NCBI GenBank assembly: GCA_025351345.1
Contig: JANXWB010000056.1
Location: forward strand, 1 to 52,869
Source of the DNA: Synechococcales cyanobacterium GL140_1_metabat_312
GTDB lineage: Bacteria > Cyanobacteriota > Cyanobacteriia > Leptolyngbyales > Leptolyngbyaceae
Length of the DNA: 52,869 bases
Direction of reading: 5' to 3'
The notes under the pieces: generated by a model
Told to the model about the DNA's origin: nothing
Seen by the model: only the letters and a program-made list of their open reading frames with translations
Databases searched by the model: none
Position numbers and translations under genes: made by a program
In this document: positions 1-52,869 of the stretch, in pieces
Position numbering within the stretch: the stretch's first letter is position 1
Layout: every line of letters starts with the position of its first letter

Positions 1-300
1 TTTTCGGCATCGTGTTTAGTAGGGGCATACTTAAAAAACAATAACAGAGCTACTTTCATAGGCGAAGAAACTAGTGGGACATTAGAAGGCTGTAATGCAG
101 GTATTACACCCTACTATATTTTACCAAATACACACTTAAAAGTAAGAATACCCGCTTTTAGAATTAACCATGATATTTTTAAAACAACTACAGGGCACGG
201 TATATTACCCGATTATAAAATTGAATATACTATTAATGATATTTTTGCTAAAAAAGATTTAGAACTATTAAAAGTTAAAGAATTATTAAATTTAAAGTAA
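1..300 (+). CDS. S41 (C-terminal processing) peptidase, 3' end only
   Basis: The frame is open from the first base and ends with TAA at 298-300, giving 99 residues. The start lies outside the window. The text contains FSAS, then a stretch reading RATFIGEETSG, then LPNTHLKVRIP and GHGILPDY. This order matches the end of the S41 tail-specific protease domain: the Ser-containing SAS turn, the FIGEET strand, the LPN strand and the G(R/H)G(V/I)PD turn. S41 enzymes cut exported proteins in the periplasm or at the cell surface. Codons are strongly AT-rich and no CGATCG words occur, unlike the rest of the window, so this piece probably comes from a Bacteroidota-like genome. Its stop overlaps the next start (TAATG), as in a translationally coupled operon. 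Confidence 0.75.
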   Translation, partial: FSASCLVGAYLKNNNRATFIGEETSGTLEGCNAGITPYYILPNTHLKVRIPAFRINHDIFKTTTGHGILPDYKIEYTINDIFAKKDLELLKVKELLNLK

Positions 301-800
301 TGACAGTTTATATAAATTGGTTTAAAAATAAATTTACGCCTTTACAACAATTATTATTAATTGGTTTTTTAGCCCGATTAATATCGGTAATTTTTAGTAA
401 GGGTTTTGGATTTTTTGACGATCATTTTTTAATTATCGAAGCCTCGCAAAGTTGGGTGGATGGCTTTGATTATAATTATTGGTTACCCGATAAAGCTGAC
501 CCAACCAGACAAGCACAAGGCCATCCACTTTTTTATGTGTGGTTACATTATGTATTTTTTAGTGGTTTAAAATTTTGTGGTATTTTAAATCCGCAACTAA
601 AAATGTTTCTAGTTCGCTTAATCCACGCTTTATATTCCTTACTACTCATAAAATATGGTTATAAAATAACTAAGCAATATAGCAATGCAAAAGTAGCTTG
701 GTATGTTGGTTTATTTATGGCACTATATTGGTTTATGCCTTTTATTTGTGTACGTAACTTAGCTGAATTTGTTTGTGTCCCACCTATTTTAATTGGTATT
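300..800 (+). CDS. Membrane glycosyltransferase-like N-terminal fragment (foreign segment)
   Basis: The ATG at 300 overlaps the stop of the preceding gene. About 165 residues are hydrophobic, with several membrane segments (LLLIGFLARLISVIF near the N-terminus; VGLFMALYWFMPFICV near residue 140). They include an FGFFDDHFLI loop with two acidic residues and a GHPLFYVW segment. Acidic pairs in the first extramembrane loop are typical of GT-C fold mannosyl/glycosyltransferases that use polyprenyl-phosphate sugars, so a GT-C enzyme is likely but the exact family is not certain. Composition is AT-rich like 1-300. The reading frame continues without a stop into a GldG-like protein, but the homology changes abruptly near position 790-815. 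I read this as the truncated 5' part of a foreign gene joined to cyanobacterial DNA, not a natural fusion. Confidence 0.55.
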
Positions 801-815
801 TGGTTGCTGATGTTG
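785..815. other. Probable chimeric junction between two genomes
   Basis: On the left, codon choice is very AT-rich (TTA, AAA, ATT dominate) and the proteins look Bacteroidota-like. On the right, GC content rises, CGATCG words begin at about 858, and the protein becomes a cyanobacterial GldG-family sequence. The switch happens inside one open frame around the codons for ILIGIWLLMLG, a hydrophobic stretch that both parents could share. It lies close to the window edge, which fits an assembly chimera. A true recombination cannot be excluded from the sequence alone. Confidence 0.6.
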
Positions 816-2339
816 GGCCGCTTTAATACTGCCAGTAATCAAACTAATTTCTGGCAACGCCGATCGACTCAAGCGGGCACTGGTGCATTGATTTCGACCG
901 TTTCGGTATTTGTAATATTGGGATTGTTGAACTTCATGGCAGTGCGACATTTATATCGTGTTGATTTGACGGATACGGCGCGGCTATCGATCGCACCAGA
1001 AACGCAACAGATTCTTAAAAACCTCAAACAGCCTGTGACACTTTACCTATTTGATAAAGAACAGTCCCCCGAAGATCGTGAACTACTGCAAAATTTTCGC
1101 CGTCAAAGCCCAAATTTTTCCTTTGAATTTGTCGATCCCGACGCGAATCCAGCATTAGCTAAGAAATTTGACATCAAAAATTCTAAGCAATCTCGTGATG
1201 TTCATCTCGAACTACCCAGCAAAAATCGTAAAGTATTTGTCCAGTCTCTAACTCCACAACAACCGATTTCAGAAAGTCGTTTAGTCAGTAGCTTATTGCA
1301 AATTCAAAGCGATCGTAAACCCCGAATTTACTTTACTCAAGGTCACGGGGAACGGAGTTTAGATCCGGGTGAAAAGAACTATGGTGAGGCATTCAAGCTT
1401 CTTCAAGATAAGAACTTTGAAGTATTACCGTTGAACTTAGCCCAGACCTTAAAAGTGCCTATTGATGCGGCAGCGGTAGTTTTAGCGGGTCCATCGAAAC
1501 CGTTTTTCGACGCAGAATTAAAGGCAATCCAGGACTATCTGGATCAGTCGGGAAATCTGATGGTGTTGATTGATCCAGAATCTCAGGCGAATTTGACGGA
1601 GTTGCTTAAAACTTGGGGATTGGTCTTAGACAATCGAGTAGCGATCGATGCCTCAGGTTCCGGTCAATTGTTAAAACTTGGGCCTGCTGCACCGATCGTT
1701 CAAGACTACAACGGCAATAATCACCCAATTACTAAAGAATTTGGCAATAACATTACCTTTTATCCCTTGTCTCGTCCGATCGAAATTCAGGAGGTTGCTG
1801 GGGTTCAGGCTACTCCGATCGCCCTAACCAACAAACAAAGCTGGGGCGAAAGTAATCTTCAAGAAAAACCGATTAAATTGAATGAAGGCGATCGGCCTGG
1901 TCCCTTGCCGTTGGCGGTTGCATTAGTGCGACAAGTGATCCCGAAGCCAATTGAACCCGCCGTCCGTCCCTCTTCTCCACTGGTCAACCCCGACGGTCAA
2001 ACTCCACCCGCTCCGATCGTAACGCTGTCTCCCACCGTTGGTCCGATCGTCAACCCCACGCAAACCCCGCGTGAATCTCGGCTCGTTATTTTTGGCAACT
2101 CTGCATTTGCAACGGATGCTTTCTTTGGTGCGCAGCTTAATGGCGATATGTTTCTAAATTCTGTTACTTGGGTCAGCCAAATTGAGGGTCAGGCGCTCTC
2201 CATTCGGCCTCGCGAAATCAAACGTCGCCAACTTAGTGCAACCCCTCAACAAGTGCAAATTGTAATGTTGCTAAGTGCTGTACTGCTTCCTATTCTTGGG
2301 TTTGGGCTAGCAGCTTGGATCGGCTGGCGACGACGTTAA
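801..2339 (+). CDS. GldG-family ABC-associated protein (5' end replaced)
   Basis: From about residue 168 of the open frame onward the protein matches the GldG / ABC-type 'gliding motility auxiliary' family common in cyanobacteria. It opens with FWQRRSTQAGT, followed by a membrane helix (ALISTVSVFVILGLLNFMAV) and RVDLTDTARLSIAPET. Then comes a soluble domain that includes PRIYFTQGHGERS and VLIDPE, a Pro-rich linker around residues 540-590, and a last helix (QIVMLLSAVLLPILGFGLAA) ending in WRRR. In this family the soluble part faces outward and works with an ABC transporter whose ATPase and permease genes usually lie just upstream. Here that upstream part is missing because of the junction near 800. 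The native start codon is therefore not visible. The C-terminus is complete. Confidence 0.8.
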   Translation, partial: WLLMLGRFNTASNQTNFWQRRSTQAGTGALISTVSVFVILGLLNFMAVRHLYRVDLTDTARLSIAPETQQILKNLKQPVTLYLFDKEQSPEDRELLQNFRRQSPNFSFEFVDPDANPALAKKFDIKNSKQSRDVHLELPSKNRKVFVQSLTPQQPISESRLVSSLLQIQSDRKPRIYFTQGHGERSLDPGEKNYGEAFKLLQDKNFEVLPLNLAQTLKVPIDAAAVVLAGPSKPFFDAELKAIQDYLDQSGNLMVLIDPESQANLTELLKTWGLVLDNRVAIDASGSGQLLKLGPAAPIVQDYNGNNHPITKEFGNNITFYPLSRPIEIQEVAGVQATPIALTNKQSWGESNLQEKPIKLNEGDRPGPLPLAVALVRQVIPKPIEPAVRPSSPLVNPDGQTPPAPIVTLSPTVGPIVNPTQTPRESRLVIFGNSAFATDAFFGAQLNGDMFLNSVTWVSQIEGQALSIRPREIKRRQLSATPQQVQIVMLLSAVLLPILGFGLAAWIGWRRR

Positions 2340-2496
2340 CCTAGATTTAAATCTAATTCAAACCGGATTCAAATCGATCACATTTAAAAAAGTCTTGAAA
2401 GTTTTAACACTTAATCGTCTCTCCAGTCGCCACCATGAGAATCAAGCATTCTAATCAACTGCTATTCTGATTTAAAGTTTCTTATGGCGGTAGGTT

Positions 2497-3120
2497 ATGG
2501 CAACGTTTCACCGAGTTCCACAGGTCTCATCCGCAGAAACCGAGACCCGCGATCGTATTCTAAAATCTGCTTTGAAACTCTTCTCCCGCAAAGGTTACGA
2601 CGGCACCACTACCCGAGAACTGGCTGAGGCAGCGGGCGTGGCAGAAGGGACGTTGTTTCGATATTTTACAAATAAAAAAGCAATTCTAGCGAAAGTTGCG
2701 ACCGATGGTTGGATTGAAATTCTGACCGACCTGCTGACGGAACTGAGTGAAATGGGCAGCTACAAAGCGGTTGCTCAGGTGATGAAACGTCGGATAGTGC
2801 ATTTACAGGAGAATGCAGATCTGATGCGGGTATGTTTTATGGAAGTTCAGTTCCACGAAGATTTGCGAGATCAAATTCAAACAGAAGTTGTCGAGAAGAT
2901 GACCGATGTGGGGGAAGCATTTTTTCAGACGGCCATGGACCAAGGTGTGTACCGTAAAATGAACCCCCGCCTGGTTGCAAGGGTGTTTTTGGGCATGTTT
3001 GCAATTTCTGGGTTTAGCCAAACCACCATTACTGATCCGGGTTCCACGGTGATGGAACTCAAGGAGATGGCTGAGGGTATTTCAGAAATCTTCCTCAATG
3101 GTGTGTTAGAAAAAGAGTAA
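2497..3120 (+). CDS. TetR/AcrR-family transcriptional regulator
   Basis: A 207-residue protein. Residues ~16-62 form the TetR helix-turn-helix: TRDRILKSALKLFSRKGYDG, then TTTRELAEAAGVAEGTLFRY and FTNKKAIL. The remainder is helical, as expected for a ligand-binding dimerisation domain, but it is not diagnostic of a ligand. TetR proteins repress target promoters and release on binding a small molecule. The ATG at 2497 follows GGCGGTAGGTT and fits the family's N-terminal length. No efflux gene is adjacent; the next gene on the same strand is an L,D-transpeptidase 48 bp downstream, so the target is unknown. Confidence 0.9.
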   Translation: MATFHRVPQVSSAETETRDRILKSALKLFSRKGYDGTTTRELAEAAGVAEGTLFRYFTNKKAILAKVATDGWIEILTDLLTELSEMGSYKAVAQVMKRRIVHLQENADLMRVCFMEVQFHEDLRDQIQTEVVEKMTDVGEAFFQTAMDQGVYRKMNPRLVARVFLGMFAISGFSQTTITDPGSTVMELKEMAEGISEIFLNGVLEKE

Positions 3121-3168
3121 TTCTACATACGTTTCCCACCCGTTTACTACCGTTTTTTCACCAAACCC

Positions 3169-3747
3169 ATGGCTACTGGACGTTCTAACGCTATACATTC
3201 CCAGTCTGTCACCCGTCCGTTGATGCTGATGTGCATGGCGATGGCTGGGTTGCTTTTATATCTCCAAAGCCGCGCTCCTCTGCCGCCTAAAGTTCCGGCG
3301 ACGGTATTGATGCCTAAATCTGTTCCTGTTGCTGAGCCTGTTTGGGGCGATCGGGCCGAAGACACAAGTTTGACGGTGGATTTGAGCGATCGGACGGTTT
3401 ATCTTTATCGCAATCAGAAATTAATAGCCAGCTATCAAGTGGCCGTGGGGCAACCAGGTTGGGAAACTCCTGTGGGCAATTTTCGCATTCGTCAAATGGT
3501 CAAAAATCCCGTTTGGCAGCATCCTATTACCGATGAAATTTTCCCTCCCGGAGACCTGAATCCTTTGGGCGTTCGATGGATTGGGTTTACGGCAGATGAG
3601 CATATGAAATTAGGGTTTCATGGGACCACGGGCGAGAGTGCTATTGGTCAGGCCGTGTCTCATGGCTGTTTGCGGATGAAAAATCAAGATGTGACAGCCT
3701 TGTTTAATCAAGTTTCGATCGGCACGATCGTCACAGTTCGCCCCTAG
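3169..3747 (+). CDS. L,D-transpeptidase (YkuD domain)
   Basis: A 192-residue protein with an N-terminal hydrophobic anchor (PLMLMCMAMAGLLLYLQ) and a short Pro-rich spacer. The YkuD catalytic domain runs from about residue 65 (SLTVDLSDRTVYLYRNQKLI) to the end. The active-site signature is visible: HGTTGESAIGQAVSHGCLRM, with the invariant His, Ser-His-Gly and nucleophilic Cys. These enzymes form 3-3 peptidoglycan cross-links or attach proteins to peptidoglycan in the periplasm. Length and domain placement are typical of single-domain cyanobacterial members. It is 48 bp after the TetR gene on the same strand and could be co-transcribed with it. Confidence 0.92.
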   Translation: MATGRSNAIHSQSVTRPLMLMCMAMAGLLLYLQSRAPLPPKVPATVLMPKSVPVAEPVWGDRAEDTSLTVDLSDRTVYLYRNQKLIASYQVAVGQPGWETPVGNFRIRQMVKNPVWQHPITDEIFPPGDLNPLGVRWIGFTADEHMKLGFHGTTGESAIGQAVSHGCLRMKNQDVTALFNQVSIGTIVTVRP

Positions 3748-3815
3748 AATCTCCCTTAAAATTTGTTGGATTAGTCCGACTGGAATGCGATTATGCGGGT
3801 CAAGCTAAAAGGAAA

Positions 3816-3841
3816 AGGCTTCTCCATTGCTGAAAAAGCCT
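3816..3841 (-). terminator. Possible terminator after the ComFB-family gene
   Basis: Read on the minus strand, AGGCTT and AAGCCT flank a 14-base loop and are followed by TTTTCCTTTT. The stem is only about 6-7 bp, so the call is tentative. It sits 37 bp past the stop of the ComFB-family gene, in the expected place. Confidence 0.4.
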
Positions 3842-3877
3842 CTCACGAGTATTGCCGAATAAATGTTCTGAAATGTT

Positions 3878-4426
3878 CTAGCGGTTGGTACTAGGATCCA
3901 ATCCATGAGCGTAGGTTTGAAGCAAACTGCTGACTTGATTGAGTAGTTCTTGCTTGGTGCCCTTATTTGCAATTCCAGTTCGTTCGGGGAAGAACTCAGG
4001 CCGATCGAGACTGGTGGCGGTCGCTTCATTCACGCATTTCGCAATGATCTCATGTAGCTCTTCCTTGGCCCGCGATCGTTGGTAAGTTGCGCCTTCCTCA
4101 GTAGTGGCATACAGCGGCGGCAATCGGTTTAGCGCATAGGCTGCAATATCACCAAGATCGAGCGTTCGCTCACTACTAGCCTCAATTTCAGCCACCCGTG
4201 CGATCGCTTCGGTCAGGACTAATTCTTCCATGACGTTAATAAATTGCTTCCGAGGAACTGCCACGACTTCACCCGTCAGCAGTGCACCCATCATGCGATC
4301 GAGCGCCATATACTCCTCAATCGAAAGCTCGGATGCAGTGTCACAAATTCGGCCAACTTCCGATTCCATCGCGGGGGTTAGGTAGCCGTCTTGCAGGGCT
4401 TGTTCAACAATTTTCTCAATACTCAT
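3878..4426 (-). CDS. ComFB-family protein (late competence / c-di-GMP receptor family)
   Basis: A 182-residue soluble protein. The central part carries the ComFB signature seen in cyanobacteria: an acidic/hydrophobic helix with the VMEELVLTEA motif, then DIAAYALNRLPPLYATTEEG. The ComFB family is named after the Bacillus competence gene, and cyanobacterial members have been reported as cyclic di-GMP binding regulators (ComFB/CdgR type). The N-terminal ~60 residues (MSIEKIVEQALQDGYLTPAM...) form an extra helical region of unknown role, frequent in cyanobacterial homologues. The gene stands alone, convergent with the L,D-transpeptidase and divergent from the antiporter gene. Family assignment is strong; the ligand is inferred. 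Confidence 0.85.
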   Translation of the reverse strand: MSIEKIVEQALQDGYLTPAMESEVGRICDTASELSIEEYMALDRMMGALLTGEVVAVPRKQFINVMEELVLTEAIARVAEIEASSERTLDLGDIAAYALNRLPPLYATTEEGATYQRSRAKEELHEIIAKCVNEATATSLDRPEFFPERTGIANKGTKQELLNQVSSLLQTYAHGLDPSTNR

Positions 4427-4769
4427 AGGTCGTCCATACGCATAATGACAGCAGACTCAAATCAATATTCTTTGGGTTATGATTCCCTAGATTTCCAGGT
4501 GAAACAACAATCTGTACACGATTGTGTCGTTATTTGTATCCGATCGAATTGTAGGTTAAAAATCGCACTTATCGCAAAATTACAAACCTATTGATCGTGC
4601 TTATTAATACATATTTTTTACCCCATTACCTAAATATCCTGTTAGTCCGTTCTGTCGGAGACTACCTTTCAGGACCATTTTCCCTCTAGATATTCCGCTA
4701 TTGAGCGAAGGCGTAGTATGGTTAAGGTTAATAGAACGTAACAATTTTCTCAGAAAAATACGGCTCCCT
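4427..4769. other. Divergent intergenic region, comFB-like / antiporter
   Basis: This 343-base gap must hold the promoters for both flanking, divergently transcribed genes. It is AT-rich. I see no gene, no clear operator and no RNA structure that I can defend. Short open frames here (for example 4391-4594 and 4604-4894) have no recognisable content and were not called. Confidence 0.5.
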
Positions 4770-7010
4770 GTGCAAGAAGATTTTCGCCTGATTTTAGATT
4801 TAGTGACAGTATTGGCGGCGGCGGCGGCGGGTGGCTTGTTGGCTGCATTGCTGAAGCAACCTGTGCTGTTGGGGTATTTGATCGCTGGAATCATCGTCGG
4901 TCCAACGGGGCTAGGCTTGATTAAGGAAGTGATACAGGTAGAGACGCTGGCGCAATTTGGTGTAGCGTTTTTGCTCTTTGCCTTGGGAGTCGAATTTTCT
5001 TTTTCTGAACTGCGTAAGGTTCAGGTGATTAGTCTAGGCGGCGGCGGATTGCAAATTGCCCTGACCATCTTGATTACAACGTTGGCTTCCCTTGGGTTGG
5101 GCTGGGTTACCTCTCCCGCACAGGGCGTATTTTTGGGCGCGATTTTGTCGCTATCCTCGACTGCTGTAGTGCTGAAGTCGTTGATGGAGCGCAATGAAGC
5201 CGAGACCTCCCACGGGCAGGTGATGTTGGGAATCTTGGTGGTGCAAGATTTGGCGTTGGGGCTGATGTTGGCGGTGTTGCCTGCGTTGGATAAACCCCTA
5301 GAGGAGATTGGGTTGGCGATCGGCTGGGCCTTGGTGCAGACTGGGCTGTTTGCGCTTTGTGCGATTGCGGCGGCGATTTGGGTGGTGCCGGGATTGTTGC
5401 GACTGTTGGCGAAGACGGAGAGCCGAGAATTATTTCTGTTGGGGGTCGTGGCGCTGTGTTTAGGGATTGCGTTGATTACCGAGGCGCTGGGGCTATCTAT
5501 TGAGATGGGCGCATTTGTGGCAGGCTTGATGATTTCAGAGGCGGAGTATGCGGATGAGACACTGACCTATGTGGAACCGCTGCGGGATATTTGCGCCACA
5601 ATTTTCTTTGCATCGATCGGTATGTTGATTGATCCGGTTTTTGTTTGGAATCATTTAGAACTGATTTTAGGGTTAGTGGCGTTGGTCTTGCTGGGCAAGT
5701 TCCTAATCATTGCGCCACTCGTGAAGCTGTTTGGGTATCCATTGCGGACGGCGTTGATTGCGGGTTTGGGCTTGGCGCAGATTGGTGAATTTTCTTTTGT
5801 GCTAGCGAGTGAAGGGCAGATTTTAGGGCTGGTTTCGCGTCAGGTGTATCTCTTGATTTTGGGCACCACAGCCGTGACATTGGTGGTTACGCCGTTCATT
5901 TTACGGGCCGTACCTACGTTGTTTTCTTGGGCCGAATCGGTGCCATTTTTGGCGAAATTCTTAGTCCAATCCGACCAGCCCCTAGATGTGGCAGAAGATC
6001 TACCTCAGAGCAATCATGTCGTGGTGTGCGGTTATGGGAGAATTGGCAAAAATATTGTGAAACTATTGCAGGAACAAGATTGCCCTGTAGTGGTGGTGGA
6101 ACAATCCGAGAACCGGATTCAAATGCTGCGTGATCAGGGTATTCCTTACGTTTATGGCAATGCATCGAGTTTGTATGTGCTGGATAAGGCGGGCGTAAAT
6201 GAGGCGCGCGGGATGGCGATCGCGTTGCCCGATCCGATGAGTATGCGGTTATGTTTAAAACGATCGCTAGATATCGCGCCGGAGTTAGACATTGTGGTGC
6301 GGGCGATCAAACCTCAAGATATTGAGTCGTTATATCAGCTTGGGGCGCGGGAAGTGGTGCAGCCTGAGTTTGAGGCAAGTTTAGAATTATCCGCGCATTT
6401 GTGGTCGGGTCGTGGATTGTCCGTATTGTTAGCTCAAAAACGGGTGCAGGCGATTCGGGATTCTCGTTATGCGGAATTGTTGCCTGTCCGATCGGGGGCG
6501 CAAGTGGCCCGTGAGGTGAAGTCGGTAACGGGAGATTTGAACAATCGTTGGTATGGCTTGCCCAATGATTCACCCTTGTTAGGATTGACCCTTGAAGAAA
6601 CCGATTGTCGGCGGTTGACGGGGGTGACGGTGATGGCGATTCGGCGGGTAGGCGATCAGGAGATTGATTATCCCGATCCGTCCGAAACCTTGGAACAGGG
6701 CGATCGGCTTTTATTAGTGGGTGAAAGTTCAGAAAGGGATGCCTTTGATGAGTTAGCAAAAGGTGAAGCAGCAGTTCCATCTCCGCAGAATTCTTGTCAG
6801 TGGGTTCGAGTGACGGACGGCAGCGAGCTGGTGAAGCAGACTATTTCGGATCTTTATCGCTTAACGTCTAAGGGGGTTCAGATTCAAGCCATTCGACGGG
6901 ATGGTAAATTTATACGCTTGCCGGAGCCGGAAACTGTTATTGGGGCGGGCGATCGGTTGTTATTGTGTGGATCGTTGGATGCATTGTCGGCAGTAAATGG
7001 ATTGATTTAG
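4770..7010 (+). CDS. Monovalent cation:proton antiporter, CPA2/KefB type with RCK domain
   Basis: About 746 residues. An N-terminal Na+/H+ exchanger domain of 11-13 membrane segments (PVLLGYLIAGIIVGPTGLGL; LSLSSTAVVLKSLMER) runs to about residue 395. It is followed by a TrkA-N/RCK nucleotide-binding domain starting at NHVVVCGYGRIGKNI (about residue 415) and two TrkA-C domains (about 540-620 and 665-745), each with the EQGDRLLLVG or GAGDRLLLCG ending. The protein exchanges K+ or Na+ for H+ across the membrane and is gated by nucleotide binding to RCK. I chose GTG at 4770, because VQEDFRLILDL is where cyanobacterial homologues usually begin. A longer frame from TTG at 4701 adds 23 unconvincing residues. 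The second TrkA-C domain makes it longer than E. coli KefB/KefC. Confidence 0.88.
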   Translation: MQEDFRLILDLVTVLAAAAAGGLLAALLKQPVLLGYLIAGIIVGPTGLGLIKEVIQVETLAQFGVAFLLFALGVEFSFSELRKVQVISLGGGGLQIALTILITTLASLGLGWVTSPAQGVFLGAILSLSSTAVVLKSLMERNEAETSHGQVMLGILVVQDLALGLMLAVLPALDKPLEEIGLAIGWALVQTGLFALCAIAAAIWVVPGLLRLLAKTESRELFLLGVVALCLGIALITEALGLSIEMGAFVAGLMISEAEYADETLTYVEPLRDICATIFFASIGMLIDPVFVWNHLELILGLVALVLLGKFLIIAPLVKLFGYPLRTALIAGLGLAQIGEFSFVLASEGQILGLVSRQVYLLILGTTAVTLVVTPFILRAVPTLFSWAESVPFLAKFLVQSDQPLDVAEDLPQSNHVVVCGYGRIGKNIVKLLQEQDCPVVVVEQSENRIQMLRDQGIPYVYGNASSLYVLDKAGVNEARGMAIALPDPMSMRLCLKRSLDIAPELDIVVRAIKPQDIESLYQLGAREVVQPEFEASLELSAHLWSGRGLSVLLAQKRVQAIRDSRYAELLPVRSGAQVAREVKSVTGDLNNRWYGLPNDSPLLGLTLEETDCRRLTGVTVMAIRRVGDQEIDYPDPSETLEQGDRLLLVGESSERDAFDELAKGEAAVPSPQNSCQWVRVTDGSELVKQTISDLYRLTSKGVQIQAIRRDGKFIRLPEPETVIGAGDRLLLCGSLDALSAVNGLI

Positions 7011-7077
7011 GATCGGGAAAATCAAGGTAAAATCTTAGAAATCTCGAATGCGCATCGAACATAAATAGCCCTACATG

Positions 7078-7674
7078 TCTAGACCTCGTTCAAATTCGTG
7101 GCGCGATCGCACTCGACAAAAAAACAAGGATTTTCCGTTCTGGTCGTCCATCTCATCGCACTTTTGAGCCTGGGATCATGGAACAACATTAGGTGTAAAA
7201 CGTGGCAATCGTTTAGAAATGATCACGGCTCGAACTGATGGCAAACCCAATTGGCAAGACCATTGGTTCTCCTTAACGGCAGGCAGGTCCACGACTACTG
7301 CGTAAAGGTAAAGTTTCAGTCAGGCCAAACCAAGAAGGCTTCAAAGACCCTGGCGTCATGGGTGCGGCGGTACGGAGTGCGATCGGATTCACGCCCAATC
7401 AAAAAAACTAATACACGTTACCTTTGTTAAACCTATTTCATTGAAACAAGAAGCCGAAATTATGCAAGCATTAGGATGTTCGGAAGCAATGAATTTAGAC
7501 GGTGGAACCTCACTGGCGCTAGCTAAAGGAAGCCGAATCCTATGGGGCACACGCCGAAAATTAACCAATGTCCTTATGGTCTACGATACTAAGCATCCCG
7601 CACCTAGTAGCCTGAGATTATCCTGGAAAGCATTTCAAAACTCTGAACGCGTAGCAGAGCGGGTGCAGGAATGA
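7078..7674 (+). pseudogene. Decayed phosphodiester glycosidase (NAGPA-domain) gene
   Basis: Family-like text is spread over three frames. One frame gives GVKRGNRLEMITARTDGKPN up to SLTAG. A single extra A near 7285-7290 then shifts to GPRLLRKGKVSVRPNQEGFK and AVRSAIGFTPNQ, which ends at TAA. A further shift near 7410 leads to HVTFVKPISLKQEAEIMQAL and MNLDGGTSLALAKG, ending at TGA 7672-7674. GGPRLL..GK, the (S/T)AIG segment and MNLDGGTS are hallmarks of the secreted NAGPA/DUF2233 phosphodiester glycosidase family. An in-frame stop also interrupts the region near 7165. The gene is therefore inactive unless these are sequencing errors. The intact-looking 77-codon ORF at 7441-7674 is just its tail. 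Confidence 0.7.
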
Positions 7675-7721
7675 CGGGATAGTAGAAGAAATTGTAATCC
7701 TTGGAATGAATTGAGGAAACT

Positions 7722-8276
7722 ATGAAAACTAAATTCCAAGCCTGTCAAATCTTAGCCATTGATATCAATGCAACACCCGCACAAATCAAAGATGCGTATC
7801 GTAGTCTTGCCCGACAATGGCATCCCGATCGGTTTATTGATCGGATTGAAAAACAAACCGCAGAAGAACGATTTAAACAAATTAATGCCGCTTATGAATA
7901 TTTGAAAAAAGAAACTGAAGCTATGAATAGAGGATTTGCACAATCATCTAATGTCAGATCTGATAAATCTGACGTTCGCTCTACGGTCAAATCCACTGCC
8001 AAAGCAGAACGTTCCAGCACCCATTTAACCGCCGAAGAACTCTATCAAGACGCCTGTATGTTGGGTAAAAATCGTCATTATGAAGAAGCGACCGTCATTC
8101 TTGGACTTGCCATTAAGCTTAGTCCTAGATATTCCAAAGCCTATCGGTATCGCGGATTCATTCGATCGGTTTTAGGTTTTGAAATGAGTGCGGAAGCCGA
8201 TTTTAGGCGCGCTAGAGCGATCGATGTTGGACTCAGCCCTCCAGGTCCAGTTTCCAGCTCCAGCCCTAGGACATAG
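7722..8276 (+). CDS. J-domain (DnaJ-like) co-chaperone with TPR-like C-terminus
   Basis: A 184-residue protein. The J domain covers about residues 4-70: helix I/II text (QACQILAIDINATPAQIKDA, YRSLARQWHPDRF) contains the invariant HPD tripeptide that stimulates Hsp70 ATPase. A Ser/Lys-rich linker follows (about 75-105). The C-terminal part, AEELYQDACMLGKNRHYEEA and AIKLSPRYSKAYRYRGF, looks like one to two TPR-type helical hairpins. It lacks the G/F and zinc-finger regions of true DnaJ, so it is a class III J protein that probably recruits DnaK to specific clients. The start is supported by TGAGGAAACT just before the ATG. It is convergent with, and almost touches, the next gene (2 bp). Confidence 0.88.
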   Translation: MKTKFQACQILAIDINATPAQIKDAYRSLARQWHPDRFIDRIEKQTAEERFKQINAAYEYLKKETEAMNRGFAQSSNVRSDKSDVRSTVKSTAKAERSSTHLTAEELYQDACMLGKNRHYEEATVILGLAIKLSPRYSKAYRYRGFIRSVLGFEMSAEADFRRARAIDVGLSPPGPVSSSSPRT

Positions 8277-8278
8277 CA

Positions 8279-8704
8279 CTACTCAGCCGTTTGCTTATTT
8301 TTAGCGAGATAGTCTTCGAGTTGTTTGTTTTGAGTAGTATTTAAAATGGCTTTAATTTCCTTCTGACTTTGCTGAATTGCAGCCATCACCGCTGTCCTTT
8401 GTTTTGCATCTAGATTGAGTTGGCCGATAATAGCAGAAAGTTTCTGTTTACTACGAAGCTGATCGAACTTGATTCCCTGGTCTTTAGTTAATACTTTTTT
8501 GATCGCGATCGTCCGTTTTGTTCGACTTGATTGAATGCTCCTTTTCTGTTTCTCATCTAATCTAAGTTGCTCCATGATTGGTAGGTTAGATTTTTTCACC
8601 GTCTGAGTCGTCGTCGCAGCAGAGGCATTTAATGATGAGATAGTGCTAAATGTTAGACTTCCTAACATCATAATAGCAACAAATTTCAGCGAGGATTTCA
8701 TCAT
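8279..8704 (-). CDS. Small exported Spy/CpxP-like protein
   Basis: About 141 residues. The N-terminus (MMKSSLKFVAIMMLGSLTFS followed by a small-residue ASA site) is a signal peptide. The mature part is Lys/Gln-rich and helical. It contains two similar blocks, each a short Leu-rich segment followed by a (L/F)xxDxxQ-type turn: LRLDEKQKRSI / VLTKDQGIKFDQLRSKQK and LNLDAKQRTAV. Such LTxxQ-like repeats mark the Spy/CpxP periplasmic chaperone group, but the similarity is loose. An upstream GTG at 8713 would add three residues; I chose the ATG at 8704. The neighbours give no functional link. Confidence 0.6.
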   Translation of the reverse strand: MMKSSLKFVAIMMLGSLTFSTISSLNASAATTTQTVKKSNLPIMEQLRLDEKQKRSIQSSRTKRTIAIKKVLTKDQGIKFDQLRSKQKLSAIIGQLNLDAKQRTAVMAAIQQSQKEIKAILNTTQNKQLEDYLAKNKQTAE

Positions 8705-8770
8705 AGTAGTCACTTGAAAACGTTGGTACCTACTCTTATTCTAGAGTCAATTGTCAACAAATGAACTATG

Positions 8771-8798
8771 TCTTACAGAGGAAATCTTACAGAGGAAA
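8771..8798. repeat. Perfect 14-bp tandem duplication
   Basis: TCTTACAGAGGAAA occurs twice in a row just upstream of the methyltransferase gene. It lies within the open extension 8761-8886, which I regard as untranslated leader. Confidence 0.9.
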
Positions 8799-8886
8799 TA
8801 CTGGAAGAGGCGATCGGGATTGTAGTCGCTCGTCCTGTGCTAGTACACTAGATAAATTCCCCTTGCTGAAACATCTGGACAATATT

Positions 8887-9888
8887 ATGCAAACGCCGCC
8901 GCCGCGCAATCAACTCATGAAGCAAAAGCCAGACTGGGCAGGGAGAGATTTGTTATCACGATTTGTGAATCAGCTCATTCGGACTAAGCCAGTTTATGCA
9001 GTGATGAAGCAGCAAGCTCGGAAAGTCTTGATTCAGACAGCCGAGAAGAATGGTGTGATGTGGCGGGCAAACTATGCGGCATTGAAGGACTCTGGAGTTC
9101 AGGTAGAACTTGATGCGCTCACTAATGCAGAGGTTCAATATCCCGATTATTATAATGTTCCGTTTCACGCCTATGATGATGGAAACTTGTGTTGGGATGC
9201 AGCATTTGAGGCAGAGTCTGCAACTTATGCAATGGCATTACGGATTTGGAAAAATGAAGCACTGACCGCAGATCAAGCACAGGCACGCTTACGATCGAGT
9301 TTTCACGAGGTTCTCGACCAACAGGGTATTACTAATGTTCGAGATATTTTGGATGTGGGCTGCTCTGTGGGTATTTCCACTCGCACATTACATGACTATT
9401 ATCAAGCAAAAGTACCGGATCTAAATCAATTAGTGAATACCAATCAAATCGTTAAAACGATCGGTTTAGATCTGTCGCCTTATATGTTAGCGATCGCAAA
9501 GGCGCAAGATAAAAATTGTTCAATTGCACAATGGATTCATGCCCGTGCAGAAACCACTGGGTTTGCATCATCATCGTTTGACTTAGTGAGTTTACAATTT
9601 GTTCTCCATGAATTGCCCCGATCGGCAACGGTGGAGATTTTTCAAGAAATGCGACGAATTCTCAGAAATGGTGGACATATTGCAATTGTAGACAACAATC
9701 CTAAATCAGCAGTCATTCAAAGTTTACCGCCTGTACTGTTTACATTAATGAAAAGTACAGAGCCTTGGACAGATGATTACTACACCTTTGATGTCGAAGC
9801 TGCGTTAGCTGATGCCGGATTTGAATCCATAATTACTGTTGAATCTGATCCTCGCCATCGGACCATTGTAGCTAGATCCTGTAGCTAA
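8887..9888 (+). CDS. Class I SAM-dependent methyltransferase
   Basis: About 333 residues from the ATG at 8887 (MQTPPPRNQ). The open frame reaches back to 8761, but that stretch contains a tandem repeat and reads as non-coding. The C-terminal two thirds hold a Rossmann methyltransferase: motif I ILDVGCSVGISTRTL, a motif II region KTIGLDLSPYMLAIAKAQ, motif III-like FDLVSLQFVLHELP, and the post-motif RILRNGGHIAIVDNNP. This is the Methyltransf_11/25 pattern. The N-terminal ~110 residues (YYNVPFHAYDDGNLCWDAAF) resemble cyanobacterial homologues that methylate small molecules or quinones. The substrate is unknown. It ends 62 bp before the hybrid kinase on the same strand. Confidence 0.88.
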   Translation: MQTPPPRNQLMKQKPDWAGRDLLSRFVNQLIRTKPVYAVMKQQARKVLIQTAEKNGVMWRANYAALKDSGVQVELDALTNAEVQYPDYYNVPFHAYDDGNLCWDAAFEAESATYAMALRIWKNEALTADQAQARLRSSFHEVLDQQGITNVRDILDVGCSVGISTRTLHDYYQAKVPDLNQLVNTNQIVKTIGLDLSPYMLAIAKAQDKNCSIAQWIHARAETTGFASSSFDLVSLQFVLHELPRSATVEIFQEMRRILRNGGHIAIVDNNPKSAVIQSLPPVLFTLMKSTEPWTDDYYTFDVEAALADAGFESIITVESDPRHRTIVARSCS

Positions 9889-9950
9889 ATTAGTTGTTAA
9901 TCATTAATGTGAGTATAAGCAGTTTTAGCTAAATTTATAGTGCATTTAAT

Positions 9951-12900
9951 ATGTCTTTTTTAAATTGGAATAACGGTTCGATTAAACGTAATTTCAGATT
10001 ACTTTTACCTGGAATGACGATCGGTGCATTGGTTGCGGGAGGGGGGCAACTAGGACTATGGCGACCTCTTGAGGAATTGACCAATACGTTCATGTTTCAA
10101 CTTAGAGGCGATCGAGCTTGGGATTCTCGGATTGTCGTGATTGAAATAGATGATCATAGTCTAAAAAAATTGGGGGCGTTTCCTTGGTCTCGTCAGCGCT
10201 ATCAAAAACTAATTGAAACATTGACTCCAGCCAATCCAAGTGTGATTGGGTTTGATATTTTAATGTCTGAACCGAGTCCCCAAGATGCAGCTTTAGCCGA
10301 GACAATGAGTCGTCAAGGCAAAGTTGTTATGCCACAAGCTTGGACCCAAACGGCTGAGCCTTTACCACCCACATCGCAAATTGAAGAGGCTGCCGTGGGG
10401 GTTGGACATATTGTTGCCCCTCGCTATGGCGATGGATTGTCCCGATCGGTTACACCCCTATTTGGCGATAAAACCGCATTTAGTATTGTTATCGCGCAGA
10501 CTTACAATCTTACCCAAATCCCCTCTATTGTTCTCCCAGATTTTGAATCTCCGATGAACAAAGATGTACTTAAAAATAGACTATGGCTCAATTGGCGATC
10601 GTCAACCAAAAATGCAATCCATTACTCCTTTGTTGATGTTCTTACTAATAAGGTTCCGTCCGCTGCATTCACGGACAAAATTGTTCTTGTAGGCATGACG
10701 GCTATGGCCACAGATCCAATGTATACGCCCTTCGATCGGGTCACTCCCTCTAGTGGCGTTTATTTTCATAAAACAGTTCTAGATAATCTGTTACATCAAA
10801 ACTTTCTCCGAGTTCCAAACTCAAAATGGCTATTTGGATTGATTGTTTTAGGCGGAATCTTGAGTGCGAGCTTACCCCGATTTCGCTGGTGGATGCAGTG
10901 GAGTATTCTTCTTGGAAGTCTCATTGGATTGGGACTATTTAATATCGTATTGCTTAATATGAATGTCTGGCTACCGACGATCGCCCCCGCTCTAACGCTA
11001 GTCGGGACAGGCAGTTGGGTCTTGTTAATGGATCGGCTTCGATCGCAGGTGGCATTACAGATAAAAGGTGAATTTCTGGCGGTGATGAGCCATGAATTAC
11101 GTACGCCATTGAACGGTATTTTAGGAATGAGTCAACTATTATTAATTGGTGAACTGAATCCCCAACAGCGCGATCGAATTAGTACAATTAATCGCAGTGG
11201 TGAAATGCTATTGGCGTTAATTAATGATATTTTGGACTTTTCTAAACTTGATGCCAAAAAGCTTCAACTTGAATCAATTCCCTTTTCACTTCAAGCTTGT
11301 ATTCAAGAAACTTTAGATTTAATTCAACCCAGTGCGGATGCGAAAAATTTGCAATTGATTAGTCAAATTGATCCGTTATTATCCTCGTCATTGCCTTTGA
11401 CTATTGTGGGCGATCCAACTCGGCTTCAGCAAATTTTATTTAATCTTTTAGGGAATGCTATAAAGTTTACGCACCATGGAGAAGTTCGATTAACTATCAA
11501 CGCCATAGCAGATATCAAAGAAAAAGCACGTTCTAATCGATCGAAGCAAGCCCGATCGAAGCCCAGCGAACTATTTTGCACATTGCAATTTTCAGTCAAA
11601 GATACCGGAATTGGAATTGCTCCCGATCAACTGAATAAATTATTTAATACCTTTACTCAAGCCGATGCCGCTATTCATCGACAATATGGGGGTACAGGGT
11701 TAGGACTTGTGATCTCACAGGACTTAATTACACAAATGGGCGGGACATTAACTGTGGAGAGTGAAGTCGGTAAGGGGACAACATTCACTTTTTCGATTCA
11801 GACACTCTTAGTAAATGCTACATCAAGTATTGAACGATCGAATCCCATTGAACAATTTAATCCTGCTTCTGAGAACATAATGCGTTCTCCAATATTGACT
11901 TCCAGATCTGAAGTTAGTGATGGTTTAAATCAAGATGTTAGCAATCAAAAAATAGCTCGATCGAATCTACGAATCTTGCTGGCAGAAGATACTCCTGTAA
12001 ACCAAAAAGTTGCGTTATTTTTTCTAGATCAATTAGGTTGTCAGGCCGATTTAGTGACCCATGGACAAGCTGTTCTCGATCGATTAAAGGTTCAAGACTA
12101 TGATGTCATTCTGTTGGATGTTCAAATGCCTCATATGAATGGCTTAGCCGTTGCCAGAGAAATTCGACGTTTGGCCGGACGTTTGACCGATCAATCTGCT
12201 TTATCTTTTCCTTATATCATTGCCATGACCGCTCGCACCAGCCTTACCGATCAACAGGTTTGTATAGATGCAGGAATGAATGATCACATTAGTAAGCCAC
12301 TCCGACTTGCTGAACTTGCTGACAAAATCTCCCAAGCTGCTAACTACCTTTTGCAAGTCACCGTCAAACCTTCATCACAAAATCTATTCTCCCCAAACGT
12401 CACATCTTCATCACATTCAAGGCATTCTGTACATGAATTACTTTCTGAAGATCGTCAAAAAATAAATGTGGTATCATTGGCTAATGAAGCTCAGAATGTG
12501 CTTAATACTGAAAATAGTATTGAATACAATCAGGATAATCAGGTTGTATCTTCATCAGTTATCCGGAGTCCGCATCAAGACTGGGATAAGACTTGGAACT
12601 ACTTGATGCAAATCACATTGCAAAATATATCCTTCTCCTTAGAACTGATTGAATTGTCGATTCAGGAAAACAAGCTGTGTCTAGAACAACTTTATATTGC
12701 TATTGAACCTATTACTATTGAATCGCAGTCTGAACTAGTCTACACTGTTGATTTTAAAACAGTTAAAGCGATCGGGCATCAAATGCGCGGTTCCTGCGGA
12801 AACTTAGGGTTAACGGAGCTTCAGAACTTAGGAGTACTTCTAGAACAAGATGCAATGAATAAACGTTCAGATAGGTTAATGGACCACATTCAAGCGATCG

Positions 12901-12968
12901 ATCGGGCTGTTGAAGATGTAATTCAATTTAGGCAACGTTTGATCGAATTGCATATGACGAAGTACTGA
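9951..12968 (+). CDS. CHASE2-domain hybrid sensor histidine kinase with REC and Hpt
   Basis: A 1005-residue membrane sensor. Order: helix ~17-36; extracytoplasmic CHASE2 domain ~40-285 ([28 protein letters not shown]); three closely spaced helices ~292-360; HisKA with phospho-acceptor His381 in [18 protein letters not shown]; HATPase_c with the N box LGNAIKFT and the DTGIGI and GGTGLGLVI boxes (~485-620); receiver domain ~672-795 with acceptor Asp723 in [13 protein letters not shown] and Lys782; then a C-terminal Hpt domain ~880-1000 with the likely acceptor His943 in [14 protein letters not shown]. This gives a full His-Asp-His relay in one chain, with output presumably going to the response regulator 67 bp downstream. 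The stimulus sensed by CHASE2 is unknown. All catalytic residues I could check are present. Confidence 0.93.
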
Positions 12969-13035
12969 TCATCTAGTCCGGGATTTATACCTTGAAATCT
13001 CCTTCAAATTTATATCTAAATTTTGTTCTAATACC

Positions 13036-15375
13036 ATGAAACTTTTAATTATTGAAGATGATCAGCAACTGGCCGAAATTCTAAAAAATAACTTAAAAAA
13101 TCGGTACGTCATTGATGTTGCTAACGGTAGATCTCACGGCCTGCAATTACTCACCGATAATAGTTATGATTTAATCTTATTGGATTCAGGCGCTGGCGCA
13201 ATAGATGGATTGATCCTCTGTCAAGATTTGAGACAGGCGGGGAATCAGGTGTTGATTATGTTGATGTCTAGCCAAAACACCATAATGGATCGGGTCATGG
13301 GGCTAGATGCTGGAGCCGATGACTATGTTGTGAAACCAGTTGCTCTCGGAGAACTTGAAGCTCGGATTCGGGCACTTCTTCGCCGTCGGACTGTCAGTGA
13401 GCTACCCATTCTAACTTGGGGAAAACTGCGGATTGAAACATTGAGCTGTAATGTTTTTTATGATGGAATACCTTTAGGATTAACGACCAAGGAGTACAGC
13501 ATTGTTGAGCTATTGTTGCGTCAGAAGGAGCGAATATTTAGTCAGCGGGCGTTGTTGGATGCGCTCTGGCCCTCGGACAATAATCCTAGAGGTGAAGAAA
13601 CAGTTCGCACTCATATGAAACGACTTCGCCAAAAACTTCGACCTGTTGGGGCTGCCGATCTAATTGAAACAGTCTATGGATTGGGCTATCGACTTAATCC
13701 GGCATTGAAACTAGCGACGGAAGTGGGGATTTCCTCTAGCTCGGATTCTTTGGATTTTATTGCGACCGTTGCAACGCAAGAGAGAAGTCAAGACAGTACG
13801 ATTACACAATTTTGGGAAAAACAATCAGGGCGATTTTTGCAACGTATTGCTGCATTAGATCATTTAAGTCAGGCACTTCAACGAAATTTGATTGATCACG
13901 AATTACGATCGCAGGTTCAGCGGGATTGTATTCAACTTGTAGCGGCGATCGGAGGCGTTTGTTTTCCGGAGGCATTGCCAAGGGTCAAAGCATTCGCCGA
14001 ATGGCTGCAAACTTCATCCTTGACAACGCCTATAGATATTCAGAATTTACGTCAACAAATTGCATTATTGGGTCAACTTTTAGAAGGAATCCGTCAAGGT
14101 GGAAACGATCGTTCATCCCGTTTAGAATCGCAGCCTAGGGTAATTCTAGACAATAACCCAGAACAGTGGATTCTTATGGTGGATCCCGATCGTGAATATG
14201 TAACAGAACTTATGGCGGCTGGGCATCGTTGGGGATTACAAATTGTACGGACGACCAGTTCGTCAGCGGCCCGAGAGGCGATCGCCCGAGTCTGTCCTGA
14301 TATTTTGCTAGTGGATTGTTCTTCAGGCACTCTAGATAATATTTCTTTGCTCCAAATGTTTCGGGCACGCTGCCCTTCTGTGCCGATTTGTATTTTGGCA
14401 GATGGGGATGCTGTGGATCGTGTGGCCATTGAGGAACTTGGAGGCCAGGGATTTTATCGCAAATCAATTCCCAAAAACGTTCTATTACAGCGCATTCAAG
14501 AATCTCTACCTACGAGAAAATCGCAGAAATTTATCATGGGTGCAAAGGTTTTAGTGGTGGATGACGATCGGGTGATGTTGGCGTTTTTAAAAGGAATTTT
14601 GGAGCCTTGGGGATTTCAGGTCACACTTTGCAATGATCCGCGTGAATGTTTATCGTTAATTAAGCAGGATCGTCCAGATTTATTGATATTAGATTTGGAA
14701 ATGCCTCAAGTTCATGGATCAGTACTTTGTGAACAATTGCGATCGCACCCTGAGACAGCATTGTTACCAATTTTAGTTCTCACCGCCCATAAAGATTTGG
14801 AAAATATTCAGAAAGTCTATTCAGTGGGTGCCGATGACTTTGTTAGTAAACCTGTTATTACGCCAGAGTTGATGACCCGAATTTTCAATCGATTAGAACG
14901 ATCGGACTTGGTTAAACAGCAAACTCAACGGGATCCACTGACTCAGTTATTGAATCGTTCGGGTTCATTAATTAGATTTGAATCTATTGTTAATAGAGCT
15001 ATCGAAGCTCATCAGCCCCTGTGTTTTGGATTGATCACTGTGGAGTCGATCGTTGAACTGAATCGGACGTTGGGGTATGGGGAAAGCGATCGAATTTTAA
15101 GGCGGGTTGCAAAACAATTATTGAAGCTGAGTTATCGGGACACTGTAATTGCACGATGGGAGAATGGAGAATTTATCGTGATGATGCCGGGATTAACCGC
15201 ACAAGCGGGCGATCGAATCCTACGTCAATCCATTATGGCGATGAAATCCGATCTGACGGGTGTGGGGTTGGGATTAGGAGTAGCCTGTTTAGATGGTGAA
15301 TCAATATCGGAAGATGGCACTAAAACGATCGCAACCCTATACCGATGGGCTGTTAAGACGTTGCGGATAATTTAA
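13036..15375 (+). CDS. Multi-module response regulator: REC-wHTH-Hpt-like-REC-REC-GGDEF-like
   Basis: 779 residues. REC1 1-118 (acceptor Asp50 in DLILLD, Lys100) plus an OmpR/PhoB winged helix ~125-222 (LTTKEYSIVELLL; TVRTHMKRLRQKL; YGLGYRL) give a normal DNA-binding regulator. A helical segment ~262-355 resembles an Hpt domain, but the acceptor histidine position reads CIQLVAAIGG (Ile299). REC2 ~377-490 has Asp427 in ILLVD. REC3 ~503-622 has Asp553 in LLILDLEMPQVHG and Lys605. The C-terminal ~150 residues follow the GGDEF pattern (RDPLTQLLNRSG; LGYGESDRILRRVA), but the signature is ENGEF, so it is probably not an active diguanylate cyclase. The gene follows the hybrid kinase and is likely its partner. 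Confidence 0.9.
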   Translation: MKLLIIEDDQQLAEILKNNLKNRYVIDVANGRSHGLQLLTDNSYDLILLDSGAGAIDGLILCQDLRQAGNQVLIMLMSSQNTIMDRVMGLDAGADDYVVKPVALGELEARIRALLRRRTVSELPILTWGKLRIETLSCNVFYDGIPLGLTTKEYSIVELLLRQKERIFSQRALLDALWPSDNNPRGEETVRTHMKRLRQKLRPVGAADLIETVYGLGYRLNPALKLATEVGISSSSDSLDFIATVATQERSQDSTITQFWEKQSGRFLQRIAALDHLSQALQRNLIDHELRSQVQRDCIQLVAAIGGVCFPEALPRVKAFAEWLQTSSLTTPIDIQNLRQQIALLGQLLEGIRQGGNDRSSRLESQPRVILDNNPEQWILMVDPDREYVTELMAAGHRWGLQIVRTTSSSAAREAIARVCPDILLVDCSSGTLDNISLLQMFRARCPSVPICILADGDAVDRVAIEELGGQGFYRKSIPKNVLLQRIQESLPTRKSQKFIMGAKVLVVDDDRVMLAFLKGILEPWGFQVTLCNDPRECLSLIKQDRPDLLILDLEMPQVHGSVLCEQLRSHPETALLPILVLTAHKDLENIQKVYSVGADDFVSKPVITPELMTRIFNRLERSDLVKQQTQRDPLTQLLNRSGSLIRFESIVNRAIEAHQPLCFGLITVESIVELNRTLGYGESDRILRRVAKQLLKLSYRDTVIARWENGEFIVMMPGLTAQAGDRILRQSIMAMKSDLTGVGLGLGVACLDGESISEDGTKTIATLYRWAVKTLRII

Positions 15376-15409
15376 TATTCTTTATTTATGATGATCACCT
15401 AAAAAATTA

Positions 15410-15443
15410 GGGAGCCGATTGGATTGCGATCGGCTCCCTTTTT
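15410..15443 (+). terminator. Rho-independent terminator of the phosphorelay operon
   Basis: GGGAGCCGAT pairs perfectly with ATCGGCTCCC across a 9-base loop and is followed by TTTTT. It lies 35 bp past the stop of the response regulator. It is a strong intrinsic terminator on the plus strand. Confidence 0.9.
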
Positions 15444-15471
15444 AATCTATTGCGTTGTTATCAAAGCTCCC

Positions 15472-15550
15472 GATCCCCCTAAATCTCCCTTTCTAAGGGG
15501 GACTAAGAGTTGAATTCCGGTTCCCCCTTTTTAAGGGGGTTAGGGGGATC
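15472..15550. repeat. Cyanobacterial GATCCCCCT palindromic repeat (MITE-like)
   Basis: The element starts with GATCCCCCTAAATCTCCCTT, ends with TTAAGGGGGTTAGGGGGATC, and has a short GC-poor centre (GAGTTGAATTCCGGTT). The ends are imperfect inverted repeats. This is a widespread dispersed repeat of cyanobacterial genomes, usually intergenic. A diverged relative is at 28907-29027. Here it separates the response regulator and the channel gene, which converge on it. Confidence 0.8.
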
Positions 15551-15559
15551 GAAGTCTAA

Positions 15560-17128
15560 TTAGTTTTTTTTGTTAAATGGCTTAACCCATTCACGAAGCT
15601 GATCTGCCGCCACATCGCGACCCCCTAAGCCAAACGCGATCGCAATTGCAACAGCCACCGCGCCGAGTAACAAACCAAACGCCAAGTTGACAATATTGGT
15701 CGAAACCCCCGCACGCTCAAGCGCGATCGCCCCGGAGAACGCCAAGATGACAATACGAGCGACATTGGCCAACGTATGTGCCTCAGGCATTCCCGAGCTA
15801 CGGACTAGCTTGGCTGAAAGATTTGCCAGGTATAAGCCCACCGCAAAAATCAACACCCCCACCAAGACTTGACCCGAGATCGCTAATAGCGAAGTTGAAA
15901 CCGCTTTCAATGCAGGCAAGTTCAAGACATCGACTGCGGCCACTGATGCCACGAGCATTGTGCCGACGAGTACAACCACCCCCGCAATGTGGGACGGCGT
16001 TTGAGTGCCTTCTTCGATCGCGTCACCCGATCGTCGAATACCCAACCACACCAATACATTGTCAAAGCCAAAGCCCTGCAACAAACTGGAAACCAATTCG
16101 GCTAGGAACTTACCGACAAAGTACGACACGGCCAAAATTGCGCCAGCAGTGAAAATCTGCGGAATCGTGTTCATCACACTGTTCAGCATGTTGGTCGCAG
16201 GAGTTGCTATTGCTGGAACTTCCAACGCGCCCAATGCTGCCGTTATCGTGGGGATCAAAATAAAGACATAGGTCGTCAATCCAGCCAAACCAGAGAGCGA
16301 TTGACCTGTGGAGGTTTGATGTAACCCAATTCTCGCACCGATCGAATCTGCACCCGCCGCCGCCGCCAAGTTCGAGACAATTCCACGAACGATATTGGCA
16401 ATAAACCAACCCGTCGCGCCAATAATCACCGCTTTCAAAATCTTCGGTAATGCGCTCAGAATTTGATTCAATAGGTCATTTACTGGACCCAGAGACGCTT
16501 TCAGCCCCAATGTATCAAGGATGAGTGGCAAGAAAAAGAGAATAACGAAATAGAAGATAGCAGTCGCTAAAGTCTCGCTGAGAATAACAGGGTTTGTACT
16601 CGACGCACTTGTCACCTTGCTGTCAAGATCAAATGCCCTAGCTGACTGAATGACCAGATTTTTCAGCACTGTCGCCACGACCCAAGCTAAACCGCTCCAG
16701 AGCAACGCTGCACCCAGCTTAGGTAAGAATCCAAAGACGGAATTTAGAAGTTCGTTTAGTGGCTGAGACACCATCGACAATTTCAGAACATCCAATGCTG
16801 CGACTAACGCCACCAACATAATGATCCAAAATACTACTGCACCCAGAATTTTCTCGATATCAATGTTCGAGTTACTCGTTAAGCTGCCTGCTAAACGATT
16901 GTCCAGATCCGTCTGCTTCAGAAGTTTTTGTACGGTACTGGATACTAATAATGCGACTGCCCAACCGACAAACAGGATCGCAACCGCTCCAACCAAGTTC
17001 ATTATGGTGTTCCCAAAACCGGGAGGAAGCATCTGATCCAGGACTATAGCTAGGGGCATAGGAGCTGCCGTCAAGAGGCCAGAACTAACCGGATCTACCG
17101 CAGTATGTAAAACATTAATGATGTTCAT
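15560..17128 (-). CDS. Mechanosensitive ion-channel-family protein with repeated conserved TM helices
   Basis: A 522-residue protein with about 11-12 membrane segments built from repeated units. Each unit has a long Gly/Ala helix, an amphipathic stretch and an FxGLAWVVA or TGWFIANIV type motif (VGWAVALLVSSTV; WSGLAWVVATVLKNLVI; GATGWFIANIVRGIVSNL; ILAVSYFVGKFLAELVSSLL; AVGLYLANLSAKLVRS). It ends in ALERAGVSTNIVNLAFGLLL and AIAFGLGGRDVA, which is the pore-type end. This is the 'conserved TM helix' / CmpX-like branch of the MscS superfamily; the cytoplasmic beta domain of classical MscS is absent. The likely role is osmotic or mechanical gating in the plasma membrane. It is a single gene ending 9 bp from the repeat element. 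Confidence 0.82.
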   Translation of the reverse strand: MNIINVLHTAVDPVSSGLLTAAPMPLAIVLDQMLPPGFGNTIMNLVGAVAILFVGWAVALLVSSTVQKLLKQTDLDNRLAGSLTSNSNIDIEKILGAVVFWIIMLVALVAALDVLKLSMVSQPLNELLNSVFGFLPKLGAALLWSGLAWVVATVLKNLVIQSARAFDLDSKVTSASSTNPVILSETLATAIFYFVILFFLPLILDTLGLKASLGPVNDLLNQILSALPKILKAVIIGATGWFIANIVRGIVSNLAAAAGADSIGARIGLHQTSTGQSLSGLAGLTTYVFILIPTITAALGALEVPAIATPATNMLNSVMNTIPQIFTAGAILAVSYFVGKFLAELVSSLLQGFGFDNVLVWLGIRRSGDAIEEGTQTPSHIAGVVVLVGTMLVASVAAVDVLNLPALKAVSTSLLAISGQVLVGVLIFAVGLYLANLSAKLVRSSGMPEAHTLANVARIVILAFSGAIALERAGVSTNIVNLAFGLLLGAVAVAIAIAFGLGGRDVAADQLREWVKPFNKKN

Positions 17129-17747
17129 ATCAACTCAACCAACCAATCTTTTAAGTGAGAACTCAACGGGGGACTTGTATTCTTCGACAAATCGTTAAAC
17201 TTCAGAAGCTCTGAAATTAATCATTGTCAAAAATTGCCTAGTAACAGATCCAAAACCGAGAGATGGAGGATTCCCATAGTAATTACCAACTTTGTTTCAA
17301 GGGACACAGGACAGCACGTTCCTAACAACATACTTCAGTAATCTAAAGGTATGCGTACGTTCGATGTTTTATCTGTACTGGATTTAAAACATTGATCTGA
17401 CAAATACGCTAGGGTTTCCCACAATCTAGGAGATAATAGCGTTAAACCCTAGATTTCAACAGTGAATCACGATACTCATTTATATATTGACACCTAAATT
17501 AACTGGCTTTAGACCGATCGTTCAATTAATTCTTGGGCCTCGTGATGGCTTTAGAAAATTCTTATTAGTAAGAAATTACTCGAAAATTAATCAGAAATTT
17601 TAAACTTCTTCAATCTCGCTCCCGTAAGGCTTCGTTGACAGCTCGAACAATCTCAACTCGTGATAGAGTCCGTCATTTTGTCACGCCATACGTTACAATT
17701 CTTTAGCTTAATTGCAAGTCCTATCCCGCCCCAATCTGGAGCTATCC
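17129..17747. other. Long intergenic region with one 9-bp inverted repeat
   Basis: This 619-base region lies between two divergent genes (channel and ABC-F). It holds no credible ORF. CTAGGGTTT (17409-17417) and AAACCCTAG (17444-17452) form a perfect inverted repeat around a 26-base centre and could be an operator or hairpin. Two TTGACA words (17488 and 17635 areas) are present without convincing -10 boxes, so no promoter is called. Confidence 0.5.
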
Positions 17748-19469
17748 ATGCTGCGCCTCGAAAAAATCAGCAAAACCTATCCTACAGGTGAAGTTCTTAA
17801 GGACATTAATTGGGAAGTTCGCCCCGGCGATCGGGTGGGGCTTGTGGGCGTGAATGGAGCGGGAAAATCGACTCAGCTCAAAATTATCATGGGCGAAATT
17901 GAGCCGACTACAGGCCAAATCATTCGACCGAACAGCTTGCGTATTGGCTATCTAAATCAGGAATTTGACATTGACGAGACTCGTACTGTTCAAGATGAGT
18001 TGTGGCGCGCGTTTGGGGACGTCAATACTGTTCATGAATCCCTAACTAAGATACATCATGCCTTGGAAACTGCCACGCCTGAACAGTTAGACAATCTGCT
18101 GGAAAAAATGGATAAGCTGCAACGGCAGTTTGAAGGAATGAATGGGTATGGGATCGAGGCAAAAATTGGCAAAGTGCTGCCAGATATGGGCTTTACCTTG
18201 GAGGATGCCGATCGGTTGGTGAGTTCCTTCAGTGGCGGCTGGCAGATGCGGATGAACTTGGCTAAGGTGATTTTGCAAGAACCCGACTTGCTGCTGTTGG
18301 ATGAACCAACAAACCATTTGGATCTAGATACTATTGAATGGTTGGAAAACTATTTACGTGGGCTGAATACTCCCATGGTAATTGTTTCTCATGACAGAGA
18401 ATTCCTCGATCGTCTCTGTAACAATATTGTCGAAACCGAGCGCGGCATCTCCACCACCTACTTAGGCAACTACTCCACTTATCTGTTGCAAAAATCTGAG
18501 CAGAAAATCGCCCAACTCGCAGCCTACGAGCGTCAAAACAAGGAAATCGAAAAACAACAAGAGTTCGTCGAAAAATTCCGAGCCAGCGCCACCCGAAGCA
18601 CCCAAGCCAAAAGCCGCGAAAAACAACTGGATAAAATCGATCGAATTGCAGCGCCTGAGTCGGAAATACGCGGTCTGCGGTTTAAATTTCCAGAAGCACC
18701 CCGCAGTGGCCGGGAAGTCGTGATGGTGGAGAATATGACCCACTTCTTTGGGGAGAAACTGTTGTTTCTGGGTACCGAATTATTAATTGAACGGGGCGAT
18801 AAGATTGCGATCGTTGGCCCGAATGGGGCGGGTAAATCTACGCTTTTACGTCTAATTACAGGCGGCGAAATTCCCTCCGAAGGTGAAGTGAAACTGGGGG
18901 ATCACAATGTTGTCATGGGTTATTTTGAGCAGAATCAAGCCGAAGCGCTGGATCTTGCTAAGAATGTAATGCAAACCATTCACGATGAAGTGCCCGATTG
19001 GACTAACGAAGAAGTCCGAACCATTTTGGGTCGATTTCTTTTTAGTGGCAGTACGGTGCGGAAAAATGTTTCTGCCCTTAGTGGGGGTGAAAAAGCCCGT
19101 TTGGCCTTGGCAAAGATGTTGCTTCAGCCTGTGAATTTGCTGATTCTTGATGAGCCAACTAATCACCTCGATATTCCAGCGAAAGAAATGCTAGAAGGGG
19201 CGATCGGAGCCTATGACGGTACGGTAATTATCGTGTCCCACGATCGGTATTTCGTGTCTCAAACTGCGACTAAGATTCTGGAAATCCGCGATGGTGAATT
19301 CCGTCTTTATCGCGGGGACTTTAAGTATTACCTAGACAAAATTGCCGAAGAAAAAGACTTGGCAAAACTTTCTGGCATCGAAGCCGAAAAAGCGGCTAAG
19401 GCTGATGCGAAACGCGATAAACAGAAAGAAAAGGAATCAGCGCGGAAGGATAAGAAAAAAGCAAGTTAG
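17748..19469 (+). CDS. ABC-F family ATPase (ribosome-associated type)
   Basis: About 573 residues with two tandem ABC nucleotide-binding domains and no membrane segments, which defines ABC-F. Domain 1 has Walker A GVNGAGKST, signature FSGGWQMRMNLAK and Walker B LLLLDEPTNHLDL. The linker (~240-310) is charged and helical (QEFVEKFRASATRSTQAKSR). Domain 2 has Walker A GPNGAGKSTLLRL, signature LSGGEKARLALAK and LLILDEPTNHLDI. The C-terminus is Lys-rich. ABC-F proteins act on the ribosome, resolving stalls or giving antibiotic protection. The ATG at 17748 (MLRLEKISKTY) is the usual family start; a TTG at 17712 would only add 12 residues. The next gene begins directly after its stop. Confidence 0.92.
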   Translation: MLRLEKISKTYPTGEVLKDINWEVRPGDRVGLVGVNGAGKSTQLKIIMGEIEPTTGQIIRPNSLRIGYLNQEFDIDETRTVQDELWRAFGDVNTVHESLTKIHHALETATPEQLDNLLEKMDKLQRQFEGMNGYGIEAKIGKVLPDMGFTLEDADRLVSSFSGGWQMRMNLAKVILQEPDLLLLDEPTNHLDLDTIEWLENYLRGLNTPMVIVSHDREFLDRLCNNIVETERGISTTYLGNYSTYLLQKSEQKIAQLAAYERQNKEIEKQQEFVEKFRASATRSTQAKSREKQLDKIDRIAAPESEIRGLRFKFPEAPRSGREVVMVENMTHFFGEKLLFLGTELLIERGDKIAIVGPNGAGKSTLLRLITGGEIPSEGEVKLGDHNVVMGYFEQNQAEALDLAKNVMQTIHDEVPDWTNEEVRTILGRFLFSGSTVRKNVSALSGGEKARLALAKMLLQPVNLLILDEPTNHLDIPAKEMLEGAIGAYDGTVIIVSHDRYFVSQTATKILEIRDGEFRLYRGDFKYYLDKIAEEKDLAKLSGIEAEKAAKADAKRDKQKEKESARKDKKKAS

Positions 19470-20357
19470 ATGACGAATACGCCCCACGATCAATTTGCTA
19501 AACGTTACTTAAAGGAAATGCTGTCGCCTTTTGCCGAGGAAGTCATCATTAGCTATGAACTTCCCGTCGGTGAAGCCCAGCAGGTCGATGTTTGGTTTAT
19601 GCCCCAATCTCGGCAATCCATCCCTGAACTCGGTTGTTTAGGAAAGATGACGATCGCCCCAACTCTCTTGGAAGTCTTTCGGAATCCTCTTTCTGACGAC
19701 GATCTTTTTAGCTGCATTGAAAAGCTGTGCAAAGTTCGAGGCGAGTGGAAACGGACAGCCAAACGCGAAAAACTAAAAATCCAACAGCCTGACCACCCCC
19801 AACTTTGGATGATTGTGCCCACAGCTTCCCAAGAACGATTGCGCGGTTGTAATGTTCTCCCGAAAGAAGAATGGGGTGATGGGTTCTTCTTTATGGGCGA
19901 TACGTTGCGCATGGGCTTTGTTGTCGTGCATCAACTGCCCATCATTCCAGAAACGCTGTTGCTCCGACTTTTAGGAAAAGGTTCTGTCCAACGTCAAGCC
20001 ATCTCAGAGTTGCTAGAATTACCAGAGCAGCCATTAAAAACGGTGGTTCTGGAAAACCTTGCCAAACTCCAAATTATGTTAAAAAAACGCCAATCCCGAA
20101 CTCAAGATGAACAAGAATTAATGCTCAATATTGATGTGCTTTACGAAGAGTGGCGTAATCAGATTGTCCAAGAAGGCGAATCTCGACAACGATCGCTCAT
20201 CCTCCGTCAACTCAATCGCCGGATTGGAGTCTTACCGGATGAGTGGTGCGATCGAGTACGATCGTTGTCCATGGAACAAATCGAAATCTTGGGTGAGGCT
20301 TTACTCGATTTTCAAGGTGCTGAGGATTTTCGGGTTTGGTTGGAGAGGATCGTCTAA
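19470..20357 (+). CDS. DUF4351 protein with Rpn/PD-(D/E)XK-like N-terminus
   Basis: 295 residues starting immediately after the ABC-F stop (TAGATG), so the two genes are probably co-translated. The N-terminal part (DQFAKRYLKEMLSPFAEEVI; VDVWFMPQ) resembles the Rpn/transposase-like PD-(D/E)XK nuclease group common in cyanobacteria. A catalytic D..ExK triad is not obvious: VDVWF may supply the Asp, but no clear ExK follows. The C-terminal ~55 residues (LRQLNRRIGVLPDEWCDRVR, SLSMEQIEILGEALLDF) match DUF4351, a small helical domain often appended to such proteins. The function is unknown, and it may be a relic of a mobile-element protein. Domain assignment at the C-terminus is good; at the N-terminus it is tentative. 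Confidence 0.75.
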   Translation: MTNTPHDQFAKRYLKEMLSPFAEEVIISYELPVGEAQQVDVWFMPQSRQSIPELGCLGKMTIAPTLLEVFRNPLSDDDLFSCIEKLCKVRGEWKRTAKREKLKIQQPDHPQLWMIVPTASQERLRGCNVLPKEEWGDGFFFMGDTLRMGFVVVHQLPIIPETLLLRLLGKGSVQRQAISELLELPEQPLKTVVLENLAKLQIMLKKRQSRTQDEQELMLNIDVLYEEWRNQIVQEGESRQRSLILRQLNRRIGVLPDEWCDRVRSLSMEQIEILGEALLDFQGAEDFRVWLERIV

Positions 20358-20491
20358 ACCTGACAGCATTTGTCTTTAAAAAAATCTATCCAAGATGGCA
20401 GAACCCCATGAGAATATTCTGTTCCCTTGAAGCTCGAAATTCTTGATATGCTGCTGTAACCGCAAAAAACTTTAACTGCCGCTATCCCCGT

Positions 20492-22549
20492 ATGACTGTC
20501 ACCACTGAAAGAACCATCACCACCTTTCCGCTCGCCGCCGTTGTCGGACAGGATGCGATTAAACTTGCCCTATTACTTGCTGCTGTCGATCCGGGACTCG
20601 GTGGTGTAGTTATCTCTGGCCGACGTGGAACGGCAAAATCTGTCATGGCGCGGGCGATTCATGCATTATTGCCCCCGATCGAAGTCGTCGAGGGTAGTCT
20701 TGCAAACTGTGACCCTGAAAAACCCGAAACCTGGGACGATCTGACCCAAGCGCGTTGGAATGGGGTAGCCGAGGTTCCTTGTAAAATTATTAAGTCGCCC
20801 TTCGCCCAAATTCCCCTAGGCATTACCGAAGATCGGTTGCTGGGATCCGTCGATGTCAGCCAGTCTATTAAGCTCGGTCAAACCGTATTTCAGCCGGGAC
20901 TTCTGGCGGAGTCAAATCGTGGTGTGCTTTACATTGACGAAATCAATCTCCTTGATGACCAAACTGCAAACCTCCTGCTCAGTGCCTTAACTGATGGTCG
21001 CAACATCATCGAGCGCGAGGGCATTAGTATGCAGCATCCCTGCACGCCGTTATTGATTGCCACCTTTAATCCAGAAGAAGGTCCACTGCGGGAACATTTA
21101 CTCGATCGGATTGCCATTTCCCTTTCCGCTGATATGGTGCTGGGCTTAGATCAGCGGGTCGATGTGGTGCTTCAAGCTACTGAGTATGCGGCAGATCCAA
21201 CGGCATTTTTAAAACAGTATGAAGATGATATTGATGGCTTAAAAACGCAAATTATCCTGGCCCGTGAATGGCTCAAGGAAGTCACGATTACCAAAGAACA
21301 AATTCGCTACTTAGTCGATGAAGCGACTCGCGGCGTAGTCCAAGGCCATCGTGCTGAACTTTATGCCATTCGAGTTGCCAAAGCCCATGCAGCCCTTGAA
21401 GGTCGTAGTGATGTGACGGCTGAAGACCTCAGAAAAGCGGTTGAGTTGGTGATTGTGCCCCGATCGACCGTCATTCAAGCCCCGCCTCCCGACGAACAAC
21501 AGCCACCGCCACCGCCGCCGCCCCAAAATCAAGACGAGTCCGACGAACCGCAAGACCAGGACGAGTCTGATGAAGACCAAGACGACGAACAGGAGGAAGA
21601 CGAAAATCCAGACCAACCGGATCAACCCGATATTCCAGAAGAATTTATTTTTGATCCCGAAGGCGTGATCTTGGATGACTCGGTACTTTATTTCGCCCAG
21701 AAAGCTAGTAAACAGGGCAAATCGGGCAGCCGATCGGTCATTTTTACTGACGATCGAGGTCGTTATATCAAACCTATTTTGCCCAGAGGGAAAGTTCGTC
21801 GGATTGCTGTTGATGCCACATTACGCGCCGCCGCCCCCTATCAAAAATCGCGCCGTGCCCGTGCCTTTGAAGCGGATCCTACAGGCACTAAACGCGTCTT
21901 TGTTGAGCAAATCGATGTCCGTGCCAAACGGATGGCCCGAAAAGCCGGAGCGTTGATTATATTCGTCGTTGATGCATCAGGGTCTATGGCGCTGAATCGG
22001 ATGAATTCGGCTAAAGGTGCCGTTTTAAGCTTGCTGACCGAAGCCTACCAAAACCGTGATCAAGTCGCATTAATTCCCTTCCGAGGTGACGCGGCTGAGG
22101 TTTTATTGCCGCCAACCCGATCCATTGAAGCGGCAAAACGGCGCCTCGATCGGCTTCCTTGTGGGGGTGGTTCGCCTCTATCCCATGGCTTAACTCAAGC
22201 CGTGCGGGTCGGGTTGAATTCATTGCAATCTGGTGATATTGGTCAAGTTGTAATCGTCGCTATTACGGATGGTCGGGGAAATGTGCCGTTGGCCCGATCG
22301 CTGGGTGAGGAGATTCCAGACGGTGAAAAACCTGATATTAAAGCTGAACTCATGGACATTGCCATGAAAATACGGGCGACAGGAATGCAGTTTTTGGTGA
22401 TTGATACTGAAAATAAATATGTTTCAACCGGAATGGCGAAGGACTTGGCCCAGAATGCAGGTGGAAAGTATTACCACTTGCCCAAGGCCACGGATCAAGC
22501 GATCGCTGGAGTTGCTCGTGATGCCATCATGGACATCCGATCGCGTTAA
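20492..22549 (+). CDS. chlD: Magnesium chelatase subunit D
   Basis: 685 residues with the expected three-part design. The AAA+ domain (~10-340) carries [33 protein letters not shown] and [12 protein letters not shown]. The linker (~345-400) is Pro- and Asp/Glu-rich ([20 protein letters not shown] and a long acidic run). The C-terminal von Willebrand A domain has the MIDAS motif [13 protein letters not shown] and later [11 protein letters not shown]. ChlD works with ChlI and ChlH to insert Mg2+ into protoporphyrin IX, the first committed step of chlorophyll synthesis, in the cytoplasm or at the thylakoid surface. Length is typical. No other chelatase subunit lies in the window. Confidence 0.96.
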
Positions 22550-22956
22550 AAGGCTTAGGAACGAGCCTTAGATAAAATCAGTAATTTATGGATTCGATCG
22601 TCTATGCTCTAAACCACCCGCGAATAAATTGCGGTCTAGCAGAGGAATCAGCTCCGCCGCTAAGAAAAGGGAGATTTACAAGTGATTCTTAGTCCCGGAG
22701 GGACTTTCGTTTCTAGAGGGCAATTTATTCGCGCGGTCTGCTTTGCTATTTAATCTAAACTCCAAAAACAAGTCAGACGCCAAGTTAGGTTTTGATTCAG
22801 ACAATGAGAACCGGCTGCACGCTGACACTGAGGGTATTGCACCCAAATCTCTTGTGCAAGAGCAGATAAAGTCGTTGTGTAATCTCTAAATCTTTCAGCC
22901 ATAAGCCTTCACTCTTTCATCTATCAGTTTGGTGATCTCGCTTAAATTCCTACTTA
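22550..22956. other. Intergenic region between chlD and the insertion sequence
   Basis: About 400 bases. It contains a palindromic repeat (22619-22743, listed separately) and the left copy of the IS target duplication (TACTTA, 22951-22956). The remaining ~200 bases carry no gene or structure that I can support. Confidence 0.6.
22619..22743. repeat. Palindromic GCGAATAAATT(C)GC repeat element
   Basis: The ends are perfect 14-bp inverted repeats (CGCGAATAAATTGC / GCAATTTATTCGCG), extended by TCTAG on both inner sides. Inside is a small hairpin, GTCCCGGAGGGAC. This matches a frequent dispersed repeat of cyanobacteria (GCGAATAAATTCGC ... CTTAGTCC...GGACT...). A partial relative (GCGAATAGAATTGCGGGCTA) lies near 50725. 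It is likely a non-autonomous mobile or regulatory repeat. Confidence 0.75.
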
Positions 22957-23935
22957 ACGTGAGTTCGGGTTAAGCAGAACTCAGCAAATTGTGTTGCATG
23001 GCGATTCCTGGCTTTTTGGGTTGATGACAATAAGCGATTAAGCCACACAGAATGTTCACGAAGCAATTGACCGGAGAACGATGCCGGGAATGCTCAATCT
23101 GAGAAATATTTTTGAGTTGGTCAATGACCGTCTCTACCACAGCGCGTTTTCTGAGCAACAGACGGTCACAGAACGGCATCAAACGTTGTTTCATATTGCA
23201 CTTGAGTTTGGTAATGACTTGTACACCAATGCGTTCCATCAAGTCGTTGAACATTCTTTGAGAGATGTAACCCTTATCCGCGAACACTTTACCAAAGAGG
23301 TGTTGCAGCAAATCAGGTACAGGCTTACGGTCGTCAACGTTACCAGGAGTCACTTGAACGTTCAGTAACTCACCTTTGTCATTGATGACAAGATGCAGCT
23401 TTAATCCGAAGAACCAATCCACGGAGGTTTTGCCCCGCTCCGCAACCTCTTTAAAAACTCGATTCTGACTGATGCGTCGATTGTGACAAACTTTGAGGCG
23501 GGTCGAGTCCATGAAACTAATACCCGTACAAGTTCCAAAACAAGAGCGCAGGTAGGCCCATAAGGGCACCAAAGTATCAGGGAGCCATTCCACAAAGCGG
23601 TTGTAACTCACCAATTTTGGAAAATGGCTCTGCCATTGAATCTGAACGTTTTCTAAGTAATAGGTTTTGAAATTCCGGTAACAGGATTGATGAAATCCAA
23701 TCAGGATAGTCATTATTTCGCTCAAACATAGAGTACGTTTACGGTTACGCACTTGCACATCATGCCCAAGGAGTCGATGTTGCCATCGTGTCTCAAAAAT
23801 TTGGCAGAAATCATCGACGGAGCAGAAGAGTTCTTCTAAACTGGTCATAGGCACCTGAGGCAAAATGGTTGTGTTGTACCTCCAGATTACCTTTGGTGCC
23901 CCCTTTTTTGACTCTTTCTTATCCCGAACTCACGT
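22957..23935 (-). mobile_element. IS982-family insertion sequence, complete
   Basis: 979 bp. Terminal inverted repeats begin with AC as usual for IS982: ACGTGAGTTCGGG(T/A)TAAG at the left end, with the reverse complement at the right end (CTTATCCCGAACTCACGT). Both sides are flanked by TACTTA (22951-22956 and 23936-23941), a 6-bp target duplication. The single transposase ORF is intact. The right TSD copy supplies the TAA stop of the neighbouring minus-strand membrane gene, so insertion left that gene unbroken. The exact TSD suggests a fairly recent insertion. Confidence 0.92.
22970..23848 (-). CDS. IS982-family transposase
   Basis: About 292 residues from the ATG at 23848 (MTSLEELFCSVDDFCQIFE), preceded by CAGGTG; a TTG at 23863 would add five residues. 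The N-terminal region is helical. The DDE catalytic core reads FMDSTRLKVCHNRRI (first Asp), HLVINDKGELLNVQVTPGN and VFADKGYIS (second Asp), and RAVVETVIDQLKNISQIEHS (Glu). Spacing and text are typical of IS982. The ORF is full length with no frameshift, so the enzyme may be active. It cuts and pastes its own element through the terminal inverted repeats. Confidence 0.95.
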   Translation of the reverse strand: MTSLEELFCSVDDFCQIFETRWQHRLLGHDVQVRNRKRTLCLSEIMTILIGFHQSCYRNFKTYYLENVQIQWQSHFPKLVSYNRFVEWLPDTLVPLWAYLRSCFGTCTGISFMDSTRLKVCHNRRISQNRVFKEVAERGKTSVDWFFGLKLHLVINDKGELLNVQVTPGNVDDRKPVPDLLQHLFGKVFADKGYISQRMFNDLMERIGVQVITKLKCNMKQRLMPFCDRLLLRKRAVVETVIDQLKNISQIEHSRHRSPVNCFVNILCGLIAYCHQPKKPGIAMQHNLLSSA

Positions 23936-23938
23936 TAC

Positions 23939-24292
23939 TTAGGGGAAGGTCATCTTTCCCTTAATGACCAGATATATTGAGCCAGGGAGCCAAAAAACTA
24001 AGAGGGTTGGAAATTGGGAGAAGTCATGGTGGCGAACGCCTTCAACCAAGACGAAGATACACGACGTAACGCCATAGGCCCCCACAATTCGCAAGGTCAC
24101 TGGGTAGCTTTTTGGGAAAAAGCACATAATCACGATCGCCCCAAGTAAGCTCTCAGAAAAGATCAAGCCTTCGATGAGCTTCAAGTGTTGATCGGGAGGT
24201 AATGTCGTCAAGCGCTCTGGTGTTTGCCATAACATCGAAAGACCAGCTAGGATGCAAAGAATACCCAGTATTTTCCAGATTGTCCTGTTCAT
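23939..24292 (-). CDS. Small integral membrane protein of unknown function
   Basis: 117 residues with about four hydrophobic segments (KILGILCILAGLSMLW; IFSESLLGAIVIMCFF; VTLRIVGAYGVTSCIFVLVE; LLVFWLPGSIYLVI) joined by short loops. I do not recognise the family. The stop codon lies in the right-hand target duplication of the adjacent IS982 element, yet the reading frame is unaffected. Sequence around its start (ACCCAGTAT...TCCAGAT...CTGTTCATATCAA) recurs in diverged form near 25400-25440, which suggests an old duplication. Confidence 0.65.
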   Translation of the reverse strand: MNRTIWKILGILCILAGLSMLWQTPERLTTLPPDQHLKLIEGLIFSESLLGAIVIMCFFPKSYPVTLRIVGAYGVTSCIFVLVEGVRHHDFSQFPTLLVFWLPGSIYLVIKGKMTFP

Positions 24293-24607
24293 ATCAAGTC
24301 GTTCTCTCTCTAAAGAATACTCACGTTAATCCTGACCGTTGATTGGGGGAAATAATTGTGCAACAGATGTGGGCAGAAATGCTCCGTTCAGTTGCGAACT
24401 CTAGAGTTACGCATCCTACCCTGATGAACAGGAAAAATATTGAATGCTAGTCTAGGATGCCTCTATCTTGGCAATCGTTAACGATAGCCCTGTCATCAAG
24501 ATGCCCAAAACGATCAGACACTTCAAGACTGCGGTTATGGTCGCAACGTCTCTAGCCCGTAAGCCCAATTGCGTCGGCGATACTGGGCGAAACAGCCGTA
24601 AACAAAC

Positions 24608-25315
24608 CTAGCTTAAGCCCCATAGTGGAATACCCACCACGGCTAAGGCGATCGCAGCAATTATCACATCTGTAGTAATTCCATTAATAATACTGTCACT
24701 ATCGCTCACTTGCTTGTTAATAAATGCCGCGTTAGAACATACAGTCAAGCTATACAGTTGGAGGGTGAAGAATCTATTTTTGAGCGTTCTGTCAATTCTC
24801 AATGGCAGTGAAATAGTTCGATTCAGCCGGTAATGCATCGTCAACCAGATGAGGAATGAGACTAAGAAGTATAGAGCATACCGAATCACATCGTAATCAT
24901 AATGATGGCTGCCAGGAAAAAAGGTGAGATTGTTGTAGAACTTCAGCCCTTTTGCTGCCACAGTTTCACAGAGTTGCACTTGACTGGGGAAATACCGTAC
25001 AGACTTGGTGGTTTCGTCAAACCAGAAAACCCCTTCATTGGCTTCGCCAATAATTGCTCCCTCATAGAAACCATACCGATGGACATATTTCACGTAAATA
25101 ATAGACCCATCTATATAAATGGATGGATAGTAAATAGCAGTTCCGGTGTTGGAGGGAAGGCTATCGTTATTCCCAATCATGTTGCCACCGGGTGTGGGGG
25201 TTTGCCATTCGGCAATGCCGATCGTTCCCCAAGCTGGAGTTTGGCAGCACAGGATGATCATGATGGCGATACAGGAGGTCAGAAATTGTCGGTGCTTAAG
25301 CTTGAACATAATCAT
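24608..25315 (-). CDS. Exported/membrane protein of unknown function, possibly C-terminally shortened
   Basis: 235 residues. The N-terminal hydrophobic stretch (FLTSCIAIMIILCCQTPAWG) looks like a signal peptide or anchor. An extracytoplasmic part follows (IYYPSIYIDGSIIYVKYVHR; GEANEGVFWFDE), then a membrane helix (YALYFLVSFLIWLTMHYRL) and another (VIIAAIALAVVGIPLWG) right at the end. It resembles cyanobacterial DUF3592-like membrane proteins in layout, but I cannot confirm that. After the TAG at 24608-24610 the same frame stays open for 51 more codons to 24452 and encodes another plausible helix (CLIVLGILMTGLSLTIA). The visible stop may therefore be a recent nonsense mutation. Confidence 0.55.
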   Translation of the reverse strand: MIMFKLKHRQFLTSCIAIMIILCCQTPAWGTIGIAEWQTPTPGGNMIGNNDSLPSNTGTAIYYPSIYIDGSIIYVKYVHRYGFYEGAIIGEANEGVFWFDETTKSVRYFPSQVQLCETVAAKGLKFYNNLTFFPGSHHYDYDVIRYALYFLVSFLIWLTMHYRLNRTISLPLRIDRTLKNRFFTLQLYSLTVCSNAAFINKQVSDSDSIINGITTDVIIAAIALAVVGIPLWGLS

Positions 25316-25319
25316 TTTG

Positions 25320-25431
25320 GTTGTGGTTGAGAACTACACCGTAGACACCTAAACCCCGCAGTGTTGCTGGGTGATTTTTGGGAAAGAAGCACTCGATAGG
25401 CACCCAGTATCGTCCAGATAGTTCTGTTCAT
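25320..25431 (-). pseudogene. Remnant of a paralogue of the 117-residue membrane protein
   Basis: Reading leftward from ATG at 25431, the first codons give MNRTIWTILG, nearly identical to MNRTIWKILG at the start of the gene at 23939-24292. The sequence upstream of both starts is also alike (TTGATATGAACAG). Similarity is lost after about 10 codons. A weak second match (a GVYGV-type segment, compare GAYGVTS) suggests an internal deletion. It is probably a decayed copy from a tandem duplication that also enclosed the 24608-25315 gene. Confidence 0.45.
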
Positions 25432-25581
25432 ATCAAATCGAATCGCTAGAGATATGCAAAGAATGCCCACTTTAGCCCTCACGGTTGAGGCAATTGAAAT
25501 TCTGCTAGCCTCATAGGAGGGTAGTCAAATCGCTTACCCCGCCATACCGTAGATCTGCAACGCCAATCGGTTCATTTAAAC

Positions 25582-25624
25582 CTTAAAAGGCGCTGATCAA
25601 GATGGTCAGTGCCTTTTAAGTTTT
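25582..25624 (+). terminator. Strong intrinsic terminator with no obvious gene upstream
   Basis: CTTAAAAGGCGCTGA pairs with TCAGTGCCTTTTAAG (15 bp, one G-T pair) around a 9-base loop, followed by TTTT on the plus strand. No plus-strand gene precedes it within about 3 kb, so it either ends an unrecognised small RNA from the 25430-25580 stretch or insulates the permease gene that starts at 25689. Confidence 0.75.
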
Positions 25625-25688
25625 AAGCAGATATGGAAAATAGACAGATCCCTTGGTATGGTTAGAGGGCTGATTTTCCCGCTGCATC

Positions 25689-26714
25689 ATGGCCCGATCG
25701 AATTCGCTGAAAAGTTACATTGCTACTCGATTGATGTTGGCACCCTTGATGTTGTGGTTAATCACGTCCATTGTGTTTTTATTAATGCGATCGACTCCTG
25801 GGGATCCTGTTGATGCATTGCTTGGAACCCGCGCACCCCAAGCTGCTAAAGAGGCTCTACGCGAACAATTGGGGTTGAATAAATCGCTATTGTTTCAATA
25901 TTTTGATTACATGGGTACATTGCTCCATGGTGATCTGGGGAAATCTCTTTCGAGTCAAGGCGAATCGGTATGGAGCATTATTCAAGATCATTTTCCGGCG
26001 ACAGTGGAACTGACAATTTTTAGTTTGGCGATCGCGGTTGTTGTAGGTGTATTCGTTGGTGCATTGGGTGCCTCGCGGCCTAATACAATTTGGGATATTG
26101 GTGGGCGATTATTTGGAATTATTACCTATGCAATTCCATTGTTTTGGTTTGGAATGGTATTGCAATTAGTATTTAGTGTTTGGTGGGGCTGGTTTCCCTT
26201 GGGGACGCGCTTTCCAACTACGTTAACTCCACCTGAATCAATTACGGGATTATATACATTAGATAGTTTAATGCGCGGTGATTTTAGTAAGTTTGCAACT
26301 GCATTATATTATCTAGTATTGCCTGCGGCTTCACTGGGGATATTGATTAGTGGAGTATTTGAACGCATTGTACGCGTCAATTTAAAACAGGCATTGCAGG
26401 CAGAGTATGTAGATGCGGCCAAGGCGCGAGGAATTAGCAACAGTACTATTCTCTGGAATCATGCCTTTCGGAATACGTTGATTCCAGTGGTGACAATTTT
26501 GGGTTTGACATTGGCGGCCATGTTGGGCGGTGCAATTTTGACGGAAGTGACCTTCTCTTGGCCCGGTCTAGGCAGTCGGCTGTATAAGGCGATCGGGCAG
26601 CGGGACTATCCAACGGTGCAGGGGATTGTGGTATTTTTTGCGGCGATCGTAGCCTTGGCCAGTATTGCGATCGATGTTATTAATGCTTACATTGATCCTC
26701 GAATTCGTTACTAG
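25689..26714 (+). CDS. ABC transporter permease, DppB/OppB family
   Basis: 341 residues with about six membrane helices. The N-terminal signature is typical: RLMLAPLMLWLITSIVFLLM, then STPGDPVDALLG and a REQLGL stretch. Later come FPATVELTIFSLAIAVVVGV and the cytoplasmic EAA loop (EYVDAAKARGISNSTILWNH, AFRNTLIPVVT) that contacts the ATPase, then a GGAILTEVTFSWPGLGSRLY segment. These permeases pair with a DppC-type partner and import oligopeptides, nickel or other solutes. The partner, ATPases and binding protein are not in the window; cyanobacteria often scatter these genes. Its 3' end overlaps the convergent lipid kinase gene by 35 bp. Confidence 0.93.
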   Translation: MARSNSLKSYIATRLMLAPLMLWLITSIVFLLMRSTPGDPVDALLGTRAPQAAKEALREQLGLNKSLLFQYFDYMGTLLHGDLGKSLSSQGESVWSIIQDHFPATVELTIFSLAIAVVVGVFVGALGASRPNTIWDIGGRLFGIITYAIPLFWFGMVLQLVFSVWWGWFPLGTRFPTTLTPPESITGLYTLDSLMRGDFSKFATALYYLVLPAASLGILISGVFERIVRVNLKQALQAEYVDAAKARGISNSTILWNHAFRNTLIPVVTILGLTLAAMLGGAILTEVTFSWPGLGSRLYKAIGQRDYPTVQGIVVFFAAIVALASIAIDVINAYIDPRIRY

Positions 26715-27642
26715 GAAATGTAGTTGACCAGAGGGTTCGATCGGCGTTAGGTGGGACTAGCACTCGGAGCGATCGAGGGACGATTTCAAATTTCATCGGC
26801 GATCGGCCCAAAAAGTCTCCGTCTACTTGAATTGGGAGTTTCTTTTTACCTTGAATCTCAATGTGGGTAGCTTTGAAATAGGCGACTTTAGGATCTCGGT
26901 TGTAATTGCGCGTGAATACTGAAAACAATCGTAAAGGAGCGGTTAGCATACTGCGCCCTTTAATTACGCAGACATCTAGTAAACCATCATCAACAACTGC
27001 ATGAGCTGTCATTTTTACCATCCCCCCATAGAGCTGACTATTTCCGATAATGATCATGAGAATTCGTCCTCGAACGCGTCTTCCATCAATCCGCAATAGG
27101 GTTCGGAATCCTTGGAATTGCCATGCGAGTTGAATAGCGCTTTTTATATAGGCGATTACTCCTAGCGTCTTCTTTTCTCGCACATTGATAATTTCCGTCA
27201 CCGCAGCATCAAATCCAATTCCTGCCATTAATAGAAAGGCACGATCGGGTTGTCCGGTTTGAGATGACTTCCCGACATCAATGGTTCTTACAGTCGCCAG
27301 CAGTAATTCTTCTGCCGCGCCCACAATATCCATAGGCAATCCCATTTCCCTAGCCCAAACATTTACGGTGCCGATTGGAACTGTCCCGAGTGCTGTATTT
27401 GAATACAATAATCCATTCATTACTTCATTCACCGTACCATCACCGCCTGCTGCGATCGCATAATCATAGCCATCGATCGCGGCTTGACGGGCAAGTTCAG
27501 TGCCGTGACCACTATATTCTGTGGGAGCTAGAGTAACCGTCCAGCCTGCATTTCGCCATAGATCTACGGCGCGATCGATTTGTGGACGCAGTTGGTCGGC
27601 TTGTCTGGCGTTGGGATTGAAAATTAGAATGGTGCGAGGCAT
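26680..27642 (-). CDS. Diacylglycerol/lipid kinase, YegS/BmrU family
   Basis: 320 residues. The N-terminal catalytic domain has the nucleotide-binding signature AIAAGGDGTVNEVMNGL (GGDGT) and PIGTVNVWAREMGLP. The C-terminal beta-rich domain has GIGFDAAVTEI, then IGNSQLYGGMVKMTAHAVVD and DGLLDVCVIKG. These soluble enzymes phosphorylate membrane lipids such as diacylglycerol using ATP and a divalent cation. The gene is convergent with the ABC permease (35-bp overlap) and 102 bp downstream of recF on the same strand, with which it may be co-transcribed. Length matches the family. Confidence 0.93.
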   Translation of the reverse strand: MPRTILIFNPNARQADQLRPQIDRAVDLWRNAGWTVTLAPTEYSGHGTELARQAAIDGYDYAIAAGGDGTVNEVMNGLLYSNTALGTVPIGTVNVWAREMGLPMDIVGAAEELLLATVRTIDVGKSSQTGQPDRAFLLMAGIGFDAAVTEIINVREKKTLGVIAYIKSAIQLAWQFQGFRTLLRIDGRRVRGRILMIIIGNSQLYGGMVKMTAHAVVDDGLLDVCVIKGRSMLTAPLRLFSVFTRNYNRDPKVAYFKATHIEIQGKKKLPIQVDGDFLGRSPMKFEIVPRSLRVLVPPNADRTLWSTTFPSNEFEDQCKH

Positions 27643-27744
27643 AGGCTGATCTCTAACAGGGTTCTAATAATATAAGAGCGATATTAAGGGCGATCGCTGC
27701 TCATTGGTCGTAGTTAAGTTTAGTGTAGTCTATGATTTTGTTGG

Positions 27745-28899
27745 TTAAGGGGTCGTTGAAAGTTGACCTGCTTTGATATGTAAGATTTGAGCTGAATTCA
27801 GCCATTGGGCATCAAAACTACCGAGATGAGTCGTGGTAATTAAGGTTTGGAAGCGATCTTGAATGGCATCAAGGAGTTGGTTTTGGCGATGGAGATCGAG
27901 TTCGGCTAGCACATCATCCAGTAATAAAATTGGTGGTTCACCAATGACATCTTCAATCAGTTTAAGTTCAGCAAGTTTGAGCGCTAATACTAATGTGCGT
28001 TGTTGGCCTTGGGAACCGTATTGGCGCGCTATTGTCTCATTAACGGTGAATTCAATATCATCGCGGTGTGGACCAACTAGAGTGGTGCCTTGGTAGAGTT
28101 CTATTGTTCTTTTTTCTCGGATTTTATCTAGAAATTGAGATTGAATAGCTTCAGGCGTACTTTGACCTAAATTATTCAAATCGGTATCTCCTGAAACATT
28201 AGGTTTATAGTTGATTTGTAATTGTTCAGATTTGCCGCTGATAGCTTCGTGCCAATGTTGGGCAAAGGGTAGAAGACGCTGTATCACCCGATCGCGCCGC
28301 CGAATTACCCGTGATCCCGCTATCGCTAGTTGAGCATCCCATAGCGCAAGATCATCAATCACAAGATCTCCGCTAGTATTTTGAACACCTGCTTTGAGTG
28401 TTTTTAGTCGAGCATTTCGCTGGCGGAGAATGTGGTTATATTGTTGAAGAATGTGGGCATAAATGGGTTCAAGTTGAACGAGTAATCCATCAATCCAACT
28501 GCGACGACAATCTGGTCCGCCGCGCACTAAGTCTAGATCTAGACTAGAGAACTGCACCATATTCAATTTGCCGAGAAAATCCAATTGGCGGCGTTGGGTT
28601 AAACCATTCAATGCGACGGTTCGACGACCATTTGCTCGCAAGGTAATGGAAAGTTCAAGGTTGCTATCAAGCCGATCGAGATTGCCGACGATTTGGGCGC
28701 TGGTTTGGCTGGAATGAATGAGTTCACGATCGCGGCTAGTTCGGTGAGACTTCAATGCAGATAGTATTTCAACCGCTTCAATTAGATTAGATTTCCCCTG
28801 AGCGTTGTCACCCAAGATAATAGTCTTGGCCGCCGTGAAGTTGACGGACTGCTCGGCGTAGTTACGGAAATGGCGAAGATTAAGAGATTTCAGGTACAT
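27745..28899 (-). CDS. recF: DNA replication and repair protein RecF
   Basis: 384 residues. It opens with YLKSLNLRHFRNYAEQSVNF, the RecF start, followed by Walker A ILGDNAQGKSNLIEAVEIL. In the middle are LDLVRGGPDCRRSWIDGLL and QYNHILRQRN. Near the end are YGSQGQQRTLVLALKLAEL (signature) and ILLLDDVLAELD (Walker B). RecF is an SMC-like ATPase that loads RecA at single-strand gaps together with RecO and RecR. Cyanobacterial recF is usually not in a dnaA-dnaN operon, and here too it stands between a lipid kinase and a cation ATPase. A diverged palindromic repeat separates it from the ATPase gene. Confidence 0.96.
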   Translation of the reverse strand: MYLKSLNLRHFRNYAEQSVNFTAAKTIILGDNAQGKSNLIEAVEILSALKSHRTSRDRELIHSSQTSAQIVGNLDRLDSNLELSITLRANGRRTVALNGLTQRRQLDFLGKLNMVQFSSLDLDLVRGGPDCRRSWIDGLLVQLEPIYAHILQQYNHILRQRNARLKTLKAGVQNTSGDLVIDDLALWDAQLAIAGSRVIRRRDRVIQRLLPFAQHWHEAISGKSEQLQINYKPNVSGDTDLNNLGQSTPEAIQSQFLDKIREKRTIELYQGTTLVGPHRDDIEFTVNETIARQYGSQGQQRTLVLALKLAELKLIEDVIGEPPILLLDDVLAELDLHRQNQLLDAIQDRFQTLITTTHLGSFDAQWLNSAQILHIKAGQLSTTP

Positions 28900-28906
28900 G
28901 GTAAGC

Positions 28907-29027
28907 GATCCCTCCAGATTCCCTTTGGCTTGGGGGGACTAAGAGACGAATATAGGGAACAAAGTATCACTAAAAATCCAGTTCTGGTTTGTTTCCGGTC
29001 CCCCTTATCAAGCGGGTTAGAGGGATC
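28907..29027. repeat. Diverged GATCCCCCT-type palindromic repeat
   Basis: The left end reads GATCCCTCCAGATTCCCTTT and the right end TCAAGCGGGTTAGAGGGATC, with GGGGGACTAAGAG and CCGGTCCCCCTT inside. It is recognisably the same family as 15472-15550 but longer (121 bp) and mutated. It fills the gap between recF and the P-type ATPase gene. Confidence 0.7.
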
Positions 29028-29029
29028 TC

Positions 29030-31894
29030 TTATTCAGCGTTACGTCCCCCAATGAACAATTTCTCCAGTTCAATCCATACAAACATCAAAGCACTAACTC
29101 CAAAACAAATCATCAATTCAGTCAACGTCAAATAATGGGTTCCAAAGAACTTCTGGAATGGTTCGACATAGATTAACAAGAGTTGCAATATTGTTGTTAA
29201 TCCGACTGAGGCCAATAGATAGGGATTGGAAAAAGGATTGAGGTGAATGGTGAGTTGTGTATTCGATCGGATGGCAACCGCGTGACCCATTTGGGCAAGA
29301 CATAGGGTTGTGAACACCATCGTTTTCCATCGATCGCTGTCCAAAATTCTACCATTTTCTTGCAGAACGCTCGTACAGTAGGGTTTGGCCCAGAGCATCA
29401 GGCCGATCGTTAATATCGCTAAAATAATGCCCACTCGAATCATGTACCACCCTAAGCCCCGTGCAAAGATACTTTCCTTGGGATCATTGGGTGGACGATT
29501 CATTACATTCGGTTCGGCGGGTTCAACTGCGAGCGCTAAGGCAGGGAGTCCGTCGGTGACTAGGTTCATCCAAAGGATTTGTAAGGGAGATAATGGAACG
29601 CCACCGCCCAGTGGAATAGCTGCTGCGATCGTAATTACTTCCCCGATATTTGAACCCAAAATGTATTTGATAAAGCGTCGAATATTGGTATACACAACAC
29701 GTCCTTCTTCCGTCGCTGCGACAATAGTTGCGAAATTGTCATCAAGCAATACGGTATCGCTGGCTTCTTTACTTACATCTGTTCCCGTAATGCCCATCGC
29801 AATCCCAATATCGGCTTGTTTCAGCGCTGGTGCATCATTCACCCCATCACCCGTCATCGCCACAACGTGACCTTTGGCTTGTAAGGCTTGAACAATTCGG
29901 AGTTTGTGTTCGGGGGCGACGCGGGCGTAAATGCTAACTTTTTCAACAATCTCTTCTAAGTCGTGATGACTCATTTTTTCGAGTTCTTTGCCCGTCAATA
30001 CAGGATCACCCGGATTCGCAATCCCAAGATCACAGGCGATCGCCATAGCGGTTAATTGATGATCACCCGTAATCATCACTGGACGAATACCCGCCGATCG
30101 GCACTTCTTTACAGCCTCACGTACTTCAGGACGAGGCGCATCTAACATATCAACTAGGCCGAGCCAAATTAGTTCAACTTCGGTTTGTTTTTCGTCGCTG
30201 CTTTGAGGGCAAGCATTCAAGGGGCGATAGGCAAATCCTAGAACGCGGAGTCCATTGGCCGCGAGTTGGTTATTCCGATCGAGGATTTTGGCACGCGCTG
30301 TATCATTGAGCAACATGACTGATTCGCCCACTTGAATTTGAGTACAACGCTCCAAAATCAATTCAGGAGAACCCTTTGAAAACAATAGATAGGGAGCCGC
30401 CAAAATGCCCGTTTCGCGCTGCATGATTTGGGAAGTGTCCTGGACAATTGTACTCATCCGTTTACGTTCGGATGTAAATGGAAACTCCATCACACGCGGT
30501 AGTTTTGCGTTCCACTGATCTGCCTCAAACCCTGCCTTTACAGCAGCGACGACTAATGCACCTTCAGTGGGGTCGCCGAGAATATCCCAACTTCCGCCAT
30601 TATTTTGTAGTACTGCATCATTACAAATGGCACAAGCGAGTAAGATCGATCGGATTTCAGGTTGATCCATTGGATCAATGATGTTGCCTGAAATGGTGAA
30701 TTTTCCATTTGGTTTATAGCCTTCACCACTAATTCGAGGTTCAGTTGAAGCGGTATGTAATCCCTCTACCACCATTTTGTTTTGGGTTAGGGTTCCGGTT
30801 TTGTCTGAACAAATAGTGGTGACTGAACCTAAGGTTTCAACAGCGGGCAATTTACGAATTAATGCATTACGTTTAACCATGCGCTGGGTCCCTATTGCCA
30901 AGGTTACGGTAATCACCGCTGGCAATCCTTCCGGCACGACCGCAACGGCCATCGATAGTGATGTTTCGACTAATTCTTGAAAACGAAGGAGTTCAATTTT
31001 CCCGGTGGTAATCCAGTAGTAAATCATCCCGAATACAATGATGATTCCCACCAAAGTCATGGACCCGGAAACTAATATATTGCTCAATTGATCCATGCGC
31101 TTTTGCAGCGGTGTGGGTTCTGTTTCCACTGCTTGAAGCATTGTGGCAATTTTCCCCAATTCAGTAGACATTCCGGTGCGAGTGACCACCACCGTGCCCC
31201 GGCCCTGAAGAACTTCCGTTCCTTGATAGACGACGTTTAACCGATCGCCCAATGCGGCATCTTCATTCAAAATCGCATTAGATTGTTTGGTGACGGCGGT
31301 GGATTCACCCGTTAGTGCAGATTCACGAATTTGCAAACTGGCGGACTCAATTAATCGCCCGTCTGCTGCAATTTGAACGCCTGCTTCTAGTTGCATGACA
31401 TCGCCGGGAACTAATTCTGAGGATTCAATTTCTGTTAATCGCCCTGCTCTTAATACTCGTACATGCGGTGAAGAGAGTTGTTTAAGCGCGGCTAATGCTT
31501 TTTCTGCACCACTTTCTTGAACATACCCTAATATTCCATTTAGAATCACAATGGCTAGGATTGCAATTGTATCTTTGAATGGAATGTCTCCTGCTTTCAT
31601 GGTCCCTGATTGCCAGGATACAAAATCTAGAATTCCAGATACGATCGCCACACCAATCAGCATGACCAACATAATGTTTCTAAACTGATCGAGCAAAATC
31701 GACCATTTCGATCGGCCTTCTGCTTCTTCGAGTTCATTTGGGCCAAATTTAATCTGACGTTCTTGAATTTGATGCAGTTGAAGCCCCTGCTTTTCATCCG
31801 TTTGAAGCAGTTCAAGGGTCCGATCGATCGGCTCGGAATGCCAAGCGGCGTCGAATTGGGGCGAGAGTTTAGCTGATATGGTCGGCGATGGCAT
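29030..31894 (-). CDS. P-type cation-transporting ATPase (P2, Ca2+-ATPase-like)
   Basis: 954 residues. Order: N-terminal cation ATPase domain; helices M1-M2; actuator with ALTGESTAVTKQ; M3-M4 with the ion-site motif VAVVPEGLPAVITVTLAIGT; phosphorylation motif ICSDKTGTLTQNKM; nucleotide-binding domain with KGSPE; hinge VAMTGDGVNDAPALKQADIG; then M5-M6 with NIGEVITIAAAIPLGGG and ILWMNLVTDGLPALALAVEP, and four more helices. PEGLP in M4 and N...D in M6 fit a Ca2+ or Na+/K+-type P2 pump, close to cyanobacterial PacL/Pma1 proteins. It exports cations at the expense of ATP. The ion specificity is inferred. It is a single gene with its own upstream region. Confidence 0.93.
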   Translation of the reverse strand: MPSPTISAKLSPQFDAAWHSEPIDRTLELLQTDEKQGLQLHQIQERQIKFGPNELEEAEGRSKWSILLDQFRNIMLVMLIGVAIVSGILDFVSWQSGTMKAGDIPFKDTIAILAIVILNGILGYVQESGAEKALAALKQLSSPHVRVLRAGRLTEIESSELVPGDVMQLEAGVQIAADGRLIESASLQIRESALTGESTAVTKQSNAILNEDAALGDRLNVVYQGTEVLQGRGTVVVTRTGMSTELGKIATMLQAVETEPTPLQKRMDQLSNILVSGSMTLVGIIIVFGMIYYWITTGKIELLRFQELVETSLSMAVAVVPEGLPAVITVTLAIGTQRMVKRNALIRKLPAVETLGSVTTICSDKTGTLTQNKMVVEGLHTASTEPRISGEGYKPNGKFTISGNIIDPMDQPEIRSILLACAICNDAVLQNNGGSWDILGDPTEGALVVAAVKAGFEADQWNAKLPRVMEFPFTSERKRMSTIVQDTSQIMQRETGILAAPYLLFSKGSPELILERCTQIQVGESVMLLNDTARAKILDRNNQLAANGLRVLGFAYRPLNACPQSSDEKQTEVELIWLGLVDMLDAPRPEVREAVKKCRSAGIRPVMITGDHQLTAMAIACDLGIANPGDPVLTGKELEKMSHHDLEEIVEKVSIYARVAPEHKLRIVQALQAKGHVVAMTGDGVNDAPALKQADIGIAMGITGTDVSKEASDTVLLDDNFATIVAATEEGRVVYTNIRRFIKYILGSNIGEVITIAAAIPLGGGVPLSPLQILWMNLVTDGLPALALAVEPAEPNVMNRPPNDPKESIFARGLGWYMIRVGIILAILTIGLMLWAKPYCTSVLQENGRILDSDRWKTMVFTTLCLAQMGHAVAIRSNTQLTIHLNPFSNPYLLASVGLTTILQLLLIYVEPFQKFFGTHYLTLTELMICFGVSALMFVWIELEKLFIGGRNAE

Positions 31895-32106
31895 AGGTAT
31901 TGGTGGAGTGTGTTTGAAGGGTTTCTACTCGAACATGACTATCTCAAATGACCTGTCTAGCACTAGTGAGAAACCATCATACTGCAATAATCCGAATCAA
32001 GGCACTACTTTTTAGTGTAGATTTATGATGTGTCTGGGATGCTGTTAGGGCTGTAGTCTGAAGCCACAGTCTAAAAAACAGTCTAAATAAGTTGTAGAGA
32101 TTTTTA

Positions 32107-33201
32107 ATGAACCCCTTTATTCCGTCTACTCTCGCTAGCTCTTGGCCTCCGGTGGTGGTGGGGCGATCGTTGGAGTTGGAGCGGGTGGGTGATATTTTAA
32201 AGGCGGATGGAGACTTACTATTGACAGGAGTTCCGGGGATTGGGCGGCGGACGTTGGTCCGATCGGCGGCTCGTCAAGTGGGCGCGCGGGTAGTGGAGAT
32301 TGATTGTTTGCGAGCGACGGATTATTTGCGATTTTTGCAGTTGTTGGGCGATGCAATCTTGGCGACCTTTTCGCAGCCCATGGAGTTAAGTGTGATTCAC
32401 ACCCATCTCGAACCCCATTTGTTAAAGCTTGACACGAGCAATACGGGACGGGCGAAGTTGATGATTCCAGCGGGTCTTGACGATTGGGTTGTTTTTAAGC
32501 GGTTGTTGGCGCTGCCTCAGATATTGGCGGAGTCGATGGATTGTCGGGTGGTGGTGGTGTTTCAGAATTTTCCGCACATTCGCTCCTGGGACCGATCGAA
32601 TAAGTGGGAGGATTATTTGCGTCAAAAGATTCAGATTCAAACGCGGGTGAGTTACGCGATTATTGCGACGATGGCTCAGAAGTGGACGGAGCAAACGGAT
32701 ATGAAAACGGTCTTTTTGGCTCCAGTGGCGGATGCGGATTTACGATCGTGGTTGGTTACGTCGATGCGTCAGGTAGAGTTGTCACTGGATCAAGATGCAA
32801 TTCAATTGGTGTTGGATAGTGTTCAAGGTCATTTTGGGGATGCTCTGGCGTTGTCAAGACGAATTTGGTTAGAGCATCGCGGGAAGGTGTCGGTTCAGGT
32901 CCGATCGCATCAGGTCTATCGCAGTTCGGTGTCGTTAATTGAAGATTTGTCGGTGACGTTTGAGTCGTTGATTTTGTTGTTGCCCAGTACTCAAGTGCGG
33001 GTATTGGAATGTTTGGCACTAGATCCGACGGATAGTCCCCATGCTAATGAGTATTTGAAGAGGCACAATCTGTCTCGCGGTGGAACGTTGCAAGGGGCGC
33101 TGTTGAGTTTGGAGCAGAAGGGGTTAGTCTATGGTCCCGATCGGGGCTATAAAATTGCGCTTCCGATGTTGGGCTTATGGTTGCGGTATCGATTGGGGTA
33201 A
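32107..33201 (+). CDS. AAA/STAND-like ATPase-fold protein with altered Walker motifs
   Basis: 364 residues, soluble. The beginning (PPVVVGRSLELERVGDILKA, DGDLLLTGVPGIGRRTLVR) has the layout of the archaeal-type/STAND AAA ATPases: a VGR sensor motif, then Walker A. However, the P-loop reads GVPGIGRRT, with Arg where Lys is expected, and the Walker B strand reads VVVVFQNFP without the usual Asp/Glu pair. The C-terminal part (LPSTQVRVLECLALDPTDSP; GALLSLEQKGLVYGPDRGY) looks like a winged helix. The protein therefore probably binds nucleotide weakly or not at all, and may act as a scaffold or DNA-binding regulator. No partner gene is adjacent. Confidence 0.7.
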   Translation: MNPFIPSTLASSWPPVVVGRSLELERVGDILKADGDLLLTGVPGIGRRTLVRSAARQVGARVVEIDCLRATDYLRFLQLLGDAILATFSQPMELSVIHTHLEPHLLKLDTSNTGRAKLMIPAGLDDWVVFKRLLALPQILAESMDCRVVVVFQNFPHIRSWDRSNKWEDYLRQKIQIQTRVSYAIIATMAQKWTEQTDMKTVFLAPVADADLRSWLVTSMRQVELSLDQDAIQLVLDSVQGHFGDALALSRRIWLEHRGKVSVQVRSHQVYRSSVSLIEDLSVTFESLILLLPSTQVRVLECLALDPTDSPHANEYLKRHNLSRGGTLQGALLSLEQKGLVYGPDRGYKIALPMLGLWLRYRLG

Positions 33202-33284
33202 GCCCGTGATTGAAATTCGGGAGATGGTTTGAGGCAAGAGATTCGATCGGATTCTTTCTGTAAGCATTTTCACCGACTACCAAT

Positions 33285-33443
33285 CTAATCCAATGCTTCC
33301 TGCGAAAGCATTTCTGATTTAATTAAAAATTCTTCATTCACCTTAAAACTGCAAACAGGAATAAGCTTTGAGTAAGGACGAAAATGTAGTATCCATTGTT
33401 CTTCTTTCATTTCCTCCCTTTCTGACCCATATTTAATTTTCAT
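33285..33443 (-). CDS. Small hypothetical protein downstream of DUF2442
   Basis: A 52-codon ORF (MKIKYGSEREEMKEEQWILH...) on the same strand as the DUF4160/DUF2442 pair. AGGAAAG lies 8 bases before this ATG, which is a fair ribosome site; an earlier ATG at 33473 has none. It is charged at the N-terminus and unrecognised. It could be a third member of the small operon or just a chance ORF. Confidence 0.3.
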   Translation of the reverse strand: MKIKYGSEREEMKEEQWILHFRPYSKLIPVCSFKVNEEFLIKSEMLSQEALD

Positions 33444-33492
33444 ATTCTGTTCTTTCCTGACGGGGCGCTTCATGGGCTACATATAGTCCAGT

Positions 33493-33744
33493 TTAAATGA
33501 CATGTTTAAATTGGATGGGCGATCGTAAAGCATCCGCACAGAAATCAATATTTCCCCAAGCAATGTACCGCCCTCGTGTCCCAAGTTCTACGCTGGAGAA
33601 TACTTGAGGATCTGCGAGAGCTGCAAAAACGCCACCTTGATCAATCAGCGGCATAAAATCAATGACAATCCGATCGCCGTTTTTGTAAATCAATTCTAAT
33701 TTCGATGATTCTAAGGGATTAGCTTGAGTGAGTTGATTTAACAT
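33493..33744 (-). CDS. DUF2442 domain protein
   Basis: 83 residues. The text LELIYKNGDRIVIDFMPLID, then FSSVELGTRGRYIAWGNIDF and CADALR, matches DUF2442, in which a beta-rich N-terminus is followed by a W...D(I/L)xxDxLR ending. DUF2442 proteins are regularly encoded next to DUF4160 proteins, as here (11 bp downstream), and the pair has the look of a small toxin-antitoxin-like module. That role is an inference from gene context, not shown. It is shorter at its N-terminus than some family members. Confidence 0.8.
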   Translation of the reverse strand: MLNQLTQANPLESSKLELIYKNGDRIVIDFMPLIDQGGVFAALADPQVFSSVELGTRGRYIAWGNIDFCADALRSPIQFKHVI

Positions 33745-33755
33745 ATTAAATTTCC

Positions 33756-34016
33756 TTAGTCTAAGGGTTCAATATTTTCCAAAATCTGAGCCTGACGACA
33801 ACGATTCCAGTTTTCTTGTAATTCTACTTGATGTAAAGCAGTCCATTCCAGAACCATCGACTTCACCCGCTTGGGTGCGTTCCCCTGCATGACCGTAATG
33901 GGTAAAATGCCAATAATCAGTTCATACTCCCCATATCCAGCATGGAAATGAGGTGGCGCATGGTCATTGTAGAACATGCGAATTGTAATCCCGTAAAATT
34001 CTGAAATCGTTGGCAC
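33756..34016 (-). CDS. DUF4160 domain protein
   Basis: 86 residues beginning MPTISEFYGITIRMFYNDHA, then PPHFHAGYGEYELIIGI. The (I/V)xM(Y/F)xxDHxPPHFHAxYG motif defines DUF4160. The C-terminal part (VLEWTALHQVELQENWNRCR) is the usual helical end. The conserved His and Asp residues suggest a metal or active site, but no activity is established. It is first of a two- or three-gene minus-strand unit with DUF2442. A perfect 13-bp inverted repeat sits 33 bp upstream of its start and could be its operator. Confidence 0.85.
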   Translation of the reverse strand: MPTISEFYGITIRMFYNDHAPPHFHAGYGEYELIIGILPITVMQGNAPKRVKSMVLEWTALHQVELQENWNRCRQAQILENIEPLD

Positions 34017-34048
34017 TTATTAGGATCCATAAAATATTGTTGGCTATA

Positions 34049-34090
34049 ACTATAAATCATCGGATGAAAGACAATCGGATGATTTATAGT
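34049..34090. promoter_or_regulatory. Perfect 13-bp inverted repeat upstream of the DUF4160/DUF2442 unit
   Basis: ACTATAAATCATC (34049-34061) and GATGATTTATAGT (34078-34090) are exact inverted copies around a 16-base centre. No U-run follows on either strand, so an intrinsic terminator is unlikely. It lies between the end of the LprI-like gene and the start of DUF4160, both on the minus strand, and may be an operator used by the small gene pair. Confidence 0.55.
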
Positions 34091-34165
34091 CTCTTGCCAC
34101 TGGGTTATTTGTTAACGACTAAGCGATCGTCATCATAGCGCGATCGTCATGCACGATAAATCAGT

Positions 34166-34576
34166 TCAAAGCTGTTTGGCTTCCAGATAGTTTTTGAGGA
34201 TGGTTGTACGTTGTTTAGTGAGGGTCTCTTTGCAGCCACTATAGATTAGAGGAGCGATCGAGCCGCCTTTGAAGCGATCGGCACTAAATTTGCAATCGAG
34301 GTCACGATATTTCAGCCAAGCTAGTTGGGCCTCGATAAGTTTAGGTTCTTGGGTATTTTGTTTCGTTTGTTTGAAAGTATTACGTAATTGTCGATAGATT
34401 TGATTGAGTTCTTGGTCCGCCGCTTTAAATGATAAGTTAGCACAATAATTCATTTCAAGTTGAGTGCTGGCGGCTTTGCAGTTGATGTTCGTAAAGGGAT
34501 CTTTTTCACCATGGCCCGGTGAAGCTAAGAGCGTCAGGACAAATGATGCCATTAGAACTGGAGTTGTATACTTCAT
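34166..34576 (-). CDS. LprI-family (DUF1311) secreted protein
   Basis: 136 residues. A signal peptide (VLMASFVLTLLASPGHG) is followed by the LprI/DUF1311 pattern: INCKAASTQLEMNYCANLSF, KAADQELNQIYRQL, IEAQLAWLKYRDLDCKF and YSGCKETLTKQRT. Four spaced Cys residues (in NCK, NYC, LDC, GC) can form two disulfides in the periplasm. Family members include a mycobacterial lysozyme inhibitor, but most are of unknown role. It is a single gene, well spaced from its neighbours. Confidence 0.85.
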   Translation of the reverse strand: MKYTTPVLMASFVLTLLASPGHGEKDPFTNINCKAASTQLEMNYCANLSFKAADQELNQIYRQLRNTFKQTKQNTQEPKLIEAQLAWLKYRDLDCKFSADRFKGGSIAPLIYSGCKETLTKQRTTILKNYLEAKQL

Positions 34577-34811
34577 CTTGAGTTTTGATTTGTAAGGGAT
34601 ATTTTATTTTAGCCTTTAGAATCGAGCGGCTATGAAGAAAATTATAAACTAGCGATGATATAAAAACCCAGAAGTTTTTGGTCCATTGAACTTCATTTTT
34701 ACACGTTGTTCCGATAATCTAATTCAGATTCAAACTTCAGATTCAAACCGACTTCTAAGCCCAGGGCTATCCACTATTCTTGTACAATGTGAATGCTGCT
34801 GTTGAAGAGGA

Positions 34812-35981
34812 ATGCGCATGACAGTTCGTCAATGGGTTGTGCTGGTGTTGAGTGCGATCGTGAGTCTGAGTCTGAGCGCTTGTTCGTTGCCCCAGGTGAA
34901 GGCCGAAGATCGGCTTTTTCAAGATATTTCGCTGGAGTTCTTGGGTGAAACCATTGTGCCTAGGGCGCTGGAAGTCGATAAAACTCCGGTCGGTGGACTG
35001 TCGGGAATTACTTACAGCCCGAAGGATAATGTCTTTTATGTGGTGTCGGACGATCGCAGTACTAAGGCTCCCGCTCGGTTTTATCAGTTTCAGCTTGACT
35101 TAGATCCGGCTAGTAGCAAGCCGATCGCAACAAAATTTACGGGTGTGACGACGCTAAAAAATGCGGCAGGTAATGAATACGAGAAAGGCACCATTGACCC
35201 TGAGGGCATTGCAATAACGCCGCAGGGAACCGTGTGGATTTCCAGTGAAGGAGCGGCAATCGATGGTATTCCACCCTTTATTCAAGAGCATGATATCAAG
35301 ACTGGGAAATTGTTGCGATCGTTGCGAATTTCAGATCAATACATTCCCCGAACTGATGATAAAGGCAATCGTCAAGGTGTTCAAAACAATCTGGCATTTG
35401 AATCCTTAACCTTGAATGCAAATGCCGCTCGCATGGGAGCCACTGAACCCTATCGTGTGTTTACTGCTGCTGAGAATGCATTAGAACAAGATAAAAATCC
35501 TAACCCAGAATCAATTGAAGGCGATCGGGTTCGGTTTATGCATTATTCAGTTCAAGATCGTCGTATTGATTTGATTGCTGAATATCTATATGCATTAGAG
35601 GATAAACCTGTTGGGGCGGATAAATTGGGATTGGCTGAAATGATTTCGTTGGATGGTTCTGGGCGTTTTTTGAGTTTAGAACGACGTTTTGGATTAGCAG
35701 GATTTGGGGTGAAACTCTTCCAAACCGTCTTTGCTGCCTCAAAAGATACTTCTATGCTGATGAGCATTCAAGGGCTAGATACGGTCGTGAAGCCAGCCCA
35801 AAAAGAATTGGTAGCAGATTTGAGTACGTTGGATATTACCTTAGATAATCTGGAGGGAATGACGATCGGGCCACGCTTGCCAGATGGGTCGCAAAGCCTG
35901 ATTATGGTGAGTGATGATAATTTCAACACATTCCAAAAAACGCAGATCTTAGTGTTTCGCATTAAGGGATTAAAGAATTAG
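34812..35981 (+). CDS. Phytase-like (esterase-like) lipoprotein
   Basis: 389 residues. The N-terminal signal ends in a lipobox (SLSLSACS), so it is a predicted lipoprotein. The rest matches the phytase-like beta-propeller family found widely in cyanobacteria: PVGGLSGITYSPKDNVFYVV, SDDRS, KGTIDPEGIAITPQGTVWIS, NNLAFESLTL, then a late TLDNLEGMTIGPRLPDGSQ and LIMVSDDNF. The conserved Asp/Glu residues in these loops resemble metal-binding positions. The probable role is hydrolysis of phospho- or other esters outside the cell, but the substrate is not known. GAAGAGGA precedes the start. CpcT begins 2 bases after its stop, so the two are likely one transcript. Confidence 0.87.
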   Translation: MRMTVRQWVVLVLSAIVSLSLSACSLPQVKAEDRLFQDISLEFLGETIVPRALEVDKTPVGGLSGITYSPKDNVFYVVSDDRSTKAPARFYQFQLDLDPASSKPIATKFTGVTTLKNAAGNEYEKGTIDPEGIAITPQGTVWISSEGAAIDGIPPFIQEHDIKTGKLLRSLRISDQYIPRTDDKGNRQGVQNNLAFESLTLNANAARMGATEPYRVFTAAENALEQDKNPNPESIEGDRVRFMHYSVQDRRIDLIAEYLYALEDKPVGADKLGLAEMISLDGSGRFLSLERRFGLAGFGVKLFQTVFAASKDTSMLMSIQGLDTVVKPAQKELVADLSTLDITLDNLEGMTIGPRLPDGSQSLIMVSDDNFNTFQKTQILVFRIKGLKN

Positions 35982-35983
35982 TT

Positions 35984-36580
35984 ATGACGCACTCAACGGA
36001 TCTCAAAACTCTAGTTTCCTGGATGGCAGCCGAGTTCAGTAATCAAGAACAAGCCTACGAAAATCCTCCATTTTTTGCCCATATACGGGTTTGTATGCGT
36101 CCATTGCCGATCGCATTTTTTGGAGTTCCAGGATTATATTTAGAACAAGCCTATGATTTTGCCCAGGATCAGCCCTATCGAATTCGGGTATTGAAATTTC
36201 TCGAATGTGACGGCAAAATTGAAATTCCTCACTATCGGCTTAAAAACGACGATGCAATGCGTGGTGCGGCCCGAGATTTGAATAAGCTTGCGACATTGAA
36301 TCTTGATGATTTGGATTTAATGTGTGGCTGTGGGATGGACGTAACCTGGACAGGAAGTGGATTCAAAGGACTGGTCGAACCGGGAAAAAAATGTTTTGTC
36401 GATCGTAATGGTCAGCGAACCTATCTTGATAATGAGTTTGAATTATTAGATCAGGGTGCGACATTAATGAGTCTCGATCGGGGGCGTGATTTGGAGACAG
36501 ATGAACGCATTTGGGGATCGATCGCAGGTCCGTTTCATTTTAAGCGAACTCAAAGTTTTGCCAGTGAGATTGATTTTTAA
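35984..36580 (+). CDS. CpcT/CpeT-family phycobiliprotein lyase
   Basis: 198 residues. Characteristic text: LKTLVSWMAAEFSNQEQAYE at the start, HIRVCMRPLPIAFFGVPGLY, LEQAYDFAQDQPYRIRVLKF, then a CxC-containing segment (DLMCGCGMDVTWTGSGFKG) and SLDRGRDLETDERIWGSIAG, PFHFKR at the end. This is the CpcT/CpeT (DUF1001) fold, a small beta-barrel. Family members attach phycocyanobilin to Cys-153 of phycocyanin or phycoerythrin beta subunits. Several paralogues exist in most cyanobacteria and not all are lyases, so the exact substrate is open. It starts 2 bp after the phytase-like gene. Confidence 0.9.
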   Translation: MTHSTDLKTLVSWMAAEFSNQEQAYENPPFFAHIRVCMRPLPIAFFGVPGLYLEQAYDFAQDQPYRIRVLKFLECDGKIEIPHYRLKNDDAMRGAARDLNKLATLNLDDLDLMCGCGMDVTWTGSGFKGLVEPGKKCFVDRNGQRTYLDNEFELLDQGATLMSLDRGRDLETDERIWGSIAGPFHFKRTQSFASEIDF

Positions 36581-36641
36581 AATCTCCTCATGTCCTTCTA
36601 AAGGGCGACATGATTGTAGTTATTGTGGTTTGGTGAGCATT

Positions 36642-37046
36642 ATGTCAGATGAGATTTTGAAGTTTAAAGTAAAGCAATTGCATACCATTCGTACGGTCTT
36701 GTTGGCATTGCATAAGACGCTACTGGACTCGCAGAAGTTACTTTATGAAGCGCGCTATGGTCCGATCGGAGGGCCAAATGAATATTTTAAAATTGTGCTT
36801 GAGGAGGAAGAATTCGTTTGGTTGAGGACATTTTCTTTGTTGATTGTAGAGATTGATGAGGCCATTTACTCCAAACGTACCCCAGTCACTCTTGAAGCAG
36901 CAACGGCACTGCTTGATGTGGCACGGCAAACATTACAACCTAGTCCTACTGGATCCGTGACAGCACAGAATTATTACTCTGCTATTGAGCGGGACAGTAC
37001 GATCGCAAAACTCCATCTACAAATAAAACAGGTATTTGATGCGTAG
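36642..37046 (+). CDS. Conserved hypothetical helical protein
   Basis: 134 residues from ATG 36642 (MSDEILKFKVKQLHTIRTVL). The open frame extends back to 36486 over the end of cpcT, but that part is only the shifted reading of cpcT. The protein is mostly alpha-helical (LLALHKTLLDSQKLLYEARY; TFSLLIVEIDEAI; AATALLDVARQTL) with no membrane segment or motif I recognise. It follows CpcT on the same strand by about 60 bp, with a small hairpin (CATGTCC...GGGCGACATG) between them. Confidence 0.6.
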   Translation: MSDEILKFKVKQLHTIRTVLLALHKTLLDSQKLLYEARYGPIGGPNEYFKIVLEEEEFVWLRTFSLLIVEIDEAIYSKRTPVTLEAATALLDVARQTLQPSPTGSVTAQNYYSAIERDSTIAKLHLQIKQVFDA

Positions 37047-37201
37047 GATCTATTCATTTTTTGGATAACTAAATTTTCTCATAAATCTAGTGGCGCTGTT
37101 GAAGCTACGAGAATCAGTTCGATCGTCTTGTTGATATATCTTAGGTAGGCCGAATTCAGCCGCTACAATCAGAAACGCAAACTCTCAATTTGCTTAAACT
37201 A

Positions 37202-37272
37202 AGGCGGCACTCAGATTCGAACTGAGGATGGAGAATTTGCAATCCTCTGCCTTACCACTTGGCCATGCCGCC
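37202..37272 (-). tRNA. tRNA-Cys (GCA)
   Basis: On the minus strand the 7-bp acceptor stem GGCGGCA pairs with the 3' TGCCGCC, followed by the discriminator U typical of tRNA-Cys. The D arm (GGCCAAGTGGTAAGGC), an anticodon loop TTGCAAA with anticodon GCA (37238-37240), and the T arm (AGTTCGAATCT) are all in place. Length is 71 nt. CCA is not encoded. A small open frame over it (37252-37497) is a coincidence. Confidence 0.95.
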
Positions 37273-37768
37273 GTTAATTGGTTTATCAAAACCTGAGAAT
37301 ATATTAGCAAACATTGCGCTAAAAATATGACATTTCAATTTTTTTAGTCTCGATCGTGATTGAGCTTCAATCAAAAGGTCAAAATAAGGGCGCCCAGCTA
37401 AGTTTTGCGAGAGATGTGCCAATCTCGTGATCGGCATCACTTCTTTTTCAGGTCTGGGGCTGTGGGCACGGCTGCTAAAAAATTGCACGCGCATCATCTA
37501 CGCGATCTTGAGGCCCGATAGTTCAGACAAAATCCTCAATTTATATCCTCAATTTACGCTGTACTCGAATCTAAAATAGGAGAAACCGAATCCGATTAGG
37601 TTATGGTGGATTTGGCAAAGATCTTGTAATCGATAAAAGTTGGGTCCGATCGAATTTGTGAGATTCCTAAATTCAAATTATTATCCGATCGCTTAATCGT
37701 ATGGTCTCACTTGTTTCATATCATTACCTAATGTTTTGTGTTAAAGCCTGCTTTACTCTACTAGATGC
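37273..37768. other. Intergenic region between tRNA-Cys and the alpha-E protein gene
   Basis: About 500 bases. An 81-codon minus-strand ORF (37252-37497) overlaps the tRNA and has no recognisable content. The promoter of tRNA-Cys must lie near 37280-37320, but I cannot point to it with confidence. I see nothing else here. Confidence 0.5.
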
Positions 37769-38737
37769 CTAACCACCATTGATCATATCCAATGGTTTTA
37801 AATCAAAAAACATCTTAAAAACACAATCATCCACGTTATTAATTCGCCCCTGCAACGCATCCAAAAATTGGTGTAATCCTGTCCCTATCACTTCATCAAT
37901 CATTAAATAATCCAAATCCGATCGTAACTTCCCAAGATTACGTTCCACTGGATTACACCAAGTGCCCTTAGGCGTTCCGGTAATCTGATGCAGCGATCGT
38001 TCAGCCCAGTGAATGCAAAACCGAATCGATCGGGGAAATTCGGGGTCAAGTAACAAAAACTTCGCGACGGCAGTTGGATTGATGCGTTGCAAATCTTGTT
38101 TTCGGTACATTTCATAGGCACTAGCCGATCGTAATAAGGCAGCCCATTGTAATTCATCTAATGTACTACCAATGTCTCGAACAGACGGTAGCAAAATGAA
38201 ATACTTCACGTCTAAAATGCGCGTTGTCTTTTCCGCCCGCTCTAAAAAACGGCCCAATTGCCCAAAATGCCAACCTTCATTATGCGTCATCGTTACATCG
38301 GTAATGCCTACAAATAGATGACTTTCCAGTTTCACTTGTTTGAAAAAGCTTGGCCAATTTGGAACCTTATCTGATTTCGCCGCATCTTTAACAAAGTGAT
38401 AAAAGTTATTCACTTGTTCCCACATTTCTGACGAAATGATCTCCCGCACCGATCGTGCATTCTCCCGCGCACTGTTCAAACAAGACAAAATTGAATTGGG
38501 ATAGGCTTCATCAAAGGTTAAAAAATGAATTACTTTTTCCGGCGTAACTTTACCATACCGCTCAATAAATAGAGTGCGATCGCCCGAGGTCATAATCAAC
38601 GGCTCCCATTGCTGAACCATTCCCATAGGCATATCTAAAGACATATTAAAATTTACATCACTAAAACGAGCAATATTCTCTGCCCGTTCAATGTAGCGAT
38701 TGAGCCAATAGATCGAATTTGCAACACGACTAAGCAT
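37769..38737 (-). CDS. Alpha-E domain protein (DUF403)
   Basis: 322 residues, helical and cytoplasmic. The N-terminus MLSRVANSIYWLNRYIERAE, NIARF is the DUF403 signature. Later segments (NSARENARSVREIISSEMWE; GWHFGQLGRFLERAEKTTRI; HWAERSLHQITG) are also typical. Alpha-E proteins are always encoded next to a circularly permuted ATP-grasp protein and often a transglutaminase-like protein. The set is thought to make or modify a peptide, but the product is unknown. Here only the first two genes are present, with this one 48 bp downstream of the ATP-grasp gene on the same strand. Confidence 0.92.
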   Translation of the reverse strand: MLSRVANSIYWLNRYIERAENIARFSDVNFNMSLDMPMGMVQQWEPLIMTSGDRTLFIERYGKVTPEKVIHFLTFDEAYPNSILSCLNSARENARSVREIISSEMWEQVNNFYHFVKDAAKSDKVPNWPSFFKQVKLESHLFVGITDVTMTHNEGWHFGQLGRFLERAEKTTRILDVKYFILLPSVRDIGSTLDELQWAALLRSASAYEMYRKQDLQRINPTAVAKFLLLDPEFPRSIRFCIHWAERSLHQITGTPKGTWCNPVERNLGKLRSDLDYLMIDEVIGTGLHQFLDALQGRINNVDDCVFKMFFDLKPLDMINGG

Positions 38738-38785
38738 AATTTAAGGTCCAATAATGGGGTCAAAACTCAAACAATTCACAATTTA

Positions 38786-40219
38786 TCATTCAGAAATTAC
38801 CCAAGTATCCTTACTTCCACCGCCTTGAGATGAATTTACAACTAGCGATCCTTTCTTCAGCGCCACTCGGGTCAAACCACCGGGATTTACAAAAATATCC
38901 TTACCATACAAAACATAAGGTCGTAAATCTACATGACACCCTTGAAATTCATCCTCAATCAATGTCGGTACCCGAGAAAGGTCTAGAGTGGGTTGAGCAA
39001 TATAATTCCGAGGATTAGCTTTGATTTTTAATGCAAATTCCTCTCGCTCTTCTGGAGTCGCATGGGGACCAATTAGCATTCCATAGCCACCAGATTCGTT
39101 CGCTGCTTTAACCACGAGTTTATCTAGGTTTTGCAATACATGATCTTGCTGTTTAGGATCCAAACACAAATAGGTCGGTACATTTGACAACAGCGGTTCC
39201 TCATTCAAATAATATCGAATCATCTCCGGCACATAAGCATAGATCACTTTGTCATCCGCAACGCCCGTCCCTAGCGCATTTGCCAACCCTAAGCGCCCCT
39301 GACGATAGACATCCATCAATCCCGGAATTCCCAATAATGAGTCCGATCGGAATGCTGTAGGATCAATAAAATCGTCATCAATGCGTCGATACAGCACATC
39401 GACACGGCGCAATCCTTTGGTCGTGCGCATTTGTAAAAAGCCATCAATAACGACCAAATCCCGACCTTCTACTAATTCCACGCCCATTTGCTGTGCTAGG
39501 AATGAATGTTCAAAATAGGCGGAGTTATAAATGCCTGGTGACAACAATGCGACTGTTGCATCTGTAATGTGATCGGGAACTAAATTAGTTAGTGTATCGA
39601 GCAAACGACCCGGATATTCTTCTACTGGACGGATGGGAACTTGCTGAAAAACCTGGGGAAATGTACTTTTCATTACTCGTCGGTTTTCGAGCACATACGA
39701 AACACCCGATGGACAGCGCAAGTTATCTTCTAAAACTAGCCAATTCCCATTCCGATCGCGCACTAAGTCGCTGCCTGTAATGTGACACCAAATTCCCTTG
39801 GGTGGCTTGAGGCCCATACAGACTTTGTGAAAACCACTGGCCGATTCAATCAGTTCTGCTGGAATTATTCCATCTTTTATGATTTTCTGATCGCCATAAA
39901 TATCTGCCAAAAATTGATTTAATGCCTCAATGCGTTGTTTCAATCCTTTGTCTAGAGTGGCCCATTCTGATGCTGAGACAATGCGGGGTACAATATCAAA
40001 CGGAAAAATTTTCTCAGTTCCTTGGTCGTCACTGTAGACATTGAATGTGACACCCATTTTAAATAGTGCTGATTGGGCAGCCCGTTGGCGACGTTGTAAT
40101 TCCGGCATGGTCAGCGACTCGATTCGATCGATCAAGGTCTGAGCATCGGCCCGAGGAACCCCTCGACTCTCAAATAGTTCGTCGTAAAATTGTCCAGGAT
40201 CGTAGTTAGAAAATTTCAC
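38786..40219 (-). CDS. Circularly permuted type 2 ATP-grasp protein
   Basis: 477 residues. Typical text: FSNYDPGQFYDELFESRGVP at the start, LNQFLADIYGDQKIIKDGII, GIWCHITGSDLVRDRNGNWL then VLEDNLRCPSGVSYVLENR, LLSPGIYNSAYFEHSFLAQQ, VEGRDLVV, and near the end VVKAANESGGYGMLIGP with the ATP-binding Lys/Glu region. This is the DUF404/DUF407 circularly permuted ATP-grasp family, predicted to ligate a carboxylate to an amine using ATP. Its constant partner, the alpha-E protein, follows directly, so the two form an operon. The substrates are unknown. Confidence 0.93.
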   Translation of the reverse strand: MKFSNYDPGQFYDELFESRGVPRADAQTLIDRIESLTMPELQRRQRAAQSALFKMGVTFNVYSDDQGTEKIFPFDIVPRIVSASEWATLDKGLKQRIEALNQFLADIYGDQKIIKDGIIPAELIESASGFHKVCMGLKPPKGIWCHITGSDLVRDRNGNWLVLEDNLRCPSGVSYVLENRRVMKSTFPQVFQQVPIRPVEEYPGRLLDTLTNLVPDHITDATVALLSPGIYNSAYFEHSFLAQQMGVELVEGRDLVVIDGFLQMRTTKGLRRVDVLYRRIDDDFIDPTAFRSDSLLGIPGLMDVYRQGRLGLANALGTGVADDKVIYAYVPEMIRYYLNEEPLLSNVPTYLCLDPKQQDHVLQNLDKLVVKAANESGGYGMLIGPHATPEEREEFALKIKANPRNYIAQPTLDLSRVPTLIEDEFQGCHVDLRPYVLYGKDIFVNPGGLTRVALKKGSLVVNSSQGGGSKDTWVISE

Positions 40220-40424
40220 AAGTTTTGTCCAATCATTAATATAGTCAATGGGCTGAATTCCAACTGATTTTCAAAGAAAACAATACTAGCAGTTAGAAGG
40301 GAAAGCTGTCCACGAATAACGTTTAGGGAAAAACTTAAACTTTCCTCACGATTCGTAGCGCTTAATTGAATTTATCATTCGTTAAACTAATATAGTGTAT
40401 AAAATCTTCCAATTTCACGCAAAA

Positions 40425-40456
40425 GAGTCCGATCGAAATCTCGATCGGACCCTTTA
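40425..40456 (-). terminator. Intrinsic terminator of the M48 protease gene
   Basis: GTCCGATCGA (40427-40436) and TCGATCGGAC (40441-40450) form a perfect 10-bp stem with a 4-base loop. Read on the minus strand it is followed by TCTTTT. It lies about 40 bp past the stop of the M48 protease gene. Confidence 0.85.
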
Positions 40457-40488
40457 GGTAGTTTTACGGGAACGATTTAGAAGATAAC

Positions 40489-41325
40489 TTAACCTAATGA
40501 TCTCAGGCGATTACGATAAATTGCGGGATCCGTACCATCTTTGTTTGCGCTGGGAGCTTGTTGAATTTGACGGTTGAGTTGGGTGATACGATCGGCTGTA
40601 TTGGGGTGGGTATTGAGGAAGGCTGGTGTTGAGGATTTAGAGGCCAAGAGTTTTTTCATGAAGTTGACCATTTCGATTTGGGAATAGCCCGATCGGGTTA
40701 CGTTGATTAATCCCCGTTGGTCAGCATCAAATTCATCTCGGCGACTGTGGGGACGTTTTAGTGCAAGTTCGACCCCAATTTGGACCGCTTGACTATTGTC
40801 TAAGCCAGCAACGCCCAAAAGACCTTGGGCAACGGCAGATTCACGCATTTGTTTTTTAGAATGACCGCCTGTGATGTGTCCCATTTCGTGGCCAAGAACG
40901 CTGGCGAGTTGCGCTTCGTTGTCGGCAATTTTTAATAGTCCTTTGTTCACATAAACGAATCCGCCCATGGTGGCAAATGCGTTAATCCCGTCGTCATCGA
41001 CGATTTGGTAGGTGAAGGGTAGGTTGGGTCGGGTGCTTTGTGGGACGAGGCGTTGGCCGACTTCGGTGACGTAGGCTGTGGCGGCGGGATTGTAGAGGAT
41101 GCTGATTTGAGTGGATTTCAGTTGCGCGTCGATTTGTTTACCGAGGTCCACTTCTTGCCGATCGTTCATGCTACTGAGTTGGACGACTTGGAGACCCTGT
41201 TGAAAAATATTGAACCAATTGAAGGCGTAAGAGGCGGTGGGGGTTGCAAGGGTGAAGACAAGTGCTGATGCGGCGGCAATTAGGGGGTACAACCAAGAGC
41301 GACGGATGTAGAGAGTGGGTTTCAT
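40489..41325 (-). CDS. M48-family metalloprotease, exported
   Basis: About 278 residues from ATG 41325 (MKPTLYIRRSWLYPLIAAAS), which is preceded by AGGAATTAA; the longer frame to 41400 adds an unlikely leader. A signal peptide ends near ASYAF. The zinc site is LASVLGHEMGHITGGH (HExxH), with a downstream Glu in DEFDADQRG acting as third ligand. This is the loipin/BepA-like, single-domain branch of M48 that acts in the periplasm on misfolded or outer-membrane proteins. The C-terminal text FLNTHPNTADRITQLNRQI is also typical. It has its own terminator at 40425-40456. Confidence 0.92.
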   Translation of the reverse strand: MKPTLYIRRSWLYPLIAAASALVFTLATPTASYAFNWFNIFQQGLQVVQLSSMNDRQEVDLGKQIDAQLKSTQISILYNPAATAYVTEVGQRLVPQSTRPNLPFTYQIVDDDGINAFATMGGFVYVNKGLLKIADNEAQLASVLGHEMGHITGGHSKKQMRESAVAQGLLGVAGLDNSQAVQIGVELALKRPHSRRDEFDADQRGLINVTRSGYSQIEMVNFMKKLLASKSSTPAFLNTHPNTADRITQLNRQIQQAPSANKDGTDPAIYRNRLRSLG

Positions 41326-41607
41326 GAAATTAATTCCTGGTAAACTACTACTAGTGAATAAGAATGGGGGAAGTTGGAATCTGGGTCGATTCATTTTCAA
41401 ATATTTGATTAATTATCGATCGACTTCCTTTACAGTGCTTCCGTGTTTTGACGTGGAAGTCAACATTTTTGTTTCTGAACGATCGAAATTTCCTAAGACA
41501 TGTAAATCTAAATTCCCCTAGCTCTAGTTTGCCAGGAGAGTATTAAATTTAGGCTCCCTTCCAGCTAACGACTTCTCACTTAAGGAGTTAGGGAGGAGAG
41601 GGAATCA

Positions 41608-41866
41608 TTATTTTTTGGTGGCGATCGCAATCTTGACACCATCGATTTTCTTCACTTGATCTAGGACGGCCACAATATTTCCATATTTCCATGCTCAATG
41701 CTTTTATTTGCATTTAATGATCACACTAGTTTGTTGGTTTGATAGCATTAGCGATTGAACATTGGTTTCTAGTTAATCGAGTGAAATAATTTTTTTAGTG
41801 CTAGTGTTCCATGCGATAGAACTGTGATGTTAACTCTAGTTTGTTGTTGCTGTTGAGCCTGATTTA
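41608..41866 (-). pseudogene. exbD: exbD remnant (C-terminal part)
   Basis: Reading on the minus strand to TAA at 41608-41610, the last codons give NIVAVLDQVKKIDGVKIAIA then TKK, the classic end of ExbD. Further upstream, in shifted frames and broken by stops, are QTNKLV..I-type text and VNITVLSHGTLAL, and before that LNQAQQQQQ. The N-terminal membrane helix is missing, and at least two frameshifts and several stops occur. ExbD is part of the proton-driven motor that powers TonB. The gene is dead here and abuts the broken tonB. Confidence 0.75.
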
Positions 41867-41869
41867 AAA

Positions 41870-42439
41870 CCGATAGATTCGGTGGCAGAAGCCTCGCCTG
41901 AAGTTCCACAAGAAATCAAGCTAGAAACCAAAAAAAGCGTGAAGAAAAGCTCGTGGAAAAGTCTCAAGGTGAATCTGACCCGAATGCTAAAACTGAATTT
42001 AAAAATGGACCTTGCGCATTAGTCAAGAAATTGGCAAAGACGGTATCGTTATTCCCAAACTTTTACAATCTAGCGGTGATCCCGAACTCGATCGTAAAGC
42101 TCTCGAAGCCGTCAGTCGCCGTAAATATGAAGCGTCTGAAGACGGGGATCGAACGACTATTCGGATGACTTCTCAGCAAGAGGAGGCAGACTTCCAGCGA
42201 ACAGGAATCTCGCCGTCAACAACGACAATCCGAAGAGGATACGATCGCTCGTGAGCGTGCCCTTAAAGAACAAGAAAGTCGCAAACCTGTTACATCTGAA
42301 CCTGTTATGTTTGAACCTATACCTGCGACCGTTCCGTCTCCTGTTGTGCCTGAGCTTTTAATACCTGCGGATCGAATCTGTCATTCCTGCATCTGTAGCA
42401 CCTCCTGTACCTGAACCCGTGATACCGCCAACTCCTTAG
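41870..42439 (+). pseudogene. tonB: tonB-family remnant
   Basis: Fragments of one protein lie in different frames: a Pro/Glu/Lys-rich part (EASPEVPQEIKLETKKS; KLVEKSQGESDPNAKTEF), then the TonB C-terminal domain LRISQEIGKDGIVIPKLLQS, SGDPELDRKALEAVSRRKYE. After a +1 shift near 42190 comes a Gln/Arg-rich and Pro-rich tail (SEQESRRQQRQSEED; PVTSEPVMFEPIPATVPSPV). Another shift near 42370 leads to VIPASVAPPVPEPVIPPTP and TAG at 42437. SSG.PELD is the hallmark of the TonB C-terminal fold. With at least three shifts it cannot make a working TonB. It lies directly upstream of an intact TonB-dependent receptor. Confidence 0.8.
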
Positions 42440-42529
42440 GCCAACTCCCTAATATGACGGGCTGTCTTTTGACACATTTCATGGAGTTAATACAAAATTA
42501 TGTAAATTTGTCTTCTTTAGAAAAGTAAC

Positions 42530-44548
42530 ATGCGTTCCAAGCTTCAAATCTTAACGATCGGACTCAGCAGTTTTATTCTTTTAAGTACTCCAGCAATTGC
42601 CGAAATCCCGGTCGTCCGCCTCCGAGATCTCCCAAAAACCAGCAATCAAGCCCATGAACTTCTAGCTCAAAGTGGGAAGTCTGAAGCCCCTGAAGAAGAA
42701 CTTATCATTACTGACAAGAAAAAAGGCAAGCCCACTGCGACCCCAGTTTACAAAGTCAATCAAGAAGATATTAAAAACCAGGGTAGTCGCAGTGTTTCAG
42801 AAGTTCTTAAAAACCAGCCTGGGTTTGCCATTAATGATACGGGATTTGCAGCAGATATTCACACAGGTGGCAGCTATCGGGGAGCTAGTATTAATCAATC
42901 AATTTATCTTCTAAATGGTCGATCGATCGGAACTAATAGCAATATTTATCACGGCAACATTGATCTCAATAGCATCCCTACAAGTACGATCGATCGAATT
43001 GAACTTTCTAGTGGTAGTGCCTCCACACTATATGGATCTGAAGCTTTTGGTGGTGTCGTTAATATCATTACAAAACCCGGAAGCCAAATCCCGAAGTTTA
43101 CTCTGGGTGTGACATTGGGTTCCTTTGGACAACAGAATTATCGTATTGGCTATGCCGGATTCACCAAAGGTTTAGATTATGCTTTTGGGTTTGAGCAGGG
43201 CTGCGCTGACAATAACTATGACGTCCCTGTCGGTGCTGCGAACCGTGGACCTAACGGTAAACTTTTTAATGCGGATACTGCAACTAATGCTTACTATGCT
43301 CGAATTAGTGCAGCGCTTGATCCGCGTAATACATTAACGTTTGATGCGACTAAGACAACCAGCCAAAAGGGACTAATTTATTTTGGGTTTCCCCTACAAA
43401 AAGATCGCCTTGATCATGATGCTTACAATGTTGGGCTGAATATACGATCGGAATTATCAAAAGATTCAGTTCTAAATGCAACGATCGGCTACAATCGAGA
43501 TTATTTCAATACCTATGGACCGACAGGATCGACGTTCTATCGAACTGGAAACTTGGATTCAAAAATATTTACCTTTCGACTTGATCATGATTGGCAAATC
43601 TCAAAAGGAGTAAAGCTTCGTTGGGGAACAGATGTCAAAAATGAATCTTTGAACTCTACGGCGAATAGTAACAATCCAGTAGTCAGCGCCTTCAACAGCA
43701 AGATTGATCAATCTCGATTTTTACCGTCATTATTTGCATTGGGAACAATTGATCTAGGTAGTAATGTTCAAGCAGAATTAGGACTCCGCCAGAACTTCAC
43801 CGATCGGGCTGGAAGCTCTCTCAATCCTAGTCTGGGATTAAATTGGTCTGCAACAGAATCATTCAACTTACGTGGGAGTTGGGTTTCTGTACGACGGTTG
43901 CCGGGGCTTGATCAACTCTATGCCTACGATACTGTTCACGGCTGGCTCCCCAATGATCAACTTAAGCCCGAATTTGGTAGTTCTTGGACCATTGGTGCAG
44001 ATCTTAAGTTCAATGATAAATTTACTGGACAATTGACCTATTTTGGAAGCAGTCTGAACGATCGTCTCGGAACTCAGTCCCTAGGCATTGGCCAACCGAG
44101 TAAATGGCAAAATATTGGGTTGGTCAATACTAATGGCCTTGAATTAGCAGTGCAATATCGGATTACTCCTGAATGGCGCACCTTTCTCAACTATACCTAT
44201 ACTGATGCCCGCATTGCCACTGGAGCAGATACGGGACGACAGCTTAGTCAGATTCCATTTTCTGTGGCGCAGTTTGGGTTAGGTTATGAACATCGCGGTT
44301 GGAAGGTTAATCTGTTAAATAATTACTATAGTGGTTCGAGACGATCGTTCTTTCTCAATTCAAGTGATACCGTTGACAGCTATTCTCCGTCTTGGCTCAA
44401 TGTAGATCTAAATGCCCGCGTACCCTTGACTCCCCAAATCGGGATGACGTTCTATGTCCAAAATCTTTTTGGCGGAACCTATGAAAAAACCAATCGAATC
44501 TATGAACCTAGTACGACGTTCCGCATAGCATTAGATGCTGAATTTTGA
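42530..44548 (+). CDS. TonB-dependent outer membrane receptor
   Basis: 672 residues. A signal peptide (ILTIGLSSFILLSTPAIA) is followed by a possible TonB box region (EEELIITDKKK). The plug domain has VNQEDIKNQGSRSVSEVLKN, QPGFAIND, IYLLNGRSIG and TIDRIELSSGSASTLYGSEA, FGGVVNIIT. The C-terminal 22-strand barrel ends in TFRIALDAEF, with the terminal Phe needed for BAM assembly. The cyanobacterial AMIN domain seen in many siderophore receptors is absent. It imports a siderophore, vitamin B12 or similar compound; the substrate is not visible. The frame is intact although the adjacent tonB and exbD are broken, so it must rely on another TonB system. Confidence 0.93.
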   Translation: MRSKLQILTIGLSSFILLSTPAIAEIPVVRLRDLPKTSNQAHELLAQSGKSEAPEEELIITDKKKGKPTATPVYKVNQEDIKNQGSRSVSEVLKNQPGFAINDTGFAADIHTGGSYRGASINQSIYLLNGRSIGTNSNIYHGNIDLNSIPTSTIDRIELSSGSASTLYGSEAFGGVVNIITKPGSQIPKFTLGVTLGSFGQQNYRIGYAGFTKGLDYAFGFEQGCADNNYDVPVGAANRGPNGKLFNADTATNAYYARISAALDPRNTLTFDATKTTSQKGLIYFGFPLQKDRLDHDAYNVGLNIRSELSKDSVLNATIGYNRDYFNTYGPTGSTFYRTGNLDSKIFTFRLDHDWQISKGVKLRWGTDVKNESLNSTANSNNPVVSAFNSKIDQSRFLPSLFALGTIDLGSNVQAELGLRQNFTDRAGSSLNPSLGLNWSATESFNLRGSWVSVRRLPGLDQLYAYDTVHGWLPNDQLKPEFGSSWTIGADLKFNDKFTGQLTYFGSSLNDRLGTQSLGIGQPSKWQNIGLVNTNGLELAVQYRITPEWRTFLNYTYTDARIATGADTGRQLSQIPFSVAQFGLGYEHRGWKVNLLNNYYSGSRRSFFLNSSDTVDSYSPSWLNVDLNARVPLTPQIGMTFYVQNLFGGTYEKTNRIYEPSTTFRIALDAEF

Positions 44549-44674
44549 ACTGGACTGCTATTATCATGTCAGTAATGCATTATCCGATATTTGGATTCTA
44601 TATCTAATTACTTAGATTCGACAATGACGATCGTAATTTCCGGAACAGGACGTTTGAAAATTACGATCGGGGCA

Positions 44675-45721
44675 TTAATCGAAGTCTGCGTACTGGGGAG
44701 GACTGGAGCCTTTGCGATCGGTGATTTTAGGATATTTACCTTTAGGGATATTCGGATCGATTGCGATCAGATTAATCTGGTGCCGCCAGTCATCGCCAAA
44801 GTCAAACCGATACCCAAATGCCTGATCAACCACTAAACCGATCGAACTAATCGGAGATTGAGTGACATCTTTGGGTGGTTTCCTTTCTTCAAAATCATTG
44901 TTCATCGTCATGGGTAAACCATACCGTTGAGTCTCTGGATCGTATGGTCCATTACCTCCAATTTGAAATTCATACAGATGTTCTTCTTCTCGATCGAATG
45001 CTTGAAATAGAATTTTATGGAGGTCGGCAAGGGTTTGGCTTCCTGGAATGACGATCGTGCGAGAAATAACCTTATTTTTATTAATAAATTTCTCGGTCAT
45101 AGGACCATCCACCAAATACACCTCGAAGGTATAAAGTGCATTTGTAGTTTCTGTGGATGTTGTTAGGTTTTCGATCGGGGCTTCGATCGGGGTTTCAATG
45201 GGACGACCTTGGGCATCGGGGATGTATGGAATCACCCCTTGGGCATAGGCGATTTCTTGAAGGGGGCGCGGTAACGATCGTGCGTCCATAATCAAGCCAT
45301 TCACCATTATCATCCAAGTCATCGGGTTATCGGCGACTCGACTTGGTAGACACCACTCTGGATCCATTTGGCCGATCTTTAAGGTATCGCGAATAATCTT
45401 TGATTTACCTTGTCCGGTGCTAGCTGCAATTCCAAAGGCTTTGTAGAGTTCAGAGGCTCCGATATGGGGCTTTTGGGTGCTGTCAAATAGGAAGTTGGCC
45501 ATGCCGATCGCATGGGTAATGCCGCAGGCCCAAGTGGCGTCTTTCCCGGAAAGTAGAGGCGATGGCCGTTTGCGACAGAGGGCGGCGGTGGCAAAACGGA
45601 TCAGTTCAGCGTATTCGGCGTTGAGGTGTTGTTTTGCGAAGGCATCGGTGAGAGTGGTGATGCGATCGAATTTGTCCTGCATTGCGGGTGGGACAGTGGA
45701 TGATTTCTTCGCTTTTGCCAT
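44675..45721 (-). CDS. Plasmid pRiA4b ORF-3-like protein with N-terminal helical domain
   Basis: About 348 residues from ATG 45721 (MAKAKKSSTVPPAMQDKFDR). The N-terminal ~150 residues are helical (FAKQHLNAEYAELIRFATAA; LSGKDATWACGITHAIGMAN; KAFGIAASTGQGKSKIIRDT), in the style of DUF6398. The C-terminal part has TLADLHKILFQAFDREEEHL, YEFQIGG, then GYRFDFGDDWRHQINLI, the pRiA4b ORF-3 / IS1096 TnpR-like domain. Such proteins are common near mobile elements but have no proven activity. The gene lies between the TonB receptor and a patch of gene remnants. Confidence 0.8.
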   Translation of the reverse strand: MAKAKKSSTVPPAMQDKFDRITTLTDAFAKQHLNAEYAELIRFATAALCRKRPSPLLSGKDATWACGITHAIGMANFLFDSTQKPHIGASELYKAFGIAASTGQGKSKIIRDTLKIGQMDPEWCLPSRVADNPMTWMIMVNGLIMDARSLPRPLQEIAYAQGVIPYIPDAQGRPIETPIEAPIENLTTSTETTNALYTFEVYLVDGPMTEKFINKNKVISRTIVIPGSQTLADLHKILFQAFDREEEHLYEFQIGGNGPYDPETQRYGLPMTMNNDFEERKPPKDVTQSPISSIGLVVDQAFGYRFDFGDDWRHQINLIAIDPNIPKGKYPKITDRKGSSPPQYADFD

Positions 45722-45861
45722 AAATATTTCTGTCGCAATGCAGCGGCTGATTTGCAATGTTAATGAGTATAGCGGATCTGAAGTGAAGGCGATCGATGGG
45801 TTAGGCAGATGTGGGGAGGGAGAGGCACGGTAAGCTTGCCCGTACGGGGAGGAGGGGGATT

Positions 45862-46197
45862 TTATTTTTTGGGTTGTTTGCCTTTGCGGAATGAGATCTT
45901 GGGATCGAATCCAGCTTTGAGAATTTTGGATTTGTCAGAGAGTTCTATGGTTTCTGAGGTGGTGATGCCGAGGATGCGGGAGATGTAGCTTTGGAGATCT
46001 TGGAAGGTGCTGTAGGCGTCTTTGTACTTTTGAAATTGGAGATCTTTTAGATTGGGATTGAGGGTGAATGTGGCTTGGAGAGTCTCAAGGGTCTGCGGGG
46101 TGCGGTGCTCAGAGGAGATTAATGGAACGTGAAAAAGAGGCGTTTTGAATTGCTGAAATAGAGTGTTGTCCTGTTGTCCGTGAAACTGATGGATCAC
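45862..46197 (-). CDS. Hypothetical protein, possibly missing its 5' end
   Basis: 111 codons from a GTG at 46197 (VIHQFHGQQDN...) to Lys-rich RKGKQPKK. I do not recognise it. The same frame stays open upstream, with no start codon, up to the inverted-repeat element at 46266-46441 (reading NCDWSTKKSYRKTTVHQ before the GTG). The true gene may therefore have begun further upstream and lost its 5' part when the element arrived. A helical middle (FQKYKDAYSTFQDLQSYISR) is the only visible structure. Confidence 0.4.
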   Translation of the reverse strand: MIHQFHGQQDNTLFQQFKTPLFHVPLISSEHRTPQTLETLQATFTLNPNLKDLQFQKYKDAYSTFQDLQSYISRILGITTSETIELSDKSKILKAGFDPKISFRKGKQPKK

Positions 46198-46265
46198 GTC
46201 GGTTACGCTTTGATGAACGGTGGTTTTCCGGTAGGACTTTTTTGTAGACCAATCACAATTCAGAA

Positions 46266-46441
46266 TAGACCCCCTGCGAAAGTATCATGAAATCGTCTGT
46301 TCTAAAGATAAACTAAGCTCATAATTGTAAATCCCTGCAATTAAATTTAACCTTAATCCAAATCTCCTGGTTATAACTCACTTTCAATTAGCTGAATTTA
46401 TATCTATTTTACAACTTTATTCGACTTTCGCAGGAGGTCTA
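46266..46441. mobile_element. Small inverted-repeat element flanked by TA (MITE-like)
   Basis: GACCCCCTGCGAAAGT (46268-46283) and ACTTTCGCAGGAGGTC (46424-46439) are 16-bp terminal inverted repeats with one mismatch. Each is bordered by TA, the target duplication used by IS630/Tc1-type and some IS5-type transposons. The 140-base inside is AT-rich and non-coding. It is therefore a non-autonomous element or an internally deleted IS. It separates a truncated stomatin-like gene from the 45862-46197 ORF. Confidence 0.7.
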
Positions 46442-46447
46442 ATACAA

Positions 46448-46576
46448 TCACGGTCCTTTGACCGAATGGTTTCGACCGAGCCGAAAGATAATTCCGCGCT
46501 GGTATTCCCGATCGATTTTGATCCCTTTCGCTGTAAAAAGACCGATCGCTAAGAGTGAAGCAACGATAAATTCCAT
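46448..46576 (-). pseudogene. N-terminal fragment of a stomatin/slipin (SPFH) gene
   Basis: From ATG 46576 it reads MEFIVASLLAIGLFTAKGIK, IDREYQRGIIFRLGRNHSVK, GP, then TGA. An N-terminal membrane segment followed by (V/I).EY(Q/E)RG(V/I)(V/I)FRLGR...GP is the start of stomatin/slipin proteins, which continue GL(F/Y)(W/F). Here the next codons would read GLY if TGA were GGA, so a single G-to-T change made the stop. The rest of the ~250-residue protein is gone, replaced seven bases later by the TA-flanked element. Confidence 0.7.
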
Positions 46577-46674
46577 AGATTAAATATTGTCCTAGTTAGT
46601 CTATCTAGGATAACTAATACATCTATTTTTCCGATCGATCGACCCGGAATTCAGCAATTAAAAATTTATAGAGA

Positions 46675-47289
46675 CTATCGTTGCGTAGAACCTTGTTCAA
46701 TCATCCACACCAGCGCCGCTAAAATAGTCCCAACAGGTGGTAGTGAATAGTCGTGTAGGTCAATAGTGACAGTTCTATCTTCGAGTTGCATAAATCGCCA
46801 GGACGTTCCGCTGGTGACGGCTCCGAAGATTTTAGCAATGGGATGCATTTTTTTTGAATTGAATTGCTGGGCCGCGATCATTTCAGCAATACATTGTCCC
46901 ATACCCGATTTTAAGTCAGATTTTTTGGCTTCGACGACGACGATCGCGGGGGCTTCAAGGGAAAGTTGTTCTTTAGAGCCACTAATCAGAAAGTCACAAA
47001 CCCCATTCAATCCTAAACTAGCATCAACATTGAATTCTTCTCCCGAAAATACGCTAATTCGGTGTTCAAAGATACGCCGAACTTCTAATAAGACAGGGTT
47101 GATAATAACTTCGGAGCGGGCTTTTTCAGTATCGACTGCGATCGCCCAAGGTAAATCTTCCAGAACGCCTTTTAGAATTGGGCTTGGAATAATCTCGGAT
47201 AGTGTAGCGGGCAAAAACTTTACGCCTTCAATAATCGATAATTGAAAGTCTTCCTTGACTTTACTGAGGGTGAAATTGCTATAAGCCAT
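46675..47289 (-). CDS. PD-(D/E)XK-like hypothetical protein
   Basis: 204 residues. The middle reads FNVDASLGLNGVCDFLISGS and then APAIVVVEAKKSDLKSGMGQ. Asp in CDF and the ExK in VEAKK, about 25-30 residues apart, give the core of a PD-(D/E)XK nuclease or Holliday-resolvase-like fold, followed by an alpha helix with Gln (GQCIAEMIAAQQF). This pattern is common in cyanobacterial proteins of unknown function. It starts 16 bp after the dnaX stop on the same strand, so it is probably co-transcribed with dnaX. Activity is not demonstrated. Confidence 0.7.
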   Translation of the reverse strand: MAYSNFTLSKVKEDFQLSIIEGVKFLPATLSEIIPSPILKGVLEDLPWAIAVDTEKARSEVIINPVLLEVRRIFEHRISVFSGEEFNVDASLGLNGVCDFLISGSKEQLSLEAPAIVVVEAKKSDLKSGMGQCIAEMIAAQQFNSKKMHPIAKIFGAVTSGTSWRFMQLEDRTVTIDLHDYSLPPVGTILAALVWMIEQGSTQR

Positions 47290-47305
47290 GGTAAGTTACG
47301 CTCCA

Positions 47306-50300
47306 CTAAAATGGTACATCGTCATCCTCGTCATCTTCGAGATCTTCCAAAGCATCACTGCCCATAATTTGTGCGTCTAAAGCGTCACTGCCCATAATTT
47401 GCTCGATCGTGCGTACTAACGCTTCCGGTTCTTCAATTACATCGATTTCATCATCTAGTGTGACAATTTTTCCATCAAATGCGATTGCTAGACTTTTCGT
47501 CGCTTTAGTCAATTCATCGACTTCCCAGGATGCTGCATGACCATCTATCTCCTTGGGTGCATGATCATAGATCATCGGTGCAGGAACTGGTTTTGGCGTG
47601 GTTTGGCGTGTGGTTTGGCGCGTTATGGGGATTACGTTTTGAGGCAGAATAGGCAGCGTGGGGATGGTCGGTTCAACTGGCAGGGGTTGAACCTTAGGGG
47701 CTTTTCCCTCCGGTCCCTTCCCTTCAGTGATAATGAACGTCATTTTCACCGCGCCTTTTAAGGTTTTGGCGCAGGCTTTGCCGAGTTGGGCCGATCGGGC
47801 TTTGACAATCGCTAAACTTGATTTTTGGGAAATACCAATTTTGATTTCTTGACCATTTAATTCTATAACGTGGCAGTTTGTACTAAGGATGGCCCGTGCT
47901 GGAATTTCTTCAATATTAGAAAGAATCTGCTGCCAAAGAGCAACCATATCTCGAAGACCATCGGATGGGGTTTCCGGCGGAGTTTCGATCGGTACAAGTT
48001 TAGGTGCTAATTCAGATTGAGTTTGAGATTGGGCTGTGGGTGTTTGCGGCTGTATTTGGTGTTGAGTTCGCGGCGGTGCTGTTGTGGGTGCGGCTTGCGA
48101 TCGGGCTATCGTTGGAATCCGATCGATGTTGGTCGGTGTTACCACTGAACCTAATGCGCTGGGCAGTAATCCCATTAATGTTATTTCTAACCAAAGTCTA
48201 GGCTGAGTTGTATGTTTGATTTGAACTTCTGCGGAGCGTAAATGCTGTTGACCTTTTAATATCCAAGCAATTTCTGCACCTTTTGCAAATGTGGTCATTT
48301 GTGCCCAAGTGGGTGGGGTGATTGCAGCTAGATCATTACGAGTTGGGGCGGTTTTTGCAATTAATAAATCACGATAGAAACTAGCTAAATTTTGTAATAC
48401 GATCATGGGTTCTCGCCCACGATCCATTAGTTTTCGCGTTTGGTCGAGCATGGTTTCAGCGTTGTCAGTTGCGATCGCTTGAACTAATGCCATTAGATCT
48501 CGTTCAGGAACGGCACCGACTAAATCCCAAACCTTATCCACGGAAACTTCATCGGGCGATAAACTCAATTGGTCTAATAAACTTTCGGCATCGCGCAATC
48601 CGCCTTGAGAGATTTGTCCGACGAGATGGAGCGCAGCAGGAGCGATCGCAATGTTTTCTTGTTTTGCGATATGAACTAAATGTTGAACTAAAGAATCTAG
48701 TGGAATTCGTCTAAAATCAAACCGTTGACATCGTGAAATAATGGTCGGCAGAACACGTTGAGGGTCGGTGGTTGCTAGGACAAAAATGACCCGATCGGGT
48801 GGTTCTTCTAATGTTTTTAACAAGGCATTAAATGCCGCACTTGTTAACATATGGCAATTATGGACGAGTAAGCCATTGGCAACAAAATTATGATTATCTT
48901 TAACTTCGATATCATAAACATTCTCAACAACATCAACTTCGATCGACTCAACGATCTCGAAATTTGTAGTCCATTGATGGAATCGAAAATTGTTTAAAGT
49001 CAGAGATCCATCGTCTTGATGCTTTGGCGTTGAGGCGTAGGAGTTGATATTGATTTCCTGTTGACTTTCGAGTGAATTTTTGAATTTTGGCTTCATAGCC
49101 TTGATCCAAGAGCCATTCAGACAGAATAAGTTGTTCAGCTTCAGAGAATCCTTCGGTATGAAGCTGAATTGTTGGACTTCCCCAGGAACTAATGGAGAGG
49201 GATCCATCGTCCATGTACCACCAAGCCATACCTTCAGGTGTAATAGCATTGAGCCAATCGAGTGTGACGAACTTTCGATCGCCATTCGGTTTGACGGTTG
49301 AAAAGACTGAATTGAGTTCTGGGTGACATTGAGTATGGGCGACGATTGATTGCTCCCCATAGCCTGCATTTTTGGTAGTCCGTAATTTTGGACGAAGTGC
49401 GGATAGTCTTTCGGTCTTGTACCGAAGCCATTTGATTTGTTTAATCCCATGAGTCCAGGCAATCCGGGGAAAGCGGCTGTGGGCATTTGGAAAGCCAATT
49501 GAGGCATCCCCAAAAAGTGTTCCATAGACCAATCCCAAAACGGTTGTATCGATCGCTTCTGATTCTGATATGAAGTTTTGAGTACGCTTATTCCAAAGTC
49601 CATGACCTTTGAGGTAAGGATGTCTAGACCATTGAATTTGAATACTTTGAATGCCTTTTCCTTTTTGTTGAAGAAACTCCGGAACGATGAGTTTGTTTCC
49701 ACAACCGCAGGCACAATTGGGGCGCAGCGGTTCGACATGTTGTAAGATGCCATTCCGATCGTATATCTTGGTCCCATAGGTATTTCCGCGAAACTGATGT
49801 CCTCTTGCATAACGCCGGATGCGACCGTCAGTTCCATATTCATAGATTGATTCCCCACAGCCACAGGTGCAGGGGATAAGATTTTCATTCCTTCTTTTAC
49901 GTCTTTGGCAGGAATCCATCCGCTTTCCGTCCTAATTAAATGATTACCCGTACATTGAATCTCCCGCGACGATTCAGTTCTGAGTTTTAGAGTCTGACGA
50001 ATTCCTTGATCGAGCCATCGGAGAATTGGCTTAAATTCCCATTCTTGTTTGTTCTCGTTGTAACTCAGTGCTTGTCTTCCCTGTAGTGTTGGATCATCAA
50101 TCCGCATTAATCCCGCATCGGTCATTACCAAGGCATTGCCTGTCAAACATTCGTCAATAATATAAACCTTATAACGACAACGAACAGGTGCAAATTGCGA
50201 TCGTTCAATCAATTCCCGAATGCTATCGACTCCCGTATTACTGGCTGCATCAATTTCAATTACATCCAGTGCATTGCCTTTGGTAATCTCCTGACAGACT

Positions 50301-50536
50301 TCACAAACTCCACAGGGCGTTGGGGTTGGGCTAGTTCCGGCGATGCAATTGAGTGATTTTGCAAAAATTCGGGCACTTGATGTTTTTCCCGTTCCCCGTG
50401 CACCTGTGAAAAGATAGGCTGGGGCAATGCGGTTTTGGGTGAGTGCGCTGCTGAGAGTGGTTGCGATCGCCTCTTGGCCCACCAGTTGCGCAAAGGTTTG
50501 GGGACGGTATTTGTGGTGGAGAGGAATGTAGGTCAT
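47306..50536 (-). CDS. dnaX: DNA polymerase III subunit gamma/tau, interrupted by an in-frame intein
   Basis: The full frame is 1076 codons; removing the intein (residues 130-560) leaves a 645-residue DnaX. The N-extein has the clamp-loader start YIPLHHKYRPQTFAQLVGQE, Walker A TGARGTGKTSSARIF (~44-58) and a zinc site with C64, C75, C78, C81. The Walker B strand VYIIDE is cut by the intein and resumes as CHMLTSAAFNALLKTLEE. Then come sensor 1 (ATTDPQRVLPTI), SRCQRFDFRRI, domain III, a Pro/Gln/Thr-rich linker and an acidic C-terminus ending DDDVPF. DnaX is the essential ATPase of the replicative clamp loader. QTTRQTT and a duplicated QIMGSDALD mark a low-complexity tail. Function depends on intein splicing. 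Confidence 0.96.
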   Translation of the reverse strand: MTYIPLHHKYRPQTFAQLVGQEAIATTLSSALTQNRIAPAYLFTGARGTGKTSSARIFAKSLNCIAGTSPTPTPCGVCEVCQEITKGNALDVIEIDAASNTGVDSIRELIERSQFAPVRCRYKVYIIDECLTGNALVMTDAGLMRIDDPTLQGRQALSYNENKQEWEFKPILRWLDQGIRQTLKLRTESSREIQCTGNHLIRTESGWIPAKDVKEGMKILSPAPVAVGNQSMNMELTVASGVMQEDISFAEIPMGPRYTIGMASYNMSNRCAPIVPAVVETNSSFRSFFNKKEKAFKVFKFNGLDILTSKVMDFGISVLKTSYQNQKRSIQPFWDWSMEHFLGMPQLAFQMPTAAFPGLPGLMGLNKSNGFGTRPKDYPHFVQNYGLPKMQAMGSNQSSPILNVTQNSIQSFQPSNRMAIESSSHSIGSMLLHLKVWLGGTWTMDPSPLVPGEVQQFSFIPKDSLKLNNLFCLNGSWIKAMKPKFKNSLESQQEININSYASTPKHQDDGSLTLNNFRFHQWTTNFEIVESIEVDVVENVYDIEVKDNHNFVANGLLVHNCHMLTSAAFNALLKTLEEPPDRVIFVLATTDPQRVLPTIISRCQRFDFRRIPLDSLVQHLVHIAKQENIAIAPAALHLVGQISQGGLRDAESLLDQLSLSPDEVSVDKVWDLVGAVPERDLMALVQAIATDNAETMLDQTRKLMDRGREPMIVLQNLASFYRDLLIAKTAPTRNDLAAITPPTWAQMTTFAKGAEIAWILKGQQHLRSAEVQIKHTTQPRLWLEITLMGLLPSALGSVVTPTNIDRIPTIARSQAAPTTAPPRTQHQIQPQTPTAQSQTQSELAPKLVPIETPPETPSDGLRDMVALWQQILSNIEEIPARAILSTNCHVIELNGQEIKIGISQKSSLAIVKARSAQLGKACAKTLKGAVKMTFIITEGKGPEGKAPKVQPLPVEPTIPTLPILPQNVIPITRQTTRQTTPKPVPAPMIYDHAPKEIDGHAASWEVDELTKATKSLAIAFDGKIVTLDDEIDVIEEPEALVRTIEQIMGSDALDAQIMGSDALEDLEDDEDDDVPF
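47350..47410. repeat. 30-nt tandem duplication in the 3' end of dnaX
   Basis: Two units with the shared core CACTGCCCATAATTTG lie exactly 30 nt apart and encode QIMGSDALDA / QIMGSDALED. It is an in-frame duplication of ten residues in the acidic tail and has little likely effect on function. Confidence 0.85.
48857..50149 (-). mobile_element. DnaX intein (431 residues)
   Basis: The insertion is in frame between IIDE and CHML, in the Walker B box, a known DnaX intein site in cyanobacteria. Block A: Cys130, CLTGNALVMTDAGLMRIDD. Block B: TGNH in REIQCTGNHLIRTESGWIPA. Block F: ENVYDIEVKDNHNFVANGL. Block G: LLVHN, with penultimate His559 and Asn560, then Cys561 as +1 residue. All catalytic residues for protein splicing are therefore present, in the dnaX frame. 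Between block B and block F lie ~310 codons that make no domain sense in this frame, because a homing endonuclease is encoded there in another frame (48948-49919). The dnaX frame nevertheless has no stop. Confidence 0.93.
48948..49919 (-). CDS. LAGLIDADG homing endonuclease nested out of frame in the DnaX intein
   Basis: A complete 323-codon ORF from ATG 49919 to TGA 48948-48950, in the +2 (= -1) frame relative to dnaX and wholly inside the intein. AGGACGGAAAGCGG precedes its ATG and could be a ribosome site. The N-terminal part has two CxCGC-type clusters (PCTCGCGESIY...ARGH at ~17-41; NCACGCGNKL...KGH at ~69-106), likely zinc-binding. The nuclease part has LAGLIDADG motif 1 LGLVYGTLFGDAS (~129-140, catalytic-type Asp138) and motif 2 EGMAWWYMDDGSL (~229-241). 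It ends in the usual SIPSMDYKF before its stop. It should cut intein-less dnaX alleles to spread the intein. Expression would need internal initiation or frameshifting. Confidence 0.88.
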   Translation of the reverse strand: MDSCQRRKRRNENLIPCTCGCGESIYEYGTDGRIRRYARGHQFRGNTYGTKIYDRNGILQHVEPLRPNCACGCGNKLIVPEFLQQKGKGIQSIQIQWSRHPYLKGHGLWNKRTQNFISESEAIDTTVLGLVYGTLFGDASIGFPNAHSRFPRIAWTHGIKQIKWLRYKTERLSALRPKLRTTKNAGYGEQSIVAHTQCHPELNSVFSTVKPNGDRKFVTLDWLNAITPEGMAWWYMDDGSLSISSWGSPTIQLHTEGFSEAEQLILSEWLLDQGYEAKIQKFTRKSTGNQYQLLRLNAKASRRWISDFKQFSIPSMDYKFRDR

Positions 50537-50851
50537 GGGGACGATCGCGATGTAACAGGAATCAATTGTACGATCGATCGGGTGATCGTTGCCTCGGATC
50601 GGTGGAGAAGTTGGGACGAGGGCGATCGATTGTATGGGGCGATTGTTGCTTTACTAGTTTAATACCTCTAAAAGGATTTCTGATTTGCCGATCGATCATC
50701 CGTCGTTCAATCGGGTCGCCTGCGAATAGAATTGCGGGCTAGATAAATTTATCCGTGGGGCGGGTTGGAATTGAAGACGGTAATTAAGTGAATGCGATCG
50801 CCAACTTCTCCCAGGAATTCTAGTTGAACGATCGTCCCACCCACGACATCG
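50537..50851. other. Intergenic region upstream of dnaX with a repeat fragment
   Basis: About 315 bases that must hold the dnaX promoter. Near 50725-50750, GCGAATAGAATTGCGGGCTAGA resembles the end of the palindromic repeat at 22619-22743, but the matching other end is not evident, so it is a half copy. CGATCG words are very dense (50540-50700). No gene is seen. Confidence 0.5.
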
Positions 50852-51574
50852 TTAGAAACGCCCACCTGGTCTGACTACAGCCGATCGAGCACCGCAATAG
50901 TTGCCTTGAGAATCTCGTTGATTAGGATAGTCGCAAGGGTGTGTCACTATGCCGAGTCCGGCACTCTCCTCGACCGATTTCCTCGCAGCTGCACTGCTTT
51001 CCCACATTCGGTTTGCTGTGTCTGCAATACTTTTAGAGTTCGCCTCAGCTAACATATTCGTCCGTTCTATTGCGGCCTGACGCTCCATTGCTCTGAATCT
51101 GCGCTGTTCTTCATAATCGAAATACTCTTGCTGCGATCGGGCGATCGGAGTTTGAATTTCGGAATTGCTGCAATTATTTCTGATTTCTTGAATCACGAAT
51201 TCGGGAAATTTGCCTGTTGTAGTGAACTGCTGCTCTATTCGTAGGAACTCTGGCTCAGAGAAATTTTGTTTAAAAGTATTGAGCATACATCCGCAATTAG
51301 TTTGGCTGGTGCCTTTTTGAGTGCAGGCTTCCATAAAGTTATTGACAAGTTGAGGAGAGTAGGGTTTTCCTTGGGGAACTAGGGGTGCGATCGGAGTAGA
51401 GTTCTGATCACGATTTGAATTCACATCGCTTTCGGCTTCCGAGGTCTGTGAAGCAGTCGATGCGGATGTTTCATCAGATGGAACGACGTATCGTTGAGCT
51501 TTGGGCTGAGGAGAATTGCTGCATGAAGACAGAACAAGCGGCAAAAACAAAAGTATGAAATATCGGTTCATCAT
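50852..51574 (-). CDS. Hypothetical lipoprotein
   Basis: 240 residues. The signal peptide ends in a lipobox (LPLVLSSC), so the protein is probably lipid-anchored. A Ser/Thr/Gln-rich spacer (~25-70) follows. A small Cys-containing domain follows with FMEACTQKGTSQTNCGCMLN and FPEFVIQEIRNNC, a pattern shared by several cyanobacterial exported proteins. Then comes a charged helical region (QQEYFDYEEQRRFRAMERQA) and a C-terminal Cys pair (HPCDYPNQRDSQGNYCG). The function is unknown. The gene is alone, convergent with nothing and followed by the dnaX upstream region. Confidence 0.7.
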   Translation of the reverse strand: MMNRYFILLFLPLVLSSCSNSPQPKAQRYVVPSDETSASTASQTSEAESDVNSNRDQNSTPIAPLVPQGKPYSPQLVNNFMEACTQKGTSQTNCGCMLNTFKQNFSEPEFLRIEQQFTTTGKFPEFVIQEIRNNCSNSEIQTPIARSQQEYFDYEEQRRFRAMERQAAIERTNMLAEANSKSIADTANRMWESSAAARKSVEESAGLGIVTHPCDYPNQRDSQGNYCGARSAVVRPGGRF

Positions 51575-51794
51575 AATTTTAGATTTAACGTAAATAATGA
51601 AATATCAAAAGATTATTAAAAGCTAGCATATAAAAATAACGTCGTCTAGTCCGACAATACAATATAAAGCAAGTCTTTAAAAAAGACGGGACTTCTCTTG
51701 AACATACCAGAGAGACCGCGATCGAACAGTTTTTGACAATAGTGGCCCGATTGGTATTGCCAAGTTTTCCTGCTCCAAAAGGAGTACCCTCACA

Positions 51795-52685
51795 ATGGAC
51801 AACATTAAAATTGTTTTGGATAACATCATGCCGATCGGCCTCTTTATCGGTCTAACAACACTGGACTTCATTTATTTGACCCCTAGCATTCCACAACCCA
51901 ATCAAAAAATAGTCGCGATCGACGCTCTTACCGCAGCAGGAGGGCCAGCTACAAACGCCGCTATGACCTTTCAATGGCTGGGTAATCACAGTCGGTTACT
52001 CAGTGCAATTGGCAAACACCCTAGCTGTCAATTTATTCATTCTGATCTAGCCAATCTAGAACTATTTGATCTCCTACCCGATCGGCTAGAATCACCCCCA
52101 ATTTCTTCAATATTAGTCACCCAATCCACAGGCGATCGGGCCGTGATTTCGGTGAATGCCACAGAGTTTCAAGTAGATCAGTTTCCCTTGAAGATTTTGG
52201 ATGAAGTCGATGTTGTATTAATTGATGGGCATCAGATGGTGGTGAGTGCTGCGATCGCTGCATTGGCTAAGGCTCGTGGTATTCCCGTGGTGATAGATTG
52301 TGGGAGTTGGAAACCAGGATTTGAGACCGTGTTAGCTTATGCTGATTATGCGATTTGCTCCACTAATTTCTTGCCTCCAAACTGCGAACAATCAAATGAA
52401 GTATTTGAATTTCTAAATGGTTTTAAAATTCCCTTTGTGGCCATTACTCAAGGGGCAAATATGATTTTATATTGCGATCATAATCGATCGGGAACTGTAT
52501 CCGTTCCTATAGTTAAAGTAGTAGACACCTTAGGTGCAGGTGATGTTTTTCATGGTGCATTTTGTCATTTTATACTACATCAAGACTTTCCCACGGCATT
52601 GTCGAATGCTACTAAAATTGCTGCACGATCGTGTCAATCATTTGGAACCCGATCGTGGTTCTTAGAGGATCCGGAAGATTCGTAG
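51795..52685 (+). CDS. PfkB-family sugar kinase
   Basis: 296 residues from ATG 51795, which has AGGAG 11 bases upstream; a start at 51828 (MPIGLFIGLTTLDFIYL) would fit the fold equally well. Visible motifs: N-terminal GLTTLDFIY, AAGGPATNAAMTFQWLG (sugar-binding GG), IDGHQ, and the C-terminal PfkB signature VKVVDTLGAGDVFHGAFC with the catalytic Asp in GAGD. These kinases phosphorylate ribose, fructose or related sugars with ATP. The substrate cannot be told. Its stop is 1 bp from the stop of the convergent pseudouridine synthase gene. Confidence 0.9.
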   Translation: MDNIKIVLDNIMPIGLFIGLTTLDFIYLTPSIPQPNQKIVAIDALTAAGGPATNAAMTFQWLGNHSRLLSAIGKHPSCQFIHSDLANLELFDLLPDRLESPPISSILVTQSTGDRAVISVNATEFQVDQFPLKILDEVDVVLIDGHQMVVSAAIAALAKARGIPVVIDCGSWKPGFETVLAYADYAICSTNFLPPNCEQSNEVFEFLNGFKIPFVAITQGANMILYCDHNRSGTVSVPIVKVVDTLGAGDVFHGAFCHFILHQDFPTALSNATKIAARSCQSFGTRSWFLEDPEDS

Positions 52686-52686
52686 C

Positions 52687-52869
52687 TTACGATCGTGCCC
52701 GTTTGCGCAACACTTCTGCTAGAGTATTCATGGTTTTTGGCAAAGGTGCGATCGCTTCGATCCATTCTTCTGTAACGGGATGCAATAGTCGTAGTCGCCA
52801 TGCGTGCAGAGCTTGCCCCGTTAGATTTACATTCACCAATTTACGACCAGCACCATAAAGCGGATCGCC
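52687..52869 (-). CDS. RluA-type RNA pseudouridine synthase, C-terminal end only
   Basis: The frame is open from the window edge to TAA at 52687-52689 (60 residues). It begins GDPLYGAGRKLVNVNLTGQA, continues LHAWRLRLLHPVTEEW and ends IAPLPKTMNTLAEVLRKRAR. GDPLYG followed by LHA..L...HP..........PLP is the standard end of RluA/RluD pseudouridine synthases, which modify rRNA or tRNA uridines. The catalytic Asp lies outside the window. Confidence 0.88.
   Translation of the reverse strand, partial: GDPLYGAGRKLVNVNLTGQALHAWRLRLLHPVTEEWIEAIAPLPKTMNTLAEVLRKRARS

Follow-up and report, generated by a model that had tools for sequence, protein, structure and literature searches.

Can a homing endonuclease gene lie inside an intein without being fused to it, and can the intein still splice when it does? 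In standard descriptions of inteins, the endonuclease and the splicing domain form a single in-frame fusion. The dnaX gene of a Synechococcales cyanobacterium (contig JANXWB010000056.1; the window is the whole stretch of DNA that was analysed, 52,869 nucleotides) raises this question, as its intein holds a LAGLIDADG endonuclease gene that is read in another frame. We regard it as highly probable that one DNA stretch here encodes both a splicing intein and an internally initiated homing enzyme, with translation, cleavage, homing, and splicing being inferred.

Layout of the dnaX locus and its predicted products

The dnaX frame runs without a stop over 1076 codons (47306-50536, minus strand) when the open reading frames of the window are read, and DnaX models match it piecewise, on both sides of an Intein_splicing domain (Pfam, 1.2e-15). 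Within it lies an inner ORF (48948-49919, minus strand) that is complete from ATG to TGA, comprises 323 codons, matches LAGLIDADG_2 in Pfam (1e-21), and is offset by +2 from the dnaX frame. An earlier note had claimed as much, namely that the splicing blocks share a dnaX frame that is open for 1076 codons and that a complete 323-codon ORF with its own ATG and TGA occupies a different frame, and on both counts it is borne out. The features are as follows.

47306-50536, minus strand: dnaX (DNA polymerase III gamma/tau) with the intein; 1076 codons, no internal stop, DnaX model matches flanking the intein
50150-50536, minus strand: N-extein of DnaX, ending ...VYIIDE (ORF translation)
48857-50149, minus strand: intein of 431 codons, with Cys1, block B TxxH, blocks F and G, His-Asn, and then Cys+1 (Pfam Intein_splicing; 7cfv match at 1e-61)
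49859-50149, minus strand: N-terminal portion of the splicing domain (residues 1-97 of the intein), with most pLDDT values >90
48983-49858, minus strand: dnaX-frame linker, intein residues 98-389, overlapping the endonuclease gene (pLDDT <50, no predicted secondary structure; near-neutral in relatives)
48857-48982, minus strand: C-terminal portion of the splicing domain (residues 390-431 of the intein; structure model)
48948-49919, minus strand: LAGLIDADG_2 homing endonuclease ORF, 323 codons plus TGA, +2 to dnaX (Pfam, model, fold match)
49917-49919, minus strand: endonuclease ATG, spanning the block B Gly77-Trp78 codons (GGA TGG, 49916-49921; sequence)
49930-49933, minus strand: AGGA, weak and Shine-Dalgarno-like, 10 bases ahead of the ATG, not in all relatives (sequence)
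49797-49871, minus strand: first CxCGCG...H module at the endonuclease N-terminus, zinc-finger-like by inference (alignment)
49602-49715, minus strand: second module, CxCGCG...W..HP...H, zinc-finger-like by inference (alignment)
49500-49538, minus strand: first LAGLIDADG motif, LGLVYGTLFGDAS (Pfam, alignment)
49200-49235, minus strand: second LAGLIDADG motif, EGMAWWYMDDGS (Pfam, alignment)

The block names (B, F, and G) follow the usual nomenclature of inteins, and VYIIDE at the end of the N-extein is what we take to be the Walker B motif. The insertion point reads IDE|C...HN|CHML, and the host frame has the marks of a class 1 intein: Cys1, TxxH, the terminal His-Asn, and Cys+1. Residues C1, T67, H70, H430, and N431 are invariant across 37 aligned inteins; Cys+1 was read in the window copy. 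Endonuclease domains of inteins usually sit between blocks B and F. As the endonuclease stop codon is found directly ahead of block F, the nested gene fills the usual place of such a domain, but it does so at an offset of +2, and the window intein does not qualify as a canonical in-frame fusion.

The endonuclease model, built on a 44-row alignment, has a mean pLDDT of 87.9, and its best PDB matches by both sequence and fold are I-WcaI and I-SceI (sequence match to 6x1j at 4.1e-13; Foldseek E 3.8e-12, TMt 0.75). With two motifs bearing acidic residues, the family profile, and the predicted fold, the product has the features of a LAGLIDADG homing endonuclease, its cleavage of the insertion-free allele being inferred. 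I-SceI and I-WcaI are intron-encoded, whereas the window enzyme is encoded in an intein and has N-terminal CxCGCG modules. The dnaX-frame intein was modelled from a 37-row alignment with a mean pLDDT of 49.2. Residues 1-97 and 390-431, mostly with pLDDT >90, form a domain with the predicted Hint fold, best matched by the Spl DnaX mini-intein 7cfv (profile 1e-61; 58% identity in Foldseek), and the 292 residues between them (98-389) have pLDDT <50 and no secondary structure. On this model, the linker joining the halves of the splicing domain is predicted to be unstructured, which supports the view that the dnaX reading of the overlap is a linker opposite the endonuclease. Splicing of the window copy is itself inferred, from intact catalytic residues and from the Ssp DnaX intein (Synechocystis PCC 6803), which, to judge from the accessible parts of two papers, has been trimmed to active mini and split forms (PMC3443213, PMC3620165). 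Both the Ssp and the Spl DnaX inteins share their splicing-domain family with that of the window.

Recurrence, chance, and selection in the two frames

How widespread is the nested layout? Eight of 97 related genomes have a match, the window's own genome counted, and the match in one of them (G014) is a remnant inside a mini-intein (L008). The eight loci of this set with a long endonuclease frame are all in dnaX-type genes and all have the +2 offset. When named genomes were scanned with a single protein query, no relative was returned; an alignment-based scan gave 53 loci, from Nostoc, Microcoleus, Planktothrix, Anabaena, Leptolyngbya, Nodosilinea, Pseudanabaena, Microcystis, Laspinema, and other genera. 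We examined 89 loci, of which 81 have a recognisable intein at the dnaX site (including some sites counted twice, being present in two collections), six are different endonuclease loci or genes, and two end at a contig edge. The dnaX frame is free of stops in 81/81 inteins, and 59/81 contain an out-of-frame endonuclease of at least 270 codons, among them one (L066) scored as intact though it stops ~37 codons early. Removal of copies at ≥97% identity leaves 47 of the 59. Leptolyngbya sp. PCC 6406 (L077) is a cultured relative whose copy is intact. The check that the earlier note called for, of whether dnaX inteins from related cyanobacteria have this nested arrangement too, thus has a positive outcome.

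Intein length is exactly 430 codons in 53/81 and reaches 512-522 codons in L007, L090, and L092. L007 has additional repeats of the CxCGCG module at the endonuclease N-terminus, which indicates that modules can expand inside the overlap with the host frame unbroken.

An evenly drawn sample of the phylum, comprising 386 genomes, yielded endonuclease profile matches in 28, several of which are other LAGLIDADG enzymes. An intein is present at the dnaX site in 32 of the 386, as 15 contiguous mini-inteins and 17 two-piece matches with an insert. Among these 17, the +2 endonuclease is complete in ten. Inserts are shorter in the remaining seven, of which G151 has the longest (339 codons), with a +2 remnant. 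No in-frame endonuclease was seen at the dnaX site among the 32 inteins of this sample. One genus, which we guess to include Synechocystis PCC 6803, has matches in two of five genomes, one a full endonuclease and the other a remnant.

Could both frames be open by chance? The earlier note had put this at (61/64)^320, or below one in a million. We permuted the synonymous codons of one frame and counted the stops in the other, with 1000 shuffles per locus. Shuffling the endonuclease codons of the window copy gives a mean of 4.4 host-frame stops, and 1/1000 shuffles stays open; over the 47 non-redundant loci, the mean is 5.8 dnaX-frame stops, with ~1 in 1000 open. The reverse shuffle, of dnaX-frame codons, gives a mean of 14.1 endonuclease-frame stops, and 0 of 47 x 1000 are open. 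Outside the endonuclease, the +2 frame averages 12 stops per 100 codons and, as a control, 18/18 non-nested relatives have at least four stops (4 to 47) in each other forward frame. The openness of both frames at the window locus exceeds chance. This conclusion of the note stands, but its figure is too extreme for a single locus at which the shuffles give about 1 in 1000.

The same note held that both frames seem to be under selection. Here, we drew 12 independent pairs from those 35 of the 47 loci that share a start and a length of 430 codons, which leaves out the window copy (431), and sorted differences with unchanged neighbours over codons 94-400 according to what they alter in each of the two frames. 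At kappa 2, substitution rates are 0.039 for changes that alter both proteins, 0.215 for those that alter the host reading only, and 0.051 for those that alter the endonuclease only; changes silent in both frames have a rate of 0.29, also at kappa 2, from 18 changes only. For the endonuclease, omega comes to 0.18, with a bootstrap range of 0.15-0.23 and values of 0.14 to 0.24 when kappa is varied from 1 to 4. The host reading has an omega of 0.74 (bootstrap 0.54-1.12), which kappa does not affect, whereas a second host ratio shifts with kappa between 0.58 and 0.99. It should be remembered that the host value depends on just those 18 doubly silent changes. Changes to a host stop were expected 32.8 times and observed 0 times.

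Divergence within the overlap is highest at endonuclease codon position 3 (0.183 vs 0.053 and 0.083), and in the N-terminal splicing block it peaks at host position 3 (0.298). Fourfold-site divergence (11 pairs) is 0.19 in the endonuclease frame, 0.31 in the splicing domain, and 0.42 in the exteins; the lower value in the endonuclease frame means either that the host reading is not wholly free or that the stretches differ otherwise. As far as comparison of sequences can tell, the endonuclease is under strong purifying selection as a protein, and the dnaX frame across the overlap is near-neutral in its residues and selected mainly for staying open. Selection on both frames is thereby upheld, in very unequal form.

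Selection for a polar linker was also considered and is unsupported: the linkers show no reduction in hydropathy relative to shuffles, and only 12/47 loci lie below the shuffle mean. Divergence of exteins against that of inteins is too noisy to serve as proof of horizontal transfer. The top pairs all involve L051, and, with L051 removed, all involve L074; the former was left out because of a run of unread bases in its flank, and the dominance of the latter perhaps comes from an indel in its flank.

These data bear on two ways of explaining the nested frame away. The earlier note had named its own refutation, a sequencing or assembly error in which two compensating indels displaced an ordinary in-frame endonuclease. 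As the same +2 layout is shared with other genera at about 44-62% protein identity, and is present in unrelated assemblies that include a complete chromosome (L047), such an error is refuted by recurrence, and we leave it practically no weight; the constant length of 430 codons in 53/81 inteins and a substitution pattern that fits two open frames speak against it as well. Alternatively, the window's endonuclease frame may be a dead relic that has stayed open by luck. Relatives do contain broken copies (the seven named in the next section), and the window copy, with its 431 codons, is absent from the omega pairs of 430-codon inteins. Nevertheless, we consider a relic very unlikely given the omega of 0.18 over 12 independent pairs of relatives, the LAGLIDADG residues retained in the window copy, and its 323 stop-free codons with a model of mean pLDDT 88.

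Decay, the start signal, and the proposed mechanism

What remains when the endonuclease is lost? A stop breaks the endonuclease frame at full intein length in 7/81 inteins (L009, L052, L061, L071, L073, L078, and L083), and another 15/81 carry internal deletions; every one of these 22 retains an intact host frame. A script was able to read block B in 12 of the 15 contiguous mini-inteins from the 386-genome sample, and 9/12 keep the endonuclease N-terminus with a CECGC module in the +2 frame, most of the nine then showing the C-terminal end of the endonuclease (YKFG..C.PRW or like). The exceptions are L116 (no trace), L114 (first residues only), and L107 (a broken trace). Please note that the first and last endonuclease residues overlap conserved splicing-domain codons and are weak evidence alone. 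The CECGC module belongs to the endonuclease, and the scarred mini-inteins are for this reason most simply read as deletion products.

L009 (G006:C8) is a second dnaX-like gene of the genome that also gave L003. The endonuclease of its nested intein is broken by a TGA, and its host frame ends soon after the intein.

The ribosome site that the earlier note called plausible is there in the window, as AGGA, but it is weak and not conserved. Of the 47 loci, 44 could be placed by script; AGGA precedes the ATG in 18/44, nothing SD-like was matched in 15/44, and no conserved ribosome site was found upstream of the ATG in these 44 loci. A weak and variable start signal might, by inference, suit a low-level homing enzyme. 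The GGA codon that forms the ATG was dropped as a sign of start-codon use: it is retained in 20/21 loci that lost the endonuclease, so that the presence of the ATG is no proof that it is used. Two of the 44 loci, L090 and L092, have GGC instead and form no ATG at block B. L084 (Microcystis sp. LSC13-02) has Ala-Trp (GCA TGG) instead of the block B Gly-Trp and still forms the endonuclease ATG.

The mechanism that we propose draws on the layout, its recurrence, the selection in each frame, the decay states, and the predicted folds, all obtained in this analysis, whereas internal initiation, cleavage, homing, and splicing are inferred. One ribosome would read the dnaX frame through, giving DnaX with Hint halves joined by a ~290-residue unstructured linker, and the intein would then excise to restore DnaX. 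A second ribosome would start at the internal ATG that lies across the block B Gly-Trp codons and would read the +2 frame, making a separate I-SceI/I-WcaI-like LAGLIDADG endonuclease that ends ahead of block F. By inference, this enzyme would cleave intein-free copies of dnaX where the intein inserts, and repair would then copy the intein in. The cell needs DnaX, and for that reason the host reading would be kept stop-free and in register. With homing over, the endonuclease would decay via stops or in-frame deletions, and mini-inteins would result. The requirement for an open host frame that keeps its register should also purge frameshifts from the endonuclease gene, and decay could then proceed only by substitution or in-frame deletion, the two states seen.

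Bacterial dnaX is a classic frameshift gene, so the endonuclease could conceivably be made by ribosomal frameshifting from the dnaX frame, fused to the N-part of the intein, and not from a start of its own. The weak start signal is compatible with this, as are some loci in which the endonuclease frame is open well upstream of the ATG (29 codons in L003). In many loci, however, that of the window among them, the endonuclease frame is open for only 1 to 4 codons from its last upstream stop to the ATG, so that a slip would have little space and an internal start is favoured; without a search for slippery motifs, we consider frameshifting improbable rather than excluded. A self-splicing intron with an ORF, to which the openness of the dnaX frame would be incidental, gains some colour from I-SceI and I-WcaI, the nearest endonucleases of known structure, which are encoded in introns. 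Yet the splicing blocks are conserved in the dnaX frame, host stops occur in 0/81 loci, host-stop substitutions number 0 against 32.8 expected, and Ssp DnaX intein constructs splice as protein, as far as the accessible parts of those papers go (PMC3443213, PMC3620165). We reject the intron, albeit without an intron-model search, and retain a protein-splicing intein with an internally started endonuclease as our preferred reading.

Known systems, relatives outside dnaX, and origin

Inteins, LAGLIDADG enzymes, and DnaX inteins are all known already; the layout within a splicing intein appears to be new, with priority open. The native Ssp DnaX intein is 430 residues long. A 1997 paper by Liu and Hu is said to deal with the DnaX intein. 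In the accessible parts of the papers on Ssp DnaX constructs, the middle that was removed is classed among putative (complete or partial) endonuclease domains, and no other frame is mentioned there. Canonical bifunctional inteins such as PI-SceI likewise have a Hint domain with the endonuclease between blocks B and F, but their endonuclease is an in-frame domain, whereas that of the window is in a separate frame opposite a linker predicted to be disordered.

An out-of-frame HNH endonuclease has been described in an insertion of a phage methylase, the ShiLan domain (PMC11855218), and a second paper appears also to concern out-of-frame endonucleases (PMC12613952). The window locus fits the ShiLan pattern, a homing-type endonuclease gene in the other frame of an insertion with the host frame open. 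According to the accessible text, the ShiLan enzyme is of the HNH type and its insertion has no detectable splicing domain and is thought to be retained in the protein, whereas the window has a LAGLIDADG enzyme and a complete splicing domain, so that the inserted reading can be removed. The earlier note knew of no described example. For an endonuclease nested out of frame within a splicing intein, we too found no description in open-licence PMC literature, but the out-of-frame HNH enzyme without a splicing domain is in print (PMC11855218), and an earlier description is not ruled out: that paper refers to Gorbalenya 1998 (“Non-canonical inteins”) next to its remarks about overlapping reading frames.

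Shared DNA with separate frames offers a way for an endonuclease gene to enter or leave a splicing element outside the spliced protein. It bears on the origin of mini-inteins and turns the union of endonuclease and splicing domain into a question that can be tested at the bench. These loci also supply long overlapping genes (~320 codons) in dozens of natural replicates, with one frame nearly free. Annotation may miss such genes, as is suggested by the FoX3 helicase record, which lists no endonuclease there.

Is nesting confined to dnaX? A +2 nested LAGLIDADG_2 endonuclease was found in four phage helicase-type genes, namely the “putative DNA helicase” of Xanthomonas phage FoX3 (L142, MT161383) and genes on three IMG/VR contigs (L133, L150, and L153). 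Intein_splicing is matched in all four, with the insertion at a DE|C...HN|C site (...AHN|C in L153); the FoX3 endonuclease ORF is without N-terminal modules. Two terminase-type genes on IMG/VR contigs have a +1 nested endonuclease, at 2752-3897 of L157 (the same in L158) and 2977-4512 of L159. Their terminase profile matches are 1.8e-5, just under the cut-off, for L157 and 2.5e-9, over it, for L159; Intein_splicing is under the cut-off for L159 and was not found for L157, and the intein call in these two rests mainly on visual reading of the intein ends. The in-frame layout is seen in the RNA ligase inteins of phage KLEP7 and a Miltoncostaea plasmid (frames taken from coordinates), in a terminase-like protein (L134), and in a LAGLIDADG intein of L098 (G350:C28:4000-9000), whose host protein is presumably uracil-DNA-glycosylase-like. 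Free-standing relatives include L100, L040, L155, and others. Six of 15 phage records were opened.

In the tree, the dnaX endonucleases group (99/99) and three of the four phage helicase ones join them (95/73). The position of the fourth, FoX3, is unresolved, and the two +1 rows are separate from each other. A single origin of +2 takes one change, with support of 66/92, and appears in 68% of bootstrap trees. This final tree left out three long free-standing rows; an earlier one that included them needed three +2 changes, but with row L143 in the wrong frame. Whether +2 nesting had a single origin is undecided on these alignments. The suggestion in the earlier note that an endonuclease gene invaded a mini-intein fits the family, which is LAGLIDADG_2, I-SceI/I-WcaI-like, and has free-standing members, but in-frame relatives also exist, so a frameshift in a formerly in-frame domain stays possible as the origin.

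A broader proposal, which we judge equally apt to prove right or wrong, is that frame-shifted nesting constitutes a third recurrent build of mobile inteins, beside in-frame fusion and the split intein with a free-standing endonuclease. It would have evolved at least twice (with +2 nesting in dnaX and phage helicases and +1 nesting in phage terminases), would persist because the host frame, being needed, eliminates frameshifts and thereby protects the endonuclease gene from decay by indels, and would have given rise to many of the cyanobacterial DnaX mini-inteins by deletion.

Some individual records deserve mention. The nested LAGLIDADG_2 endonuclease of L142, at 2295-3236 (MT161383.1, FoX3 gp40), is unannotated in the record; gp40 is annotated as a DNA helicase, and its RefSeq copy as “head morphogenesis.” The nested ORF of L159 has 512 codons, with a long charged stretch following a CxxC zinc-finger-like module. 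L100 (1198-2172) and L040 are free-standing LAGLIDADG endonuclease genes in cyanobacteria, and L100 lies directly upstream of another gene, which we take to be DndC-like.
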